Below, piece after piece: positions 1 through 64,000 of a stretch of 64,000 nucleotides of DNA; positions within the stretch are counted from its first letter, which is position 1, and each line of letters begins with the position of its first letter. Origin of the DNA: a virus. Location: the IMG/VR virus record IMGVR_UViG_3300014257_000015, positions 1 through 64,000 of that record. One strand, written 5' to 3'. The notes under the pieces were generated by a model. The model was not told the origin of the DNA and did not search any database. It worked only from the letters and a program-made list of their open reading frames with translations. A program made the translations under genes and the position numbers.

Positions 1-2
1 AG

Positions 3-293
3 ACGTGCGGACGAACCGTCAAAGCAAAGTGTTCACGCTGTGGTGCAATCGATACCTCTTGTGGCAAGAGCGCGCAATTTTCGCTCAGCAGGCCTATTGG
101 CTTCGAGCGCGTATGGTATCACATCGAACACATCGAACCTGACCCAACACGCCACATTCGAGGTGGCGACAAAATCACATGCTTTGTGGACGATGTTCGA
201 TTGGACATGATGGTTCATTCCGATCAACCATCAACAAAGGTTTCCTTGGTACGCACCGGGGTGCAGCGTTATAATCCGATGGTGGAGGATTAG
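3..293 (+). CDS. C-terminal part of a putative zinc-binding protein (5' truncated by window edge)
   Basis: This frame is open from the left edge to a TAG stop, about 96 codons, so the gene begins outside the window. The visible part starts with a cysteine-rich stretch (cysteines at about residues 2, 10, 13 and 20, including CSRCG) that looks like a zinc ribbon or treble clef. A polar, histidine-containing region follows. The next gene starts five bases after the stop, so the two are probably co-transcribed. I do not recognise the family. The position just before virion genes suggests a structural or late-regulation role, but that is inference. Confidence 0.6.
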   Translation, partial: TCGRTVKAKCSRCGAIDTSCGKSAQFSLSRPIGFERVWYHIEHIEPDPTRHIRGGDKITCFVDDVRLDMMVHSDQPSTKVSLVRTGVQRYNPMVED

Positions 294-297
294 AGCG

Positions 298-552
298 ATG
301 GAAGTCATCAGGTCATCTTCAATACCGGAATTGGTTGCGCACAAAAGCGTAGTTGTTGAAGGGACCGGGGTGATCACGCAATATGACGCAGTAGCACCCA
401 TCGGGACACTTGAAAGCGAAGCTAAGTGGTTGGCTTGGAGAAAAGTGATCACAGAATCTGGAACCACCACCACGACTGTGACAACTTGGGCCGACGGCGA
501 CGGCAGCTATGACAACGTAGCAACAGACCTTACAACATTGGCGTACTCGTAA
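298..552 (+). CDS. small hypothetical phage protein (84 aa)
   Basis: The protein is small and acidic, rich in Thr, Ser and Val, with no membrane segment or cysteine motif. Its C-terminal half (SYDNVATDLTTLAYS) reads like a beta-strand-rich module of the kind seen in virion accessory proteins. A GGAGG ribosome binding site lies about ten bases upstream of the ATG. The stop overlaps the ATG of the next gene (TAATG), which indicates translational coupling to the large adhesin-like protein downstream. Its function is unknown. A small virion or chaperone role for the following protein is possible but not shown. Confidence 0.65.
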   Translation: MEVIRSSSIPELVAHKSVVVEGTGVITQYDAVAPIGTLESEAKWLAWRKVITESGTTTTTVTTWADGDGSYDNVATDLTTLAYS

Positions 553-3179
553 TGTCATTCAATCCAGCAGAATGCATCGATGAGTGGTTGCTCAATTACC
601 CGAGCGGCCAAGGCACGTATTACGCAAATGTGATGGCATCGGGCTTCGTTGCTGTAATACCATACCAACCACTGGTGATTAAAACGCCTGTTTCAGAAGT
701 GCTTGGAGGTGGAGGGATCGGGGCGTCCGGTGAGTTGATGTTTTTCTATGATTCGCTCCAAGGGTATCTAGGGTTGAACAAGGCAATCCTGTCATACCCT
801 GTGTGTTCTGGTGTGAACATTACGTGGAATGTTTCTGATGGTGTGGATTATGTAACGACTGTTGTTGTTACCAACCCAAACGTTGCGTTCTTGCGCTTCC
901 AAATGCCAAGGGCATACGCCGCGCACACCACCGAAGATTTTGAACGAATAACCTCGCAGATTCGTGTGACCGGCAATGACCCGGCTAGCTCGCTGGCCTA
1001 TGACAAATTGAACGGCAAATTGGTTTTACACGACCACACCCCAGCGTTGGATCAGAGATACGGGAAAAAACCGGCCTCAACAAAAGGCAAAATCCACGCA
1101 TACGATCCGGTGAAGGCGATTGAATATGATACCGGCGTTGATTTGACAGAGATATTTTCAGGCCGCATCAACTTCTTCAACGCAGATGAGTGCGCAGACA
1201 AGAAGCTGCTTGGTTATGACACTGGAAATCCTGTGACGTATGACAATGGAATGATATCTGGGTTTATTCCTGTAACACCTGGGAGAACGTATGCCATATC
1301 CACTCCATCAGCAGAGATAGGCGGCGGGCAACCTGGGGCTGTTGTGTATTTTTATGACACCAACAAGTCATACTTAGGAATAAGCACAACAATAGGCTCG
1401 TACCCAATTGCTCCAGGCCAGACTGTCACAACAAACCTTACAGGAGGCGGGCGCGGCTATTCGAGATTGGCGTTGTCACAAGGCACTCCAATACGATACA
1501 TCAGATTCCACCTCACATCCGCATACACCACCCACACCACCGAGGATTTTGACAGAATCAGGAATGGAATTCAGGTTGAAGCGAATGCAGATTTTACGCA
1601 GTTTGTTACGCCTGAACAATTCTCAAACCCAAAGCTTCTCCCTAAGTCGCTGCCACAGCTCTACAGAAACAAGACGAAGATGATCAAATCAGGTTCTGAC
1701 CTGTACATCAGAACGCCTTGGTCTACAACGCACGATTTCGTCCAGAGGTTGGATCTGGGGCTGAACGGGGCGTCGTACGAAAACAACCCATTCAGATTCA
1801 CATCGGCGGGCCTGATTTTGAAATCGACGCTTGACAATAATGTTCCGGGTGGAACGTACGAAACGCAGTACATGTCCATGACAGACGATATCTGCCCTGC
1901 GAATTTCAATGGAACGTACATTGGAGCAAATCACGGCGCGGCGACGCTTGTTGTATTGACGGTATCGAGCCACGACAAGACGGTTGAAGACGTAGGTTCA
2001 GAATGGACAGACGGATTGTCAAGAAAGTGGTATCTGCTGCGCGTAGTGAACAATACGACGCTGTGGGTGATGTCAGAAGATACATCCGCCACCGATGTCT
2101 GGTCATTTTACACGTCGGCCAACGGCACGACATTGTCTCACAGTGCAAACGCAACACACCAATCAGACATCGTGTTTTCGTCACAAAGCGTAACACAGCT
2201 TTGGCCCGCTATAAAGAATCAATCCAAACAAATTTTGGAAGACGGACACTCGCCTGTCACCGAAGATGGCGTGTATTTGTGCGACTTCATAGACATCAAA
2301 CACACATACGACATATCACACGTTCCATCAATATTGGATTATGTGATCTCACAAGTCGGCGGTTCCAGCCAACCTGCGTTTGATCACGAATCGATCGATA
2401 ACTGTGCAAGATTCTCGATAACCTACCGCTTTCACCAGAACGGTTCTGTTACAATTTACCACAATTTCAAGGCATTGAAGCAAATCCAAATTGGGTACAT
2501 CGGGTTCATACAGTGCGCGCCATTGTTGTATCCTGGCGGAACGTTGCATGAGTACATCCCAAAAATAGGAACAATAACGGTTGGTGGAAATGCTTATGAT
2601 TTCAAAAACATCGAGGACATATCGAGTATTGCGGATAGTGTAGATCTGGCCAAGGCCGACTGGGACGATGCCGCAAACCCTCCAGAACGCTTTGTGCAAT
2701 TTGCGAAAGACTCAGGCGCACAAAAAACCTATGGAATATGCATTGGCTATAACCAAGACGTAGGGATCGGACAACCATCCATTCGTGCTTCAAATTCCGG
2801 CAGCGCGGCATTCATATACACATCCAAAAAACAGTATCCACGCGGCGTTTCATCAGGTAGCACAACGTGGCCATCCAATTTGATACCGGCCGGCACGGTT
2901 TTGGATATGGTGGCGTTTCGTGCTCCAATCAATTACACGCTGAATGAATCTCCAACCAACGCATCTTGGTATTTTGTCGGAGATGATTGCTATTTGATGG
3001 TGGATTTTCATGAAACATTCGATGGATGGTTGAATCTTCCTGACTATTTGATTGGGATGAAAATTGCTGTTGTCGAGTCGGACGGAATAACAATCAACAG
3101 CGGGTTCGTATCACCGGACGGCATAGCGCTGAGTGTTCCAGGAACGTACGGGACATTGGTTGCGAGGTTATACAAATGA
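552..3179 (+). CDS. large virion protein with duplicated N-terminal module, putative adhesin or fibre
   Basis: This 875-residue protein is beta-rich, with many Gly, Thr, Asn and aromatic residues, no hydrophobic anchor and no catalytic motif I recognise. Its N-terminal part holds two related modules, roughly residues 5-140 and 205-345. Each carries an ECxD or DECAD start, an FxxVxP strand, a YFYD or FFYD segment and an (A/S)AY..HTTEDF motif, about 203 residues apart. Such modules resemble carbohydrate-binding jelly rolls, though the family is not certain. The rest is a long, probably beta-helical or sandwich region. The context among neck and tail genes supports a virion or receptor-binding role. 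The call is inferred from composition and position. Confidence 0.7.
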   Translation: MSFNPAECIDEWLLNYPSGQGTYYANVMASGFVAVIPYQPLVIKTPVSEVLGGGGIGASGELMFFYDSLQGYLGLNKAILSYPVCSGVNITWNVSDGVDYVTTVVVTNPNVAFLRFQMPRAYAAHTTEDFERITSQIRVTGNDPASSLAYDKLNGKLVLHDHTPALDQRYGKKPASTKGKIHAYDPVKAIEYDTGVDLTEIFSGRINFFNADECADKKLLGYDTGNPVTYDNGMISGFIPVTPGRTYAISTPSAEIGGGQPGAVVYFYDTNKSYLGISTTIGSYPIAPGQTVTTNLTGGGRGYSRLALSQGTPIRYIRFHLTSAYTTHTTEDFDRIRNGIQVEANADFTQFVTPEQFSNPKLLPKSLPQLYRNKTKMIKSGSDLYIRTPWSTTHDFVQRLDLGLNGASYENNPFRFTSAGLILKSTLDNNVPGGTYETQYMSMTDDICPANFNGTYIGANHGAATLVVLTVSSHDKTVEDVGSEWTDGLSRKWYLLRVVNNTTLWVMSEDTSATDVWSFYTSANGTTLSHSANATHQSDIVFSSQSVTQLWPAIKNQSKQILEDGHSPVTEDGVYLCDFIDIKHTYDISHVPSILDYVISQVGGSSQPAFDHESIDNCARFSITYRFHQNGSVTIYHNFKALKQIQIGYIGFIQCAPLLYPGGTLHEYIPKIGTITVGGNAYDFKNIEDISSIADSVDLAKADWDDAANPPERFVQFAKDSGAQKTYGICIGYNQDVGIGQPSIRASNSGSAAFIYTSKKQYPRGVSSGSTTWPSNLIPAGTVLDMVAFRAPINYTLNESPTNASWYFVGDDCYLMVDFHETFDGWLNLPDYLIGMKIAVVESDGITINSGFVSPDGIALSVPGTYGTLVARLYK

Positions 3180-3835
3180 GCGGTCCTAAAGTGTGGAACA
3201 CAGGAAGTTCTTTTCCAATCGAAATATCCGTCATCGATGAATCAACTGGACAAGGCGTGCCTGGTCTAGCTTCAGCAATCGGCCTTCACATCCGAAGATT
3301 ATCTGATGGATATTGGTGGAATGGCTCTTCGTACATTTTATCTCCACCAGCACAATTGAACGTGGTTGAAGTAGATTCCACTAACCAGCCTGGACTTTAT
3401 CGCCATACATTTATGGGCAACAATTCTATCACAGAGGAGATGTATGAAGCTCGGTGGGACATTAGCGCCGTTGCACTTCAACGCGATGCATATGAATTGC
3501 ACGTTTGTCGGCCTTCGCTGTCTCCATCAGGAGCTTACCAAACAACAATCAGAGTTGTTGATACAGGGCTGTCACCTATCGTTGGGGCTACTGTTGCTGT
3601 CTTCGATGCATCCAACACATCCATGTTGGCGAAAGGGGTGACGGATAGCGGCGGCGAGGTTACGGTTGCCCTTGATGCAGCTACGTACAACATCAGATTG
3701 GCTTGCGTTGGCTTCACTTTCACAGTGCCGGAAACGCTTGTCGTTGCTGCAAGTGGTTCAATCGAGTATACTGGTGTCCAATGGGTGCCGGATATGAACG
3801 GATCTCCATTTGATCCACAAGGTGTGTTGCCATAG
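3176..3835 (+). CDS. virion-associated protein with carboxypeptidase-regulatory-like/Ig-like domain
   Basis: The ATGA overlap with the preceding gene indicates coupled translation. Residues 1-115 form a beta-rich domain with several tryptophans. Residues about 118-195 look like a carboxypeptidase-regulatory or transthyretin-type beta sandwich: IRVVDTGLSPIVGATVAVFD followed by a GGEVTVAL strand and a YNIRLACVGF strand. Such domains are frequent decorations on phage structural and fibre proteins. No enzyme motif is visible. A role as a fibre-associated or neck-decorating protein is an inference from the domain and from the large adhesin-like protein upstream. Confidence 0.65.
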   Translation: MSGPKVWNTGSSFPIEISVIDESTGQGVPGLASAIGLHIRRLSDGYWWNGSSYILSPPAQLNVVEVDSTNQPGLYRHTFMGNNSITEEMYEARWDISAVALQRDAYELHVCRPSLSPSGAYQTTIRVVDTGLSPIVGATVAVFDASNTSMLAKGVTDSGGEVTVALDAATYNIRLACVGFTFTVPETLVVAASGSIEYTGVQWVPDMNGSPFDPQGVLP

Positions 3836-3844
3836 GAGATACAC

Positions 3845-4306
3845 ATGTCAGAGAAAGTTGCTGTCGAAATCTTGGTGCAGAAGGCCATCACGCTGATGAG
3901 CGGCGAGTCGCTGTACCAATATGAAGAGAATTTGCGAAACGCCGCGCGTGATGTGGTGAAACGAAAGTACAACTTGGCCAATGACGACGGGTCATACATG
4001 GCCGAAGTTTACGACGGCGCATCAATTTGGTCAGTGTACAAGAAAAACGAAAGCCCACCACACCAGTACATCATGATCGAGCACACCCGGGATGAAAACG
4101 GGAATTTCAAGTTTGGAGGCTCGATGAAGGTGAAACGCACCACCAAATATGAACCAGTTGGTGCGGTAGCAAAAGTCACGAAAGGTCGCTGGATCGAGGC
4201 CGAGGCGTCATCCAAAGAGTCGACAAAGAGCGATGAAGGTTCCACCGAGAAAGAGTGTGGTAAAGAGCGCGCTGTCAAAAAGGACTTTTGGAACGGCGTG
4301 TTTTGA
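3845..4306 (+). CDS. hypothetical protein (153 aa) with charged C-terminal tail
   Basis: The start is an ATG with an AGGAG site ten bases upstream. The N-terminal 100 residues are mixed alpha/beta, ending with an FKFGGSMKVKR segment. The last 45 residues are rich in Glu, Lys and Ser (SSKESTKSDEGSTEKE) and are probably disordered. No signal peptide, membrane helix or metal-binding motif is visible. It sits between virion-module genes and the connector-like protein, so a minor virion or assembly function is plausible. I do not recognise the family. Confidence 0.6.
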   Translation: MSEKVAVEILVQKAITLMSGESLYQYEENLRNAARDVVKRKYNLANDDGSYMAEVYDGASIWSVYKKNESPPHQYIMIEHTRDENGNFKFGGSMKVKRTTKYEPVGAVAKVTKGRWIEAEASSKESTKSDEGSTEKECGKERAVKKDFWNGVF

Positions 4307-4314
4307 GGTGATCC

Positions 4315-5409
4315 ATGCCGTCAATAGCCAGAGGCCAAGCCAACACACAGTACATTCTCAACTGGTTTTTGACAGTCGGGGGAGTGCTAACAGACGCATA
4401 TGCTGTTGAGTATCGTATCCTTGACATAACCGGAGGGTTGCCAGGAACACAGGTGTTTCCGACTGTCGCGGGGACGTGGGAGGATGTGTCAAGCGGCGAC
4501 GGACACTTTGCCACAGGCTCGTACTATGCATATGACAACGCGCTGGCAGACGGGTGGACGTCTGCTGCCGCCGAACCAATTGGCACACATCGAATCGAAT
4601 GGCGATGGAAGTACATTGCCACTTCGGCGTATGTCTCCGGGTTTGAAGACTTTGACGTCAAATCAAGTTCAAGTCCAGATTTGTATATATCGCTGTCGGA
4701 CGTTCGCGCCGAGGGGCTTGATTCCACGGTAGCAGACGACGCCAAGGTGATGGCCGCCATCGAGCTTTGGCAGGCGATCATTGAGAGGGCGTGTCGACAA
4801 TGGTTCAATCCAAGAACGCTAATTTTGAAGGCTGATGGAACCGATTCGGACGCACTTCACTTCGGGGTTCCCATCATAGACATCGAATACCTGAAACTCA
4901 ATAACTCATCCGACGAGTTAGACACGGGGTTGTATCGGGTGTACAACAGCCGATCATATCCCGATGATCGTCGAAACCCGAGGATCAAACTGATTGGTTC
5001 TGAACGAGCGGATATTTACACGGCACCGTTGTGCAGCCGTCTTCGATTCGCGAAGGGACGGCAGAACCAAGAGATCAAAGGAACATTCGGTTTCACCGAA
5101 GAGGATGGAAGCACACCATTGCCAATAAAGAGGGCATTGTTATTGTTGGTGATCGAAAAATTGACAAAGCCGCCGTACCCGGGGAGTTCAACAACGGTCA
5201 CTCCTCCAGCAATTATTGGTGGAATCATCGAAGAGCAAACAGACGAACACCGGATCAGATATGGCGGCGCAGCGAGTACCACAGGCAAGATATCCGACCG
5301 AAGGCCAGGGCTGTCAGGGATAACAGCCAATCAAGAAATCCTAGACATCATCAAATTGTACAGAGCGCCGATCGGAATAGCCACCCCAGCCCATACGAGT
5401 CTTCAATGA
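4315..5409 (+). CDS. putative head-tail connector/adaptor protein (gp6/gp15-like)
   Basis: The N-terminal third (residues 1-125) is a beta-rich domain also found on structural proteins. From about residue 127 the sequence DLYISLSDVRAEGLD, followed by a helical stretch ending in ACRQWFNPR, matches the helical pattern of small connector proteins of the HK97 gp6 and SPP1 gp15 type. That pattern is a Dxx(R/K)xxG start, an amphipathic helix and an R..R.F segment. A strand-rich extension then follows. The start codon follows a GAGGTG site and the stop overlaps the next ATG (ATGA). Location upstream of a gpG-like completion protein and the sheath is consistent with a neck role. The fold assignment is by pattern only. 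Confidence 0.55.
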   Translation: MPSIARGQANTQYILNWFLTVGGVLTDAYAVEYRILDITGGLPGTQVFPTVAGTWEDVSSGDGHFATGSYYAYDNALADGWTSAAAEPIGTHRIEWRWKYIATSAYVSGFEDFDVKSSSSPDLYISLSDVRAEGLDSTVADDAKVMAAIELWQAIIERACRQWFNPRTLILKADGTDSDALHFGVPIIDIEYLKLNNSSDELDTGLYRVYNSRSYPDDRRNPRIKLIGSERADIYTAPLCSRLRFAKGRQNQEIKGTFGFTEEDGSTPLPIKRALLLLVIEKLTKPPYPGSSTTVTPPAIIGGIIEEQTDEHRIRYGGAASTTGKISDRRPGLSGITANQEILDIIKLYRAPIGIATPAHTSLQ

Positions 5410-5807
5410 TCCCGAACCTTCTCCATCCCGTTCCAGTTGACGTGGAACAATTGGACAAGTCAGGGACAATCTATGACGACGATTTCAGGGAGCCAACACA
5501 ACAAGTTGAACACAAGACGGTCGTTCACCTCGAAGGCCAAGTGCATTGGGGTGAAATGAAGGAAGTTGGCGTGACACAAGCTGGCGTTGAAGAAAACGCA
5601 GCAGGGTACGTTGTGTTCAGGTACGTTGATTTGGAAGCGCAGTCAGTCGTATTGCGTCTCAATGATCGGATAACAAGGCTTGGGAAGCTTGACACAGATT
5701 TGTACATCACCAAATTGAAACCATCTGGACATTGGCCTGATCAAGGCGGCGCCACTCTGTTGAAAGCATATTTCATGGATCGGCAACCCTCTCGCCAGGA
5801 GGCGTAA
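5406..5807 (+). CDS. hypothetical neck/tail-completion region protein (133 aa)
   Basis: I set the start at the ATG that overlaps the upstream stop (ATGA). A longer open frame upstream exists, but it lies inside the preceding gene and has different composition. The protein is a compact alpha/beta polypeptide with a central strand set (VVFRYVDLEAQSVVLRLND) and no membrane or cysteine motifs. Its place between a connector-like and a gpG-like gene fits a head-tail closure or stopper protein, which are commonly 100-140 residues long. That role is positional inference; I do not recognise a specific family. Confidence 0.6.
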   Translation: MIPNLLHPVPVDVEQLDKSGTIYDDDFREPTQQVEHKTVVHLEGQVHWGEMKEVGVTQAGVEENAAGYVVFRYVDLEAQSVVLRLNDRITRLGKLDTDLYITKLKPSGHWPDQGGATLLKAYFMDRQPSRQEA

Positions 5808-5808
5808 G

Positions 5809-6429
5809 GTGCCAGTTGCAACGATCAAATTCCACGGGTTCAAGAAAATTGAACATGCGTTAGATGACAAACGTTTCAGCACAGTGTTGAGGGCGCACAT
5901 CCGTAAGGCCAACGTCAAAATAGGTCTTCATGCGCGAAAAACGGTCAGAGATGTTGTCAAATCCAGCATCCTAACCAAAAACAGACCGCTCACAATCGCC
6001 ATCAAAGGGTCAGAAAAATCCATGGTTGATCGTGGAGATTTTTGGCAATCGTTGACGTACAAGGTGATCAGCGATCTTCAAGTTTTTGTCGGGGTTCTTC
6101 AGCAATCGGCCGAATACAACATTGCGAAAGTCCTTCACGATGGTGTGGTGATTCCAGTCACACCACAGATGCGCGGGTTGTTTTGGGCGTTGTGGCAAGT
6201 GTCAATCGGGGCAATGCCAAAGTCCAACCTGTCTGAACGCGGCCAAGAGCTGATCGAACAGATGCCCGAGGGATGGAAACCGTTGAAAGACAGCACCACA
6301 GCAATCATCATCCCTTCGCGCCCATTTATCCGCATCGCTTTTGAAAACAAATCGCTGGAGGCGTACGCTAGGCAAATGTGGTCGTCTGCTACGGCGGCTG
6401 CGTTCAAGGAATTGTCCACTAAGGGTTGA
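5809..6429 (+). CDS. putative tail completion/virion morphogenesis protein (HK97 gp10 / Mu gpG-like)
   Basis: The start is a GTG with a strong AGGAGG site six bases upstream. The N-terminus (FHGFKKIEHAL and then a long helix with RAHIRKANVKIG) and the C-terminal RPFIRIAFENK motif near residue 178 follow the pattern of the Mu gpG and HK97 gp10 tail-completion family, whose C-terminal motif is usually (A/S)RPFLxxAxxE. The length of 206 aa is usual. These proteins cap the tail or neck during assembly. Its position three genes before the sheath supports the call. Confidence 0.6.
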   Translation: MPVATIKFHGFKKIEHALDDKRFSTVLRAHIRKANVKIGLHARKTVRDVVKSSILTKNRPLTIAIKGSEKSMVDRGDFWQSLTYKVISDLQVFVGVLQQSAEYNIAKVLHDGVVIPVTPQMRGLFWALWQVSIGAMPKSNLSERGQELIEQMPEGWKPLKDSTTAIIIPSRPFIRIAFENKSLEAYARQMWSSATAAAFKELSTKG

Positions 6430-6431
6430 TT

Positions 6432-7664
6432 GTGAGACTAAAACGACTGATCAAAACGTTCTCGTTCACCAATGACAATCGTTCTCGCATAGCGCTGGGG
6501 GCAGGCGCGCGCCTTCACCCAACGCGCAACGCCATTGAGTTGTCGGAACCATACAGCACAGCAGCGGACATCCAAGCATCAACTTGGATCACCAATCCTC
6601 GTAATGTGAAACAATGGCTGGGATTCCAAGCAGTGGACAACCACCAGAAGGACGAGGACGGCGCGCCATATACGTCGCTCGGGTATCGGATCGGCGACGG
6701 AACAGACCAATATTGGTGGGACGGTGGCGCATGGGCTATCAACACTACAGATTGGAACACAGAAGCAGAGATAGCAACCAACATCACCACCTTTCCAGCA
6801 ACGTCAAAGCAACTCCAAGTGATTGTCAATTTGGTCACGACAAACGAATCCTACACGCCACAACTTTTCTCTGTCAAAGTGCTGTATTCGAGTGACATTG
6901 AATTCCAGGAAGACTTGATTTGGCGCTCGTTCATCCCAGAGCTTCGGGAGCAGATCAGACCAATATCCGATTGGCCAATCAAAATCACCACGGCTGGAAC
7001 TGAAATCAATTTGAACGATTACGCATTGGACACGCCGTACAACATCGTTGGGATAGATTCTGTATTCAACCACACGACTGATCCAAACCACGACACAGAT
7101 GCCTTTTCATCATACGACGATGTCACGAAAATCATCACTGTGAATTCAGCATTAGCGGTCGGTGACGTAGCGTGGGTCAGATTCACATATGAGCCTGAGG
7201 TGGCCGCAACCACGAGCCAGGAATACACCGAGATCGCAAAAGTACCTGCCATCACTATTGGCGACATTTCGTTGAAAAGATCTTCAGAAGTGACACGTGA
7301 TGACTCTGTGATCGACAAAGCAGCCGGAACAGCAGTGAAAGTCCTTGGGCCAATGATGGCTGACGTTGAGATGGTGCTGACAGCAATCACAGCCAGCGCA
7401 AAAGACAACGTGCGGTTGGCCGATGAATTGAAAAGGTTCTTTCGTAACAATGTTATGCTGCGATCACGTGGATTGGATGAATACTTTAGGCTTTGGATGG
7501 TTGATGAGTACAGCCAAGGCACTCTTCCGACCCAAACAAACATTCATGCCAGTCGGCTTCGTGTTCGCATTGTGAACGGGCTATTCTTTGAGCGCGATGC
7601 AGTTGAAGCATACCCCGTATTGAATTTTCATCTCACCGGAGACATGAACACGGTTGTTCAGTAA
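6432..7664 (+). CDS. hypothetical structural protein upstream of the sheath
   Basis: The start chosen is the GTG preceded by AAGGG with about seven bases spacing; a TTG six bases earlier that overlaps the previous stop is an alternative. The 410-residue protein has a beta-rich N-terminal half with WWDGGAW and WLGF segments, as in lectin-like or virion decoration domains. The C-terminal half runs from EYTEIAKVPAITIGDISLKR to LNFHLTGD and has alternating strands. It has no signal peptide or enzyme motif. Placement directly before the sheath gene suggests a tail terminator-associated or neck protein. The function is unproven. Confidence 0.6.
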   Translation: MRLKRLIKTFSFTNDNRSRIALGAGARLHPTRNAIELSEPYSTAADIQASTWITNPRNVKQWLGFQAVDNHQKDEDGAPYTSLGYRIGDGTDQYWWDGGAWAINTTDWNTEAEIATNITTFPATSKQLQVIVNLVTTNESYTPQLFSVKVLYSSDIEFQEDLIWRSFIPELREQIRPISDWPIKITTAGTEINLNDYALDTPYNIVGIDSVFNHTTDPNHDTDAFSSYDDVTKIITVNSALAVGDVAWVRFTYEPEVAATTSQEYTEIAKVPAITIGDISLKRSSEVTRDDSVIDKAAGTAVKVLGPMMADVEMVLTAITASAKDNVRLADELKRFFRNNVMLRSRGLDEYFRLWMVDEYSQGTLPTQTNIHASRLRVRIVNGLFFERDAVEAYPVLNFHLTGDMNTVVQ

Positions 7665-7680
7665 TTGAGGAGAACGTAAC

Positions 7681-9957
7681 ATGGCACAACGAAGATTTGG
7701 CCCAACACGCGGCGCTGGCGTCGCCTTGGTCGAAAATGAAGGCGACAAACCCATCGAGGCAGCTGCGCTCGGGTATGCTGGGTATGCAGGGTTGTTCGAA
7801 AAAGGCCCTACAAATGAGCTAATCATTATCACCAACAAGAAGCAATTCTTGAAAAAGATGGGCAGTTACATCCCTGAGTCGTATGCTCCTGATGCATCTT
7901 TCGACTATTTTGACTTGGCCAACGGGGCGGGCGGCCTTTGCCTCGTGCGTGTCACCGATGGTAACGAGCTTCAAGCATCAGCCACGTTGTATGCTCGTTA
8001 TGGCAGCATCCTTACTCCAATGGGAACAATCAAAGCCAAGAATGGCGGTCGTTGGGGCGGGAAAGAAAACCGCTACACAGCGGACATGGCGAGTGGTGCT
8101 GACTTGGCAGAGACCACCTTGGACACCGGCCTTACCATGAAGACAGATGAATGGAAGGGCGGTTGGATCGAGCTTGAGCAAGTCCCCAACACTCGCTATG
8201 AGATCATTGGAAATACGACAGCGGGCGTCGTAACGGTGGCTGCTGATCAAACCATGAAGACAGATTGGGGAATCAGCGGCGATCTCCGCTACTACCTCGT
8301 CATCGACAATGATCGCGAGAAGGCAGTCAGTGTTCTGATCAGCGACGGCGAGGAGAATGCTAGCACAGAATTCAGCATGTCTGTGTATGTCGACGGTGTG
8401 TTCATCAAGAAATACCCCAATCTCAACACCAATCCAACGAGCGGTCGTTATTGGGTGAACGTCATCAACAACGACGGCGCAAATGACGAAATCGAAGCAG
8501 TTGACTTGTGGGTGGGGACGCACACCGCAGCGGTTCGCCCTGCCAATCACTACGGCCTCATCAGCACCGTCACCACGCTGGTGATGACAGCTGTGATCCA
8601 CGATTTCACAATCAATTCGCCCACCGGAGCAGACCCGACGTTTGCCATTGATGCTTCGGATGATGAGATGGTAGCGCAGAAGATCACCATCACAATGTCC
8701 AGTGCTACGGCAGGGACAGCGGCGAGTGACAAATTTGGCGCACTCGGGGCTGTCACTGTTGGAACGGCGTTCGTTCCCAACAACAAGTGGACACCAGAGT
8801 TCACGGTTACGGCGGGCGCCACACCGCTCGCCGCCGCTGATACTTTGGTGATCAATTACAAACCATTCGTTCCAAGCATGTTGGTTGGCGGGTACCTGTA
8901 CCCCGACAAGGTGAATGCTCCTTTTGTGAAATATCGCATTACCGCGAATGACCACGAAAGCATCACAGTTGCCGATGGATCAGATCTCACTGTCGACGGC
9001 GCCCCGGCGGACGAATTCATGGTTGAGGCGCGTATTGACCTCATCAATGGTCGCGACGGACACAGCGCTGTGACAGATGGGATCTACATCAGCAAGGCGT
9101 GGGACACGGGGCTAAGCCCGTTCAATCGCATTGCTGGTCGAAATCTCGGGTTGGTGAAGATGGCTACGCCTGGTGTTAGTTCGACCGCTGTTCAGAAGGC
9201 CGGGGCGGCCTATGCGGCAGCGAAAAATCACCAATACAGATATGAATTCCCGTCATCCATTGTGACCGAACAGGGCGCAATCGATTACATCAATGAAACA
9301 ATTGGTCGAAGTGATTTTGCTGTCGCCGCTTTTCCATCGTGGGGATACGTCCCAGACCCAGACAGCATCGACGGCAAATTGAAGTTGGTCCCCAACACAG
9401 GGATGATTCACGGGCGCGAGGCGCGAATTGCCGCTGACTACAACGGGTATCACAAGGCAGAGGCGGGCATTGATGCAACGTTGCCTGAGCTTTTGAAGAT
9501 CACAACGGCTGATGCCATCCTGGACGAAGAGCAGCTGAACCCTGTTGGTATTGCTGTTGTGAAGAAGGTGAAAGGCAATTTCGTGATCTGGGGTGATCGG
9601 ACGTTGTACACCGATGCCAACTGGAAATGGAAGCACCAGAGAGAGCAGATGTCACATTACGAACACACGCTCCAAGAAAATTTCGATTGGATTGTGTTCA
9701 TGATCAACGATCCAGACACAGAAAAAATGGCTCTTACGTCGCTGAAGACGTTTTTCTTGCCGGAGTTTACGAAGCGGGCGTTGCGTGGGAAGACGTTTGA
9801 AGATGCAGCAATCTTCAAAGTCGATGAAGAGAACAACACCGATGCAACCCGCGCGGCGGGCGACATGTATGCGGAAGTCTCGTTGAGGCTTGCCGACACG
9901 GTTGAGCGATTCATAATCAGAATCGGCAAGCAAGGCATCTTCGAGTCTGTGTCGTAG
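7681..9957 (+). CDS. contractile tail sheath protein
   Basis: The sheath forms the outer contractile tube that drives the tail tube into the host. The N-terminus shows the family pattern of a G(Y/F)AGLFEKGP loop around residue 35 followed by a TNKKQFLKKMG helix. The C-terminal 120 residues (TLYTDANWKWKHQREQMSHY, a two-strand segment with FMINDPD, and a terminal ERFIIRIGKQ strand) match the conserved sheath core that interdigitates neighbouring subunits. At 758 aa it is long but within the range for T4-like sheaths with inserted outer domains (about residues 100-480). GAGGAG lies upstream of the ATG. It is followed by tube genes, as expected. Confidence 0.92.
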   Translation: MAQRRFGPTRGAGVALVENEGDKPIEAAALGYAGYAGLFEKGPTNELIIITNKKQFLKKMGSYIPESYAPDASFDYFDLANGAGGLCLVRVTDGNELQASATLYARYGSILTPMGTIKAKNGGRWGGKENRYTADMASGADLAETTLDTGLTMKTDEWKGGWIELEQVPNTRYEIIGNTTAGVVTVAADQTMKTDWGISGDLRYYLVIDNDREKAVSVLISDGEENASTEFSMSVYVDGVFIKKYPNLNTNPTSGRYWVNVINNDGANDEIEAVDLWVGTHTAAVRPANHYGLISTVTTLVMTAVIHDFTINSPTGADPTFAIDASDDEMVAQKITITMSSATAGTAASDKFGALGAVTVGTAFVPNNKWTPEFTVTAGATPLAAADTLVINYKPFVPSMLVGGYLYPDKVNAPFVKYRITANDHESITVADGSDLTVDGAPADEFMVEARIDLINGRDGHSAVTDGIYISKAWDTGLSPFNRIAGRNLGLVKMATPGVSSTAVQKAGAAYAAAKNHQYRYEFPSSIVTEQGAIDYINETIGRSDFAVAAFPSWGYVPDPDSIDGKLKLVPNTGMIHGREARIAADYNGYHKAEAGIDATLPELLKITTADAILDEEQLNPVGIAVVKKVKGNFVIWGDRTLYTDANWKWKHQREQMSHYEHTLQENFDWIVFMINDPDTEKMALTSLKTFFLPEFTKRALRGKTFEDAAIFKVDEENNTDATRAAGDMYAEVSLRLADTVERFIIRIGKQGIFESVS

Positions 9958-10020
9958 TATTGGTATTGGTAAACAACACGAAAACAGTGCACGCTTAGTG
10001 TCTCTGAAAAGGAGTTGGTG

Positions 10021-10431
10021 ATGACGGTAACATTGAAAGAAAAATTGGGAGAAGCCGGATCGTTTTTGGACAGATCATCCGGCAGCGACAATCTTTACGA
10101 TGTGTTGGTGGCGATGCACCAATGGATGACAACGGTGACAGCCGAGGTCAACGCAATCAACGGCGGGGCGTCCATCGTGACACAGTTCAACCAACTATTG
10201 GCTGATCACAACGCGTTGGCCGGTGAGTATTCGCAGTTACTTTCTGACTTCAATGCATTGTCAGCGCAATACACGCAATTCGTGACAGATTACAATGCCA
10301 CGACAGCACCCACAACGGCTACCACACCAGGCGATTCAACAGCTTCATCTGTCGCAGATTCAACGGCTGAAGAGTTGGCTGAGCCATCAGGTTCCAGCAG
10401 CGATATCGCAGCAACCATCACGGTTGAATAA
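10021..10431 (+). CDS. small protein between sheath and tube, helical with low-complexity tail
   Basis: I chose the ATG that has AAGGAG six bases upstream; a TTG two codons earlier is also in frame. Residues 25-100 are heptad-like and helical (QFNQLLADHNALAGEYSQLL and related segments), predicting a coiled coil. The last 40 residues are Ala, Ser, Thr and Pro rich, with TTAPTTATTPGDSTA. It has no cysteines or membrane segment. Its place between sheath and tube suggests a tail-associated or assembly protein, but I recognise no family. Confidence 0.65.
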   Translation: MTVTLKEKLGEAGSFLDRSSGSDNLYDVLVAMHQWMTTVTAEVNAINGGASIVTQFNQLLADHNALAGEYSQLLSDFNALSAQYTQFVTDYNATTAPTTATTPGDSTASSVADSTAEELAEPSGSSSDIAATITVE

Positions 10432-10461
10432 CGCCAACAGCTTAACACAGGAGAAGAGCCG

Positions 10462-10899
10462 ATGAAAGGCACAATAAAGCCAGACCACATCCCGGTCAAC
10501 AAATACAAGCTGTTGGTGCTTGGGTTGCCCGAGATCACTGCCACCGAGATATCTGGACTGGAAGACGAGCTTCAAACAACAGAGCTTCCAGACAGGACAG
10601 TGGCCAGCGGCGGGAATCGAGGCCCGACTGAATTCACCATCATGGTCCCAATGCACCACACTGTCGAACAGGCAGCGATGGAAGTTTGGTTCAGGGAGTC
10701 ACAAGACCCCGTTCTGCCAACGTACAAGAAGGCAGGGACAATCATCCATTACAGCATCAGCGGACAAGTCGACCGTACCTATTCTCTGATTGGCGTTTTC
10801 CCGTCGAAGCGTGCAACGCCCGACCTTGAAATGGCCAACGAAGGCGAGATGGCTGCTGTTGAATGGACGTTGAAGGTTGACGACGTTCTACCATTGTAA
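10462..10899 (+). CDS. tail tube protein (T4 gp19-like)
   Basis: The tube protein stacks as hexameric rings to form the inner channel through which DNA is ejected. The 145-residue length is typical. The pattern IPVNKYKLLVLGLPEITATE near the N-terminus, an ELPDRTVASGG loop near residue 45 and a C-terminal TLKVDDVLPL strand match the T4-like gp19/T4-type tail tube family. That family has a single beta-barrel domain with a long loop. An AGGAG site precedes the ATG. Sheath, this gene and tape measure follow in canonical order. Confidence 0.85.
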   Translation: MKGTIKPDHIPVNKYKLLVLGLPEITATEISGLEDELQTTELPDRTVASGGNRGPTEFTIMVPMHHTVEQAAMEVWFRESQDPVLPTYKKAGTIIHYSISGQVDRTYSLIGVFPSKRATPDLEMANEGEMAAVEWTLKVDDVLPL

Positions 10900-10957
10900 A
10901 CAACACATAACACGGCTGGGCCATCACAAGGGTTCCAGAACTGATTGGAGGTGAGCC

Positions 10958-11815
10958 GTGAAAGAAGCACAAGAACAAGACATCGGCTCTTCGCAAAAGA
11001 GCAAAATCACCAAATCATTGCTCAAAGATCTTGGACCCCGGCTCCCGCTCGGGGTCATTGATTCATCGGGCGCGTATGTGAAAGACTTGGCTGTTCGCCC
11101 ATGGCGCTTGAAAGAAGAGCGTGAGTTGGGGGAGATTCGAGACCAAAACCGAGACGCCAATGTGGCGCAATTCGTTTCAATGGTTTTGGGGACTATGTGC
11201 ACTCGAATTGGGACGCATGAATTGGAGACAATCAAGCTTCCCGAACGTCGAGTCATCGTTTCACAAATGTTCATGGGCGACGTTTTCTTTGCCTACATCT
11301 GGCTGAGAATACAGGCCCTTGGACCAGAGTTGAAGGTTGATCTGACATGCCCGAATTGCTCATCCAAATTCCCGTTCAGTGCAGATCTCGAAACCATCGA
11401 GGTGACCAGCGCAGAAACTTTGAGCGATGCGCTATGGGAGTACAAACTGCACCACCCCTTCTCATTGCGCTCACGTCAAATAGAAAGACTCCAACTAGGG
11501 CCAGCCAGATGGAACGGGCTGGAGATGATGAGCAACTCAGGGTCACTTAACACGGGTGCAGCAAAAGCCGGAATCATTCGAGCTTCTGTTCATGGCATCC
11601 CGGACAAAGACGGCAAGTTCACTTCAACAGCACTAGGCGAGTATGAATTGGATGAGATGTCAAAACGCGACATCGAAGAGATTTCCAACCAAATCGATAA
11701 GCACGCGATCGGCGCAAATATGGCCATTGAAGGCAAGTGCACAAAATGCCGTTACTCCTTCAAGATGCCTATTGATTGGGGATATGACGGTTTTTTCGCT
11801 GTTTCTGGCCAGTAA
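10958..11815 (+). CDS. T4 gp26-like baseplate/tail assembly protein, frame-0 product (zinc-binding)
   Basis: The GTG start follows GGAGGTGA. The 285-residue frame-0 product has two cysteine pairs, CPNC near residue 130 and CTKC near residue 262, that probably bind zinc together. It resembles the T4 gp26-type baseplate protein family, and it also occupies the slot between tube and tape measure where tail assembly chaperones sit. The family normally has a C-terminal helical segment that is missing in this frame. That segment is found in the -1 frame immediately downstream, past a TTTTTTC slippery run. Ending here yields a short form; frameshifting yields a form of about 346 residues. The gp26 assignment is by pattern and moderately sure. 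Confidence 0.75.
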   Translation: MKEAQEQDIGSSQKSKITKSLLKDLGPRLPLGVIDSSGAYVKDLAVRPWRLKEERELGEIRDQNRDANVAQFVSMVLGTMCTRIGTHELETIKLPERRVIVSQMFMGDVFFAYIWLRIQALGPELKVDLTCPNCSSKFPFSADLETIEVTSAETLSDALWEYKLHHPFSLRSRQIERLQLGPARWNGLEMMSNSGSLNTGAAKAGIIRASVHGIPDKDGKFTSTALGEYELDEMSKRDIEEISNQIDKHAIGANMAIEGKCTKCRYSFKMPIDWGYDGFFAVSGQ

Positions 11816-11836
11816 GCAGTCGTGAGTCATTACTGG
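11791..11836 (+). promoter_or_regulatory. programmed -1 ribosomal frameshift signal
   Basis: The frame-0 codons GGT TTT TTC contain the heptamer T TTT TTC (11791-11797), a classic -1 slippery sequence. Eleven bases later an inverted repeat, CCAGTAA at 11809-11815 and TTACTGG at 11830-11836, forms a perfect 7-bp stem with a 14-base loop. The frame-0 stop codon lies inside the 5' arm of the stem. Slippery site, spacer and stem-loop together match known recoding signals. The location in the gene before the tape measure is where such signals are common in tailed phages. Confidence 0.7.
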
Positions 11837-11997
11837 AACAGATTTTCGCACTCACGTATTGCATGGAAGGGATGACATATCGTGATGTCGTGGAAATGGA
11901 CGGAAAAGACCGCGAATGGTTCTTGACTCGACTGCACAAGCAATTGAAGCGAGAATCCGAGGAGATCAAACGGAGTAGTCGGGGAAAAGGAAGGTGA
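11797..11997 (+). CDS. -1 frame C-terminal extension of the gp26-like protein
   Basis: This frame lacks a good independent start but is open from within the preceding gene to a TGA six bases before the tape-measure ATG. It encodes about 66 residues (RCFWPVSSRESLLEQIF and a helical, highly charged remainder including REWFLTRLHKQLKRE) that read like a genuine amphipathic C-terminal domain. A shift of -1 on TTTTTTC joins it to the upstream protein after GFF. It fills what would otherwise be an unexplained gap of about 190 bases. This is the arrangement of tail assembly chaperone pairs, in which a minor frameshifted product acts during tape-measure and tube assembly. A sequencing error is the alternative explanation. 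Confidence 0.7.
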   Translation, partial: RCFWPVSSRESLLEQIFALTYCMEGMTYRDVVEMDGKDREWFLTRLHKQLKRESEEIKRSSRGKGR

Positions 11998-12003
11998 AGA
12001 CAA

Positions 12004-15000
12004 ATGGCGCTTGAAGCAATTGGGTTAGGGGGCGTCTTCACCTTCGACAACTCGCAGGCCAACCCACAGATTCGCCAATCTAGAGATGAACTAGGCCGTT
12101 TCATCAAGGCATCGGATGGCGTTGCCCCTGCTATGCAGCGAATGGGGCAATCAGTCTCGTCAACCGTAGCGCAGATCAAAGCACAAGTTGCCACGTTGAA
12201 GGTTGGGATGAAGTCGGCCGTGGACGGAATGCGCAACGCGGCGATGGGGATGTTGCCGGTGACATTGGCGGTAGGGGTTGGCGTAAAACAATCGGCTGAA
12301 TTTGAGAAACAGATGAGTGCCGTGGCATCTGTCACCCGAGCCAGCGCAGTTGAAATGGACACGATGAACAAGAAGGCCCTAAACATGGGTATGACTTCTG
12401 TGTTCACGTCAACACAAGCTGGCCAAGCAATGGAGGCGATGGGCCGCGCTGGCGCGACCACCTCAGAGATTGTTGACGGTCTCGGCGGTGTCATGAACGC
12501 GGCGGCGGCAGACTCGATGCCGTTGGCATCAGCAGCCCAGATTGTAAGTCAAGTTGTTCGCGGCATGGGCATGGAATTCAAAGACTCTGCTCACATTGCT
12601 GACGTTCTTGCTCTTGCTTCTGCCACCACCAATACAGACATCACAGCATTGGGCGAGTCGTTTGTGTACGGCGCTTCCCAAGCCCGCGCCATGGGCTTTA
12701 AGCTTGAAGAGGTCACAGCAGCGTTCGGCGCCCTAGCTAACGCAGGCCAGCGTGGGTCTCTCGGCGGCACCACTTTCATGAACATGTTGGTGAAGCTGTC
12801 GAAGCCTAGCCGAACCGCTGCTGGATTGATGGACAAATGGGGGATATCGTTGGTCAATGCCGATGGATCGATGCGAAAATTAGCTGACATCGTCGAAGAC
12901 TTTCGCGCCAACATCGAGCAGATCCCGTCAAAAGCACAACAGGCAGCCACGGCAGCTGAAATTTTTGGCTTGAGAGGTGCCCGTGCCTACAACGCACTAT
13001 CTGCCGCAGGAAAAGACTGGCTGCTGTCACAAGAGACTTTGCTACAGGATGCATCCGAGGGTGTGGGAGCGGCACAGGAAATGGCGGAGAAGCGCCTAGA
13101 TAACTTCATGGGCTCTTTGACGCTGTTCAAATCTGCTGTTGAGGCGTTTTCAATCGGAATGTTCAGCCCGATGCTGAAAGAATTCACCACCACGACAAAG
13201 CAGATCACTGATGGCCTAAGCAGCGTGCTCCAAGCAATGCAAGGGTTGACGGATATCGAGAACAACCTGAATCTAGAGCGACAAAAGAGTGCCGAAATCA
13301 TCGGGGCGAATTCCGCAGCCATCGCTGTCAATATGGGAGTATCCAAAAAACAGCAGAGCGTGGTGATGAAGTACATGAAGGTGCTCGGCGAAGGCGCAAT
13401 GGCCGAAGGGGAGTTGACCGGGAAACAAAAAGAGCGCCACGCCCTGGCCACCAAGCGGCTGACAGAAATCATGAGCAGGGAGAAGCTGCGAGGGAATATG
13501 ACTGTTGATCAGGCCATGAAAATGATCCAATCTGATCAACAATACCAAGCATCACAACTCAAGACCAATGATGTTTATCGTGCACAGATGTTTGAGCGAA
13601 AGAAGATGGCCGAGATCGAGAACAAATATGGCCGAACAGCAATGGTAATTGCCCAGGGGCTGAAGGATGCCATCGATGACATCAAGAATGCTTGGCGTGG
13701 CGCCGTCGGGTTGGTGAAGAAGTTTGGGGACATGGTGCGCAGCAAACTGGGCGAAGATGGATTGCGAACGCTTGTTCGAGTTGCCACAACGTTTGCGATC
13801 ATAGCCGCTGCAATGGCGCCGGTAATTCTTGGCCTATTGGCGTTCAGTTGGACCATGGGGAATGTGATCAAAATGGTGATGGCATTCAAGACGATCGCAT
13901 TTGCCGCTCTTGGATTGGTGAAAAGCGGCATAATAGCCATGGCTACTGCGTTTTGGCCTGTTACTGTCGCACTCGGGTTACTTGCTTTGGCCTTCGTAGC
14001 GTTCAGGAAAGACGGCGAAAGCATCGGCGACACACTACGCCGCGCCTTCGGGATGATCAAATCAGCAGCAATCATGGTTTACGACACAGCCATCAAACCA
14101 TTCATCCAGGGCATTCGTGATGCTTTTATCCCAGTTTGGGAAGAGGTGAAAGTGGTGGCGTTGGGAGTTTGGGATGTATTGAAGGGAACGTTCAACGAAA
14201 CTTGGCTAGCGATCAAGGCCACGATGTCCGAGATTGCCGCTGAGTTCATGGGAACTGCGCAAGGCGCGGAAATCAACTGGAGGGAATTGGGGCAACAAAT
14301 CATCGCCATCATCGGGGCCGTTGCGGTGTCGACGATTCAGCTGGTTGGATTCATAACCAACACCGTGATGAAGGTTGTACAATTCCTACTCCCAACGCTG
14401 AAAATACCATTCACGTCGATGATCAATTTTTTCAAACTGTTCATCTCAGGATTCCAAGACATCATGAACGGCGATTTCATGAATGGGTTGAACAAGATCG
14501 GCATCGCAATCTTTGATACGCTGACAATGCCGTTCCGTGCTGCCATCCGAACCATATTGTCGTTGGTGGAGAAGGTTCCAGGAGCTTCAAAAGTTCTGGG
14601 CAGCGGATTCGGGAAAGCTGCGAAGCAATTCGCCGAAGGAGGCTTGGCCAGTTTCACATACCCGTTGATGAAAGCACAGAACAAGGCAATAGGTGCCCCA
14701 GATTCAGCGGTTCCAGACAAGCTCGTGCCGCCGGTTGATTTGCTTCAAAAGAAGCTCGAATCGATGAACGATCTCAAGACACAGCAGGCCCGTCGACAAG
14801 CAGAGAAAACCAGTGTCAACGTTGAGCTCACCGACAAGCGCCAAATCAACGTGAACACAGACGTGAATTTGGACGGGGAGAAGGTTGCACAGTCGACCTC
14901 TCGCCACAGACAAGAGATCAGTGATCGCGCCGGGTTCAAGAGCACCCCATGGTCGCGCCGTATGTCGGCCGAACAGGGGGCAACGCTCCTTCGTGGCGGC

Positions 15001-15015
15001 GCAGGAGTTGGATGA
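12004..15015 (+). CDS. tail tape measure protein
   Basis: The tape measure sets tail length and is ejected with the DNA. The region of residues 95-340 (FEKQMSAVASVTRASA, TSTQAGQAMEAMGRAG, NAGQRGSLGGTTFMNMLVKL, EIFGLRGARAYNAL) is the conserved phage tail minor domain of the TMP family. Residues about 585-670 hold two long hydrophobic stretches (FAIIAAAMAPVILGLLAF and FWPVTVALGLLALAFVAF) that may insert in the host membrane. The C-terminal part is helical and charged. At 1003 aa the protein predicts a tail of roughly 150 nm if the usual 1.5 angstrom per residue rule applies. It is the longest gene between tube and baseplate genes, as expected. Confidence 0.92.
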   Translation: MALEAIGLGGVFTFDNSQANPQIRQSRDELGRFIKASDGVAPAMQRMGQSVSSTVAQIKAQVATLKVGMKSAVDGMRNAAMGMLPVTLAVGVGVKQSAEFEKQMSAVASVTRASAVEMDTMNKKALNMGMTSVFTSTQAGQAMEAMGRAGATTSEIVDGLGGVMNAAAADSMPLASAAQIVSQVVRGMGMEFKDSAHIADVLALASATTNTDITALGESFVYGASQARAMGFKLEEVTAAFGALANAGQRGSLGGTTFMNMLVKLSKPSRTAAGLMDKWGISLVNADGSMRKLADIVEDFRANIEQIPSKAQQAATAAEIFGLRGARAYNALSAAGKDWLLSQETLLQDASEGVGAAQEMAEKRLDNFMGSLTLFKSAVEAFSIGMFSPMLKEFTTTTKQITDGLSSVLQAMQGLTDIENNLNLERQKSAEIIGANSAAIAVNMGVSKKQQSVVMKYMKVLGEGAMAEGELTGKQKERHALATKRLTEIMSREKLRGNMTVDQAMKMIQSDQQYQASQLKTNDVYRAQMFERKKMAEIENKYGRTAMVIAQGLKDAIDDIKNAWRGAVGLVKKFGDMVRSKLGEDGLRTLVRVATTFAIIAAAMAPVILGLLAFSWTMGNVIKMVMAFKTIAFAALGLVKSGIIAMATAFWPVTVALGLLALAFVAFRKDGESIGDTLRRAFGMIKSAAIMVYDTAIKPFIQGIRDAFIPVWEEVKVVALGVWDVLKGTFNETWLAIKATMSEIAAEFMGTAQGAEINWRELGQQIIAIIGAVAVSTIQLVGFITNTVMKVVQFLLPTLKIPFTSMINFFKLFISGFQDIMNGDFMNGLNKIGIAIFDTLTMPFRAAIRTILSLVEKVPGASKVLGSGFGKAAKQFAEGGLASFTYPLMKAQNKAIGAPDSAVPDKLVPPVDLLQKKLESMNDLKTQQARRQAEKTSVNVELTDKRQINVNTDVNLDGEKVAQSTSRHRQEISDRAGFKSTPWSRRMSAEQGATLLRGGAGVG

Positions 15016-15782
15016 TGATACGAAACATTTTCAGATCATGGTTCATGCTCAACACCGATACAGGACAACTGTTGAAGGGTGACTTCGCACCGGTAAGCAC
15101 AACCGAAGAGGTGAAAGCCAATTACGCACAACACACGTCGCTCGGGATGCAAAAGACCATCCTGCAATTTCTACATGGAGAAGCGGACAAAGTCAGCGCA
15201 ACCATCCGCCTTTTCAACGCCCATAGCCTTGACTACAACGCAGAGAAGACGTTGACGTTGTTAAAGTTGTGGACGAAAAGAGACGCACTGCTCCAGCGGC
15301 CACCGGTGTGTTCATTTTGGGTTGGTGATGCGCACGTTGAAATGACCGATTGTGTGATTGAATCTCTATCCGGGATCACATACGGCCAACCATCGTTTTT
15401 CGGCGGCCTTCGTGACGTTTCGTTGACGATGAATTTGCTGAAATATGAGCAATACACGATCGACGAAAAGGGCGTGTACGAAACCCGTTACCACCGCATG
15501 AAACAAAATGATTACTTCGAGGCGGTTTGCCAGCGTGAGTACAACAATCCAATGTTGGGCGATGTCATCCGCCACCGCCATCCCACGAACGTCAACCCAC
15601 AGATTGGCGACGTGGTGAAGTTGCCTTCAATCGAGGCAATCCGAAAAGAAGTTGTCGAGCCAAAATCAATCCCACTCAATGGCGCGTATTCAAAAAAGGA
15701 AACACCACAAAGGGCGCGCAGAATCGAGATGTTTGATTTGAGAAACGTCGCGTATGTGAGCCATGTTATGACAGAGTATTGA
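15012..15782 (+). CDS. baseplate wedge/LysM-containing tail protein (gp53 or gpX-like)
   Basis: The start is one of two tandem ATGs that overlap the tape-measure stop, with AGGAG upstream. The N-terminal 155 residues are a beta-rich domain that includes an SLTMNLLKYE strand. Residues about 163-215 contain a LysM-like module: YFEAVCQREYNNPMLGDVIR and a closing NPQIGDVVKLPS, which is the typical ending of LysM and tail protein X domains. T4 gp53 and P2 gpX carry such modules in the baseplate hub/wedge. The gene sits between tape measure and hub gene, matching that role. Attribution to gp53 rather than another LysM tail protein is uncertain. Confidence 0.7.
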   Translation: MMIRNIFRSWFMLNTDTGQLLKGDFAPVSTTEEVKANYAQHTSLGMQKTILQFLHGEADKVSATIRLFNAHSLDYNAEKTLTLLKLWTKRDALLQRPPVCSFWVGDAHVEMTDCVIESLSGITYGQPSFFGGLRDVSLTMNLLKYEQYTIDEKGVYETRYHRMKQNDYFEAVCQREYNNPMLGDVIRHRHPTNVNPQIGDVVKLPSIEAIRKEVVEPKSIPLNGAYSKKETPQRARRIEMFDLRNVAYVSHVMTEY

Positions 15783-15783
15783 C

Positions 15784-16962
15784 ATGCCAATTTACAGCAG
15801 GGCGCCTGACACTCTAGCACCTTTGTTTTCGGTTGACGTTCAGGGGCAACCAGTGCCGAGTGGCATTACACAACTCATCCAGAAAGTGGAATACGAAAGC
15901 TGCGATGGGATGGCCGACGTGGCGAGAATTACAGCCATCAATCCAGAATTCAAGATCACCGATGCAAAGGTGTTCCAGGCCGGTAATGAAATGGATATCT
16001 GGATGGGCTACGGGCGCGAGGGGATGAAGCATATTGGTCGTGTGGTGATTACGAAAACGAGACCGACATGGCCTGAGTCAGGGATCCCAACGATTCAGGT
16101 CGTAGGATACACGAAAGACGCCTTTATGGCGGACAACGCTCCAACTGTTAAAAAGCCACCCCCGAAGAAGCCGCCGAGAGGCCGCGCATACAAAGACATG
16201 CGTTACAGCGATGCTGTGAAGAAAGTTGCTGAGTCCAGCGAATACAATTTCGACACAGACATTGACGAAACACCAGAAACACCGACAACCTTCATACAAA
16301 AGGTTGGCCTCAGTGATTATGATTTTGTTAAAGGGTTGGCCAACGTGACTGGGTTCATGTTCTGGGTTGAATACAATATTGGAAGTTCACGATGGACATT
16401 ATTCTTCAAAAACCCCAACACTTATGAGCTTCAAGACAAAGAGTACACATTTAGATATGACTATGGTGATGACTCGACGTTGTTGAGTTTCACTCCAGAG
16501 TTGAACATCAGAGGGTTCCAAACAAAAATCACAGCACAAATCAAGGTTCCTGGGACTGGAAAGATGATGACAGTGGAAGTTGAGGAGGAGTCTGACAAGG
16601 CGCCGGACATGGACGCCACTTCACAGCTCACCGAAGACTTGAAAGGTGATTTCACCACTGCCAGCGACGTGAAACTGTACTTTCAGGACTTCTGTTTCGA
16701 CGTCATCGCCAATCTTAGAATCGTTTCTGAAGCAGAGTTGAAGCATTGGGTAAAGCAATGGTATCGTCGCCAACGCGAAAACTTCATCATGGCAACGGGC
16801 AAAGTCATCGGGATAGAGGAGTTGGAGGCGCGACAAGTTCACACCATCGAAGGAGTCGAAGGCGGATATGATGGCAAATACTATTTTTCACGCGTGAAAC
16901 ACATTATCGACGAAGGCGGGTATGCGTGTGAGTTCAATGCGAGAAAGGTGGTTCCAAAATGA
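15784..16962 (+). CDS. baseplate hub protein (phage late control gene D / gp27-like)
   Basis: The hub protein forms a trimeric ring linking tail tube and spike. The sequence follows the gpD/gp27 pattern. It has an N-terminal beta-barrel with a DIWMGYG strand near residue 78 and a GRVVITKTRP strand. A middle domain opens with YSDAVKKVAESSEYNF and TFIQKVGLSDYDFVKGLANV, the conserved segment of gpD-like proteins (IDQ..etdydFL.rLA). A second barrel follows it. The 392-residue length is normal. A Pro/Lys-rich linker (KKPPPKKPPRG) near residue 125 is unusual. The ATGA overlap with the spike gene indicates coupled expression. Confidence 0.85.
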   Translation: MPIYSRAPDTLAPLFSVDVQGQPVPSGITQLIQKVEYESCDGMADVARITAINPEFKITDAKVFQAGNEMDIWMGYGREGMKHIGRVVITKTRPTWPESGIPTIQVVGYTKDAFMADNAPTVKKPPPKKPPRGRAYKDMRYSDAVKKVAESSEYNFDTDIDETPETPTTFIQKVGLSDYDFVKGLANVTGFMFWVEYNIGSSRWTLFFKNPNTYELQDKEYTFRYDYGDDSTLLSFTPELNIRGFQTKITAQIKVPGTGKMMTVEVEEESDKAPDMDATSQLTEDLKGDFTTASDVKLYFQDFCFDVIANLRIVSEAELKHWVKQWYRRQRENFIMATGKVIGIEELEARQVHTIEGVEGGYDGKYYFSRVKHIIDEGGYACEFNARKVVPK

Positions 16963-17909
16963 TTGCCGAAACCTATCCAGCCACAGTGACATCCATTGAC
17001 GATCCTGAAAAGCGCGGTCGAATCAAAGTGACATGCGCTGGAATTCTGGGCGATGAAGAAACCGAGTTGCCAATGTTCATAGCGCCTGTCCACCAATGGG
17101 GTTGGTTTTTCATACCGGACGTGGGCGAAAGCGTTGAAATTGAAGTCGTGACAAGCGGCGATGAAGACGAACAATTTGGACAATCATCAATCAACAACCT
17201 CGACATAAAATGGCGCGGCGCTCGTTATCACACAGACGCAGAACTGGAAGAATCGATCAACGAACCTCGTCCAGTACATTCTGACTTCACGGCCGAGGCA
17301 TACGGGAAGCGCCGGGGATTCGCGACGCCGATGGGCCATGTCATGATTTTTGACGACACGGAGAAGGCCCCGAGAATCTATCTCACGATGATGACAGAGA
17401 AGTTGGATCCACCCGACTCCACCCCGGACGAAACCAAATTCACGAGAGTTGAAATTGAACCGGATGGATCGATCAAGTTTGGTGCTTTGGCAAAACAAGT
17501 GTTTCACCTTCAGACCGAAGGGAACCAGCTATTGGTGACGTTGGACGAAGAGAAACACAAATTTGCTTTGGATGCCAACGGGCCTTCATTTACCGTGGAG
17601 TTGGATGGAGCGAAATACAGCATGAAACTTGACAGTTCTGCGCTCGAAGTGAAACTGAATGGCGCCACTTTGAAGAGCGAGGGGATGGGGCCGGGTGCAA
17701 AATTGACCGTTGGGAATGGGGCGATGCACGTAGCGATTGCTGAAACGCTGCAAATTTTGTACGAAACGTTGAAAGCCAATTTGACACTGTTCGCTAATCA
17801 CATACACCCAACTGGCGTTGGGCCGAGTGGCACCCCTCTTCCGCCGTTGGTCGTTCCGCCTTGGAACGCCGCGATTAAATCCACAAAAGTGAGCATACCG
17901 AATGGATAG
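16959..17909 (+). CDS. baseplate central spike protein (gpV/gp5 OB-fold type)
   Basis: Residues 1-85 form the OB-fold of gp5/gpV/VgrG proteins: YPATVTSIDDPEKRGRIKVT, then a GWFFIPDVGESVEIEV strand pair, which is the typical pattern VxPxVGdeVlV. The C-terminal region repeats short strands (FHLQTEGNQLLVTLDEEKHK and similar) consistent with the trimeric beta-helix needle that punctures the outer membrane. No lysozyme domain is inserted, unlike T4 gp5. It overlaps the hub gene by four bases, fitting the hub-spike complex. Confidence 0.85.
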   Translation: MIAETYPATVTSIDDPEKRGRIKVTCAGILGDEETELPMFIAPVHQWGWFFIPDVGESVEIEVVTSGDEDEQFGQSSINNLDIKWRGARYHTDAELEESINEPRPVHSDFTAEAYGKRRGFATPMGHVMIFDDTEKAPRIYLTMMTEKLDPPDSTPDETKFTRVEIEPDGSIKFGALAKQVFHLQTEGNQLLVTLDEEKHKFALDANGPSFTVELDGAKYSMKLDSSALEVKLNGATLKSEGMGPGAKLTVGNGAMHVAIAETLQILYETLKANLTLFANHIHPTGVGPSGTPLPPLVVPPWNAAIKSTKVSIPNG

Positions 17910-17912
17910 CAA

Positions 17913-18671
17913 ATGGCAGCGATAGATGATTTCAAGGCCGCCATGAAGGCGTTGTTCCAGTCGATGCCCGCCACGGCACAAGCGGCGGCGTACGGACAAT
18001 GCGACAACATCGCTGCATATGTTGCTGCTGTAGGCGGCGGTGGCGGGGCGATGCCCGGGGAGATCTTGAACAACGTCACTCTCAACCCTTGGGTCGACAA
18101 CGTTGTTCCGCATACCCTTGGCCAAGCATACGAAGGCATTGTTGTCGTTCGACCTCGAAGCGTGATTTGTGATTTATGGGCGCACACCGGCGGGGTGCAT
18201 TCGACCGCTCCAGGGGCGCTAGTGAGATTACCGTTGAACACCATCGGGTATGATCGAGGAAGTAATTGGGACACTTCGCTGTATCAGATGGTGGCACCGG
18301 TTGATGGTGATTATCTTGTTGATGGATTGGTGTATTGGTTGGATTTATCAACTGGCTATTATGTTCAGCCTGGGTACTACGTTGGTTCAACAAATCAAGG
18401 CGCAGCAAATAACGTATGTTACGGCGCCACCACGCTTCGTCTCAAGTTTGGTGAATATCGCCAACCAATGTCACAGGGAGATATCCTGTATTCATACAGC
18501 TATCATGCTAATTTATCAGGCGCAGCAACTAACAAAGATGTCGGCGGCGAGATTAGAGTTTCATTGATCGATGACGGCGTGGTGGAAAGCCCTACCGTCA
18601 ATCCATCGCCGAGCACACAACTCATCCTTCGCACATCATACAAACGCACAGTCGACCTGTGGGTATTTTAA
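17913..18671 (+). CDS. baseplate-module protein with beta-sandwich C-terminal domain, unknown
   Basis: The N-terminal 45 residues are helical and Ala-rich and end in a Gly-rich hinge (AVGGGGGAMPG). The remainder, about 200 residues, is beta-rich with VAPVDGDYLVDGLVYW and LRLKFGEYRQPMSQGDILYS segments, reminiscent of C1q/TNF-like jelly rolls found on phage tail tips. It has no catalytic motif. Location between the spike and gp25 genes suggests a baseplate or tip-decorating protein. The family is not recognised and the fold suggestion is tentative. Confidence 0.6.
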   Translation: MAAIDDFKAAMKALFQSMPATAQAAAYGQCDNIAAYVAAVGGGGGAMPGEILNNVTLNPWVDNVVPHTLGQAYEGIVVVRPRSVICDLWAHTGGVHSTAPGALVRLPLNTIGYDRGSNWDTSLYQMVAPVDGDYLVDGLVYWLDLSTGYYVQPGYYVGSTNQGAANNVCYGATTLRLKFGEYRQPMSQGDILYSYSYHANLSGAATNKDVGGEIRVSLIDDGVVESPTVNPSPSTQLILRTSYKRTVDLWVF

Positions 18672-18681
18672 GGAGAATTCC

Positions 18682-19068
18682 ATGGCCGTTGGTTTGAGAT
18701 TGCCTTGCGGAGTTGACCCAACCGGCGGCGCAGCCCTCGTCAGCAAAGACTCCAACAATGAAAAAATCATCAAAACGGCCTTGTCCAATTGCTACAGCAA
18801 CAACGCATTCCAGCAAGATCTTGGATTGGGCGATGAATTCGTTTTTGACATCACAGACGCCACTTTGAAGGCTAGAGTGCAACGCAAATTGGTGAAGTTG
18901 TTCAAAGAATTCACCATCCAGAAAAGATTCCAACTGCTTACAGACACCATAAAATGGTCGGAAAACGTGGAAGATCAAGAATTGATTATGACTTTCAAGT
19001 ACCATGACATGGAAGCGGACGAAGAAAAAGACATCACGCAGGTATACTCTGCCAGCGGAGGTGCTTGA
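18682..19068 (+). CDS. baseplate wedge protein (gpW/gp25-like)
   Basis: The ATG is set by an AAGGAG site eight bases upstream; longer in-frame starts fall inside the preceding gene. The protein is 128 residues, the usual size for the gp25-like lysozyme-fold wedge component. It matches the family in order: a helical centre with SNCYSNNAFQQDLGLG, a VQRKLVKLFKEF helix, and a C-terminal strand ELIMTFKYHDMEADEEKDI equivalent to the family ending. gp25 nucleates sheath assembly on the baseplate. It lies directly before the gpJ gene, the standard order. Confidence 0.75.
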   Translation: MAVGLRLPCGVDPTGGAALVSKDSNNEKIIKTALSNCYSNNAFQQDLGLGDEFVFDITDATLKARVQRKLVKLFKEFTIQKRFQLLTDTIKWSENVEDQELIMTFKYHDMEADEEKDITQVYSASGGA

Positions 19069-21227
19069 TGCCCAACACTATAGTCACAATCCCTGATTTT
19101 GATTTCGCGGCCTATTACTACCCGCAGATTCTTGAAGCGTTGATCGCGTACAAGCGCCGAAACGTCCCTGAATTGACTGATGAGTCGGCATACGAACCGT
19201 ACACGCAGATGATGCGGATGATAGCGTTAGTGGGACACCTCAACAACGTCCTTCTCGATGTAGTGGCCAATGAATCAACACTAATAACGGCGAAGCTCGC
19301 TGAATCCGTACGCAACCACCTTCGGCTGATTGATTATGAGATGAACCCCGCTTCACCAGCATCAGTTGACGTGGTGTACGAGTTGTCAAAGGTCTTCACA
19401 GCACAATTCGAATTGATCAGCGCTGATGCCCAGGCGGCCACGCAACGTTCAGGGACAGACCCTGTAATCTATTTCGAGGCGCTAGAGCGGTTGCTAATCG
19501 ATCGTACTGATGAACATTCGTACGTGTTCGCCGAAGAGGATGGGGTGTTCGTGGATTACACGTCGGACGCCAACAGCGACTCTCCAACAGATGATTTTGA
19601 CCCTTGGGTTTCCCCTGGGGTGAAAGATGCTATTTATTGGGGGCATGCCCACGTAATGTGGGATACGCTCAGCGTGTTGATGACAGCTTACGGTTCAAAT
19701 TTCGAAGGGATATGGGAATACTTTGACGGCGATTGGAGTGATGTTTCTCCCACATCTGTAACAGACATCGGGGGCGGACAGCTTGAAATAGACCTCACCA
19801 GTTTGCTTGGGTCGGAAAACAGACAAGGCACACAAGTAAAAGTACAATACAACCCAACCACAGCATACGAGGTTGTCGAGGCAGAGTGGGACGGCTCGAA
19901 GAACAAAGCAACGAGCGGCCTATTAGGGCAAACGTCTCCATCAACCGATGTGGTGAATTATTCAATCGGCGTTCAATGGAAACAAGTGGAGATCGAAGAC
20001 AACGAAGTAGGCGACTTTACGGCAAATGGTGACTTGGAATATCTGCTACCACAGACGTTGCTCCAGAATTGGAGAACGACCGAAGTGAATGGCGTGACAG
20101 CATATTGGTTGCGTTATCGAATAATCACAATTTCCACACCAGTTTCGCCAACAATCCGTCGCACAAGGATGGACGGCGGGAAACAATACGCACTCAGAAG
20201 TTGCACACAAGGGCAATCACACTTAGACAGCCCGCTTGGTTCATCAACTGGACTAGCAAACCAACGCTTCCCGCTGTCGAAGGAGTATTTTGTCAGCGAA
20301 TCTGAGGAGGTATCGGTTGACGGAACCCTCTGGACAAGGGTTGAAAACTTCTTGGGGTCAGTGGCCACGGATAGACATTACACAATCGAACTGGGCGAGA
20401 ACGATCGAGCGACGGTTGTGTTTGGGGATGGCGTGAATGGGCGAATTCCGCCGCTTGGTGTTGGAAACATATCTGCTGATTATCGGTGGGGCGCCAATTA
20501 TGATGGAAACGTCGGAGCCAACACAGTCGTGGTGGACAAGACGGGATTAACATTCATCAACAAACTGTGGAATCCGAGACTAGGAACTGGATGGAGTGAA
20601 GCCCAGGGCGCCAATGAAGCAAGCCTTGAACGTGCTAAGATCGAGGGCCCAGCCAGCCTACGAACGAAAGACGTTGCTCTTGGGCCTGCTGATGTTGAAG
20701 TGTTGGCGCTGGCGTGGACTGATGAAGATGGAAGCTCGCCATTTGGACGAGCCAAATCATTTGAAGAAGGCTATGGGCCCAAGACCATAGAATTGGTGTT
20801 AGTGGCGAAGGGTGGCGGCGCAGCAACCTCATCGCAGATAGACAGCATCACAGAATACTTCAATGGCAACCAATTGGTTCACCCTCCTAAAACAAAACAC
20901 CTTGTCGCCAATCAAGAGGTCGTGGCTGTCAACTACACACCGAAGTTGATTGACATCGTTGCCACAGTGTACGGTGACGTTGACCAGACGGCCATATCCA
21001 CCCAACTTAGCCAGGTGCTTCAGCCCGATGCGTTGAAAGAGGATGGCGTGACATATGAGTGGCAATTCGGCGGTGACGTTCCGCTATCTCGTATCAACCA
21101 TGAGATATTCGCATCAGTTGACGGAATCACCAAGGTTGAAATATCTTCCCCGGCGGCAGACGTTGTTTTGGCGTCTCGGGAATTACCAAAAGCAAACACC
21201 ATCAGCATCACAGTTGTGACGCCATAG
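19068..21227 (+). CDS. baseplate assembly protein J-like (gp6-like)
   Basis: I use the ATG in the TGATG overlap with GGAGG upstream; a TTG one codon earlier is also in frame. Residues 1-100 (FDFAAYYYPQILEALIAYKR, MALVGHL-type helix and AKLAESVRNHLRLIDY) match the baseplate J family N-terminus. The central part includes the typical GxNGRIPPLG(VG) loop near residue 465 and an ASLERAKIEGPASLRTKDVAL motif near residue 520, the hallmark of gpJ proteins. The C-terminus carries the conserved VVAVNYTPKLIDIVATVYG strand. gpJ/gp6 dimers form the iris of the baseplate wedges. 719 residues is long for P2 gpJ and closer to T4 gp6. Confidence 0.85.
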   Translation: MPNTIVTIPDFDFAAYYYPQILEALIAYKRRNVPELTDESAYEPYTQMMRMIALVGHLNNVLLDVVANESTLITAKLAESVRNHLRLIDYEMNPASPASVDVVYELSKVFTAQFELISADAQAATQRSGTDPVIYFEALERLLIDRTDEHSYVFAEEDGVFVDYTSDANSDSPTDDFDPWVSPGVKDAIYWGHAHVMWDTLSVLMTAYGSNFEGIWEYFDGDWSDVSPTSVTDIGGGQLEIDLTSLLGSENRQGTQVKVQYNPTTAYEVVEAEWDGSKNKATSGLLGQTSPSTDVVNYSIGVQWKQVEIEDNEVGDFTANGDLEYLLPQTLLQNWRTTEVNGVTAYWLRYRIITISTPVSPTIRRTRMDGGKQYALRSCTQGQSHLDSPLGSSTGLANQRFPLSKEYFVSESEEVSVDGTLWTRVENFLGSVATDRHYTIELGENDRATVVFGDGVNGRIPPLGVGNISADYRWGANYDGNVGANTVVVDKTGLTFINKLWNPRLGTGWSEAQGANEASLERAKIEGPASLRTKDVALGPADVEVLALAWTDEDGSSPFGRAKSFEEGYGPKTIELVLVAKGGGAATSSQIDSITEYFNGNQLVHPPKTKHLVANQEVVAVNYTPKLIDIVATVYGDVDQTAISTQLSQVLQPDALKEDGVTYEWQFGGDVPLSRINHEIFASVDGITKVEISSPAADVVLASRELPKANTISITVVTP

Positions 21228-21233
21228 GAGTGA

Positions 21234-21650
21234 ATGATGTCTATGTTCGATGATTTTGAAAATGATGTTTTGGACGCAATGTTGGGAGCAACCGCCACGC
21301 TTCTCGCTTCTGGTGTTGAAATTGGGCTTTCAACGACCACCCCAACGGAAGCAGGAGGGAACATCACAGAGCCATCCGGCGCCGGGTACGCTCGCGTGTA
21401 TGTGAACAATGATGGGTCTGAATGGCCAGCGTCAACTGTCGGTGAAAAGGCCAACGCCAATACGCTCACCTTTCCGCAAGCATCCGGGGGAAACTGGGGG
21501 TTGGTTACGCATTGGGTGATGTATAGTTCCAGCGTGCCCGTGATTTGGGGGATATTGGACGACGGGGCCGGGGCTGCCTTGCCACGTCAAATCAATGACG
21601 GCGATGTGTTCCGGTTTTTAGCAGGGCAACTCAGAATTTCATTGGATTGA
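21234..21650 (+). CDS. small virion protein of the GATxxLxxxVxxGLxTTxPT type
   Basis: The sequence begins with an amphipathic helix (MFDDFENDVLDAMLG). It continues with ATLLASGVEIGLSTTTPT and EPSGAGYARVYV, a pattern I associate with a widespread family of short phage structural proteins found near fibre genes in cyanophages and other marine phages. It is beta-rich and ends LAGQLRISLD, as in that family. Two tandem ATGs are possible, and AGGAG precedes them. It probably assembles with the tail tip or fibres, but the exact function of the family is not known to me. Confidence 0.65.
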   Translation: MMSMFDDFENDVLDAMLGATATLLASGVEIGLSTTTPTEAGGNITEPSGAGYARVYVNNDGSEWPASTVGEKANANTLTFPQASGGNWGLVTHWVMYSSSVPVIWGILDDGAGAALPRQINDGDVFRFLAGQLRISLD

Positions 21651-21654
21651 TGCC

Positions 21655-22386
21655 ATGGCGTACGTTGATGGTTATGGGTTGTGTTCTGTGTCTTGTGAAG
21701 CCCTCGGGCAAGGCACGCTGCTCATCGGCGGCGGCGGCGTAAGCGAATGTCCATCTGAGGCGCTAGCCAAACCGTCATTCATCTTCGGCGGCGCCGGGTT
21801 GGCAGATTGCCAATTGGTCGCGCTCGCAAAATTGTCTTGCTTGGTAAAAGTGAGCAGCATCACCCCAAGCCACGAAGTTCTTCGTGTGTTGTTTGATCGT
21901 CCGATGAAATTGGATGATGAGTTGTTGGCATCCTACAATTACACAACGGTGGTCAACACGCCCGGGGCCGCCCCGATAGTGGTAAACACAGTCACACCAG
22001 AAGAAGAAGCGAGCAACCCTGAATACGTTGACTTGGGCGTTTCTGAAATGACCATCGGCGCGTCATATACGTGCTCAGTTTCGACAACGGATGGGCCTGT
22101 GGATGTAGATGACACACCTATTGATCCTGCGAACAATTCTGACACATTTGCGGGCGTAGGTGAGTATCCAGAGGTGCTACAATTGATTTCACAGTCATCC
22201 AATAGAATTGATGTTGTGTTCACAGAGGCGATGAAAGACAACGCCGATATTCGCAACGCAAGTAAGTATGCATTCGACAACGGCCTGTTGGTGTTGAATG
22301 TGTTGGACGTGGACGGTGACACCGTAAAGTTGGTCACATCAGACCAATCCCCCGGGATCGCTTACACGCTTACGTTGACGCCGTAA
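21655..22386 (+). CDS. virion protein with two Big-type Ig-like domains, second domain incomplete
   Basis: After an N-terminal glycine-rich repeat region (two copies of an EALxxxxxxxGGxG pattern with paired cysteines), residues about 65-155 form one Ig-like domain of the SbsA/Big_5 kind: LRVLFDRPMK, a TVVNTPG loop, and ASYTCSVS. Residues about 172-243 start a second (RIDVVFTEAMK to YTLTLTP). A Big_5 domain normally closes with a strand resembling v.DlaGNal.p. That strand is missing here but appears at the start of the next gene, in a different frame. The protein sits before the gpI-like gene and is probably a baseplate or fibre-attachment protein. Confidence 0.65.
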   Translation: MAYVDGYGLCSVSCEALGQGTLLIGGGGVSECPSEALAKPSFIFGGAGLADCQLVALAKLSCLVKVSSITPSHEVLRVLFDRPMKLDDELLASYNYTTVVNTPGAAPIVVNTVTPEEEASNPEYVDLGVSEMTIGASYTCSVSTTDGPVDVDDTPIDPANNSDTFAGVGEYPEVLQLISQSSNRIDVVFTEAMKDNADIRNASKYAFDNGLLVLNVLDVDGDTVKLVTSDQSPGIAYTLTLTP

Positions 22387-22396
22387 GGAGTGCGCC

Positions 22397-23656
22397 GTGG
22401 CCATACAAGATCTCGTAGGTAATGCGCTACAGCCGGGCGCCACCGGTATGGTGCTGGGATACGTCGAACCGTCGGACGTCAGTGAGCTCCTATCATTGGA
22501 GATGTACGATTTTTTGATTGAGCCGATTAGGTTCAAGGATGCACAAGAAGGCGCGCTGTTTCTGAAAAGATTCCTCGCAGGGCCGCAAGAAATATGGCGC
22601 CAAACACAAGAAAAAATACACGGCATAAAAGACCTTTGGAACATATCGAAGGCTGATCACGAACAACTTCACCGACTGAAACGGCATGTTGGATGGACGC
22701 CTGACCTGGACAGCATCACAGAACCTCTCGACACCAATACGTTGCGCAAGCTCGTCGCTGCCTCGATACCATTGTGGAAGAGTCGAGGGCCGGAAGATGC
22801 GATCGTTCGAGTGTTGCTGCTGGCGACCGGGGCACGTTCCAGAGTGTGGAATTGGTTTGATTTCAGATGGGTGTTGGATGAAACAGCATTGGAAGAGGAA
22901 CATGCTGGGCGAGATCCGCACTTGATTAACCTTCCTGGCCCACCTTCCATGGATGAATACAGATCCAATGTTCGAATCGTTGATGATGATACATTGAATC
23001 GCGATTTGGTTGAGGGATTGATACGGTTGATGCGCGCCTCGGGGGAACGAATCGAGGTATCATACATCGATTTCCTCGACCTCTTCACCTATGACGGTGA
23101 CACAACGCAGTGGGTCACATCTGTAGGGCACCAGTTGGTTGTCGAAGGCGGCACAGCGTCGTTGTCGAATTCAGCACAAGAACAGATGGTATTTGCGTCC
23201 ACGAGCAAATCTTCACAATGGCAATCGCTGGTTTCATATGTGAGATTGCGTGGTTGGAGTATTTCGCCCGGCGCAACGTTCGGCGTCGTCTTCTGCTACC
23301 AAGATGAATTGAATCACTACAAGGTGAAATTCGACACCAACAATCACAGCTGGGAGCTAGCGGTTGTTGAATTGGGCGTTGAGACATCGTTGGCCAACGG
23401 GATTTTGGCGCCAACAATCGGATACATCTGGCCAGACGTGTACTATGGAATTCGCGTTCATTCAATTACTGTTGGAACAGAAACGCTGATTGAGTTGTTT
23501 TTTGATGGACAATTGTTCTGCTCGTTCGACTCGTACACGCCATTCACAACTGGCTCATTTGGGGTGTATCACGATAACCAATCACGTTGTGAATTTGACG
23601 AGGCTGAAGCGTTCGAGCTACCGTTGGATACGGTGTTGATCGACATCAACACTTGA
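22397..23656 (+). CDS. tail protein I-like (gpI) with C-terminal lectin-like domain
   Basis: The start is a GTG with AAGGAG six bases upstream. The first 20 residues (AIQDLVGNALQPGATG) look like the last strand of the Ig-like domain of the previous gene. Residues 60-165 follow the gpI family: a helix pair, DHEQLHRLKRHVGWTPD, LRKLVAASIPLWKSRGPEDAI and WNWFDFRW. gpI attaches fibres to the baseplate. Residues about 260-410 form a concanavalin-like sandwich (WSISPGATFGVVFCYQDEL, GSFGVYHDNQSRCEFDEAEA) that may bind sugars. The combination of gpI with a lectin domain suggests a fibre-anchor or adhesion role. Confidence 0.7.
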   Translation: MAIQDLVGNALQPGATGMVLGYVEPSDVSELLSLEMYDFLIEPIRFKDAQEGALFLKRFLAGPQEIWRQTQEKIHGIKDLWNISKADHEQLHRLKRHVGWTPDLDSITEPLDTNTLRKLVAASIPLWKSRGPEDAIVRVLLLATGARSRVWNWFDFRWVLDETALEEEHAGRDPHLINLPGPPSMDEYRSNVRIVDDDTLNRDLVEGLIRLMRASGERIEVSYIDFLDLFTYDGDTTQWVTSVGHQLVVEGGTASLSNSAQEQMVFASTSKSSQWQSLVSYVRLRGWSISPGATFGVVFCYQDELNHYKVKFDTNNHSWELAVVELGVETSLANGILAPTIGYIWPDVYYGIRVHSITVGTETLIELFFDGQLFCSFDSYTPFTTGSFGVYHDNQSRCEFDEAEAFELPLDTVLIDINT

Positions 23657-23669
23657 TAGGAGTTTTGTT

Positions 23670-26600
23670 ATGGCATCAGGTCTGAGCTACGCCAATTATG
23701 AGGCCAAAAGCCTAGTTGGGGTGACTGATTTGCGCGACGGCACGTTGGAATATCTGCGTTTGTCGATGCGCGAGCATTTCATGATGACTTACCAGGAAGA
23801 CGGCGTGTTTGGAACGTTGGGGCTTTCTGGAGATGGTGGAAAGAAATTCAAGATCGATGGAGTGGATTTCTGCACCGATGGTCAAGGTTACCTGTTCGAC
23901 ATTGACACATTCGGCCATTGTACCGGTGTAGCATTCGAAAACGCCGCAGGGATCCCGTATTACGTGGCATTGAAATTTGAAGCAATCCCTACTGGAATTC
24001 AGATCAATCCTCGTAGCGGGATGCCTGAGTGGGAATCTTGGGAAGAGGGCATTGGACAAGGCGGTGAGCCAGACAGCGTCACTGTTGTCAGCGGACACTT
24101 AGTGATGGTGGTGGATGGAATCACAGAAACTGGTGTTTCCAATGCTGAACGCAGGGTGTTGGTGTACAAGAAAGTTTTGGACCGTTACGCCATCCTGACC
24201 AGTGTGGCGATGGAAGAGTTGACCGTTCAATACACAGGCGGCCAAAACATCATCACCACCAGCGCGAAATTCGGGCAGTTCACAGCGTCAACAGACCCCG
24301 CTGATTACCGGGTAGTTCTTCTCGGCCCAACAGTGAAGCGCAACACAGACTTGCGCCTCAGCACAGAACACTGTTTCATCGGGATTGTGACAGGAATCGG
24401 TGGATCAGGAACCCCCACCACGTTCGACACAGCCGATCAACAAAGCCTATCTGGTTCGCTTTCGCAATTGTGGCAGATCACGCGCCAAGCAACCAATGGA
24501 CGCATGAAGGTTGACGTAAAATCAATAGCCGGGGAATCAGGCGAAGATCAAATCAGAGTCACCAATACAGCCACCAGCACCATTGTGTTTACGGTTGATG
24601 AGGCGGGGAACGTGTACTTGGCTGGAGATCTTGAGGTGGCTGGCCAAACCACACAGCAGAACCTCGTACAAGTGAACTCCTCGGAAACCATCACAGATAA
24701 TCTGACGGCAGGCGACAATGACGCTGTTGACTCGCACACCATCAAAGGAACATGGCTTCACACAAACACCGCTGGAACGGCCTACCACTTCTATGTCAAC
24801 GGTTCTACTGGGCAGGTTGGCATCGGCGTAAATCCATCAGCAGGATGGGATGTTCACATCGGCGGCGATACCAAAATTGATGGCGTTGTCCGAAGCGAAA
24901 GCATAGCACCTCTGTATCAATGGAGCGAAACAGATGCCACGCCAACCACGGGCGGCCTGTGGCGATTGATGCTTAACACTGGGAATATCTGGTTTCAAGA
25001 GAACACTGCTGTCAGCGCCGATTTCGCGACATCCAAAGTGTGGTGGTTTACCAGTAGAGCGAACAACAGAATTCAATTTGGCGTTGATGTCACACCGCAA
25101 GCAGACGACACCAGCGACTTAGGAGTGTCTGGGCTAGAATGGAGGAATCTGTACGTTGATGGCGTGGCATATCTGGACACGCTCTCGCTGTCCACGACGG
25201 CGGGCGAAGGCGTCGCTACGTCAATACACCCAATAGCCACAGACACTTATAACCTTGGCTCGGCAACGTATAGATGGAACGACGTCCACGCCAGGACCAT
25301 CACACTAGACAACACAATTGGATATGGCGTTGGTTCAAATTTAGCTCCAACGGCAGACAACACATACAGCATTGGAACGGCGACGCGCCGATGGTCATCG
25401 CTGTACGTAAATACATTGGTGTTTAGTGGGAATTTTCTGCCGCTTACGGACAACGCACAAGATGTCGGCAGCGCCACATATCGTTGGAGAGATTCGCATT
25501 TTTCAGGAACGATGACTATACACAACAACAACATCGTCCCAGCTGCTGATTCTGTTGGAGGGGTTGGTACATTGTCATACCGTTGGTATGACGTCCATGC
25601 GATGCGCTTGTACGCATCTGAGTACATTTTCTTTACCACAGACAATACAACAGATATTGGCTACACAACGACGTACGGCAAATCTCTATACATGTACAAT
25701 ATCTACACCAAGTTGTGGCAATCTGTTGAGTCTGAATCATTGGTGAGGCCGCTCGTAACCAATGCTGTGAATTTCGGCACCACATCGTATCGTTGGGGAA
25801 ATATGTGTGGGAGCGGCATCGATGTGTACGCGAACAGCAGCATCACCACAGCAGGGAAAGCTTTCAATGTCCAAGCGGGCACCAGTTATGATGTGCCGTC
25901 CACTGAAGAACCGTTCGCGAGAATATCAGATTTAGCCACCATTAGCACATATCCTCCATATCGGCGTCAAACGTTTTATGTTCAGGCTGCATCTCGATTC
26001 AACGCCGCCAATGTATGGCAGGAATACTATGGAGCGTTCATAGATTTCAAACTGGGAGTGGGGGCTGCCTCGTCGGAAATCACAGAGGCCGCCGCGCTCT
26101 ACATCGCTTTCTCGCACACCACAACAGAAGTGACATACATTGAAGATTTATACGGCCTGTACATCGCCACGCATTCTGTTGGTGCTTCTGTCGGCGGCGT
26201 GTACGGTCTGTACGTGAATGAGCCGAGAAATGTTAGTGCAGCGGCGTGGTATAGCGCGTACATCATCGGGAACACAACGTTCATTTCAGGCGGCGGAACA
26301 TCCACAGTTGAATTGAGGGTAACCGAAACTGTCCATCAAGATATTAGGCCGTACACAGACAACACATACGACTTCGGGACATCCAGTTATCGTGTGCGGT
26401 ATCTTCGATCTCAACGGTTTGTTCCCAGCACCGTAGCTGGCGAGGGATGTTTTGACAATTTCGTCCCAGCATACAACAATTCACTCACATGCGGTAGTTC
26501 ATCGTACTATTGGTCAATGGTGTACGCTGAAACCTTCAGGTGGAAGACTGCTGGAACGACTTTTGACAACATTGACGACTTAGCGCTCATTGACGGATAC

Positions 26601-26864
26601 GAGCCAAACGGCGATACGATTGAAGTGGAAAAAGGTGGAGAAAAACGCACCATCGTGAAGAGCAACAATAGCCTTCCTTGGCCCATGCTGGCCGGGGAGA
26701 AATCGCCTGATGGTGAACACTTCATGGATATGGCTGATTCGGCCACATTCTTGATCGGAGCAATCAAGCAACTTCACGCCAAACACAAAACAGAGGTTTC
26801 CAATCTCAAAGAAATGTTGGCAGCGATGGAGTCTAGATTGGCTGCTGTAGAGAGTTGCGCATGA
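23670..26864 (+). CDS. long tail fibre protein with tandem repeats
   Basis: This 1064-residue protein is preceded by the gpI-like gene, as fibres usually are. Between about residues 475 and 945 it holds nine copies of a degenerate repeat of about 35-40 residues built on the pattern xxDNTYxxGTxxYRWxxLYV, for example ADNTYSIGTATRRW and TDNAQDVGSATYRW. Seven are tandem; the last two follow an interruption of about 190 residues. Such repeats form triple-stranded fibrous shafts. The C-terminus is charged and ends in a coiled coil (SNLKEMLAAMESRLAAVES), a probable trimerisation or chaperone-like end. No S74 peptidase catalytic motif is evident. Confidence 0.85.
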   Translation: MASGLSYANYEAKSLVGVTDLRDGTLEYLRLSMREHFMMTYQEDGVFGTLGLSGDGGKKFKIDGVDFCTDGQGYLFDIDTFGHCTGVAFENAAGIPYYVALKFEAIPTGIQINPRSGMPEWESWEEGIGQGGEPDSVTVVSGHLVMVVDGITETGVSNAERRVLVYKKVLDRYAILTSVAMEELTVQYTGGQNIITTSAKFGQFTASTDPADYRVVLLGPTVKRNTDLRLSTEHCFIGIVTGIGGSGTPTTFDTADQQSLSGSLSQLWQITRQATNGRMKVDVKSIAGESGEDQIRVTNTATSTIVFTVDEAGNVYLAGDLEVAGQTTQQNLVQVNSSETITDNLTAGDNDAVDSHTIKGTWLHTNTAGTAYHFYVNGSTGQVGIGVNPSAGWDVHIGGDTKIDGVVRSESIAPLYQWSETDATPTTGGLWRLMLNTGNIWFQENTAVSADFATSKVWWFTSRANNRIQFGVDVTPQADDTSDLGVSGLEWRNLYVDGVAYLDTLSLSTTAGEGVATSIHPIATDTYNLGSATYRWNDVHARTITLDNTIGYGVGSNLAPTADNTYSIGTATRRWSSLYVNTLVFSGNFLPLTDNAQDVGSATYRWRDSHFSGTMTIHNNNIVPAADSVGGVGTLSYRWYDVHAMRLYASEYIFFTTDNTTDIGYTTTYGKSLYMYNIYTKLWQSVESESLVRPLVTNAVNFGTTSYRWGNMCGSGIDVYANSSITTAGKAFNVQAGTSYDVPSTEEPFARISDLATISTYPPYRRQTFYVQAASRFNAANVWQEYYGAFIDFKLGVGAASSEITEAAALYIAFSHTTTEVTYIEDLYGLYIATHSVGASVGGVYGLYVNEPRNVSAAAWYSAYIIGNTTFISGGGTSTVELRVTETVHQDIRPYTDNTYDFGTSSYRVRYLRSQRFVPSTVAGEGCFDNFVPAYNNSLTCGSSSYYWSMVYAETFRWKTAGTTFDNIDDLALIDGYEPNGDTIEVEKGGEKRTIVKSNNSLPWPMLAGEKSPDGEHFMDMADSATFLIGAIKQLHAKHKTEVSNLKEMLAAMESRLAAVESCA

Positions 26865-27442
26865 AGCTGTTGATTGTTACGGCTTGGTGGCCGACGAAAT
26901 CAGGTTGTTTCCAACAATATTCAGCCGCCACGTCTGAACTGTTGCAACACCTTGCTCGCGAGGGGATCGAGTCACAACTATTCATCACCACGCATTACCA
27001 TGAATCCAAATTTGGATCCATTGTGGGGGCCCTTACACAAGGGCAACAATGGGCAATCGAAAAAGGGTTCACCCACCTGCTGATCCTTGAGGCCGACAAA
27101 GTTCTGCCGCCGCTGTCATTGAAAAGCCTCATCGCATCCAACGCAACCGTCATATTAGCCGGGCGAGGCGGTGGAAGTGGTAAAAGTCGTTATGATGTAC
27201 GAACACAAGACATCGGGTACGGATGGGGATGTACTTTGATTGCAACGGAATTGTTGAAGCAATACCCGTTGGACTCGGGGGCGATCCGAGACCATTACAC
27301 GCCTGATCGAGCTTGGTTCAAGAGGTTGATGTTAGATGGTGTTCCGATTTTGATAGATCACGAGGCACCAGTAGAAACGCTAGAACCAGCAGCAACTGCA
27401 CCGCAACGAGCGTTCAAACCAAAGGAGAACATTCATGTCTGA
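26861..27442 (+). CDS. glycosyltransferase-like protein (GT-A fold)
   Basis: The ATG overlaps the fibre stop (ATGA). The 193-residue protein begins with a Rossmann-like strand (KLLIVTAWWPT). Residues about 68-88 (GFTHLLILEADKVLPPLSL) match the GT-A pattern in which a hydrophobic strand ends in a metal-binding acidic triplet (here EAD) followed by PP. A Gly-rich loop (AGRGGGSGKS) and YGWGCTLIATELL with a late HxT follow the family layout of small phage glycosyltransferases. Coupling to the fibre gene suggests glycosylation of the fibre or of phage DNA. The substrate is unknown. Confidence 0.55.
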   Translation: MKLLIVTAWWPTKSGCFQQYSAATSELLQHLAREGIESQLFITTHYHESKFGSIVGALTQGQQWAIEKGFTHLLILEADKVLPPLSLKSLIASNATVILAGRGGGSGKSRYDVRTQDIGYGWGCTLIATELLKQYPLDSGAIRDHYTPDRAWFKRLMLDGVPILIDHEAPVETLEPAATAPQRAFKPKENIHV

Positions 27443-27653
27443 GAAATCTTTGAAAAATATTGTGATGTTTATGGCCGGTGATGGCGGCCAAGGCATCCCG
27501 ACCAGGGCATTCATCACATACGACGTGGTGACAGGAAAGGCAGAGAAAAACGGGTGTTTCTATGAATTGCCTGATCCAGATTGGGAACAAGGATTAGACA
27601 AGATTTGGGCTTCGGCCGTAAAACAAATCAGGTCCAACGAAGGCATCAAATAA
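27435..27653 (+). CDS. small protein, paralogue A (72 aa)
   Basis: The protein overlaps the previous gene by eight bases. Its N-terminal half has two strands (IVMFMAGDGGQG, TRAFITYDVV) and its C-terminal half a helix ending WASAVKQIRSNEGIK. The next gene encodes another 72-residue protein with the same layout and the same EGIK ending, so the two are probably a tandem duplication. It has no cysteine or membrane segment. The function is unknown. Confidence 0.65.
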   Translation: MSEKSLKNIVMFMAGDGGQGIPTRAFITYDVVTGKAEKNGCFYELPDPDWEQGLDKIWASAVKQIRSNEGIK

Positions 27654-27680
27654 CCACCTAAAACAGAAGGAGAAGATGCT

Positions 27681-27899
27681 ATGGCAAGAATATTAGCTGG
27701 CCAAGGCCAAACACGATTGGTTATCAAGGGCAACAGCGGAGGGCCAACAGAAATGCACGCAGAGTACAGAGTGCATGATGGAGATCTTCGCGAAGCGCCC
27801 CAAAGGCTAAACTTTGATGGAACGGATTTCACCAGCCCTGCGTCAAAAGTGTGGAAAGACGCATTGGAAACCGTAAAGGCAGAAGAAGGAATCAAATAG
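27681..27899 (+). CDS. small protein, paralogue B (72 aa)
   Basis: This is the same length as the preceding protein and has a matching plan: an early GQG(Q) turn (ILAGQGQTRL), a middle strand with polar loops, and a final helix VWKDALETVKAEEGIK aligned with IWASAVKQIRSNEGIK of paralogue A. A GGAG-type site precedes the ATG. Both lie between the fibre/glycosyltransferase genes and the lysis-like cluster. Such pairs are often virion decoration or host-interaction proteins, but that is inference. Confidence 0.65.
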   Translation: MARILAGQGQTRLVIKGNSGGPTEMHAEYRVHDGDLREAPQRLNFDGTDFTSPASKVWKDALETVKAEEGIK

Positions 27900-27936
27900 C
27901 AGTCCAACTTTCTGATTGGCCACATTAGATGGCTCA

Positions 27937-28332
27937 ATGGAACTAATTATGAACCAGAAAAAGATCAAAGAAGCGCAACAAATGTCGTGTGGCACCCCCG
28001 CGCATGAACAACAGCCGGAAGCTCCACAATCCAACCCGCCACCCCAGAACCATCGGCGCGGCCTACAAGCCATGAAAGAAAAAGATGTCAATGAATACAT
28101 GGCCAAGCTGCTAGATGAAGATTCCAACACATCATTGGAAGGGTTGGAAGGGGAAGTGTTAGGGAATTTTAGAGCTGTTTCTGTCGAATCAAATCGAGCA
28201 CAGCAGCGCCTCAACGCCGTCCGCCAAGAAATGGAACGACTCACCGTTGCCATCCAAAGATTCCAAGGGCAATTGGATGCTTATGCCAACCTATTGGTAG
28301 CAGCCGAAGACGCCAGGCGTGCAGCGAAATAG
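27937..28332 (+). CDS. hypothetical coiled-coil protein (about 131 aa)
   Basis: Two in-frame ATGs four codons apart could be the start; the second has GGA closer to optimal spacing. The first 60 residues are polar with a Pro-rich linker (QPEAPQSNPPPQN). Residues 75-131 are strongly helical with heptad-like spacing (VESNRAQQRLNAVRQEMERL), predicting a coiled coil. No membrane segment or enzyme motif is seen. It precedes the membrane-protein cluster. The function is unknown. Confidence 0.6.
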   Translation: MELIMNQKKIKEAQQMSCGTPAHEQQPEAPQSNPPPQNHRRGLQAMKEKDVNEYMAKLLDEDSNTSLEGLEGEVLGNFRAVSVESNRAQQRLNAVRQEMERLTVAIQRFQGQLDAYANLLVAAEDARRAAK

Positions 28333-28385
28333 CTTTACGTCACCCCGGGCGGTATAGTTTTGTCACCTCAATCAGGAGCACAAGC

Positions 28386-28916
28386 ATGAAAAAGTTTTGG
28401 TTGTTTTTTGGAATTGTTCTTGCGCTATTGTTCGTTGGAAATGTTGGACTAGCACAGACTGAAGAGCCGAGCGGCGTTGTAGCCGCTGGGACGCCTACGG
28501 TTGTGCAAAATGAAGCTGCCGTTCCATCGACAGAAGTGGCCCCTGCTGCTAAAGCGGAAGCACAAGACGAAGTAAGCGAGGAACCGGTTGGATCACAAGA
28601 AGTCTTGACGGATGTCGAAAAGGTGATCAACAGCTGGAAAACCATCGGATGGTTGGCTGGTTTGATTGCACTCATCCAGCTATTGATGAAGCTGTTGCGT
28701 TTTGGACCAATTGACAATTGGTTCGAGGCGAACAAGAAGAGGTGGATGAAGCCATACATTGCTTCAACCCTCGGCGCTATCCTCGGCGGTCTAAGCACGT
28801 ATGCTACCAATGCCAATGTCTTGAACAGCATCATCACAGGGCTGATCATCGGGACAACGTCTGTTGGCTGGAACGAGTTGATCAACAAATTCCAGTCAGA
28901 GAAGCGGGTTGTGTAA
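28386..28916 (+). CDS. exported or membrane protein with signal peptide and two TM helices, holin-like
   Basis: The N-terminus is a typical signal peptide: MKK, a 17-residue hydrophobic core, and an AQ cleavage site near residue 23. A Pro/Ala/Glu-rich linker (residues 25-75) follows. Residues about 92-108 (IGWLAGLIALIQLLMKLL) and 128-158 (IASTLGAILGGLSTYA, IITGLIIGTTSVGWNEL) are membrane helices. The C-terminus is basic. This topology, plus the neighbouring small membrane proteins, suggests a holin or membrane-associated lysis protein. The signal-peptide-plus-linker design is unusual for a holin, so the call is tentative. Confidence 0.5.
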   Translation: MKKFWLFFGIVLALLFVGNVGLAQTEEPSGVVAAGTPTVVQNEAAVPSTEVAPAAKAEAQDEVSEEPVGSQEVLTDVEKVINSWKTIGWLAGLIALIQLLMKLLRFGPIDNWFEANKKRWMKPYIASTLGAILGGLSTYATNANVLNSIITGLIIGTTSVGWNELINKFQSEKRVV

Positions 28917-28919
28917 GTG

Positions 28920-29210
28920 ATGAAACTGTGGCCGTTGGTCAAGAGGTATTGGTGGTTGATTCTGGGTGCTGTGATCGCTATCATCTGTGGCGTGACAAAG
29001 GTGATACCCGCTCCAAGGTCCAAGCAGAAAATCTTAACCAAGGCCAAAGAAAAAGCCGCCACGTTGAAACAAAAGCGTGACGAAGAAGTCCAACGCATTA
29101 AGCAAGACACACAAGCCAAACTAGCAGAAATCTCAGACGCAAAAGACACTGCAAATGAAATGGAGCGACTGAAGAAGCTTGCTGACTTGGCTAACAGGAA
29201 GAAGTCATGA
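28920..29210 (+). CDS. small inner-membrane protein with periplasmic coiled coil, i-spanin-like
   Basis: The start is an ATG three bases after an alternative GTG. The N-terminal hydrophobic helix (residues 10-28, WWLILGAVIAIICGVTKVI) is followed by about 65 residues of charged helix with KEKAATLKQKRDEEVQ and ending in basic residues. One N-terminal membrane anchor plus a periplasmic coiled coil is the topology of inner-membrane spanins, which act with an outer-membrane partner to breach the outer membrane. I see no lipoprotein o-spanin next to it, so the spanin assignment is provisional. Confidence 0.5.
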   Translation: MKLWPLVKRYWWLILGAVIAIICGVTKVIPAPRSKQKILTKAKEKAATLKQKRDEEVQRIKQDTQAKLAEISDAKDTANEMERLKKLADLANRKKS

Positions 29211-29584
29211 AGTTGGCGTGTGCGTTGGTGATAGCATTGATTCTTCCCGTCTGGGTTGTTCGTGCCGACGAAGTCACGCCAGTCCAGACGGGAAAACCAG
29301 CCCCATTCACAGGACTCCTCGTGCCAGAGGATAGGTTTGTTCAGTTCTTGGAGGCTGAGGCAAAGTTGGATGGCGCTCAACGCGAGTTGGAGCAACAGAA
29401 GAAGTATTCGAGCGACCTCGATGCCATGTATAGAAAACAACTCGAAGAAGCCGTGAAACCTGAACCATGGTACATGGACCCTAGACTACATGCATCGATA
29501 GGGTTTATCATAGGAGTCGCCACCACCACGTTGGCCGTGTACGGCGGCGTGAAGATTGTCGAGGCGACTGGTAATGGGCATTGA
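29207..29584 (+). CDS. secreted/membrane protein with PAPFTG motif, putative lysis accessory
   Basis: The ATGA overlap couples it to the i-spanin-like gene. A signal peptide (residues 1-20, ending VVRADE) is followed by the motif KPAPFTGLLVPED. Short phage lysis-region proteins often carry a similar (A/P)APF(D/T)GVLxxP motif. A coiled-coil segment (residues 45-85) and a C-terminal membrane helix (residues 98-116, SIGFIIGVATTTLAVYGGV) complete it. The protein would have one large periplasmic loop. Its exact role in lysis is unknown. Confidence 0.5.
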   Translation: MKLACALVIALILPVWVVRADEVTPVQTGKPAPFTGLLVPEDRFVQFLEAEAKLDGAQRELEQQKKYSSDLDAMYRKQLEEAVKPEPWYMDPRLHASIGFIIGVATTTLAVYGGVKIVEATGNGH

Positions 29585-29834
29585 TGGCGCTGTAACAAAG
29601 CTGATCGAACAGGGGATTCTTGGGATCGGCGTTGTCTTTTTGGCCATTGCATACATCCGCAAAGATAAACAGGTTACGGCGTTGTACACTCGGCTCGTCG
29701 AGAAATCCGAGCGAGACGCACAAAAATATCATGAATTGGCTGAAACTATGGATGGCACTCTGAAAGAAATGTCACAAGCCATTAAAAGTCGCAGCCCAAG
29801 GAGCACAACCAATGGTGTTCAGACGACTGATTGA
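29574..29834 (+). CDS. small membrane protein with one TM and cytoplasmic coiled coil, holin-like
   Basis: I use the ATG that overlaps the preceding gene by eleven bases. Residues 10-28 (LIEQGILGIGVVFLAIAYI) are a membrane helix followed by a positively charged junction (RKDKQ) and about 50 residues of charged helix (VEKSERDAQKYHELAETMD). This one-helix plus coiled-coil plan resembles XhlA/holin-partner or Class III holin-like proteins. It lies among other candidate lysis proteins. The assignment is by topology only. Confidence 0.5.
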   Translation: MGIDGAVTKLIEQGILGIGVVFLAIAYIRKDKQVTALYTRLVEKSERDAQKYHELAETMDGTLKEMSQAIKSRSPRSTTNGVQTTD

Positions 29835-30108
29835 TGCCGTTTTTGGTGTTGATGAATGGAGCGAATACCCGGCGGCGGGTTCGGGGCGGCGAGGCGATTG
29901 GGTTGAGCAGGAGCACAACGCAAGGCTGAAACGGACAATTGGTGCCAAAAAGTCAGCAGCCATCCAGCAGGCCGACGAAACATCCAAACAAAAATTTGAG
30001 CGCATGGACAAACACATACGACAATTGAATGAGATACGCATTGGGATTCGCGAGAGAATGGTTGAGGCAGCAAAAGAGTTTCGACCGGCCAACGCCAAAA
30101 GCAGCTGA
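29812..30108 (+). CDS. small basic hypothetical protein (98 aa)
   Basis: It overlaps the previous gene by 23 bases. The protein is soluble, basic and helical (EQEHNARLKRTIGAKKSAA, ERMDKHIRQLNEIRIGIRE), with no membrane segment. It is the last gene before the helicase and probably the last of this cluster. The function is unknown. Confidence 0.55.
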   Translation: MVFRRLIDAVFGVDEWSEYPAAGSGRRGDWVEQEHNARLKRTIGAKKSAAIQQADETSKQKFERMDKHIRQLNEIRIGIRERMVEAAKEFRPANAKSS

Positions 30109-30135
30109 AAATACCCAAACCCCATAGATAGGCCG

Positions 30136-31602
30136 ATGGGGATAACGCTCAGCATAGACAATCGATATGTCACGATTCGAGGCGCTTCGCGAAAGACAAT
30201 GCGCCTCATTGAATCGCTCACCAGCTACTTTGTCGCTGGGTTCATGTATTCGCCCGCATTCCGTTCGAGACGGTGGGATGGCCGTGAACACCTCCTACGA
30301 TTCAGTATGACGCATGGATACCGAGCACCCATAGGATTGCTGTTAGATGTGGCAGCTGCCCTTCGCGGACAAGGGCTGGACTTTGACGTTGATGTTTCAA
30401 AACGATTGCTCCCTGACCACAGAATTGAGTACGACTGGAACAATGAAATCACGTTGAGAAAGTATCAGCGCGAAGCCATCGCTGCGATCACGAAACCGGG
30501 AATCACACGCGGTTCGGGAATCGTCAAGATGCCCATACGCAGCGGAAAAACAAAAACAGCGGCCGGAATAATCCGGGCACTCGGCGTTCGGGCCTTCTTC
30601 TTTGTGCCCAGCCAGATGCTATTGTACCAAACGCGTGCAGCCCTCGAAGAAGCGTTGATGACGGACATCGGGATGATCGGTGATTCTGAATGGAACGAAC
30701 GAGATGTCACTGTGGCCACGATACAAACCATCACGAAGGCCCGAGGTGGCAAACGTAAGGACAAGCTCGGGAAGACAAAAAAACTTCCGAGAGATCCCCG
30801 ATACAAAGATTTGATCAGACGATATCCCCTTGTGTTGTTCGATGAATGCCACCACCTACGCGGCGACGCATGGCACGACACCATGATGGATTTTGATTCG
30901 GCATACAGAATAGGACTCAGCGCCACAGCATTTTTGGACAATGTTCGTGAAAATGAGAGAGGCGCAATTTGGTTGAAGGCTTGTTGTGGACGAATTCGTA
31001 TTGACATCCCGACTTCGAGGTTGATTGATGAAGGGTATTTGATGAAGCAAAATGTTGAGCTTCATGTGGTGCGAGAACCCGACCTTCACGCACATGGATG
31101 GAGCCAAGCGCTTCACAATGCCGCCGTCTATGAGAATGACACCAGAAATGAAATGATTGCATCTTTGGCCAAAGAGAAGGTCGATGAAGGGTTGTTCACG
31201 CTCATCGTAAGCAATCGCCTGAATCAGATATCGAGACTGGCCGATGCTCTTGAACAACGCGGCGTTTCATACCATGTCATTACAGGCGATGACAAAATAC
31301 ACACCAGAGAAATGCGCGTTGAAGAATTCAAGACTGGCGACGTCAAGGTGTTGCTCGGCACTGTGTTCGGCGAGGGCATAGACATCCCAGAGGTTGAATG
31401 CGTGATCAACGCCGAAGGCGGGCGTGACATCAAAGCAACGGTTCAACGCATGCGAAATCTCACCCCGCACAAAGGCAAGGACCACGCTGTGTTCATCGAT
31501 TTCATGGACATGACGAACAAGTATTTTGCGCAGCACTCAAAAGATCGTCTCGAAACCTACCGCTCTGAACCTGCTTTTGACGTAAAAATAGTTCAACGGT
31601 AA
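30136..31602 (+). CDS. UvsW-like superfamily 2 DNA/RNA helicase
   Basis: The 488-residue protein contains, in order, the Q-motif-like segment ITLRKYQREAIAAI near residue 115, the Walker A variant KMPIRSGKTKTA near residue 132, the Walker B DECHH box near residue 236 (VLFDECHHLRGD), SAT in motif III (IGLSATAF), and motifs V/VI with LGTVFGEGIDIPEVE and QRMRNL. The N-terminal 90 residues match the small UvsW-type substrate-binding domain. UvsW unwinds branched replication and recombination intermediates and R-loops, and can switch origin-dependent to recombination-dependent replication. It stands just upstream of the putative origin, which suits that role. Confidence 0.85.
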   Translation: MGITLSIDNRYVTIRGASRKTMRLIESLTSYFVAGFMYSPAFRSRRWDGREHLLRFSMTHGYRAPIGLLLDVAAALRGQGLDFDVDVSKRLLPDHRIEYDWNNEITLRKYQREAIAAITKPGITRGSGIVKMPIRSGKTKTAAGIIRALGVRAFFFVPSQMLLYQTRAALEEALMTDIGMIGDSEWNERDVTVATIQTITKARGGKRKDKLGKTKKLPRDPRYKDLIRRYPLVLFDECHHLRGDAWHDTMMDFDSAYRIGLSATAFLDNVRENERGAIWLKACCGRIRIDIPTSRLIDEGYLMKQNVELHVVREPDLHAHGWSQALHNAAVYENDTRNEMIASLAKEKVDEGLFTLIVSNRLNQISRLADALEQRGVSYHVITGDDKIHTREMRVEEFKTGDVKVLLGTVFGEGIDIPEVECVINAEGGRDIKATVQRMRNLTPHKGKDHAVFIDFMDMTNKYFAQHSKDRLETYRSEPAFDVKIVQR

Positions 31603-31791
31603 TCGCATCTTTCAGCTGCCACGTACGTTTCACGAAAGAAAACGCTTGCCCGCCGCCGATCGAGGCGTTAGGGTCACAGAGCTTTGAGGGTATCAAGCTA
31701 ACAATTCGATGTTGGTCCGCAACCGTGGCGCCGTTCGTCCAACCTTCAAAGCAAACCAGCGGCGTCTCGGTTGCGGCCATTTAGGCCGGGC
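31603..31791 (+). promoter_or_regulatory. intergenic region with small inverted repeat before the regulator gene
   Basis: No plausible + strand gene fits this gap of about 190 bases. Just before the next ATG lies CGGCC-N5-GGCCG (31774-31788), which overlaps the likely ribosome binding area and could be an operator or translational hairpin. I do not see a clear promoter. A minus-strand open frame crosses the region but overlaps the helicase gene and lacks a ribosome binding site. Confidence 0.3.
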
Positions 31792-32127
31792 ATGAAAAAG
31801 GTAGCATCGAGAGATGAAGTGAAATCACCCGATGCTCAGCCTGTACCCATCGAAAAAGCCTACGAAGAATTAACACACGCTGCTTATGCTGTATGGACAT
31901 TGCTGATGGTGATCGGCGATGACGTATTGGTTGGCGGTCGAACAGATTTAGCAAAACACATCGGGCACTCCCAGTCCAGAACCAATGAGATATTGCGCGA
32001 GTTAAAAAACAAGGGATACATCCAATTGATTGGTGGAGAATCGATAGGCGAACCTACCAAAATACAATTGGAACTGTTGGCAATGATCAGTGGTCGAAAC
32101 CATTTCGTGAGGCTTTCCGATGGTTGA
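31792..32127 (+). CDS. winged helix-turn-helix DNA-binding protein
   Basis: The start is the ATG after the inverted repeat; an upstream in-frame start would add seven residues. Residues about 25-90 fit a winged-helix fold: helix 1 (LTHAAYAVWTLLMVI), a short GDDVLVGG turn, helix 2 (RTDLAKHIG), recognition helix (SQSRTNEILRELKNKGYI), then the wing (QLIGGESIGEPTKI). This is the layout of MarR/GntR/Rep-type winged helices. At 111 residues it is a typical small phage regulator or origin-binding protein. Its adjacency to the CCAAT/ATTGG cluster makes those repeats candidate binding sites. That link is inference. Confidence 0.7.
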   Translation: MKKVASRDEVKSPDAQPVPIEKAYEELTHAAYAVWTLLMVIGDDVLVGGRTDLAKHIGHSQSRTNEILRELKNKGYIQLIGGESIGEPTKIQLELLAMISGRNHFVRLSDG

Positions 32128-32743
32128 TTGGAATGATAGAAGATACGCCAATCAACCATTCAATTCCCATAGTCTGTTGTATCAACTCCAATCGCATAAA
32201 ATACCAATCTATTGGTTTTCCAATCAAAAATTGGAATTCAAATTACACAAGACTATGGTTATAACGATTGGAGTGCTATTTCAAAACTCCAATCGCCATC
32301 AAAATTCACACTTTAACAATCGGTGGAAAATTAACAACAACTCCAATATGAAGTTACTGTGCAAACTGAACATTGCGTTATGTTATTTGTATGGCTATTT
32401 TTCACATCAGCAATTCGGTGGGAAATCATTCCACCATCATTCTGCGCACCTAGTGGCGGAGCGACTCGAATTTGAACAAGTTACATCTGGTGGACAACTC
32501 GAATACGATCACACAACTTTGTGTTCATCGAAGGCTGTTTCACAGCACATCTATAAACCCATATCTCATGCAAAAAGTGCAGTGAATTTTGCCACTTTCT
32601 CCAATTTTGCAAATTTTGTGTTTCCACCACACCACAACTCAAAATCGTACACAAGATGTTGTGTATTTTTAACAACTCTGGCATGTTCTGTAATTTATTT
32701 CTTGTATCACAGAAATATAAACACAAGAACATGGAAAGGATGA
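32120..32743 (+). CDS. AT-rich open frame of unknown nature, possible origin-containing gene
   Basis: An ATG with GAGG about seven bases upstream overlaps the stop of the winged-helix gene, and the frame stays open for 207 codons to a TGA six bases before the next gene. In such AT-rich DNA an open frame this long is improbable by chance, and the packing looks gene-like. The predicted protein, however, is odd: rich in Asn, His, Ser, Phe and Cys, poor in acidic residues, and with a hydrophobic end (LTTLACSVIYFLYHRN). DNA repeats inside it fall in different codon phases, so the DNA itself seems to be the selected feature. It may be a gene overlying an origin, as in lambda O, or a non-coding segment. 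Confidence 0.4.
   Translation: MVDWNDRRYANQPFNSHSLLYQLQSHKIPIYWFSNQKLEFKLHKTMVITIGVLFQNSNRHQNSHFNNRWKINNNSNMKLLCKLNIALCYLYGYFSHQQFGGKSFHHHSAHLVAERLEFEQVTSGGQLEYDHTTLCSSKAVSQHIYKPISHAKSAVNFATFSNFANFVFPPHHNSKSYTRCCVFLTTLACSVIYFLYHRNINTRTWKG
32127..32347. repeat. cluster of CCAAT/ATTGG pentamers with AACTCCAAT iterons, candidate origin
   Basis: Ten copies of CCAAT or its complement ATTGG lie in about 220 bases, at 32127, 32148, 32188, 32204, 32211, 32220, 32230, 32267, 32289 and 32343. Three of them extend to the direct repeat AACTCCAAT (32184, 32285, 32339), two sharing AACTCCAATCGC. A perfect 10-bp inverted repeat (CGATTGGAGT at 32265-32274, ACTCCAATCG at 32286-32295) has an 11-base loop, and ATTGG-TTTT-CCAAT makes a smaller one. 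AT-rich DNA with iterons, between a DNA-binding protein gene and helicase-loader genes, is the classic setting of a replication origin. Confidence 0.55.
32511..32664. repeat. paired ACACAA/TTGTGT palindromes
   Basis: Two related palindromes, ACACAA-CT-TTGTGT (32511-32524) and ACACAA-GATG-TTGTGT (32649-32664), lie in the same AT-rich region. Another TTGTGT is at 32616-32621. They could be operators for a dimeric regulator or part of the origin. Nearby, GGTGG and CCACC form a smaller inverted repeat at about 32417-32435. Confidence 0.4.
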
Positions 32744-32749
32744 ACGACT

Positions 32750-33931
32750 ATGGGTGGACAGTGTGGAAAGTCAAAAACTGGGAGTTTTTCCAGGTTGAAA
32801 TCGGTGGCAGCATTGGAATCCAAGATTGGAATGGCAATCTCCAAGCTGACAATTGGTGACGACGGAAAGTCATCAATAGTGTTAGTACGAACAAGGATTC
32901 CACCACCACCAACTGATTCTGAACAAGAAGAAGACGATCGAGAAGGCGACAAACCGAACCAACCATCAGTAACCAGCAAGGTTACTGGCACCGATAGCAG
33001 GCAGTCTATAGTTAGTAAAAATACGTCAAATCAACCAGAAAATACACTGGAACGAGAATTCAATCCAATACGTGGCCGGAAAACAGATAATGGGCAAAAA
33101 AAAATACCCCACCCTATTCATAAATATATAGATTCTTTATCTAGTAAAAACAGTTCAGGAAAAAAGAAAGTAAACCAATCAGAGAAAAACCAAAAAGGAA
33201 AGGAAACGGGGCAGGGCAAAAAAATTGGAATCAAGAATCTCGATTGGGACAAGATTGATTTGACTGGAAAGCCTGCGTTCAGATGGGACATGTGCGATGA
33301 AGACCGCGTGAAGGTGAAACACATACTCGCCCGCCCAGCACGTGATTGGGGTGCTCGCCAACTGACCAACAAGCTCACATCTGAGTTCAGGCGCTATTAC
33401 ACCAGGTACAGAATCGAGGTCTTGAAAGCCAAGGGATGTCAACCGCAAGGCTACACATTCATGGATCGTGAAGTGCGCTACGCTCGGCAATGCGCAATCC
33501 TATGCGTTGTGAAAGGCGTAACACCGCGACAGTTGCTTGAATACTGGCACGTCAACATTGGGAATTTTGCCGACAGGAAAATGAAGATCCCGCCCATTGC
33601 GTTCCTTGCTTGCCCAGCGAACATCGACTCAGTAGCCTGCGCCGTCGATGCACAGCAGGAAGAAGCGTGTAAAAAATGGCGTCCTGGAGACTTTACGCGC
33701 CAAGTCACAAATCACGGCTTCAGCGACGAGAGCACGCTTCACAAAGATCTGCGTCGGACCATCGAAGCGGCGGGCATTGACACTCGTGAGTATGACGACA
33801 GGTTCCTGCTTTCGGTGCAACATGCTGCCCGGGCGAAAGCTCGGGGGACAAGCATTTTTATCAGCAACACAATGAAACCAATGGTGAAAGCGGTTTTGAA
33901 GTTGTTTCGCGAGGTTGAGGATGAGGACTGA
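32750..33931 (+). CDS. putative replication initiator or origin-associated protein (393 aa)
   Basis: An AAGGA site precedes the ATG. Residues 1-165 are low complexity, rich in Lys, Ser, Asn, Gln and Glu, and probably disordered. From about residue 168 (LDWDKIDLTGKPAFRWDM) the sequence becomes compact, with a charged helical region (KHILARPARDWGARQL), several cysteines and a basic C-terminus. I recognise no family. It is the first gene after the putative origin and overlaps the helicase-loader gene by eleven bases. In many phages an initiator protein occupies this spot (initiator, loader, helicase), so an origin-binding role is plausible but unproven. Base composition of the N-terminal part is more AT-rich than that of its neighbours. 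Confidence 0.5.
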   Translation: MGGQCGKSKTGSFSRLKSVAALESKIGMAISKLTIGDDGKSSIVLVRTRIPPPPTDSEQEEDDREGDKPNQPSVTSKVTGTDSRQSIVSKNTSNQPENTLEREFNPIRGRKTDNGQKKIPHPIHKYIDSLSSKNSSGKKKVNQSEKNQKGKETGQGKKIGIKNLDWDKIDLTGKPAFRWDMCDEDRVKVKHILARPARDWGARQLTNKLTSEFRRYYTRYRIEVLKAKGCQPQGYTFMDREVRYARQCAILCVVKGVTPRQLLEYWHVNIGNFADRKMKIPPIAFLACPANIDSVACAVDAQQEEACKKWRPGDFTRQVTNHGFSDESTLHKDLRRTIEAAGIDTREYDDRFLLSVQHAARAKARGTSIFISNTMKPMVKAVLKLFREVEDED

Positions 33932-34646
33932 AACAGAGGTGGAGGAATTCAAGGCACAGGCCCAGGATGCGTACATCCTCAGATGCAAGGTGTGTGGCGG
34001 GGATGATCCGGCTTGTTCTTGTAATGTGAAATTTCGCATTGCTGTCGCGGCGTATGAGGCCGGGATACCAAGGCTATTTTGGAACAAAACGTCCAAAAAT
34101 GTCCGCCGTAACAAGAGCATCTTCAATGGTGTGGTGGCTCCATATGTTGAGCGTTTGAAGAAAGCGCGTCTTCACGGATATGGGTTGTTGTTCGTTGGGG
34201 ACAATGGAACTGGGAAGACAATGTTTGCGACGTATGTGTTGATGGAGGCGATACGCAAGGGATACACGGCATACTACACAACAATGCCACAATTGGATTG
34301 GGATATCAAGGCCGGATTCAAAGAGCACAAGGCCGAAGATCGGCTAAACTGGCTGTTGTCGTCTGACTTTGTGGCTATTGACGAAATGGGGAAAGAACGA
34401 CACGGGAAGAATCCCAACGACACATACTTGAACACCCAGGTGGAAAGGATTCTGAAGCAGCGATGTGATGACGATATGCCGTTACTGTTGGCCACGAACA
34501 TGAATACCAATGACCTGTTCGAGCACTATGGGCCGACTGTTGAGTCAATGGTGGGAGGAAAATTCCAGGTAGCGGCGTTGACACCGGGTGACTATCGAAA
34601 ACGACTTCAGAAGCAGATGCAAAAAGACATGGGATATGGCGAATGA
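33921..34646 (+). CDS. DnaC/IstB-like helicase loader (AAA+ ATPase)
   Basis: I use the ATG preceded by GAGG that overlaps the previous gene by eleven bases. An N-terminal cysteine cluster (CKVCGGDDPACSC, residues 22-34) may bind zinc. The AAA+ core follows: Walker A GDNGTGKT near residue 93, an AYYTTMPQLDWD segment, Walker B DFVAIDEMGKE near residue 152, and sensor 1 LLLATNMNTNDL. The layout equals DnaC, IstB and phage loaders, which place the replicative helicase on DNA. It overlaps the DnaB-like gene by four bases, supporting that partnership. Confidence 0.85.
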   Translation: MRTETEVEEFKAQAQDAYILRCKVCGGDDPACSCNVKFRIAVAAYEAGIPRLFWNKTSKNVRRNKSIFNGVVAPYVERLKKARLHGYGLLFVGDNGTGKTMFATYVLMEAIRKGYTAYYTTMPQLDWDIKAGFKEHKAEDRLNWLLSSDFVAIDEMGKERHGKNPNDTYLNTQVERILKQRCDDDMPLLLATNMNTNDLFEHYGPTVESMVGGKFQVAALTPGDYRKRLQKQMQKDMGYGE

Positions 34647-36028
34647 CAGTGAAGTTTGACAAGGATTTTGAAGAAGACGTGTTGGCCTGTGCGTTGCTTG
34701 ACACGGCGTATTTGAAATCAGCGTCGAGACTTTTGGAAGCTCACCACTTCCACTCAAAGCAGCACGGGTGGATTTGGTCAACGATGAAGAAAATATGGGA
34801 GGTGCACAAGGAACGCGCCACCGGGAAGTTGATTGTTGCGCACGCCCGTAGGGATTGGCCGGATGATGAAGAGCGCGAGACGGTGATCGAGCTGGCTCGC
34901 AAGGTGATCAAACTTCGTCCAGCCGCTGGCAAAGCGACGTTGGAAGAATTGGCGAAGTTTGTGAAATTCGCCTCTGCGCAAATGGCACTAGAGGCGAGCG
35001 CGAAGGCTTTGGAAAAGGGCGACGTTGATGATGCGTACAATGAGTTGCGTCGCTGCGTTCGCAAGAACATTGACCCGAAGGCGTACAGCCACATACCATG
35101 GTACGAGGGGTTGGCTGAACGAATGGCTGACCGCAAGTATCGCAAGGAACACCCAGAGGAATTCCCGCGCGTCCCTACTGGATTTGATAGATTGGATAGG
35201 ATATTGAGTGGCGGGTTGGAAATAGCTGAGATGGGTATGGTGCTCGGAACGACAGGAAAGGGGAAGTCAATCTGTCTCACCAACATGTGTTATTCTGGTG
35301 TTGTGAAAGGAATTCCATCGGCGTATTTTTCAATGGAAATGCCTGCGTCGCAAATTGGAATGAGACACGACGCACGCTGGCTGAAAATACCGTATCGCAA
35401 GCTGAAAGAATTCGATTTCACGAAGGTTGAGATTGATGAGATATCACGAAAGCGTCGCAGATTCAGAAAAAAATTCGAGAACATGCTTCACATCATCGCC
35501 ACCCCGCTGAGACAATGCACCCTCGATACCATCCGATTTGCCCTCGATGATCTGTATTCTGACTACAAGTTTCGCCCCAGGGCTGTTTACCTGGATTCAG
35601 CAGACCACATGAGCCCGATCACAATGGGTGCTCGCGAGGAATATCGCTTGCGCCAAGCCGCCGTGTACTGGGAAGTTGCTGACTGGTGCGGCGAAGAGGG
35701 GATTGCTGTGTGGACATCGACGCACGCCGGGCGTGATTGGGCTGATAAGATCGCTGAAGTTGAATCAGCGGGCGAAAGCTATGACAAGGCGCGAATTGTT
35801 GATGTGGCGTTTTCATTGAATCGACCAAAAAAGAAAACACGCTCGTCTGTTGTGACGGATGATGACGATGATGGCGAGGAAGTAAAATCACGCTGCAAGG
35901 GCGATTACATGGAGTTGCGATTGGGAAAGTATCGCGATGGAAAGAGCTTGATCACCATTCCAATCGATGCTGACTTTGCGATGATGCACATGTCTGAGAT
36001 CGAGGAAGATGAAGAGGAAGAAGCATAA
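34643..36028 (+). CDS. dnaB: replicative DNA helicase, DnaB-like
   Basis: The 461-residue protein has an N-terminal helical domain resembling the DnaB primase-interaction domain. The RecA-type core includes PTGFDRLDRILSGGLEI near residue 174, Walker A GTTGKGKS near residue 201, a SMEMP motif (YFSMEMPASQI, equivalent to the SLEM box) and a Walker B strand VYLDSADHM with the following AREEYRLRQ. The C-terminus is acidic (EIEEDEEEEA), which is unusual. DnaB helicases unwind DNA ahead of the fork as hexamers. Flanking loader and primase genes support the role. Confidence 0.85.
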   Translation: MTVKFDKDFEEDVLACALLDTAYLKSASRLLEAHHFHSKQHGWIWSTMKKIWEVHKERATGKLIVAHARRDWPDDEERETVIELARKVIKLRPAAGKATLEELAKFVKFASAQMALEASAKALEKGDVDDAYNELRRCVRKNIDPKAYSHIPWYEGLAERMADRKYRKEHPEEFPRVPTGFDRLDRILSGGLEIAEMGMVLGTTGKGKSICLTNMCYSGVVKGIPSAYFSMEMPASQIGMRHDARWLKIPYRKLKEFDFTKVEIDEISRKRRRFRKKFENMLHIIATPLRQCTLDTIRFALDDLYSDYKFRPRAVYLDSADHMSPITMGAREEYRLRQAAVYWEVADWCGEEGIAVWTSTHAGRDWADKIAEVESAGESYDKARIVDVAFSLNRPKKKTRSSVVTDDDDDGEEVKSRCKGDYMELRLGKYRDGKSLITIPIDADFAMMHMSEIEEDEEEEA

Positions 36029-36558
36029 TGAGCACGAAGATTTACTATGCTTGTAGGGTGCGAATTCCACAGTTGAATCGGTTGATTGATTTCATGCGTG
36101 ATCAAATGTTTCGCCTTGCGGCTGATATGTTCTCTCGCAGTTATGGCCTGGAACTTGGTGAAGATCAGAAGACAGCGTTCAATCGTGCATTTGATCAACT
36201 TGCAAGCACCCCAGAAGAGTTTCGGAATATTGATCTGGAGTGCGGGTTGAACGTCTGGATTCATGGGCATTACTCGTACATCATTCCAATAGCAACAAAA
36301 GCAATTCTTCGTGAAATTCATTGGCCTGAATTTGCAGAAGATTACAGTTATTGGAACAACACAGAAGAACCGGATGGTGTGACGCGCTCCCAATGGGCAA
36401 ATCGTGGAAAGACTTGGGGGAGAATAAATTGCGGAGAAGGTATTTCAGATCACAACGCGCGCCGAATGTACCACGCTGTTGTTGAGTTTCAGGGGAATGA
36501 TTGGGGCGTAAGGCGTGAGTTGGCTATGAGAATGAACATTGTTGGATATGGGGAATGA
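36028..36558 (+). CDS. hypothetical protein (176 aa) in the replication module
   Basis: The ATG overlaps the helicase stop (TAATG). The protein is soluble and mixed alpha/beta, with many tryptophans and tyrosines (HWPEFAEDYSYWNN). It has a helical start (RLIDFMRDQMFRLAADMF) and a C-terminal AMRMNIVGYGE. I recognise no family and see no catalytic motif. Coupling to dnaB suggests a role tied to replication or early infection, without direct evidence. Confidence 0.6.
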   Translation: MSTKIYYACRVRIPQLNRLIDFMRDQMFRLAADMFSRSYGLELGEDQKTAFNRAFDQLASTPEEFRNIDLECGLNVWIHGHYSYIIPIATKAILREIHWPEFAEDYSYWNNTEEPDGVTRSQWANRGKTWGRINCGEGISDHNARRMYHAVVEFQGNDWGVRRELAMRMNIVGYGE

Positions 36559-36562
36559 TTTG

Positions 36563-37036
36563 ATGCCGCGTGTCGTGAGTTTCCCTCTGTTGGATGTGTA
36601 TTCAAAGTTGGCACGTGGTTTGATCACTGTGGAAGAGTTTGCGAATGAAACACGAGGCGACGGGTTAAAGCCTGTGGTGAAAGAAGTTGGAGTTTTGGAA
36701 ATGAGCAAAAGAGAAGACACCAGACAAATTGACATTGACGGAATCGTTGTGGAGAGGATCATTGATGTAATAGCCAGGGCGATTTCCACAGATAGAAAGG
36801 CTGTTGAAATACTTTTGTCTGTTCGGGTGCCTTGCTCCGAAGATTTGACGCAAGATCCATCCATTCAGACAGAGCGCGATGCGGACGGCGATCCAATTTT
36901 GACTGTAAAAGGGTTGCTGGCCGGGATAGCCGGTTGCCACGAAGGCGGGGAACCGAAGTTGTCTTTTGTGTACAGGACTGAAGACGAAAAACACAGACCA
37001 TCATTTCTACTCGGGGTGGAGTCGGTGCGACAGTGA
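36563..37036 (+). CDS. hypothetical protein (about 157 aa)
   Basis: I chose the ATG with GGGGAA about eight bases upstream; two earlier in-frame starts lie inside the previous gene. The protein has a helical N-terminus (FPLLDVYSKLARGLITVEEF), a charged centre and a strand-rich end (LSFVYRTEDEKHRPSFLLGV). No motif is recognised. The stop overlaps the GTG start of the methyltransferase gene, suggesting co-translation. Confidence 0.55.
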   Translation: MPRVVSFPLLDVYSKLARGLITVEEFANETRGDGLKPVVKEVGVLEMSKREDTRQIDIDGIVVERIIDVIARAISTDRKAVEILLSVRVPCSEDLTQDPSIQTERDADGDPILTVKGLLAGIAGCHEGGEPKLSFVYRTEDEKHRPSFLLGVESVRQ

Positions 37037-37716
37037 GCAAAGTCAGATTGATTTTGGATGACGCCATCGCGGGCATCCAGCGGCTCGAAGATTCTAGTGT
37101 GGATTTGGTGCTGACAGATCCGCCGTATGAGTCGTTGGAAAAGTGGAGGGCGACGGGAACCACAACACGATTGCGCCATAGCAAGATGAGCTCGAATGAT
37201 TGGTTTGAAATCTTTCCGAACGAAAGATTCAATGGGCTGTTCGCCGAATGTTTTCGTGTGATGAAAACGGGTTCGCATTTATACATGTTCTGTGACGATG
37301 AAACCAGCGATATTGCGAAGGCAGAGATGGTGTCTGCTGGTTTTTGTGTTTGGAAACGGCTGGTGTGGGATAAGAGGGTGATTAGCACGGGCTATCACTA
37401 CCGAAACCAGCATGAGTTCATTTTGTTCGCAGAAAAGGGACACCGCAATCTGAATGACCGATCGATCCCGTCGATTTTGCGGTGCAAACGCATCGCGAAA
37501 GGGTACCCGGCTGAAAAGCCGGTTGAGCTTCAAAACATCCTCGTGTCACAGTCCGCTTCCGAGGGCGATGTGTTGCTGGATCCGTTTTGTGGTTCTGCGT
37601 CCAGCGGCGAAGCGGCGTTGAATTTTGGGCTAGACTATATTGGCGTGGATATCAGCGAGAAGGCATTGAAGATCGCTGTGAAGAGGCTAAAAGGCAAGGG
37701 CGCACGTGTCATTTAA
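37033..37716 (+). CDS. DNA methyltransferase, beta-class N6-adenine/N4-cytosine type
   Basis: Motif IV (TDPPY) lies near residue 28, ahead of the AdoMet-binding motif I (DPFCGSASSGEAA) near residue 182. A VELQNILV helix precedes it and DYIGVDISEKAL follows as motif II. Motif IV before motif I is the beta-class order. At 227 residues it is short, with little room for a target recognition domain beyond residues 40-150. Such orphan phage enzymes methylate phage DNA to evade host restriction. It overlaps both neighbours, so it is expressed with the primase. Confidence 0.85.
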   Translation: MSKVRLILDDAIAGIQRLEDSSVDLVLTDPPYESLEKWRATGTTTRLRHSKMSSNDWFEIFPNERFNGLFAECFRVMKTGSHLYMFCDDETSDIAKAEMVSAGFCVWKRLVWDKRVISTGYHYRNQHEFILFAEKGHRNLNDRSIPSILRCKRIAKGYPAEKPVELQNILVSQSASEGDVLLDPFCGSASSGEAALNFGLDYIGVDISEKALKIAVKRLKGKGARVI

Positions 37717-38725
37717 TGTGGCAGATTATGCTTCGTCGAAGCTTGAAGGCGTTCGGATAGGCGCAGGTGGCGAAATCAACGCTACGTGCCCGTTCTGTGG
37801 CAAGTCAGGTGGTTTTTACATCAACCCGAAGACTGGCGCGTACATCTGTCACAAGCTTCACTGTGATCAACGCGGTCGCACCATCGTCGGCCTCATCGCA
37901 CACGTTGAAGGGATTTCCAGGGCTGAGGCATACGGGTGGCTTTTCAAGGAGTCGGTGCGATGGTCAAGGCGTGAAGAGACGCCCGAGACGTTGCTAGACA
38001 AGATACGAGAATTGCGAGACATCGAAGGCGACGAAGAAGATGAGTTGGTGGAAGCGCCTTTGCCCGTCGGATTCAAGAGCGTATGGGATGCAAAAAAAGG
38101 ATGTTGGCGATACCCGAGTTATTTGAAGCAGCGTGGAATCAAAAAGAAAACGGCGAAAGAGTGGGGGATTGGATACTGTGACAAGGGCCGTTTCGGCGGT
38201 CGAATCATCATACCAATCGATTGTCCCAATGGACACAGCTTTACCGCAAGGGACGCGACAGGAGAACAACAACCCAAATACCTCAATCCAACTGGTGTTG
38301 ATCACGGGCGCCTTCTCCTCGGTTGGAATCAATGCGAATTGGATGGGGATGTGGTGTTGGTAGAGGGGCCGTTGGATGTGATCACGATGTGGCAGCACGG
38401 TATTTCTAGCATGGCATTGCTCGGGAAAGTGTTGCACCCAGCGCAACTCGCCATGTTGTTCAAAAAGCCTCTTGATTCTGCGATAACTGTCCTGTTAGAC
38501 CCAGATCAGCCAGCTGCCCCCTATGACGTGGCGAAACAATTGACATGTCGATTCGATCACGTGTATGTCGCTCGATTACCTGACGGGGTTGACCCTGGCG
38601 AATCGACGTTGGAGCAGGCGAAAAAAGCTGTGTCAAATGCAAAGAAATACAAGGGTGAGCGGAATCCAGCATTGATGGCTAGATTGGAATCGGTGCAGAA
38701 AAAATTGGAAAACATGTATGGGTGA
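37706..38725 (+). CDS. DNA primase with zinc ribbon and Toprim domain
   Basis: The GTG start overlaps the methyltransferase gene by eleven bases. An N-terminal zinc-binding domain (CPFCGKSGGFY and CHKLHC, residues 28-53) is of the DnaG/T7 gp4 CHC2 type. The Toprim core shows VEGPLDVITMWQHG near residue 218 and the LLDPDQPA acidic pair near residue 262. The protein is 339 residues with no helicase domain, so it is a stand-alone primase partnering the DnaB-like helicase. It makes RNA primers at the fork. The acidic linker around residue 110 is probably disordered. Confidence 0.85.
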   Translation: MSFNVADYASSKLEGVRIGAGGEINATCPFCGKSGGFYINPKTGAYICHKLHCDQRGRTIVGLIAHVEGISRAEAYGWLFKESVRWSRREETPETLLDKIRELRDIEGDEEDELVEAPLPVGFKSVWDAKKGCWRYPSYLKQRGIKKKTAKEWGIGYCDKGRFGGRIIIPIDCPNGHSFTARDATGEQQPKYLNPTGVDHGRLLLGWNQCELDGDVVLVEGPLDVITMWQHGISSMALLGKVLHPAQLAMLFKKPLDSAITVLLDPDQPAAPYDVAKQLTCRFDHVYVARLPDGVDPGESTLEQAKKAVSNAKKYKGERNPALMARLESVQKKLENMYG

Positions 38726-38831
38726 AAGGTACTTTCAATCCAAAAAAAAGTACCTCTGTACGTCGATTTTGGTCGACTTCCAATTCAATTGGAGCTAGAA
38801 TCATAATATAACGAAACGAAAGGAACCGGCC
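38726..38831 (+). promoter_or_regulatory. regulatory node: three inverted repeats and possible promoter
   Basis: This gap holds a 9-bp perfect inverted repeat (AGGTACTTT 38727-38735, AAAGTACCT 38747-38755) with an 11-base loop, then GTCGA-N6-TCGAC (38762-38777), then the near-perfect palindrome TCCAATT-C-AATTGGA (38779-38793). A -10-like TATAAC or CATAAT follows at 38802-38812, and the last palindrome would overlap its -35 region. The CCAAT/ATTGG core is the same as in the 32.1 kb cluster, so the same protein may bind both. The first hairpin could terminate the replication operon. Confidence 0.45.
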
Positions 38832-39236
38832 ATGAAGATCACGATCAAAGACGATTTCGCAGGGAACATCGAAGTCGACACGTACAGAAGAGACAAAGTG
38901 GTATACAAAAAGGGCGCAATGATTTGTTTCGTAGCGCCTTGGTCTAATTCGGGGTGCCCGCTTACCCTTTCGATTTCCATATGTCCAGATGGCTCTATTT
39001 TGCATCGAGGTTGGAGTTGGACTGGCGATCGTGCTTGCAATTATCTCCATACGACAGCCAAGGCAGAAGACGTTGAGGTCACTTCGGAGATGGAAGAAAC
39101 TTTGGCAGGGCTTTGGAGCGGTCGCATCAAGGTGGACGGAATCAAGATCGCCGTGGGAGCAACGCCACAACGCATTTGTCCAATCAATCTCGATGATGAA
39201 GAGAAACGAGCAGGCAAAAAATTATTTGTGGCTTAA
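38832..39236 (+). CDS. hypothetical protein (134 aa), first gene of a new transcription unit
   Basis: The start follows AAAGGAACCGGCC. The protein begins KITIKDDFAGNIEVDTYRR, is strand-rich for 70 residues with a cluster of cysteines, and ends with basic residues. No family is recognised. The upstream inverted repeats and promoter-like sequence suggest it opens an operon that continues to the CobS-like ATPase. Confidence 0.6.
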   Translation: MKITIKDDFAGNIEVDTYRRDKVVYKKGAMICFVAPWSNSGCPLTLSISICPDGSILHRGWSWTGDRACNYLHTTAKAEDVEVTSEMEETLAGLWSGRIKVDGIKIAVGATPQRICPINLDDEEKRAGKKLFVA

Positions 39237-39259
39237 CAAATCAGCCAGGAGAATCGGCC

Positions 39260-39595
39260 ATGTCGCAGAAAATCCAAATCAACGAAAAAGTCAGTCTGGT
39301 CATGAACCAATGGACGAAGCATAGCCGAAGCATCATAGTTGTGAGCCTACAAGACGGCTATTGGATTGAAATCAACGTTTCACAACACACTCGTTGGAAA
39401 GACAGCGCTCCAGAAGAAGTGAAGATCAATTGGCCAGCTATTGGCGGAACGACTGTTAAAAATACACAGGAGTTCATGTCATTGTTGTCGATAGCAGCAT
39501 TCGTGGCCACCAAAATTGAATCTATCAGCGAATGGAAAGAAGTTGAAAACATCGAAGAGATCTTTGGTACAAAGATTGGCGGCGAGGTGAAATGA
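39260..39595 (+). CDS. hypothetical protein (111 aa)
   Basis: The start follows AGGAGAATCGGCC. The protein is an alpha/beta polypeptide with SIIVVSLQDGYWIEINV strands and a helix around MSLLSIAAFVATKI. It has no recognised motif. It overlaps the CobS-like gene by four bases and is therefore probably co-translated with it. Confidence 0.6.
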   Translation: MSQKIQINEKVSLVMNQWTKHSRSIIVVSLQDGYWIEINVSQHTRWKDSAPEEVKINWPAIGGTTVKNTQEFMSLLSIAAFVATKIESISEWKEVENIEEIFGTKIGGEVK

Positions 39596-40755
39596 TGGGA
39601 AGTGTACGAAGTAGACTTGATTCGAAGGGGCGTGAGAAAGTCCAATGCATGGTCTGCAATGAATGGCACCATCGTTTGGATGTGCACCTTAGCAAGAAAC
39701 ATGGCATGAATGCGAAAGAGTACACAGTCAAGTATCGAGGCGCCCCGACAATCTCTGAAGCAGCGAAGGAAACAGCCCGTGCAGCGCAGATCAAGGCTGG
39801 TGAAGAGCGAAAAATCATTGCATCTGCTGACATGGGAACCGGGGAAGACCTGACATCATTCAGGATTGGTGTGGTGGTGTTGAATCGTCGAACAGCGCTT
39901 TCAGAGCAAGACAAAGCTCGAATCCCAAAACACGATGAGCGTTGGATACCTGGGAAGCGTGAGAAGGAACAAATGGAGTGCATTGCACTCGGCATTAGCA
40001 ATCGCGAAAACATCTTTATCTTCGGTCCGACGGGATGTGGAAAAACCACCATCATCGAAGAAATGGCTGCATTACTTGACCAACCATGTATTCGTGTACA
40101 GGCAAATCGCAAGTTGACCATCGAGGATTTCGTTGGCCAGCAATCACTTTCGGTCGTGGACAACCAACACGTCACAGAATGGCAAGACGGCGTTCTGACG
40201 CAAGCCATGAGAAACGGGTGGTGGATCGTGCTGGATGAAATCACCGGGGCCGAGGCAGGGATTTTGCTGCGACTTCAGGCTGTGCTTGAAGGGAAGCCAT
40301 TGGTGCTCACCGAGAACGGCGGCGAGATTGTAGAACCACACCAGCACTTCCGAATCATCGCTAGTGACAACACAAATGGCCGGGGGGATAACAGCGGGTT
40401 GTACGTTGGGACAAACTTGATGAATGAAGCAACGCTAGACAGATTTGGTGTTGTGATCAAGGCCGAATATCCTGACGCCGCGACAGAGAACAACATTTTG
40501 ACATCGAAGGGCGGCGTGCCAAAGGACACTGCGCGGAAGATGGTTGAGGTGGCGGTGCGGGTGCGCGAGGCGATGTCCAACGAGACGTGCTATTGCACAT
40601 TCAGCACTCGTCGATTGATTTCTTGGGCTGCGAAAGCGCAGCAACTGGGAAACGTACGTATGGCTGCGAAGATCTCAATAACAAACAAATTATCCCCCGA
40701 AGACGCCAAGTTTGTCGACGGTTTGATACAAAGATACTTCGGAGGAGACATCTGA
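39592..40755 (+). CDS. cobS: AAA+ ATPase, CobS/MoxR-like, with N-terminal C2H2 zinc finger
   Basis: Residues 19-37 form a finger with C19, C22, H32 and H37 (CMVCNEWHHRLDVHLSKKHG), followed by YTVKYRGAP, as in Ros/MucR-type fingers found on phage CobS homologues. The AAA+ core has Walker A FGPTGCGKTT near residue 145, Walker B WWIVLDEITGAE near residue 216, and a sensor segment RIIASDNTNGRGDN. CobS-type ATPases work with VWA partners (CobT) to insert metals or remodel substrates. The next gene is such a partner. In phages the substrate is unknown, because no corrin pathway accompanies them. Confidence 0.85.
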   Translation: MMGSVRSRLDSKGREKVQCMVCNEWHHRLDVHLSKKHGMNAKEYTVKYRGAPTISEAAKETARAAQIKAGEERKIIASADMGTGEDLTSFRIGVVVLNRRTALSEQDKARIPKHDERWIPGKREKEQMECIALGISNRENIFIFGPTGCGKTTIIEEMAALLDQPCIRVQANRKLTIEDFVGQQSLSVVDNQHVTEWQDGVLTQAMRNGWWIVLDEITGAEAGILLRLQAVLEGKPLVLTENGGEIVEPHQHFRIIASDNTNGRGDNSGLYVGTNLMNEATLDRFGVVIKAEYPDAATENNILTSKGGVPKDTARKMVEVAVRVREAMSNETCYCTFSTRRLISWAAKAQQLGNVRMAAKISITNKLSPEDAKFVDGLIQRYFGGDI

Positions 40756-40844
40756 TAAACCAATAGGTTTTGCCTTTGTGGCAACTTTTCTATTGACTTA
40801 TGCGGTGTCGCTCGGTTAGAGTCGCCGCATGATGAGGACCGGCC
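40756..40844 (+). promoter_or_regulatory. terminator-like hairpin followed by sigma70-type promoter with palindrome
   Basis: TTGCC-TTTGT-GGCAA (40770-40784) followed by CTTTTCT is a weak terminator-like hairpin. Directly after it, TTGACT (40793-40798) with an 18-base spacer and TAGAGT (40817-40822) forms a plausible sigma70-type promoter. An inverted repeat ATGCGG/CCGCAT (40800-40805 and 40825-40830) brackets the -10 region and could be an operator. The gap separates the CobS-like and CobT-like genes, so the VWA gene may have its own promoter. Confidence 0.5.
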
Positions 40845-42626
40845 ATGATCAGAAAAACAGGACACTTTGAAGCCATCGCCCGCGCCATGGCGAGGAATCA
40901 CCAGATCAAGGTGATCCCCTCTGGCGCCGAGTGTTTGACTGATGGCGAAAACATTCTGATCCCATTCAATTCAGATCACTTTGACGAGGCGAGTGCGAAT
41001 GTGTTACACGGCCTATTGGACCATGAAGTGGGCCATGTGAAAGAAGAACGTCGACACAAAGATGCTGGTCGCAAATCCCCGTTAGAAATATTGAAATCAG
41101 CGAAAAGCGACAAAGAACGATTGGTGTTTAATGCTTTCGAGGACATCAGGATTGAGCGTTCTGAATCACAGCAGTTCATTGGGGTGGCTGAGAATCTCGC
41201 TGCTGCAAGTCGGCACGAAATACAGCGATTCAAAGATAAATATGCCGCCGAAGGCGGATTGGTAAATGCGAATTTTTGGCACACGTTCGTCTGCGCCATT
41301 ATAGCAACAGCGCAAGGCGATGATGTTTCGTGGATCCCGAGCGAATACAACAAATACCTAGCTGTTGTGTCGGATGAAATTGCCGCATCGAATTCAACAT
41401 CATGGGGGCAAGAAACACACCAATTAGCGGTCAGCGTGGTGAAGAAGATCGAAAAATTCGCTGAAGAGCAGAAACAAAAACTCGAAGCAGAAGAAAAAGA
41501 AGACTCTGAAGATCTTTCAGCCTCGAAGCCGAGCGAAGGTGGCGATGAACAAGGGAAATCAAAGGCTGGCGGGTTGGAATCGGAAACACAGAAACAAGAC
41601 GACGGCGAGTTGATAAAAATCGAAGTTGCAGAAGGGGCATTAGGCGAATCGGATACAGCAGACATCAAAGATGAAACAAAAGAGCGAATCAAGGAGATGG
41701 TGCGAAGGGACATCGATCTCAACAACCGTTACATCCCGCACCCTGCAGCCGTAGCGAGAGACAAAGTCATCAAACCATTAGGTGACATAGTTGATTACAA
41801 CCGCTGTCGCGATATCGTTTCTGATCAGATAACAGGCCTTCGCGGAAAACTTCTTTCGCTCATTCGTTCCAGGCAACCATCGGTTGAATTGTCGGGGCGT
41901 CGTCACGGTAAATTGGACACTAGACGTCTGGGAACAATTGCTTCAGGAAACACCAATGTGTTCAAGGTTGAAATTGAAGGTGAGAAGCTGGACACAGCAA
42001 TCACTGTGCTGATTGACATGTCTGGTTCAATGGGCAGCGGGCATTGCCCAGGACACCCAGCACACCAAGCCAAATTGATGGCCATTGCGTTGGCAGAAAC
42101 CTTTGAAGCGCTCCAAATACCTTTTGAAGTGATTGGATTTGAAACTGATACACCAGAACGATGCGTTGGAAAAGAGGAAATAAGTGATGTGTATTCTCGG
42201 TATTCTCCGATGTTATACCATGAGTTCAAATCGTTCGATCAAAAGCACAGAACAGTAAAGCAACGGATGTCTGACATTGCCGGCTCTTTAGACAATGACG
42301 ACGGCGAGGCGCTTCTGTACGCTGCGAAGCGATTGATCCAACGTGAAGAATCGCGCAAAATCATGTTCGTTCTTTCAGACGGTTGCCCGGCCACCAGAGA
42401 TGCATCGCACGAAAGGCTAAATGGACACTTAGTCGAGGCCATCCAGCAGGCAGCATCATGGGGGATTGAGATGTTTGGAATAGGTGCATGCTCTGATCAC
42501 GTCGAACAGTTCTATACCAAGAAGTTCAACAGCAGTTGTATCGTAGTCAAGGACATCAAAACATTGGCAGTCGATGTGTACAAACTGATGCGCGATCGAC
42601 TCCTGTCGACGAATAGGAGTGTGTGA
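40845..42626 (+). CDS. cobT: CobT-like protein with HExxH motif and VWA (MIDAS) domain
   Basis: Residues 60-64 are HEVGH, a zinc-binding motif within the conserved CobT N-terminal region (VLHGLLDHEVGHVKEERR). A long acidic, low-complexity linker (about residues 205-260, EEKEDSEDLSASKPSEGGDE) follows. The C-terminal VWA domain has the MIDAS motif DMSGSMG near residue 391, a T/S site (FETDTPERC) and FVLSDGCPA. This matches the large chelatase subunit that couples to CobS-type ATPases. Phage homologues are known, but their substrate is not established. It may act as a metal-dependent remodelling or protease-like complex with the preceding ATPase. Confidence 0.85.
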   Translation: MIRKTGHFEAIARAMARNHQIKVIPSGAECLTDGENILIPFNSDHFDEASANVLHGLLDHEVGHVKEERRHKDAGRKSPLEILKSAKSDKERLVFNAFEDIRIERSESQQFIGVAENLAAASRHEIQRFKDKYAAEGGLVNANFWHTFVCAIIATAQGDDVSWIPSEYNKYLAVVSDEIAASNSTSWGQETHQLAVSVVKKIEKFAEEQKQKLEAEEKEDSEDLSASKPSEGGDEQGKSKAGGLESETQKQDDGELIKIEVAEGALGESDTADIKDETKERIKEMVRRDIDLNNRYIPHPAAVARDKVIKPLGDIVDYNRCRDIVSDQITGLRGKLLSLIRSRQPSVELSGRRHGKLDTRRLGTIASGNTNVFKVEIEGEKLDTAITVLIDMSGSMGSGHCPGHPAHQAKLMAIALAETFEALQIPFEVIGFETDTPERCVGKEEISDVYSRYSPMLYHEFKSFDQKHRTVKQRMSDIAGSLDNDDGEALLYAAKRLIQREESRKIMFVLSDGCPATRDASHERLNGHLVEAIQQAASWGIEMFGIGACSDHVEQFYTKKFNSSCIVVKDIKTLAVDVYKLMRDRLLSTNRSV

Positions 42627-43810
42627 TGGCAGTGAACTTCAAAGACGGCTACACAGTGCCATCGCACGTTCGTGAGATGTATCCTGATTTGGAGAAAAAT
42701 TTGCTGCCATTGATTAAACGTCGAGCACAACAAATGCGCCATGCCATACCCGGGATCGACGTGGAAGATGCAATACAAGAGGGGCGTCTTGCTTTGTTGT
42801 CTTGTTTGACTCGGTATGATGCTAACAAGTGTTCGTTTGATTTGAAACGCTACGTGTCCAAGACATTACGCAACACATATGCTATGATGTTGTACGAGGC
42901 GTTGGCTCAACGTCGCACTCCTCGGGCACACATACAAGACGGCGAAGGGAATTGGGGTGTTGCGCCGCGTGTCCCGATTAGTCTTGATGAAATGTTGACG
43001 TACGAACCTGTTGAAGGCGATCTCAGCCCCGAGGCGCGCATCATCGAGATGGAGCGATTGAGCTCATGCATTCGAATCAAAATGAAAATGATGGAGATGT
43101 TGACCGGGCGAGATCTTGATGTGTTCAAGTCGATGCTTGAAACGTCGTGCGAATTTCTGGAACCAGAAGAGATCCGACGCATCATAATCAGAGAGGAGCA
43201 AAGGAAACAGACGGGCGAACCGCTAAAGCACGATGGGTGCTTAGCAGCAGTGGACGCGGCCGGCGGCGACGTAAATTCATTGTCCAATATTTTGGTTGCC
43301 AATTATCTCAACATCAACAAGAATATGATTGATTGGTCCATCAACAAAATTCGCATGCTGTTCTCCAAATTGGTGAAACAAGAAGAAGTTGAAGCGCCCA
43401 ATGTCTTGGAGGCGATGGAAAAGCGTGGCCTTCCAGCAATACAAGTGAATCGAGGAACGCACTTCAGCGCAAGTTTCGTTCGTTCCGTGATGACTGTGCG
43501 GAATTTGCGTGACGAAGAGCCGCACATAGAAATACAGAGCGCATCGCATCGGGGTTGCACAAATTATTGGATGCGGAGGATTGAGCGCCACACGTGGGGG
43601 GCGGTGTTGGTCCTGAAACGCGGCGGTGAATTTGTTACCGCTGTGATTGAAGGTCGTTTGAATTTGTTGACTGGCGACGTATTCAGCCTTGAATTGGGCG
43701 GGGCGAGAGATAAACTGCCGGTTGAATGGTATCAACAGTTGTCCAGAAGATTGTCGGAGGTGTACGGTGGCCAGGAAAATACGGATGCCACATTGCGTCG
43801 GGCAGTATGA
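42626..43810 (+). CDS. sigma-factor-like protein (sigma region 2 fold)
   Basis: The ATG overlaps the preceding stop (TGATG) with AGGAG upstream. Residues about 30-85 fit sigma70 region 2: a helix with LLPLIKRRAQQMRHAI, then IDVEDAIQEGRLALLSCLTRYD, then FDLKRYVSKTLRNTYAMML. This corresponds to the core-binding and -10 recognition helices (family pattern DliQEGxxgLxxAvxkFD). Regions 3/4 are not obvious. The remaining 300 residues are charged and helical, with a strand-rich end (GAVLVLKRGGEFVTAVIEG). It may be a phage sigma factor for late genes, although divergence makes that tentative. Confidence 0.6.
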   Translation: MAVNFKDGYTVPSHVREMYPDLEKNLLPLIKRRAQQMRHAIPGIDVEDAIQEGRLALLSCLTRYDANKCSFDLKRYVSKTLRNTYAMMLYEALAQRRTPRAHIQDGEGNWGVAPRVPISLDEMLTYEPVEGDLSPEARIIEMERLSSCIRIKMKMMEMLTGRDLDVFKSMLETSCEFLEPEEIRRIIIREEQRKQTGEPLKHDGCLAAVDAAGGDVNSLSNILVANYLNINKNMIDWSINKIRMLFSKLVKQEEVEAPNVLEAMEKRGLPAIQVNRGTHFSASFVRSVMTVRNLRDEEPHIEIQSASHRGCTNYWMRRIERHTWGAVLVLKRGGEFVTAVIEGRLNLLTGDVFSLELGGARDKLPVEWYQQLSRRLSEVYGGQENTDATLRRAV

Positions 43811-44654
43811 GCCGAAGAATGATGTGTGCAATGGAGATCCGTCGAAATCGAAGGATACCGAAGATGGTGTGCCGTGTTGGTGTCGCGATAGATGCATAGC
43901 ACTTCGGTTGTGGTGTGGTGAGCGGGGGAAAGAACCGGATCACTTTGTTGCCTTGCAAATTGTGAAAGAAAATGGTGTAGAGATGACAGCAGCCGTGCCA
44001 AAGATGAGCAACGAGATATTCGCAAACACGCTCGATAAAACCATTGCCAATTATGGCGTAATCAACGGACGCATCACCAGACCAAACAAGGGCGGTGCAC
44101 CAAAGAAGAAAATACAAGCACCCGCGCCAACCAGAGGGAAACCTGGCCCGAAGAAGGGGAAGCGGCCTTGTGTTGAGGCAAGAGTGAAATCGCGCCGGGC
44201 AGTAATAGCACGTGCGAAAGCTCGACGAGAAGAGTGCAAGTTGTTGTTCGGCCATTTCAAGAAACATCTGGAGGTGGCCTTGCATGGACAGAAGTGGAGT
44301 GCTAGAAATTCAGCTATTGCTGCTGATAGGCTGTACATTAAAGACAGGTTTGACAATTCCGGCTACGCTACGGTGTATTGCAAAACGAGGATAGGGCGGG
44401 ATACGCCAGTGGTGACAGCAAGGCTGAAAACGGCGACGTTGACCTTGATGATAGGGTTGCCGGTGACTTTAGAACAGCTGGAATCACAGATAGGAAAGGC
44501 CACGTGCAAAAAGCTATCCCCATACAGAATATTGGACGGATATTTCATCACAGCCGTGAACAACGTCGACAAAGAGCGTGCTGCTTTGATCGCAGAGACT
44601 ATCGGCCGACTGGTGAAATCAGGTATTATAAATTTGCCTGCCGCCGCGCAATGA
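43767..44654 (+). CDS. Cys-rich, basic putative DNA-binding protein (295 aa)
   Basis: The start is the GTG with GGAGG six bases upstream; the in-frame extension upstream lies within the sigma-like gene. The first 45 residues contain seven cysteines (including PCWCRDRC), probably a zinc module. Residues about 110-160 are strongly basic with AT-hook-like RGKPGPKKGKRP. The C-terminal part has strand and helix segments (TLTLMIGLPVTLEQLE) and ends in PAAAQ. The family is unknown. The zinc module and basic linker point to nucleic-acid binding. Confidence 0.6.
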   Translation: MARKIRMPHCVGQYEPKNDVCNGDPSKSKDTEDGVPCWCRDRCIALRLWCGERGKEPDHFVALQIVKENGVEMTAAVPKMSNEIFANTLDKTIANYGVINGRITRPNKGGAPKKKIQAPAPTRGKPGPKKGKRPCVEARVKSRRAVIARAKARREECKLLFGHFKKHLEVALHGQKWSARNSAIAADRLYIKDRFDNSGYATVYCKTRIGRDTPVVTARLKTATLTLMIGLPVTLEQLESQIGKATCKKLSPYRILDGYFITAVNNVDKERAALIAETIGRLVKSGIINLPAAAQ

Positions 44655-44746
44655 CGCTGCAGAGCGGGCAGGGGCGAGCGATTGGATTCTTGGGCCTTGG
44701 CCGGTTCTCTCCAACGCTCGCCCCGATCCATCGAGCAAATCCATGA
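44651..44746 (+). CDS. 31-codon small ORF coupled at both ends
   Basis: The ATG overlaps the stop of the upstream gene (ATGA) and its TGA overlaps the ATG of the next gene (ATGA), so it exactly fills the gap between them. It encodes MTLQSGQGRAIGFLGLGRF followed by twelve more residues ending HRANP. There is no obvious ribosome binding site, so translation would rely on coupling. It overlaps a long hairpin and could be a leader peptide that controls the oxidoreductase gene. Chance is an alternative explanation for so short a frame. Confidence 0.35.
   Translation: MTLQSGQGRAIGFLGLGRFSPTLAPIHRANP
44671..44724 (+). promoter_or_regulatory. 15-bp hairpin upstream of the oxidoreductase gene
   Basis: GGGGCGAGCG (44671-44680) pairs perfectly with CGCTCGCCCC (44715-44724). 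The pairing continues with TTGGA (44682-44686) against TCCAA (44710-44714) after one bulged A, giving 15 base pairs. The loop itself contains GGCCTTGGCC. No T-run follows, so it is not a simple intrinsic terminator. It may be an attenuator, a translational control element or an RNA-processing site. Confidence 0.55.
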
Positions 44747-45705
44747 GAAAACGTGTTGTGATAGTTGGGGGTGGAGTCTCAGGGCTCATAGCATCGTATG
44801 TGTTCAGCGGAATCCCCGGTGTAGAAACAAGAGTATTTGAAGAGAAAACAACCGGCGGCGAATTTCTAGCTGGCGGCTTGAAGTACATCCACCACACAGA
44901 AGCAATGGTGGATATGTTTGATGAGCTAGGCCTGTGTCACTCAAATTTCATGGTGAATGGTGGCATATTGTTGAGCGACGTTGTTCAGCCGTACCCAAAG
45001 TGCTTCCAAGACATGGCACCCGAACGAGCCGCCCGCATCCAGGATGACCACTGGAGGAAGACGCGCCGATCAGAGCCGGGTTCTGATTCCAAGAAAGCAA
45101 TGAATGATCCGGCGAGCACGAAGCCAAGGCAAGCCCTTCGCTGTGACTTTGTGGATATGATCAATGAGCTATCAGATTGCGCAGCGATCACCAACGCAGC
45201 CGTAGTTGAGATCAACCAAAATGATTTGCTGACCAGCCAGAAAGAACGGGTGCTGTTTGATTTCGCGGTGGTGACTTTGCCGCTGTGGGTGATTAGGGAA
45301 TTGGTGAAGTGGTATGTGCCGCACGGTATGGCTATGGCCCTCAACGTGGCAAAGGTGAATGTTCGCGGGGATCGCTTTGCGCGCTGGGATTACGTCTACA
45401 CGCCCTACACGCCGTCCAATTGTGTCCATCGATTTTCACCGGTGGCAGGCGGATATTCGGTTGAGACGAATGGTGAATTGAATCTTGGTGAAATCGAGTC
45501 TGACTTGAATTTCCTTTGGCCTGAAGGTTGGGCAATGATGGAACTGAAAGAGGGGCTAAAGGGCCACCTGCTTTCATTGGACACTAAGCCTGATTGGCCG
45601 CGTAACATAGCACCAATCGGAAGGTTTGCAAAATGGGACAGCCGGGCAACCATCGATGTAGCGTTGGAAGACTCGATAGCGTTAGCCAAGAGGTGGCTTG
45701 GATGA
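44743..45705 (+). CDS. FAD-dependent oxidoreductase with Rossmann fold
   Basis: The N-terminal dinucleotide-binding motif is RVVIVGGGVSGLIASYVF (GxGxxG at residues 9-14), followed by an acidic residue at the end of the second strand (RVFEEKT). The C-terminal IAPIGRFAKWDSRATIDVAL resembles the flavin-contacting GR(f/y)..W motif of UDP-galactopyranose mutase- and protoporphyrinogen oxidase-type proteins. At 320 residues it is shorter than most such enzymes. FAD-dependent oxidoreductases occur in phage thymidine hypermodification clusters, and this one starts a run of nucleotide-related genes. The substrate is unknown. Confidence 0.7.
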   Translation: MRKRVVIVGGGVSGLIASYVFSGIPGVETRVFEEKTTGGEFLAGGLKYIHHTEAMVDMFDELGLCHSNFMVNGGILLSDVVQPYPKCFQDMAPERAARIQDDHWRKTRRSEPGSDSKKAMNDPASTKPRQALRCDFVDMINELSDCAAITNAAVVEINQNDLLTSQKERVLFDFAVVTLPLWVIRELVKWYVPHGMAMALNVAKVNVRGDRFARWDYVYTPYTPSNCVHRFSPVAGGYSVETNGELNLGEIESDLNFLWPEGWAMMELKEGLKGHLLSLDTKPDWPRNIAPIGRFAKWDSRATIDVALEDSIALAKRWLG

Positions 45706-46649
45706 ATCTTTGGTCAGAGATGTGGGAAAGGCAGAAGAAGCAACAGGAGCACTTCAACCTCGACCCCAAAGCGATGTCACCAATCGTGAAGGCTGGTGTT
45801 GCGAAGGATTTGACGCTGGGATTGCTTGAAGAGGCGGGGGAGCTTTCGAGGGCTGTGGCTCGATTCAAGGCACACCTTTTGAAAGACAGGCCTGTGGACA
45901 AGATCAATGTCTGCGAAGCTTCGGTTGATGTGCTGAAATATCTGATAGCGATTGCGCAATTATATGGCGTCTCGTCTGAAGAGATGTTCAACACTTTCAT
46001 GCGAAAAAGCGACGTTGTTGATGACAAGGCGCGTTGCGAACGGGTGGAACTGGAGCGCCACACCAAGCTGATTGTGAGTGATCTGGATGGTTGCATTGCA
46101 GACCTATCTTCGTGGCAGGACGAAATGGATCGACAGCGCGGGAACGCTCCGATGAATGATGCCACATTGGCGATGCTCGAAAAATTGAAAGAGGAGTTTT
46201 ACAGATGCGGCGGGTTTTTGAATTTGCCGCCGATACCTGGAGCAATCGAAGCAACCAAGAAGATACGTGAAGCAGGATACAAACTGGCCATCATCACAGC
46301 CAGGCCAGACTGGCAATACAAAAGAGTGTACGCTGATACAATCCAGTGGCTTCAGAAACACGACATACAATATGATTTGATTTTGTTTCAGAAGGACAAG
46401 GCAGAAGCCGTGGTGGATCACATCTTTCCGGCGCGCCCTCTGTGTTTCGTTGAAGATAGGAGTAAACACGCCATCGAGGTCGCTAGCATTGGTGTGCAAG
46501 TGTTGTTTCTGACTTCTGGCAAAAGCGAATTGGCGCCTCACCCTTTGATTCAGCGAGTTCAAGGCTGGGGTGAAATCGTCGAGTACATCAATGCAACACA
46601 AGATGGGAGAAGTGAATATGGGACACCCACATTTGATGGGAACAGTTGA
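45702..46649 (+). CDS. MazG-like NTP pyrophosphohydrolase fused to HAD phosphatase
   Basis: I use the ATG that overlaps the previous stop. Residues 1-115 fit the all-alpha MazG/dUTPase superfamily: EEAGE at residues 43-47 and a second acidic helix ASVDVLKYLIAIA near residue 72, which lacks the usual ExxD spacing and has ExxxD instead. Residues 125-270 fit a HAD phosphatase: DLDGCIAD near residue 127, IITARPDWQYK near residue 203, FQKDKAEAV, and FVEDRSKHAIEVA with the final acidic loop. The two domains could dephosphorylate a deoxynucleotide stepwise (NTP to NMP to nucleoside). This fusion is unusual and suits the adjacent nucleotide enzymes. Confidence 0.75.
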   Translation: MNLWSEMWERQKKQQEHFNLDPKAMSPIVKAGVAKDLTLGLLEEAGELSRAVARFKAHLLKDRPVDKINVCEASVDVLKYLIAIAQLYGVSSEEMFNTFMRKSDVVDDKARCERVELERHTKLIVSDLDGCIADLSSWQDEMDRQRGNAPMNDATLAMLEKLKEEFYRCGGFLNLPPIPGAIEATKKIREAGYKLAIITARPDWQYKRVYADTIQWLQKHDIQYDLILFQKDKAEAVVDHIFPARPLCFVEDRSKHAIEVASIGVQVLFLTSGKSELAPHPLIQRVQGWGEIVEYINATQDGRSEYGTPTFDGNS

Positions 46650-47784
46650 GTACAGGCCGGTAACGTTTAGCAGCGGGAATGGCCCTTGGCTGTATGTTTA
46701 TCATGATGGAGAAACAAAGACAGATTATCTGGACTTTTTCTGTGATGTCGGAACGTCCAGCCTTGGTTACGGCGGGAAAGAACAACAGGATGTCATTTCC
46801 AGGATGTATCATTTGCCTGCTCACGCGCCGAACATATTTGGCTTCGATGAGCGAGACCGAGCGGCACGGCGCCTTTGTGAAATGACGCAAATGGATCGCG
46901 TGTTCTTTTGCAATAGCGGAGCAGAATCAGTTGAGGCGGCAATCAAACTGGCGCGGCTTTGGTCGTACAAGAAAGGCTGTGGCGCTGATCACATCTACAG
47001 TTATGTCGGCGGATTCCATGGGCGGACATACGGGGCGTTGTCCGCCGGTGACGGCGCGCCATATCACTACGAAGGTTTCGGCAAGATGTTGGACGGGGTG
47101 TTTCACTTCAAAGAAGCATGGGAAATCACAGACCCCGAAACTTGCGCCATCATTCTCGCCCCCTGCTTCGGCAACAACGACATTCGAGAGTACCCGGATG
47201 GTTGGTTGAAAGATCTCAGAGAATTCTGTGACAACAACGGGATTCTACTGATCTTTGATGAGGTGCAAACAGGCTCGGGGCGCACCGGCATGATGACGTA
47301 CGCGCAACGATGCGGCGTGAAGCCAGACATTATGACGTTGGCGAAGGGCATTGGGATGGGTGCCCCTGTAGGTGCCATGTTGGCGTCGGCTGACATCGCC
47401 GAAGTGTTCACGCCAGGAACGCATTTCAGCACATTCGGCGGGAATCCGTTGTCTTGTGCCTTCGTGAATGGGATGTTGGACTGGTTGGAACGTCCTGGAA
47501 ATCTGGAGTCTGTGAATCGAAAGGGCGAGTTCATAAAAGAAACATTGCAACGATTCGGATGGGCAAAGAACATTCGCGGCCCAGGAATGCTGATTGGATT
47601 TGATATCGACATTGACACATCTGAATTCGCGGCCCGCTGCTTAGAAAATCAGTTGCTCATCGGGGCCTTTAGAAAGGGGCCTGGGGCTGTAAAAATCAGC
47701 CCGCCGCTGAACATCGAAAAAGAAGACATCATCAAGGGATTGACCATATTGGATGAATCCTACAAGGAGCTGATCAATGGCTGA
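46618..47784 (+). CDS. class III PLP-dependent aminotransferase (acetylornithine aminotransferase-like)
   Basis: The start is the ATG with GGAGAA about seven bases upstream, overlapping the previous gene by 32 bases. The fold-type I features are in order: FCNSGAESVEAAIKLAR near residue 100 (phosphate-binding), FHGRTYGALS near residue 135, LLIFDEVQTGSGRTG near residue 212, and the PLP lysine in TLAKGIGMGAPVGAML (K243). At 388 residues it is of normal length and appears intact. Such enzymes move amino groups from omega-amino donors. They are very unusual in phages. Linkage to the FAD, MazG-HAD and ThyX-like genes suggests a modified nucleotide product. Confidence 0.85.
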   Translation: MGHPHLMGTVEYRPVTFSSGNGPWLYVYHDGETKTDYLDFFCDVGTSSLGYGGKEQQDVISRMYHLPAHAPNIFGFDERDRAARRLCEMTQMDRVFFCNSGAESVEAAIKLARLWSYKKGCGADHIYSYVGGFHGRTYGALSAGDGAPYHYEGFGKMLDGVFHFKEAWEITDPETCAIILAPCFGNNDIREYPDGWLKDLREFCDNNGILLIFDEVQTGSGRTGMMTYAQRCGVKPDIMTLAKGIGMGAPVGAMLASADIAEVFTPGTHFSTFGGNPLSCAFVNGMLDWLERPGNLESVNRKGEFIKETLQRFGWAKNIRGPGMLIGFDIDIDTSEFAARCLENQLLIGAFRKGPGAVKISPPLNIEKEDIIKGLTILDESYKELING

Positions 47785-48724
47785 GCCGAAAGTCACATTG
47801 CTGACTTGGACGAAAGACCCGTTGGAAACTGTGTACTCTGTATGGTGGCAGTCGAAGAACGAAAAACCGTTGATGACACCGGATGAGGTGAAAGAAAATG
47901 TCCCGCCGTCTGAGGTCGAAGAGCTATTCAAAGCGGTAATAGCACAACGAATCCCTGTTGGAGAACACCTGGATTTCGTGTTTGTTATGGAGAACGTTTC
48001 TGTGTCTTGGCGTGAGCAGGCCGTTCGCCACCGCATCGGGGTGAAAGTAGGCGGCGAACGTTTAGGGGTGGACGTAATACCGAACCTGGCTGATTCAAGC
48101 TGGTGGTCACAATCCATGCGCATCCAGAATATGGGAAGTTTCTTCAGCAACGGCGCATACAGGATGCCAAAATCATTGGATGCTCACCCGGAAGCTAAAG
48201 CTGTTTTTTGCGACATCATGTGTGACATCGAGGCTGCGTACAATAATCTGATTGACATGGGTGTGCCGATGGAAGACGCCAGAGAGGTTATCCCACTCGG
48301 CGCGCAACATCGGATCAGCTGGAAGCTTAACATAGGCGCTCTCCAGCACATCATGGAAAAGAGAGGTTGCTGGATACTGCAACTTGGAACGTGGGGGCCG
48401 ATCATTACCGGGATGGTGGATGAGTTGGCCAACAAGGTTCACCCTGTGTTTCGCGAATTGGTGACGCCGCCTTGCATCCGAGGGGATAAATTCAACTCGT
48501 GTGTGTTCATGGAAGAGTGTCGCCGCCGTTTGACAGGTGATGATGAATTGCCACCGTGCCCACTCCACTACAACTACCACGTTCTGCCTGAATCGCAACG
48601 TGGAATGATTCCGCTGTTGGTCAAGAAATTGGAAATCCCGATGAAGTCGGAGATGATGCGACGGTCGGAAGATTATGCGAATTTTTGGGGCCGAGATCCG
48701 TTCACAGGTGAAAAAATTGTGTGA
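47777..48724 (+). CDS. thyX: ThyX-like flavin-dependent thymidylate synthase homologue (divergent)
   Basis: The gene overlaps the aminotransferase by eight bases. It shows the ThyX layout: a strand and helix with LDFVFVMENVSVSWREQAV, then RHR (residues 84-86), and the late ARE-VIPLGAQHR region followed by SWKLNIGALQHIMEKR. The latter matches the family ending AR.xLP...T...N.RxLxHFL..R. The canonical RHRxxSxNExS continuation is not kept: RHRIGVKVGGERLG follows instead. That suggests altered substrate or cofactor handling, for example another dUMP-type substrate. ThyX uses FAD and a folate to methylate dUMP. The call to the family is strong, but the precise reaction is uncertain. Confidence 0.75.
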   Translation: MAEPKVTLLTWTKDPLETVYSVWWQSKNEKPLMTPDEVKENVPPSEVEELFKAVIAQRIPVGEHLDFVFVMENVSVSWREQAVRHRIGVKVGGERLGVDVIPNLADSSWWSQSMRIQNMGSFFSNGAYRMPKSLDAHPEAKAVFCDIMCDIEAAYNNLIDMGVPMEDAREVIPLGAQHRISWKLNIGALQHIMEKRGCWILQLGTWGPIITGMVDELANKVHPVFRELVTPPCIRGDKFNSCVFMEECRRRLTGDDELPPCPLHYNYHVLPESQRGMIPLLVKKLEIPMKSEMMRRSEDYANFWGRDPFTGEKIV

Positions 48725-49301
48725 CAAGATAATCGTGTTGGACGGGGTGAATGGGACAGGGAAATCAACGAGCGCAAAAGTTCTGCGCGAATTGACAGGG
48801 TGGCCCATCATACGGGCGTTTCGTGATGACTCTGATTCACATCTAGGATACAACGCGCCTATGGAGGGAGAACTCAAAAAACTCGGCGTTCCTGTGAACA
48901 CATACGTTGATGACTTGTACGTTGCTGATTTTTTGCGCGCAACACGGCGAGGAGCGATATTGGATAGATCGATGCCATCGGCATTGGCATATCCGATGAT
49001 GCGCGGCGAAGAGATAACACCAAAGACAGCAAAAAAATTGGTTGTTGTTTGGGAGCAGATTCTGCGCGCTGCGAAGATACCTGTGGTTTATGTTTGGATG
49101 CAAGCATCGCACGAAGTGGTGAAAGAGCGTTGTGTTGGACGGTGGCATCCAAACAAAGCACAATACGCCAAATTGGAATCGACTTTCAAGAGAGTTTTCG
49201 TGACGTTGTCGCTGTGCAAAAGAAGAGTGGTGACCACAGAGCTTAGTGAAAACGAAACGATCAAAACCGTTCGCCAGGTGGTGGATGATGCCGACGATTG
49301 A
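48708..49301 (+). CDS. P-loop nucleotide kinase, thymidylate kinase-like
   Basis: The start is a GTG; a TTG three codons later has AGGTG at better spacing and may be the true start. The P-loop is VLDGVNGTGKSTSAKVL near the N-terminus, typical of dTMP/dNMP kinases. A DRSMPSALAYPMMRG segment near residue 85 corresponds to the DR motif that binds the nucleoside monophosphate. YVWMQASHEVVKERCVGRWH near residue 140 resembles the LID region. It would phosphorylate a nucleotide (dTMP or a modified form). It overlaps the ThyX-like gene by 17 bases, linking their expression. Confidence 0.75.
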   Translation: MKKLCDKIIVLDGVNGTGKSTSAKVLRELTGWPIIRAFRDDSDSHLGYNAPMEGELKKLGVPVNTYVDDLYVADFLRATRRGAILDRSMPSALAYPMMRGEEITPKTAKKLVVVWEQILRAAKIPVVYVWMQASHEVVKERCVGRWHPNKAQYAKLESTFKRVFVTLSLCKRRVVTTELSENETIKTVRQVVDDADD

Positions 49302-49620
49302 TGAAATCAGAGTTTGGTTGAGTGGCCAAGAGATCGAAGGATTGCCCGCTTTGCGTGAGCGTGAGCGTGAGCCAGAAGCGAAACATCCGCCGAAGGCAAT
49401 GAAAACGCCTGCCGATATGCGCAACCAAGGGAGATATCGGCTGCACCGTGATGACTCCGGTCACGTCATCGATGCCACTTTGTATTTTGGAAAGTACAAT
49501 GGGTTCTGCCTAAGTAAACTTTCAACCAATAGAGAAGGGAAGGACTACCTGTCATGGATGTTGAAACAGGACTTCCCTGGTGAATTGGTGGAGTTGATCA
49601 CCAGTATGGGATGGGCGTGA
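49285..49620 (+). CDS. DUF3820/ExoX C-terminal-like small protein next to the polymerase
   Basis: Two tandem ATGs after an AGGTGG site can serve as start. Residues 60-110 (ATLYFGKYNGFCLSKLSTNR, then DYLSWMLKQDFPGELVELI) match the small DUF3820 domain, also seen at the C-terminus of exonuclease X (pattern fGKhkGk...p.dYl.WlLkqdf). The first 50 residues are polar and charged. It overlaps the polymerase gene by ten bases, suggesting a polymerase-associated accessory function, possibly proofreading-linked. It has no nuclease catalytic residues of its own. Confidence 0.65.
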   Translation: MMPTIDEIRVWLSGQEIEGLPALREREREPEAKHPPKAMKTPADMRNQGRYRLHRDDSGHVIDATLYFGKYNGFCLSKLSTNREGKDYLSWMLKQDFPGELVELITSMGWA

Positions 49621-52600
49621 TGGAAGACTTTGTAGGGTTGCACAACCATTCGGATGCTAGCCAACTAGACGGTGCTGGGAAAATATCCGAATACATCAAG
49701 GCCGTAGTCGAACGCAAGGCGCCTTCAATCGCTTTCACCGAACACGGGACAATGCGCGGGTACCAGACGCAATATGATCAATGCAAAGAACACAACATCA
49801 AGCCAATTTATGGGATTGAATTCTATGTGGCCAATGACATGCGTCGAAAGGGCCTAACCGAAGACGAGCGCGCGGACATCACGAAAGGCAAACCTCGAAG
49901 CGAGCACAAAGATGCCATCAAGAAGTATGAAGAGCAACACGGCATCCGAGACAGATGGCATTTGACGTGCTGGGCGAAGAACGCAGAGGGAATGCGGAAT
50001 ATGATGCGCTTGGCGTCGCTTGCATACACCGAGGGGTTCTACTACAAGCCGCGCATTGACTTGAACGAACTGTACAAGTACAAAGAGGGGTTGGTGGTGG
50101 CGACGGGATGTTGTTCCAGCGTCATCTATGACAGGGCCGTGTTGGGGAAAAAGAAGCTTGCATTAGAAATTGCCGATGAGATGCGTGAACAATTTGGGGA
50201 AGATTTGTGGATTGAGATACAACCGCACGCAATCGAAGAGCAGGTGATCTCCAACCAGTTGGCACTGGAATTGAAGGATAGGTGGGGGAAGAAGGCGCGC
50301 CTGCTTGCAACGCAAGACGCACATTATGTCAGGCCGGAAGATTGGGAAACGCATGAAGTGATGCTCTGTATCGGAACCAATGATGTGATGAGCAACCCCG
50401 AGCGTTTTCGTTTCACCGGGAATGATTTTCATTTCAAAACCCGAAAGGAAATGTTTGCGAAGTTCAGATCAACACACGCTTACTTGACCAGAGAGCAAGT
50501 CAAAGAATCTTTGGACAACACGTTGGTGTTCATGGACACAATATCTGATGGCCTGGTTACCATCGATAAAGACAAGTGTCTCATGCCACCAATACCGGTT
50601 CCTGAGAAGTATGACGGCAATGAGTTCGCATACTTGAAGGATTTGTGTTTGCGCGGTTGGGCATGGCGTGACATACCGGCCCGCGCCACTCTGTTGTCAA
50701 AGCGCGAGGGCGGCGACGAAGCAGAATGGCTGAAACGATACGTGGCAAGGTTGAAAAGAGAACTGACAGCAATCAAAAGCCAAAAGTTTGTTTCATATTT
50801 CCTTCTTGTTCACGATTTATACAATTGGGTGCGCCAGCAGGAAATCATGTGTGGGCCTGGACGAGGCTCAGCGGCGGGTTCGCTCGTTGCATACCTGACC
50901 GGCATCACATCGGTTGATCCGATAGAGCACAATCTGTTGTTCGAACGATTCATAAGCCCAACGCGTGTCGACCAGCCCGATATTGATATGGACTTTGAGG
51001 ATCGGCGCCGACAAGAGATCATCGAGTATCTGCGAAACAAATACGGCAATGATAAGGTGTGTCAGATTGCCACCGTAGGCAAGCTTTCGGGGAAGGCTGT
51101 AATCAGAGACATATCGCGTGTTCTTGAAGTGCCGTATGCAGCAGTAAACCAAGTCACCAATTCCATCATCGAAAGAAGCAGCGGCGACGAGCGGGCCAGC
51201 CAGACGGTTGAGGACTCTTTCAAAGAATTCAAGGTGTGTCGCGAATTCAACGCCAAATACCCGGATGTTCTGAGATATGCGAAGAAGCTCGAAGGAATGG
51301 CCAAGACGCTTGGAATACACGCAGCAGGCGTCGTGACTTCTCCTGAACCGTTGATGAATCTTGTCCCATTGGAGACGAGAAAGCATGATGGCCGTGACGT
51401 TGTGGTGAGCGCCATCGATATGTACGGGGTGGCAGCGTGTGGGTTGCTGAAATTGGACGTTCTTGGGCTGCGAACGCTGAGTGTCATTCGTGAATGTCTA
51501 GAAGCAGTTGAACAACACACTGGTGAAAAGATCGACCTCGAACGCATTGATTTGAATTTGAAAGACGTTCTTCAAGGATTCACAGATCACGATTATTGTG
51601 GCGTGTTTCAGTATGATTCCCCGGGTGCCGACAAGATTTGCACAGGCGTTGAGTTCAAACACTTCGAGGACATCGCTGCCATGACAGCGTTGAATCGACC
51701 GGGCACCGCGCGAAGCGGCCTAGCCACGCAATATGTGGCACGAAAGCGCAACCCGAAATTGGTTGAAAAGGCATCGTTTCACCCAGCGGTGAGTGAAATC
51801 ACGAAAGACACATTGGGAATCATCGTGTATCAAGAGCACGTGATGCGTATTTTCACCGACATAGCCGGGTTTGCCCCAGCAACGGCGGACAGCTTGCGCA
51901 AGAAAATAGCCAAAAAATTTGGCGATGAGACGATTGGAAAAGAACGCGAGAATTTCATTAAGGGTGCGATGGAAAATTGGGGTGACCGAGGGATGACCAA
52001 AGAGATCGCAGGAAAGATAATGGATGCGATCACGTTCTTTGGATGTATACCTGGTGAATCGTTGGTTTTAGTGGTCGAGGGAAGTGATGAAGACTTGTGC
52101 GCATTGCGAGAGGAAAGTGTTGGCAAGGGGATTGTGCTCAATACACTACCAGAGGGAATACAGGAAGGAAAGAACGGTGATCGGGAATCCTGTGAGTTCA
52201 GAGCACAACAAGATAGGGGTGCTTGGGCGCGGGTGGAAGTCAGCGCCTGGGGCGAGGGTCATTGCGTCGAACAAGTTGCAATCCAAGAAGATAACAGGGG
52301 CATTAAATCCGTCTTGGAAGGGCGGACACATCAAAAACTTCAAACTAGCAAGGAACAGGTTGTTGAAGGAAGAGAAGGGATGTTGTCGTTGCGGCACTTC
52401 GTTGATCAAGGGATCAGGGCCGAATCAAAAGTCATTTCACATCCACCACAAGAATCGAAACAAAGCGGACAACCGAGAAGAGAACTTGGAAGTGCTGTGT
52501 CAAAGTTGCCACAGCAAAGAACACACGAAAGAAAAAATTGCTGGGCGACTTGGAAAGAAATCGAAACGCTAAAGGTTGGTGATTGGATAGTGTCTTTTGA

Positions 52601-54371
52601 TGACGACATTCGCCCCGAGCTAAATAGAGTGAAAAGAATAGAGTGCACAGGGGTGAAGCCTGTCCGCAGGATGACACTCGAACAAGGCGAAATTTGGGCG
52701 ACCGGATCGCATTGGTGGATGAATAGCACAGGGGAATATATAGAGACAAAGGATTGCACGCCTGGTACAGAATTGCGTGTTGGTGATTCGATTTTCAAGG
52801 TTCTTGGTAATCGAAAAGATGGGCGATTGAAGACTTGGGACTTGGAGTGCGAATTCGAACCTAGCAACTATGCCGTCAGATTATTCAACAGCGATTCGTG
52901 TAATTACTTGATAAGCCATAATAGTTATGGATTCAACAAGTCGCATGCCACCGCATATGGAATCATCGCGTATTGGGAAATGTTCTTGAAAATACGCCAC
53001 CCGATCGAATTCTATTGGGCGCTATTGAAGAACGAACCTGACCGAATACGAATCCAACAGATCGCTAAAGATGCTAAAAAACATGGCATAGAATTGTTGC
53101 CGCCGTCGGTGGTGAATAGCGGTAAGCATTTCACAATAGACAGAGCAAATAATGCCATTCGTGGTTCGCTCGTCGACATCAAGGGCGTAGGTGATGCTGC
53201 GTCTGAATCAATCATGGTCGCCCAACCATACAAGGACTTCGGTGACTTGATTCAACGCGTGGACCGCCGAAAAGTACACAAGGGTGTCATTGTGGCATTG
53301 GCGAAGGCCGGGGCGTTAGATGACGTGGTGCCGAATCCTAAGTGGCTGATAGAAAACATCGAAGATTTTTGGACAGAGTTGGGGAAGAAGGGGTGGACAG
53401 AGAAAACAGAAAGATTGTTGCGAGATTCGGCTGATGCTCCGCAGTTCACCACCGAAGAGAGGCAGGTTGTGGCCTCGAAGGTTAGTCCACTCGCATTCGG
53501 GAAACATCCGCTCGATGCGTATGCGAATTTCATGGAACGTAGTGTGAAGGTTCCCATCGCGGCAATGTCTGATGAAGACTTTTTCAAAGACAATGACAAT
53601 CAAGGCGTATTCATCGCTGGCGTCGTTGTTGAGGTGAAGTACAATCAAATTGGAGATTTCAACACAGGTGAGCTTCCCAGTGAGTTGGAAAGGAAACAGA
53701 TGTTCTGGGGCCGCCGTTACGCCAATGTTAATGTCGAAGATCTTGGCGGGAAACAAAATAGGATCAAAGTGGATTTTGACATCTTTGATGATTATCGAGA
53801 TGTGGTTGATTCTGGAATAGGAACGCCTGTTGTTCTTCATGCTTTTGTGAACGCGAGGTTTGAGAATTTACGTTGTCATTTCATGATCAATCTGGAAGAG
53901 TACAGGCTAGCAGTCGAAGCAGGACAAGAGTTGACAGTGTGGCAAAGCATAGTCGCTGGTCGCCATCCAGCCAAAGAATATGAATGGAAAGATCCGTCAA
54001 AGTTGATCAAATACAAGACCCCAGAGGGCGAAGAGCGCGAGGTGAAAAGGCGTTCCAATGCAATCAGGAACAAAGCATTTTGGGATCGCGTATCACCTTC
54101 GTTTGTTGGCGTTGTCACGCACGTTCGGCCAAAATATGACAAGAATGGAAACCGGATGGCATTCTTGGGATTGCTGGACGGTGGTTCGCGATTCATCAGC
54201 GTGATAGCATTCGCATCCAGTTGGACAAAAGAAGTGCGACGTGTTTTGAAACCCGGGGCGTTGGTGAAAATAGAATTGGACTCCAAAAGAGACAAACGCA
54301 GTTGGTCATATTTCTACAACGGCGGAAAACTCAGGGTTCTGAGGTCAGCGCCATCAACCACATCACCATAG
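49611..54371 (+). CDS. dnaE: DNA polymerase III alpha subunit (DnaE type), interrupted by an intein
   Basis: The PHP domain opens with VGLHNHSDAS (residues 9-18) and AFTEHGTMRG. The polymerase core has GPGRGSAAGSLVAYLTG, the catalytic PDIDMDFEDRR (residues 456-466) and a KLDVLGLRTL segment near residue 615. No separate exonuclease is fused, so this is DnaE rather than PolC. The intein lies between extein FFG and SYGFNKSHATAYG, inside a highly conserved polymerase stretch. Removing about 293 residues leaves about 1293, normal for phage DnaE. ATG, GTG or a second ATG three codons in may be the start. The gene is the fork polymerase of this phage. Confidence 0.9.
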   Translation: MGVMEDFVGLHNHSDASQLDGAGKISEYIKAVVERKAPSIAFTEHGTMRGYQTQYDQCKEHNIKPIYGIEFYVANDMRRKGLTEDERADITKGKPRSEHKDAIKKYEEQHGIRDRWHLTCWAKNAEGMRNMMRLASLAYTEGFYYKPRIDLNELYKYKEGLVVATGCCSSVIYDRAVLGKKKLALEIADEMREQFGEDLWIEIQPHAIEEQVISNQLALELKDRWGKKARLLATQDAHYVRPEDWETHEVMLCIGTNDVMSNPERFRFTGNDFHFKTRKEMFAKFRSTHAYLTREQVKESLDNTLVFMDTISDGLVTIDKDKCLMPPIPVPEKYDGNEFAYLKDLCLRGWAWRDIPARATLLSKREGGDEAEWLKRYVARLKRELTAIKSQKFVSYFLLVHDLYNWVRQQEIMCGPGRGSAAGSLVAYLTGITSVDPIEHNLLFERFISPTRVDQPDIDMDFEDRRRQEIIEYLRNKYGNDKVCQIATVGKLSGKAVIRDISRVLEVPYAAVNQVTNSIIERSSGDERASQTVEDSFKEFKVCREFNAKYPDVLRYAKKLEGMAKTLGIHAAGVVTSPEPLMNLVPLETRKHDGRDVVVSAIDMYGVAACGLLKLDVLGLRTLSVIRECLEAVEQHTGEKIDLERIDLNLKDVLQGFTDHDYCGVFQYDSPGADKICTGVEFKHFEDIAAMTALNRPGTARSGLATQYVARKRNPKLVEKASFHPAVSEITKDTLGIIVYQEHVMRIFTDIAGFAPATADSLRKKIAKKFGDETIGKERENFIKGAMENWGDRGMTKEIAGKIMDAITFFGCIPGESLVLVVEGSDEDLCALREESVGKGIVLNTLPEGIQEGKNGDRESCEFRAQQDRGAWARVEVSAWGEGHCVEQVAIQEDNRGIKSVLEGRTHQKLQTSKEQVVEGREGMLSLRHFVDQGIRAESKVISHPPQESKQSGQPRRELGSAVSKLPQQRTHERKNCWATWKEIETLKVGDWIVSFDDDIRPELNRVKRIECTGVKPVRRMTLEQGEIWATGSHWWMNSTGEYIETKDCTPGTELRVGDSIFKVLGNRKDGRLKTWDLECEFEPSNYAVRLFNSDSCNYLISHNSYGFNKSHATAYGIIAYWEMFLKIRHPIEFYWALLKNEPDRIRIQQIAKDAKKHGIELLPPSVVNSGKHFTIDRANNAIRGSLVDIKGVGDAASESIMVAQPYKDFGDLIQRVDRRKVHKGVIVALAKAGALDDVVPNPKWLIENIEDFWTELGKKGWTEKTERLLRDSADAPQFTTEERQVVASKVSPLAFGKHPLDAYANFMERSVKVPIAAMSDEDFFKDNDNQGVFIAGVVVEVKYNQIGDFNTGELPSELERKQMFWGRRYANVNVEDLGGKQNRIKVDFDIFDDYRDVVDSGIGTPVVLHAFVNARFENLRCHFMINLEEYRLAVEAGQELTVWQSIVAGRHPAKEYEWKDPSKLIKYKTPEGEEREVKRRSNAIRNKAFWDRVSPSFVGVVTHVRPKYDKNGNRMAFLGLLDGGSRFISVIAFASSWTKEVRRVLKPGALVKIELDSKRDKRSWSYFYNGGKLRVLRSAPSTTSP
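52044..52922 (+). mobile_element. DnaE intein, mini-intein with HNH gene inserted near its N-terminus
   Basis: The intein is about 293 residues. It begins with Cys (CIPGESLVLV, block A) and ends HN before the +1 Ser of the extein (LISHN/SYG, blocks F/G). Block B (EIWATGSHWW, T..H) lies near 52.7 kb. After block A the normal continuation (GW.pI..lkvGD.v.sfd) appears only after about 160 codons as TWKEIETLKVGDWIVSF. The segment between is a poorly composed reading frame that overlaps an HNH gene in another frame. Without it the remainder is about 130-137 residues, the size of a mini-intein. Endonucleases normally sit between blocks B and F. Confidence 0.85.
52087..52572 (+). CDS. HNH homing endonuclease, nested in the intein in the +1 frame
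   Basis: An ATG (or the GTG one codon before) has GAGGGA just upstream. The product of about 161 residues ends at a TAA. It has an N-terminal zinc module (CAHCERKVLARGLCSIH) and a linker with NPSWKGG, which is typical of phage HNH endonucleases. The HNH core is CCRCGTS followed by FHIHHKNRNKADNREENL and LCQSCHSKEH. It reads in the frame +1 relative to dnaE, which stays open across it. It would make the element mobile by cutting intein-less dnaE alleles. Confidence 0.8.
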   Translation: MKTCAHCERKVLARGLCSIHYQREYRKERTVIGNPVSSEHNKIGVLGRGWKSAPGARVIASNKLQSKKITGALNPSWKGGHIKNFKLARNRLLKEEKGCCRCGTSLIKGSGPNQKSFHIHHKNRNKADNREENLEVLCQSCHSKEHTKEKIAGRLGKKSKR

Positions 54372-54392
54372 GCTAAAAGCAACGAGGGTATC

Positions 54393-54734
54393 ATGTCAAG
54401 TCTATTGACGGCGGCGAAACGGGCAGGGCTTCACCCGGCGCGATGCGAAAACTGCCACCGAAAAATAAACACAAAAGCAGCAGTCAAAGAACTGTTCAAC
54501 ACAATCATACAGATGTGTGCCGATGGCGAGGTGGTACGCATCGACAATTTTGGCGTTTTCAGACTTCGCCTCCACCAGGGACGCACCATTGAATCTTCAG
54601 TCCTGCCTGGTGGAAGGGCAGAATTTGAAGACAGGATGGTGTTGAGTTTTAGACAGAGTGTTGGCGTGAAGAATAGGCTGTCGAAGATCATCAAGGCCAA
54701 CAACAACAAGAAGGAAAGAAAGGGCAAAAAATGA
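54393..54734 (+). CDS. HU/IHF-like DNA-binding protein with basic tail
   Basis: The ATG follows GAGGG. Residues about 27-90 match the HU family: a helical KAAVKELFNTIIQMC segment, EVVRIDNFGVFRLRLHQGRT as the core strands with the FG.F motif, and a final VLSFRQS strand (family: v.FkpS). The Pro-tipped arm is replaced by PGGRAEFED. The N-terminus has a CENCHRK motif, and the tail is basic (KKERKGKK). Phage HU homologues bend and compact DNA and support replication or packaging. The ATGA overlap couples it to the next gene. Confidence 0.6.
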   Translation: MSSLLTAAKRAGLHPARCENCHRKINTKAAVKELFNTIIQMCADGEVVRIDNFGVFRLRLHQGRTIESSVLPGGRAEFEDRMVLSFRQSVGVKNRLSKIIKANNNKKERKGKK

Positions 54735-55258
54735 GTTTTAGCCAAGTAGAGTTGGTGGTCAACGGCGACAAGGTTCAGGTGGACCTCGAAGAAATTCTGT
54801 CCATACAAGACATCAGCCGTGACATGGACCAAGTAGCCTCTCAGATGAGCTACTGGGGAGCGGTATGGGCGGCAGCCGACGAAGAAAGCCAGAGGGCTGA
54901 CGCGCACTATCGAAAGTGGCGAGCAGAGACTGGACAACGAATCCTATCAGCCAACGAGAAGACTGCTGAGTGGAAAGTGAAACAAGACATCGAGTCTGAT
55001 GAAACGTTCCTGAAGCTCAAATCTAGTCTTGCGCAAGCAGCACACAATGTCACACTAGCCAAAGCCATCTTCGAAGCATTCAAGATCAAGGCCAACATGC
55101 TTCAGTCCAAGGGTGCCATGGCACGAGCAGAGTTGGATTCAACTGGAATGGCCACGAAAGTCGAGGCGCCGAAGCGCAGCAGCGGCGAAGACGAAGAAAG
55201 GAAGCTGCGCGAGAAAGAAGAGATCGTGAAGCGCGCCTTGAAAAACAAGAAGAAATAA
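54731..55258 (+). CDS. helical hypothetical protein upstream of SSB (175 aa)
   Basis: After an N-terminal strand segment (MSFSQVELVVNGDKVQVDL) the protein is almost entirely helical: DMDQVASQMSYWGAVWAAAD to LKSSLAQAAHNVTLAKAIFE, with a basic tail (KRALKNKKK). Conserved phage proteins of similar size and place sit beside SSB genes and are thought to act in recombination mediation. I do not recognise a named family, so that is inference from context. Confidence 0.6.
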   Translation: MSFSQVELVVNGDKVQVDLEEILSIQDISRDMDQVASQMSYWGAVWAAADEESQRADAHYRKWRAETGQRILSANEKTAEWKVKQDIESDETFLKLKSSLAQAAHNVTLAKAIFEAFKIKANMLQSKGAMARAELDSTGMATKVEAPKRSSGEDEERKLREKEEIVKRALKNKKK

Positions 55259-55289
55259 CAGACAAATCCAACGCCAAAGGAGAAAATCA

Positions 55290-56546
55290 ATGGCTATCGA
55301 CATGAAGAAGATGAAGAAACACAAAGAAGAACTGGCCACTGGCGGCGAGTTCCTCACATACCCATCGGGCGAGACGCGAATATACATCCACGGGCAATGT
55401 CGCCCTGATGATGAGACGCCACCCACCGCTGGATTCCCTTGGGTTCCTATCACTGTTCATTTCAATGTTGGCAAGAACAATGCGATGTGTGTTTGCCTTG
55501 ACAAGAACAGAAACGAGATTTTGAAACACCCGTATTTGAAGGGAATGTTGAAGGCGCGAAAGAATGCGCCGAAGCTCGATGGGACGTGCCCTGTTTGTGA
55601 AGAGATTGAAAACGGCGGGATGGATTCCGAGGAAGCCACAGAAGCTCGCCCACAGACGAAGTGGTTGTGGGGAACAACCAAAATCGCGTCGCGTGGCAAA
55701 GGTGATGATGATTGGAATGCGCAATCATTCAAGCCGGGCGTGACGATGGCTAACAAGACCATACACACCGGATTCATCGACATTTTCGACCAGGCTGGCG
55801 ATGTTACGGATGTGCAAGAAGCCACGTTGGCCATTGTTGGACGAGAGGGGAAAGGGAAAAATGACACCAAGTACAAGGTGTCTGTTGATGTTCCAACGAT
55901 AAAGAGTCCATTGAAATTGGACAAGAAATGTCGTGGCGCTTTGAAAGTCGCTATGAGCGAGGGCGGCGATTGTGATTTGTTCAAGATCGCGGCAAATATG
56001 ATCAAATCACCGGCCGAAATCAGAGCAATGCTGACTGGTGTAAAAATGGAAGACCCTGATGATGACGATGACGACGAGGCTGAGTTGGAAGAGTCGTTGA
56101 AGAAGGGGAAAAAATCGCGCATCATCGACGATGACGACGATGATGAAGACGAGCCGCCTAAGAAGTCAAAGAAAAAGGTCGTTGTCGATGAAGATGACGA
56201 CGATGACGAAGACGAAGACGAGCCGCCTAAGAAGTCAAAGAAAAAAGCCGTTGTCGACGATGAAGATGACGACGAAGACGAAGACGAACCGCCGAAAAAG
56301 TCAAAGAAAAAAGCCGTTGTCGATGATGACGATAATGATGATGAAGACGATGAAGACGATGAAGACGATGAAGACGATGATGAACCGCCGAAGAAGTCAA
56401 AGAAAAAAGCCGTTGTCGAAGACGACGATGACGATGACGAACCACCTAAGAAGTCCAAAAAGTCAAAGAAAAAGGATGAAAGCGACGAGCTAGACGATTT
56501 GGACGACGAGCTGGAAAGAATCACGAAATCAAAGAAGGGGAAGTGA
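55290..56546 (+). CDS. T4 gp32-like single-stranded DNA-binding protein with repetitive acidic/Lys tail
   Basis: An AAAGGAG site precedes the ATG. Residues 1-235 form the DNA-binding core, with a basic N-terminus (DMKKMKKHKEE), aromatic strands (FPWVPITVHFNV) and a CPVC cluster near residue 100 as in gp32-like zinc-containing SSBs. A strand WLWGTTKIASRG and a terminal FKIAANM helix follow. From about residue 255 the tail alternates acidic blocks with EPPKKSKKK repeats (five copies at roughly 20-27 residue intervals). Acidic tails recruit other replisome proteins. The tail here is far longer than in known SSBs and carries the Lys blocks as well. Confidence 0.75.
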   Translation: MAIDMKKMKKHKEELATGGEFLTYPSGETRIYIHGQCRPDDETPPTAGFPWVPITVHFNVGKNNAMCVCLDKNRNEILKHPYLKGMLKARKNAPKLDGTCPVCEEIENGGMDSEEATEARPQTKWLWGTTKIASRGKGDDDWNAQSFKPGVTMANKTIHTGFIDIFDQAGDVTDVQEATLAIVGREGKGKNDTKYKVSVDVPTIKSPLKLDKKCRGALKVAMSEGGDCDLFKIAANMIKSPAEIRAMLTGVKMEDPDDDDDDEAELEESLKKGKKSRIIDDDDDDEDEPPKKSKKKVVVDEDDDDDEDEDEPPKKSKKKAVVDDEDDDEDEDEPPKKSKKKAVVDDDDNDDEDDEDDEDDEDDDEPPKKSKKKAVVEDDDDDDEPPKKSKKSKKKDESDELDDLDDELERITKSKKGK

Positions 56547-56547
56547 A

Positions 56548-57612
56548 GTGAAAGATTCCAAGAAAAAAGCTGGCGATAGGCCTGGCGGCGCAGATATCGC
56601 CAGCGAAGTGTTGGAATCAATCAACGATAAACTTGGTGGCAAGGACGTTGCACAGATGTTAGGTAGCGAGGGCCTTGCCATCAAGATCAGGGGTGTGATA
56701 TCGACAGGCTGCGCCACCATCGACGCCGCATCAGGACGTGGTGGCGTGCCTCTCGGTAGGTTGATAATATTGCATGGGGCTGAAGCGAGCGGAAAAACAA
56801 CATTGGCACTCCAGATAGTTGCACAAGCGCAACTTCAAGGCGGTGTCGCTGTATACATGGACACAGAATATAAGTTGGATCCAGATTATGCGGCAGCCCT
56901 TGGTGTGAATACCAAGAGGATGATCAATGTCCAGCCGAGCTATCTGGAGCAGGCTTTTGCTGTCTGTGAAGGGGCGATCGAGCGCGCGGCCAAGCACAGA
57001 GAAAGCACAGGGCTATCGACGCCAATCTTGATCGTTCTCGATAGCATGAACAGCACCATTTCAAAATCACAATTCGAAGGCGAGTGGGATGATCAACATT
57101 ACGCTCCTCAAGCGCGCGTATTCTCCGCGCTCCTTCCCAAGCTGATGCCTAAAGTTTCACGTGAAAATGTCTGTCTGCTGTGGGTAAGCCAAGTCAGAAA
57201 GAAAATGGGGGTGATGTATGGTGATGACGAAGAGATAGCGGGCGGAAACGCACCACGATTTTACGCCAGCCAGGTGCTGAAAGTGCGACGAATCGGAACG
57301 GTGAAAAAGGGCGAAGAAAAAGTCAAGGTGGCTAACAAAATCACAGTTGAATTCGTGAAAAATCAGGTTGCGCCACCATTCAAAAAAGCCGAGTGTGAAC
57401 TTGAATACGGGAAGGGATTCAACCAGCCGCTGGCCATACTCACACAGGCTGAAAAATGGGGGATTGTTGAAAGGGATGGGAACACATACCGCTATGAAGG
57501 GAAAAAGATCGGCGGTTCCATAGCATATGCTGTAGCAAAATTGGATGATGATGATGAATTGCGTGAGAAGATCTTGTGCGCCATTCGCGACGAGGGCAAA
57601 TGGAAATGGTAA
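56548..57612 (+). CDS. recA: RecA/UvsX-like recombinase
   Basis: The GTG start is two bases after the SSB stop, with GGGGAAG upstream. Walker A is GAEASGKTT near residue 77. YMDTEYKLDPDYAAALGV corresponds to the RecA segment that follows. Walker B is PILIVLDSMNS, and VCLLWVSQVRKKMGVMYG with GGNAPRFYAS corresponds to loops L1/L2 and the monomer interface (family: NQ.R.kiGvm.g..e..pGG.al.fyas). The core is complete at 354 residues. It performs strand exchange in recombination-dependent replication. Placement after SSB and before SbcD/C-like genes matches phage recombination operons. Confidence 0.9.
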   Translation: MKDSKKKAGDRPGGADIASEVLESINDKLGGKDVAQMLGSEGLAIKIRGVISTGCATIDAASGRGGVPLGRLIILHGAEASGKTTLALQIVAQAQLQGGVAVYMDTEYKLDPDYAAALGVNTKRMINVQPSYLEQAFAVCEGAIERAAKHRESTGLSTPILIVLDSMNSTISKSQFEGEWDDQHYAPQARVFSALLPKLMPKVSRENVCLLWVSQVRKKMGVMYGDDEEIAGGNAPRFYASQVLKVRRIGTVKKGEEKVKVANKITVEFVKNQVAPPFKKAECELEYGKGFNQPLAILTQAEKWGIVERDGNTYRYEGKKIGGSIAYAVAKLDDDDELREKILCAIRDEGKWKW

Positions 57613-57911
57613 TGAAAGCTGAAGATGTAGCAAAACTATGGCGCGAGATGCTTGAACACGAGATGAGCATCAAACCAGAAGACGAAAAGCTGGTTGCTTT
57701 TTTGTCTGCTGAATTCCTTTCAAGATGGAAGAGCACAGCGATCAAAGAGTCAGAGAATGGCGGTGATGAACTGCTCAGGTTTCATTCGTTGTACATCGAA
57801 AACAAGGGCAATGCGTTGGTTGCCATTATTGCTTTGCTAAAGGCGATGCGCATGATTAGTGTTGGTATCGGTTGCAACTTGATGGTTGCGGAGCATCCCT
57901 GTGGAACGTAG
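57600..57911 (+). CDS. hypothetical helical protein (about 103 aa)
   Basis: The chosen ATG lies within the end of the recA gene, with GAGGG upstream; later in-frame ATGs exist. The protein is helical and acidic (KAEDVAKLWREMLEHEMSIK), with a hydrophobic C-terminal helix (ALVAIIALLKAMRMIS). No family is recognised. It overlaps the following nuclease gene by eleven bases. A role in recombination is only suggested by its neighbours. Confidence 0.55.
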   Translation: MEMVMKAEDVAKLWREMLEHEMSIKPEDEKLVAFLSAEFLSRWKSTAIKESENGGDELLRFHSLYIENKGNALVAIIALLKAMRMISVGIGCNLMVAEHPCGT

Positions 57912-59013
57912 GTATAGAGCTGCGTTCATCGCAGACATACACGGTAGCAACAAGCTTCCATATTCCAAGCCCACAAAACAAGATCGCACCGACAGACTAG
58001 ACGACCAAATAGCGCTGCTACGTCGCTTCAGAGCTTCGGCCGAAGAGTATGATGTCGATGCCATCTATGTTCTAGGCGACCTCTATGACAAGTCGCTGGT
58101 GGACCCGGTAACACTAACGCACATAGTTGAAGAGGTCGTGTCTTGGCCATTCAACACATACATCCTCCCAGGCAATCACGAAGCAAATAGTCTTCGAGGT
58201 GGACGTTTTGCTGTTGAGGCCTTTGGTGTGATGGGTCGGGATCATCTGTTTGTGATTGGCAATGATGTTGAGCCTGTGATCATTGATGATTGGTTGAATT
58301 TCTGGCCAATAGCGTTCATGCCAGTCGGGGCAACAAAGCGGCGAATCGAAGCGATACGCGGGAAAATCAACAAGAAATGCACTAATGTTCTTCTTATGCA
58401 CAACAGCGTTCTGGGAGCGAATCACCAGGGCTGGACGTGTGATGACGGTCTGTTGGTAGAGGAAGTGTGCAACGGTTTCAATTGGACGTTATCAGGCCAT
58501 TTCCATACACCACAGAAATTTGGTGGGACAGGCTTGTATCTCGGCGCACCAATGCACCACCATTACGGTGATGTGGGACGAAAGGCCGGTTGGTGGATTA
58601 TGGATTTCTGTGGTGGCGATCTCAAAAGGAAGTTCATCGACGGCGCTGCGCCACGATTTCACATATTGGATGGGATAGACAAAAAAACAGCATCGAAAAT
58701 CAGCAAAGGTGATTATGCGCGAATTGAAATCAACGCAACAAGCGAAGATTGGGTGAAGATGAAGCCCGAAGTCAAGGCGTATTGTGCTGCACTTGATGAA
58801 AAAGGCATCAATTCATCTTTTCGACACATCCCGATTGCTCGTCATGGAATGCGTATGGCATCGTCGAAAACGGCGGCGATGACGCTTGACGAGGCGGTGG
58901 CCAAATACCCAGAAACAGCTAGCGTTGAAATTGGTTCGTTGGACAAGAAAAAGTTGAAATCAATTGGGCTTGAAGCGCTTCAAGCGGCGAGAGGTGAATA
59001 TGGAGTTGCTTGA
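57901..59013 (+). CDS. sbcD: SbcD/Mre11-like (gp47) metallophosphatase nuclease subunit
   Basis: The GTG start with GGAG upstream overlaps the previous gene. The calcineurin-like phosphoesterase motifs appear in order: FIADIHGSN near residue 10, VLGDLYDKS near residue 60, LPGNHEAN near residue 90, LMHNS near residue 160 and SGHFHTP near residue 195. Together these supply the two-metal site. The C-terminal 120 residues fit the cap and helical tail of gp47/Mre11. With the SbcC-like partner it cleaves hairpins and resects broken ends. It overlaps the partner by 14 bases, as is usual. Confidence 0.85.
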   Translation: MERRYRAAFIADIHGSNKLPYSKPTKQDRTDRLDDQIALLRRFRASAEEYDVDAIYVLGDLYDKSLVDPVTLTHIVEEVVSWPFNTYILPGNHEANSLRGGRFAVEAFGVMGRDHLFVIGNDVEPVIIDDWLNFWPIAFMPVGATKRRIEAIRGKINKKCTNVLLMHNSVLGANHQGWTCDDGLLVEEVCNGFNWTLSGHFHTPQKFGGTGLYLGAPMHHHYGDVGRKAGWWIMDFCGGDLKRKFIDGAAPRFHILDGIDKKTASKISKGDYARIEINATSEDWVKMKPEVKAYCAALDEKGINSSFRHIPIARHGMRMASSKTAAMTLDEAVAKYPETASVEIGSLDKKKLKSIGLEALQAARGEYGVA

Positions 59014-60892
59014 GGTGGGTGGAAAGGATTTTGGGCCATTCAGCGAATTCTCTCTTCAATTGCACAACCAGGGGTTGGTTTGGATTGGAGGGGTGAACAA
59101 TGACTCCAAGGCTGCTAAATCAAACGGCTCGGGGAAATCACACATATTCAAAGCAATCACGTGGTGTTTGTGGGGAGAAGCGATTGACAAAGAAGTAGGC
59201 GACAAGGTCATTCGCAATGGGACCAAAGAGGCGACAGTGTATGTCAAGTTGGGTGGCGGGTGGAAGGTGTGTCGTGTGCGGCGAAAAGGTTCGCCACGCC
59301 TTTCACTCATCACACCAGAAGGGGAATCTTGGAAGGCCATAGGCAAGGATGTACAAGAGAAGATCAATGAATTGGTTGGTTTAGATTTCAAGGCTTTCAA
59401 AAATACAGTCCTGTATGGTCAAAACGATTCTCTTCGTTTTGCCAATCCTTCGACACGCGACGGCGATCGCAAGGACATGCTCCATAAGATTTTGCGCACC
59501 GAGTTGTTGAAGCATTGTCACAATTGGGTTAAGGAACAATCCAAACAATTGAATGCCAAACTATCGGATGTACAATCACAATCATCGTCCGTGAAGGCGC
59601 GCCTTGAAGAGCAGGACGTTTCAGGGCTCCAGGAAGAGCACGACGAATGGGAAGAGGAACGGCAAGAAGCAATTGAAGAGCACAAAGAGTCAGCGAGACT
59701 CAAAAAGTCATTGGCTGAAGCTGAGCTGAAAAAAACGGTTGATGTCTCGAAGTTGAAATTGGAAATCAAAAAGCTTAATGCCGTCGTTGAAGAAGGTGTA
59801 GTTGCTGAAAGGGACATTGCTGCGCTGGACAAAAAATTGGATGTTCTTAGATTCACTAGGGAAAATTGTTCCAACGAGTTGGCTAGGATGGAGACAAAGA
59901 TCGAAGGAACGATTGAAAGGTTGGAACAGATGGATGAGGATGAGTGTCCCATCTGTAGGTCTCCAATGGGCAAAGGCGTAGCTCTTCGCACAAAAAAGAA
60001 CCTGGAAAAAATCAAATCCATAATCGAGAGCGAAGCAGAGGAGAAAAAGGCCAACATCGTAGGGTTGGCTGAAGACATAAGTCGTGTTGCCGAAGAGAGG
60101 AAAGCGAAGTCCAAAATTGTTTCAGCTGCCACGGATGCCTCAGGGGAGATATCTGACTTGAACGCAAAGATAATGGCAGCGACAGCAGTCAACGATCGTG
60201 TCGATGCGTACATCGCCGCCGCTCGCGAATCTCTCAAACAAGCGAAGGCGAAAGCAGCAGAAAAAAACCCGTACGCTGCGCGCCTAGCCACAGCAGAATC
60301 CAAGGCAAAAGCATTCCAACAACGCCTACATGAGCTTCAGGAAAAAGAGTCAGAAATCAGCAATGAGCTCGCACACGTGAAGTTCTGGGTGAAGGGGTTT
60401 AGCGGCGCTGGGTTGCCGTCGTTCATCCTCGACAGCGTGATGCCGTACATCACCGAGCGCGCCAATCACTATCTGGGCACATTGGCGGACGGCGACATCA
60501 AACTGAATTTTGATACGCAACGTGAATTGAAGAGCAGCCGGGGCGAATACAAAGACGAGATTGAGATCAGTTGGGAAATTGAGGGGGCAAGCGACACATA
60601 CCCGGCCAGCGGTGGTCAACTGAAGAAAATCGAAATTGCCACAGATTTGGCGCTGATGGATTTGGTGGCAACTCGGGAAGGCGGCCATGTTGATCTACTG
60701 ATGCTCGATGAAGTTCTGGATGGTTTGGATGAAGAAGGCCGACAGCGTGTGCTCATGCTCCTTCAAGAATTGAGAGCCAAAAGAGGTTCGATATTTGTAA
60801 TCAGCCATGAAGTTGACATGGCCGAGATATTCGAGAAGTCTGTGATGGTGAAGAAAGATGGTGGGGCGGCCATATTGGAGTTGGCAGCATGA
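59000..60892 (+). CDS. sbcC: SbcC/Rad50-like (gp46) ATPase
   Basis: I use the ATG with GAGAGG upstream, which overlaps the SbcD-like gene. Walker A is SNGSGKSH at residues 41-48. Long coiled coils (about residues 190-300 and 330-465, such as EEHDEWEEERQEAIEEHKES) flank a CPIC zinc hook (C316/C319) that dimerises the arms. The C-terminal signature region (PASGGQLKKIEIATDL), Walker B (VDLLMLDEVLDGLDEEG) and HEVD complete the ABC ATPase. It forms the resection complex with the SbcD-like protein. All motifs are intact at 630 residues. Confidence 0.88.
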   Translation: MELLEVGGKDFGPFSEFSLQLHNQGLVWIGGVNNDSKAAKSNGSGKSHIFKAITWCLWGEAIDKEVGDKVIRNGTKEATVYVKLGGGWKVCRVRRKGSPRLSLITPEGESWKAIGKDVQEKINELVGLDFKAFKNTVLYGQNDSLRFANPSTRDGDRKDMLHKILRTELLKHCHNWVKEQSKQLNAKLSDVQSQSSSVKARLEEQDVSGLQEEHDEWEEERQEAIEEHKESARLKKSLAEAELKKTVDVSKLKLEIKKLNAVVEEGVVAERDIAALDKKLDVLRFTRENCSNELARMETKIEGTIERLEQMDEDECPICRSPMGKGVALRTKKNLEKIKSIIESEAEEKKANIVGLAEDISRVAEERKAKSKIVSAATDASGEISDLNAKIMAATAVNDRVDAYIAAARESLKQAKAKAAEKNPYAARLATAESKAKAFQQRLHELQEKESEISNELAHVKFWVKGFSGAGLPSFILDSVMPYITERANHYLGTLADGDIKLNFDTQRELKSSRGEYKDEIEISWEIEGASDTYPASGGQLKKIEIATDLALMDLVATREGGHVDLLMLDEVLDGLDEEGRQRVLMLLQELRAKRGSIFVISHEVDMAEIFEKSVMVKKDGGAAILELAA

Positions 60893-61062
60893 ATTGTCCC
60901 AATTGTGGAGCTACAATGGTGGCCATCAGATCGACAAAAGTTGAAGCGGACGTCATCGATTCAACTTCCACAGAGACCACCGACGTTTTGTTACCAATTT
61001 CGAAGAGCGAAGAAGTAAATGGTCTGACGTGTGAAAACTGTGGCTATCTGGAGGAATGGTGA
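60889..61062 (+). CDS. 57-residue zinc-ribbon protein
   Basis: The ATG overlaps the SbcC-like stop (ATGA) and the TGA overlaps the ATG of the next gene (TGATGG). It has two cysteine pairs (NCPNCGATMV near the start and TCENCGYLEEW at the end) that form a classic zinc ribbon with a 40-residue acidic loop. The size, exact coupling and motif support a real gene despite its length. A nucleic-acid or transcription-related function is plausible but not shown. Confidence 0.6.
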   Translation: MNCPNCGATMVAIRSTKVEADVIDSTSTETTDVLLPISKSEEVNGLTCENCGYLEEW

Positions 61063-61622
61063 TGGTTTCCACGAAGCTGAAGGGAAAGAACGTGTGGCTC
61101 CACGTCGAATTGGACGATGAGGAAAGAGCTGCTATGGTGTCTATCCAACGCAAAATGCGTCCATTGATGGATATCGGCGTCATATGCCCTTGTTGTCGAC
61201 GCAAGTGCAAGGTGTACAAGCAGCGGATATCGTCAACGATGGCAGCAACGTTGTATTGGATGCATAGAAGGTCAAAGAAAAACGGCGGCAAATACATTCG
61301 AATGTCTAGGGTTGCTCCAAAATGGGCAGTGGCAGCACCTGAGCGTGCGCGTCTTGCTAAGTGGGGGTTGATAAAAGCGAAGCCGCTGGGCGGGGAAAAG
61401 GGAAGACTGAAGAACAGCGGAAAGTGGAAGATAACGCAAAAGGGGATCGATTTTTGTAAGGGCAAAATAGCAGTCGAGAAATACGTTTGGCTTTTGAATA
61501 ACGTTGTGATTGAAAGATCAGAAGAAACAACAGATCTACAAAGTTGTCTTTCGAACAAATTCGATTACTCTGCGTTGATGCGTGGCGAATATGACGATCT
61601 AGAGTCGATACCAAGGAGATGA
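61062..61622 (+). CDS. hypothetical zinc-binding protein (186 aa)
   Basis: The chosen ATG has GGAGG at good spacing; one two codons earlier is too close. A cysteine motif (CPCCRRKCKVYKQ) near residue 45 suggests zinc or nucleic-acid binding. The remainder is basic with KWAVAAPERARLAKWGLIKA and LKNSGKWKITQKGIDFCKGK, a region like a winged-helix wing and recognition helix. The C-terminus is acidic. No named family is recognised. A DNA-binding role is inferred. Confidence 0.55.
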   Translation: MVSTKLKGKNVWLHVELDDEERAAMVSIQRKMRPLMDIGVICPCCRRKCKVYKQRISSTMAATLYWMHRRSKKNGGKYIRMSRVAPKWAVAAPERARLAKWGLIKAKPLGGEKGRLKNSGKWKITQKGIDFCKGKIAVEKYVWLLNNVVIERSEETTDLQSCLSNKFDYSALMRGEYDDLESIPRR

Positions 61623-61623
61623 T

Positions 61624-62325
61624 ATGGGTTTGAAAGTCATAGGCGCCGACATTTCGCTGAATCACGGCGCCCTTGTCGAGATTACGGATGGAGAGTTGTC
61701 CAATTTTTGGTATTGGACTGACGTTGCATCATCAGCATCCAGGAGCAAGCGTGGATATAGGATGGTTGTTCTGAACACGAAAGATCGTGGGTTGAAATCA
61801 ATACACCGATTGGCCAATATCGAGAGGTATCTGTACGGCATATTGGAGGGGGCCGAGCCGGACTACATTGGCATCGAAGACTATGCCATCAGAGAAGAAC
61901 AAGGAGCGCACTACCTCGGAGAAGTGGGTGGCATTTCGAGGATGTTATGTTGGAAATTGAACATTCCGCTTCGCCTTCACGACCCGACCAGTGTGAAGAT
62001 GTTCGTTGCGCATGACGGAACGTGCCAAAAGGATTCAGTCGAACGTGCTGTGTTGGATAGGTGGGGTGTCGACTTTTCAAGGTTCAACCAACCAATAGCG
62101 AAACCAAACAAAAAAGTGAAACAACCGAAACAATCCCGCCGCACCAGCGAGGATCTGTGTGATGCATTTGGAATAGCACACATGGTTTGGACTGAAGTAC
62201 AGCTGCGTCGGGGAGAAATCGCCATGTCATCGCTTCATGAAAAGGAAATCAGAGTCTTCAATAGAGTCACCAAGACTTACCCAGTTAACTTGTTGGATAG
62301 GGAATGGATCAAAAGATGCGACTGA
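61624..62325 (+). CDS. ruvC: RuvC-like Holliday junction resolvase
   Basis: The RNase H-like fold shows IGADISLNHGALVEI (first catalytic Asp near residue 9), YIGIEDYAIRE (Glu near residue 84), DPTSVKMFVAHDGTCQKDSV and a late acidic helix SEDLCDAFGIAHM (Asp residues near 180). These match the D-E-D-D arrangement of RuvC/phage resolvases. It resolves recombination intermediates. At 233 residues it has a charged tail. It lies among recombination genes, as expected. Confidence 0.7.
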   Translation: MGLKVIGADISLNHGALVEITDGELSNFWYWTDVASSASRSKRGYRMVVLNTKDRGLKSIHRLANIERYLYGILEGAEPDYIGIEDYAIREEQGAHYLGEVGGISRMLCWKLNIPLRLHDPTSVKMFVAHDGTCQKDSVERAVLDRWGVDFSRFNQPIAKPNKKVKQPKQSRRTSEDLCDAFGIAHMVWTEVQLRRGEIAMSSLHEKEIRVFNRVTKTYPVNLLDREWIKRCD

Positions 62326-62579
62326 TGGAAGCGATCGGGTGGATTGGGACGTTTTTGTATGCTGTGGCTGGGTGGCCGCAAGCTATCAATTCAATTCGTC
62401 GTGGGAATTCGGACGGCGTTCGCATTGGATTTTTATCGATGGTGATCGTTGGAGGTTTCTTGCATGTTGCCTACAGTTTGCATTTAGACTCTTCACCCCT
62501 CGTGGTTTGTAACACATCAACCATTTTGGCGATGGGCGTGGTTATGAAATATCGATTGGCACCGAGGAGAATTTCATGA
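62304..62579 (+). CDS. SemiSWEET/PQ-loop-like small membrane protein
   Basis: The protein has three hydrophobic stretches: IGWIGTFLYAVAGWPQAI, GFLSMVIVGGFLHVAYSL and CNTSTILAMGVVM. It carries the PQ motif (AGWPQAINSIRRGNSDG) typical of PQ-loop and SemiSWEET transporters, which move small sugars or related molecules as dimers. The start overlaps the resolvase gene by 22 bases. Such proteins are rare in phages. The substrate is unknown, and a role in membrane physiology is only a guess. Confidence 0.65.
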   Translation: MDQKMRLMEAIGWIGTFLYAVAGWPQAINSIRRGNSDGVRIGFLSMVIVGGFLHVAYSLHLDSSPLVVCNTSTILAMGVVMKYRLAPRRIS

Positions 62580-62803
62580 GCGAAGAATGGTCAACAGACG
62601 ACATCATCGGGGCGTCTGATTACGATGGTGAGACGGTCGGTGTCAGCTACGAAGGAATCGAGTATGTAACTAATCTTGCCGCTAAAATAATCATCGATGG
62701 AGAAAAGTTTTGGGTGCCGAAGTCAGTCATTGTGGACGCGGACGACGAAACTGTGATCGTGAAATCATGGTGGGCAGAAAAAGAAGGTTTGGAAAGCTTT
62801 TGA
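62576..62803 (+). CDS. small hypothetical protein (75 aa)
   Basis: The ATGA overlap couples it to the PQ-loop gene. It is an acidic beta-rich polypeptide (YEGIEYVTNLAAKIIIDGEK and a VPKSVIVDADDETVIVKSWW end), resembling small phage accessory domains of the SH3 or OB kind. No specific family is recognised. Confidence 0.6.
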   Translation: MSEEWSTDDIIGASDYDGETVGVSYEGIEYVTNLAAKIIIDGEKFWVPKSVIVDADDETVIVKSWWAEKEGLESF

Positions 62804-63042
62804 CTTGTCCGTCTTGTGGATTGGATTACAATGATTTCAAGACTGGTTACAAGTATGCAGATGTTTGGTTGTTGCTGTGGAGCGGCAGTGAAGATCCTGC
62901 GACTTGGAAGTACAAAAGGCGCAGTACGGTGCTGGGACTTTGGCACCAATTGAAGATGGAGATGTGGAATTATCACACAGAAATGTGTTCGTTGCAGGCA
63001 GAATGTGAAAGCACGCAACAGAACGACGAGGTGCCATTTTGA
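62767..63042 (+). CDS. small zinc-binding hypothetical protein (91 aa)
   Basis: The ATG lies inside the preceding gene; the ribosome binding site is weak, and GTG one codon later is an alternative. Residues 13-30 include LTCPSCGLDYNDF, a partial zinc ribbon. The middle is Trp-rich (DVWLLLWSGSEDPATWKY) and the end carries two further cysteines. The family is not recognised. The stop overlaps the TTG start of the exonuclease gene. Confidence 0.5.
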   Translation: MVGRKRRFGKLLTCPSCGLDYNDFKTGYKYADVWLLLWSGSEDPATWKYKRRSTVLGLWHQLKMEMWNYHTEMCSLQAECESTQQNDEVPF

Positions 63043-63959
63043 AGGCAGACACACTTATATTCGATGGGAAACACCTGCTTTGGCGTTGTGCCGATGCATT
63101 CAATACGCTGTCGTACGAGGTTGAAGGCGAAGAAATTGGGACAGGTGCGATATACGGTTGGCTGTCGTGCGCGATGCGCGTACGGATGCGATACGGGGGC
63201 CGTGCAATCGTGGCGTGGGAAGGTTCGAACAACTTCAGATACAAATTGTATCCCGAGTACAAAGCAAAGGATGAGCCTGACGAAGAAAAACGGCTGTTTC
63301 TCGAAGATATGAAGAAACAGGAGAAGCGTTTGAAGGCTGTTCTTCGTGCCATTGGAATGCCTCAATTTCTCGCCAACGGCGGTGAAGCGGATGACGTCAT
63401 CGGGACATTAGCAGCCAGACACGAAATGGCACACCGTCGCGTTGTCATATACAGCGGTGATTCTGACTTGCGCCAACTCGTCACTAGCAAAATCTCAGTT
63501 GTTTCCCCGGGGTTCAAGGGTAAAGAAACGATGTATGGGGATTCAGCAGCAGTCAAAGAGAAGCACGGCGTTGATCCGATGCTCATACCCGACCTGAAGG
63601 CGTTGGCTGGTGACAATTCTGACAACATTCCGGGGATGCCTGGCATAGGAGACAAACGAGCGGTCCAGGCCATACAAGAGTGTGGTGACATTGACGAGAT
63701 CATCACGGCGGCAAAGAGCGGCAAACCCATTGGCATCCCCGAACGATTCAGGGCTGTGTTGATAGACAACGAGGAATCTCTTAGGCTGTACAAGAGGCTC
63801 ACAACGATCAATCTTGGCGTTGGAATGGATGCGATTAAACCAAAACGCAGCAGAAAAAGGGTGGCGCAGTATTTCATGGCATACGGCTTTCGGTCGTTGA
63901 TGGAAGCTCCTGAAATGGAAGCTGTGATGGCGCTCGGGGATGAAGACGACGAAGATTGA
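63039..63959 (+). CDS. 5'-3' exonuclease/flap endonuclease (T5 FEN/PolI-type)
   Basis: The start is a TTG overlapping the previous stop, with GAGG upstream. TLIFDGKHLLWRC near residue 5 supplies the first acidic residue. GGEADDVIGTLA near residue 114, YSGDSDLRQLVT near residue 140 and GDNSDNIPGMPGIGDKRAVQ near residue 193 are the FEN acidic cluster and H3TH motif. The C-terminus (YFMAYGFRSLME) closes the fold. It removes RNA primers and flaps in lagging-strand synthesis. The gene is complete at 306 residues. Confidence 0.88.
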   Translation: MKADTLIFDGKHLLWRCADAFNTLSYEVEGEEIGTGAIYGWLSCAMRVRMRYGGRAIVAWEGSNNFRYKLYPEYKAKDEPDEEKRLFLEDMKKQEKRLKAVLRAIGMPQFLANGGEADDVIGTLAARHEMAHRRVVIYSGDSDLRQLVTSKISVVSPGFKGKETMYGDSAAVKEKHGVDPMLIPDLKALAGDNSDNIPGMPGIGDKRAVQAIQECGDIDEIITAAKSGKPIGIPERFRAVLIDNEESLRLYKRLTTINLGVGMDAIKPKRSRKRVAQYFMAYGFRSLMEAPEMEAVMALGDEDDED

Positions 63960-63962
63960 TCA

Positions 63963-64000
63963 ATGTTGAATCGAAAGCTCAAGGCATTGGATAGGATTGA
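63963..64000 (+). CDS. start of a further gene, cut by the window edge
   Basis: An ATG three bases after the exonuclease stop begins an open frame (MLNRKLKALDRI) that runs to the edge. Only twelve codons are visible, and the ribosome binding site (GAAGA) is weak, so neither the start nor the identity can be judged. Confidence 0.35.
   Translation, partial: MLNRKLKALDRI

Follow-up and report, generated by a model that had tools for sequence, protein, structure and literature searches.

A probable replication origin between the two parts of a split initiator in an uncultivated phage

The locus around a dense cluster of CCAAT/ATTGG pentamers (32127–32347) is very probably the replication origin of the uncultivated phage that carries it. 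The window, the whole 64,000-nt stretch analysed here, comprises positions 1–64,000 of IMG/VR record IMGVR_UViG_3300014257_000015; the complete record (G000, the window plus L012–L014) is that of a 105-kb uncultivated phage. The pentamers are predicted, and on balance expected, to be binding sites of the phage's initiator. Comparison with relatives indicates that the two proteins encoded on either side of the cluster, a 111-aa winged-helix protein and a 393-aa protein, correspond to two halves of that one initiator, the first to its N-terminal, DNA-binding half and the second to its C-terminal half. A sequence-only reading had nominated the cluster as a candidate replication origin, a proposal now supported by the record-wide skew minimum, by the skew of nine of 11 related phages and by the AT-richness of the syntenic place. 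The features of the locus are collected in Table 1.

Table 1 Features of the candidate origin locus (positions of the window)
Feature	Coordinates	Strand	Remarks
UvsW-like DNA helicase, last gene on the low-skew side	30136..31602	+	phrog_16 E=9e-70; ResIII, Helicase_C
Putative N-terminal initiator half: winged-helix DNA-binding protein, 111 aa	31792..32127	+	HTH_24 E=2e-5; phrog_186 DnaD-like E=5e-4
Upstream extension of the cluster: 5 CCAAT/ATTGG, including CCAATTGATTGG at 32022–32033	31926..32071		Inside the winged-helix gene
207-codon stop-free frame over the cluster	32120..32743	+	Same frame as the 393-aa gene, one TGA between
Inverted repeat, perfect 12 bp, ATGGTTGATTGG / CCAATCAACCAT	32120–32131 / 32148–32159		16-nt spacer; holds the winged-helix stop codon
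Core cluster: 10 CCAAT/ATTGG, 3 AACTCCAAT, palindrome CCAATCTATTGG at 32204–32215	32127..32347		Candidate initiator-binding sites
Inverted repeat, perfect 10 bp, CGATTGGAGT / ACTCCAATCG	32265–32274 / 32286–32295		11-nt loop
Second motif: six ACACAA/TTGTGT (~0.2 expected), AT-rich DNA	32511..32727		Candidate part of the unwinding region
AT-rich tract past the cluster into the low-complexity N-terminal part of the 393-aa gene	32580..33230		Candidate duplex-unwinding element (inferred)
Putative C-terminal initiator half, 393 aa	32750..33931	+	~155-aa disordered linker, then conserved all-helical domain of ~235 aa
DnaC-like helicase loader	33921..34646	+	phrog_50 E=5e-24; overlaps the 3′ end of the 393-aa gene
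DnaB-like replicative helicase	34643..36028	+	phrog_19 E=5e-53
DNA primase	37706..38725	+	phrog_47 E=1.5e-48

The ten pentamers reported by the sequence-only reading are all present within these 221 nt. Its expectation of about 0.4 pentamers, derived from uniform composition, was too low, but the excess holds: local dinucleotide-preserving shuffles gave 1.15 ± 1.0 pentamers per 221 nt and reached ten or more in 0/2000 trials, the window's own CCAAT rate predicts 1.1, and the next-richest 221-nt segment of the 64 kb holds six. Longer words are concentrated further, with four CTCCAAT against 0.05 and six CCAATC against 0.25 in dinucleotide shuffles. The three AACTCCAAT copies claimed earlier were found as exact matches at 32184, 32285 and 32339, within 164 nt, and both copies of the CCAATNNATTGG palindrome in the 105-kb record sit here, at 32022 and 32204. 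GATTGGAAT-like nonamers number 10 in the window's linker, compared with 5.2 in shuffles. Pentamers also occur upstream within the winged-helix gene (15 in total in 31926–32347) and downstream of the cluster at 32812–32856. Their spacing is irregular and their orientations are mixed, so they form no classical tandem iteron array, and the earlier term "iterons" describes them only loosely. The perfect 10-bp inverted repeat with its 11-nt loop exists as described, but is outdone by a perfect 12-bp one. The claim that the repeats fall in different codon phases is only partly right for AACTCCAAT, whose copies start at 0, 2 and 2 mod 3, whereas the ten pentamers do cover all three phases.

The same counts bear on the idea that the cluster is a functionless crest of a genome-wide CCAAT bias, produced by codon usage favouring TTG-G contexts. 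CCAAT/ATTGG is indeed the most over-represented pentamer of the record under a maximal-order Markov model (the effect is mild), which is not so in three near-full relatives, and a second, larger CCAAT-rich region lies elsewhere in the record. Against such a bias stand the roughly one pentamer expected from both shuffles and the window's rate, and the concentration in the cluster of the three AACTCCAAT copies and both CCAATNNATTGG palindromes; we consider this explanation very improbable.

The second CCAAT-dense stretch, at 83.5–84.9 kb of the same record and outside the window (L012:19502-20000, L013:1-940), holds 28 pentamers in 1.4 kb, with five CTCCAAT in 84050–84310. It is apparently mostly non-coding, lies upstream of an endolysin gene, coincides with the skew maximum of the record and is almost diametrically opposite the first cluster; it is possibly a terminus, a packaging site or a second origin. 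With this region, the genome has more than one dense CCAAT cluster. Rfam gave sub-threshold chance matches only for the first cluster and none for the second region, and a tRNA search found none; a tRNA-like appearance near 84.3 kb was checked and proved unsupported. Repeats of another kind, very dense GAAGACGA/GACGATGA copies in low-complexity acidic coding sequence, occupy 56,050–56,500, and similar CATCGTC arrays are present in several relatives.

The AT-rich setting noted earlier was borne out. The cluster has a GC content of 33.5% and stands at the start of the lowest-GC 300-nt segment of the 105-kb record (32126–32425; 34.3% vs 49.8% for the genome). Further 300-nt GC minima lie at 32551 and 33001, and AAAAA is enriched at 33011–33231 within the AT-rich tract.

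All genes at the locus run rightward, in the order UvsW-like helicase, winged-helix protein, cluster, 393-aa protein, DnaC-like loader and DnaB-like helicase, with a primase later. The winged-helix protein yields a predicted model with pLDDT 82, and its nearest solved folds are MarR/ArsR winged helices. The 393-aa protein, whose ATG is preceded by AAAGGA, had no match in Pfam, PHROG or PDB; its C-terminal domain is predicted to be all-helical (pLDDT 78), and a fold search with this domain was likewise without a match. The DnaC-like loader is 43–57% identical to the loaders of relatives. The stop-free frame over the cluster is long for chance (a 621-nt forward frame arose in 10/20000 Markov simulations), but its codon usage is not gene-like, and it is likely a remnant or residual linker coding. 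Farther right, at 39592–42626, lies a gene pair resembling CobS (AAA+ ATPase, phrog_249) and CobT (phrog_17276), annotated in phages as porphyrin or cobalamin biosynthesis.

The relation between the two flanking proteins emerged from related phages. The family was opened by a UvsW scan of IMG/VR, which yielded L001/L002, and was extended first by aligning two loader sequences and afterwards by aligning the C-terminal domain. L001/L002 have the same gene order, with the counterparts of the winged-helix and 393-aa proteins joined by a long linker in one 552-aa ORF. Six relatives (L002, L007, L008, L042, L046 and L047) encode the initiator as a single protein of 478–620 aa, consisting of a winged helix, a long linker and the conserved C-terminal domain, followed by the DnaC-like loader and DnaB. 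The C-terminal domain is conserved in 11 phages, with 23 invariant columns in seven sequences, and loader and DnaB follow the initiator in that order in every relative read that extends so far. Given this fused architecture, the window's cluster starts exactly at the boundary between the DNA-binding domain and the linker of a two-domain initiator. The sequence-only reading needs refining here: the winged-helix and 393-residue proteins appear to be halves of one initiator rather than a regulator plus an initiator. Five members (L002, L007, L046, L048 and L010) delimit a phage family of ~104–116 kb that shares UvsW, the two-domain initiator, the DnaC-like loader and DnaB. INPHARED phages yielded no match to the 393-aa initiator half and only distant ones to DnaB (24–25%); when IMG/VR was scanned with single proteins, neither the 393-aa protein nor the winged-helix protein nor DnaB gave any match, and a bacterial-genome scan with the loader returned weak, distant matches only, by which no host could be assigned.

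The initiator is split in the window's phage, in L006, in L009/L010 and in L048, and in L050 the repeat array coincides exactly with an overlap of the two initiator ORFs, which are in different frames. In the window the interruptions are the stops at 32125–32127 and 32741–32743. Alternatively, the split in the window could stem from faulty assembly or sequencing, or the gene could be dead, with the cluster serving as in-frame coding of a fused initiator; this would leave the origin reading unaffected. Two points favour this view: six relatives are fused, and the 207-codon frame, rarely so long by chance, lies in the same phase as the 393-aa gene with a single stop codon between the two. However, at least three relatives show a split or a change of frame at this very boundary, codon usage in the frame does not look like that of a gene, and the ATG of the 393-aa ORF is preceded by an AAAGGA of its own. 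We regard an artefactual split as rather unlikely.

If the linker contains the origin, relatives may carry signals at the same place. At least five of the 11 phages have repeats in the linker, each its own. In L007, five copies of CCTAGATCC occupy 20,859–20,933 of G004 and are absent elsewhere in its genome, where the skew minimum lies at 20,938. The linker of L050 contains a 21-bp repeat four times, that of L008 a 30-bp repeat twice and that of L046 short AT-rich repeats, while the linkers of G001, G009 and G011 show no clear array. No repeat word is common to all 11 linkers: TTGGAW occurs in 11/11 but is a frequent word throughout the records (joint background probability 0.015); CCCCTTGGA and CCCCTCCCC are found in 3/11. 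Different repeats in the same place would fit each initiator co-evolving with its own sites. Counting against an origin are the second CCAAT-dense region of the record, the irregular spacing of the pentamers, the lack of an iteron common to the relatives and the linkers in which no clear array is seen.

Linker position, GC content and cumulative GC skew were measured in 11 phage records with a syntenic linker, oriented alike; circular maps are backed by short terminal repeats in 4/11. Linker GC falls within the lowest 4% of same-length segments in 10/11 records and at 9.5% in G013. The lowest 300-nt segment touching the linker is the record minimum in 3/11 and within the lowest 0.4% in 8/11. 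In the window's record, the whole-record GC-skew check named by the sequence-only reading placed the cumulative minimum at position 33,882. The centre of the linker region, which begins with the cluster, is 1.2 kb from there, and the maximum, at 83,448, is about half a genome away. The whole-record minimum lies less than 3 kb from the linker in nine of the 11 phages, where 0.86 would be expected under uniform placement (tail 3e-9); the offsets from the linker centre are +1.2 (window), +2.7, +0.24, +0.8, +2.8, +0.5, +0.16, −1.9 and +0.8 kb. G007, a near-full relative, shows no skew signal at the linker, and G003 is a fragment ending just past the locus and is uninformative for the skew minimum. 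A two-arc skew model outperformed block permutation in the window's record (0/300 permutations did as well), in G001 (p=0.007) and in G004 (p=0.027).

Processes other than replication could also produce such a pattern: the skew step could reflect the transition from late structural to early replication modules, and the AT-rich DNA of the linker could be Lys/Asn/Ser-rich disordered coding with slippage repeats. Judged by the position of TerL, near which the structural module starts, the low-skew arcs in G000 and G001 approximately follow the division between structural and replication modules, and the linker sequence is of the disordered type. Because module transcription could confound skew, UvsW was compared with loader plus DnaB, replication genes on the two sides of the linker. 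In the window's phage the skew is 0.045 for UvsW and 0.197 for loader plus DnaB, and it rises between them in 10/11 phages, from 0.118 to 0.184 (all sites; Wilcoxon p=0.010). At 4-fold degenerate sites the G fraction increases from 0.50 to 0.57 (p=0.019). The skew step is thus at the linker and not merely at a module boundary; this comparison is the best control, short of proof. A whole-record fit to 4-fold sites alone places the step at 32–36 kb in the window's phage, whereas the best arcs of G001, G004 and G007 start away from the linker, so that the case from skew depends chiefly on the values for all sites and on the paired gene test. Gene orientation as the source of the skew was rejected, as ORFs run mostly one way (83–100% of long-ORF bases) and the step is also present at 4-fold sites. 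Moreover, the window's cluster lies mostly outside the annotated halves, in a frame that is not gene-like, and slippage does not give pentamers in all phases and both orientations. Module structure and disordered coding together are consequently quite unlikely to account for the locus.

A further possibility is that the cluster is an operator/promoter region at which the winged-helix protein acts as an autoregulator on the CCAAT sites and controls the replication operon, the origin being elsewhere. The resemblance of its fold to MarR/ArsR regulators and the position of the sites, just 3′ of the winged-helix gene and 5′ of the replication genes, would suit this role. However, promoter-like and terminator-like matches are at shuffle level, six relatives fuse the winged helix to the loader-adjacent domain, which a pure regulator leaves unexplained, and the skew minimum follows the linker site across phages. 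An operator with the origin elsewhere is hence decidedly unlikely, and a pure promoter/operator region was rejected, since consensus matches are no commoner than in shuffles; the locus may nevertheless combine an origin with autoregulation.

Based on these findings, we propose a plausible mechanism for initiation at this locus. First, the winged-helix protein would bind the CCAAT/CTCCAAT sites, probably as dimers on inverted pairs, and the AT-rich DNA to the right (about 32.35–33.2 kb) would open. The 393-aa half, presumably acting together with the winged-helix half as two proteins, would then bridge to the neighbouring DnaC-like loader, which would place the DnaB-like helicase. Bidirectional theta replication would follow. 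In the relatives, the origin would lie inside the coding sequence of a one-protein initiator, and in the window's phage the gene would be split at the origin.

This layout is reminiscent of that of lambdoid phages, whose origin lies in the middle of gene O and combines O-binding iterons with an AT-rich tract, with gene P adjoining (PMC7466680). Here, the cluster starts where the winged-helix domain ends; the arrays of L007, L008 and L050 occupy the same linker between the initiator's N- and C-terminal domains; the window's linker is the lowest-GC place of its record, like the AT-rich tract beside the lambda repeats; and a loader gene follows directly downstream, although of the DnaC type and not the P type. 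The N-terminal DNA-binding half of lambda O is a winged helix, as in the window's phage, where the match is generic and not O-specific, and lambda P is not known to be a DnaC-type AAA+ ATPase. Unlike lambda, the window has irregular pentamers and nonamers in place of regular tandem iterons (regular arrays occur only in some relatives), an initiator split in two genes, a DnaB and a primase of the phage's own, and a C-terminal domain without a known relative. Searches for O-family homology gave only phrog_345 at E=0.02 for the window protein and none for L002, with no match to a Pfam O family. The layout is that of a lambda-type origin; since the initiator is not a lambda O homologue by sequence, we call the locus a putative variant of the initiator-embedded origin.

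Two other systems invite comparison. The lytic origin oriL of phage P1 lies within the initiator gene repL and has an AT-rich region needed for replication (PMC9948254). To that extent the candidate locus resembles P1 as an initiator-embedded origin with an AT-rich region, but no homology to RepL was seen in the window's phage. The gene order of P1 also differs from the arrangement of a DnaC-like loader and a DnaB-like helicase. DnaD-like and RepA-type initiators share the winged-helix N-terminal domain, reflected in the weak phrog_186 match (Table 1) and in a fold match to 4pql (TM 0.52), which we take to be the N-terminal domain of a staphylococcal plasmid RepA. However, the phrog_186 match is confined to residues 27–79 and to the N-terminal part of that profile, a C-terminal domain of the DnaD type was not found, and these fold matches are generic for winged helices.

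The features that set this locus apart most are the apparently natural and recurrent splitting of the initiator at the probable origin and the undescribed C-terminal domain. We tentatively suggest, while leaning towards doubt, that a lambda-type initiator has come apart, exactly at its embedded origin, into two proteins that are translated separately, which would free the origin from coding and assign site recognition and loader recruitment to different polypeptides. Such fission would have recurred within one family (the window's phage, L006, L009/L010 and L048), with the overlapping frames of L050 as an intermediate.

To our knowledge, the origins of uncultivated large phages have almost never been located. 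The comparative argument places the origin to within ~1–2 kb in a phage family with records up to ~116 kb and links it with an initiator whose C-terminal domain is undescribed; in this family an initiator-embedded origin goes together with a loader of the DnaC type. Fused and split initiators side by side offer a natural experiment on two questions: must an origin be coding DNA, and do the DNA-binding and loader-recruiting parts of an initiator need to be one polypeptide?
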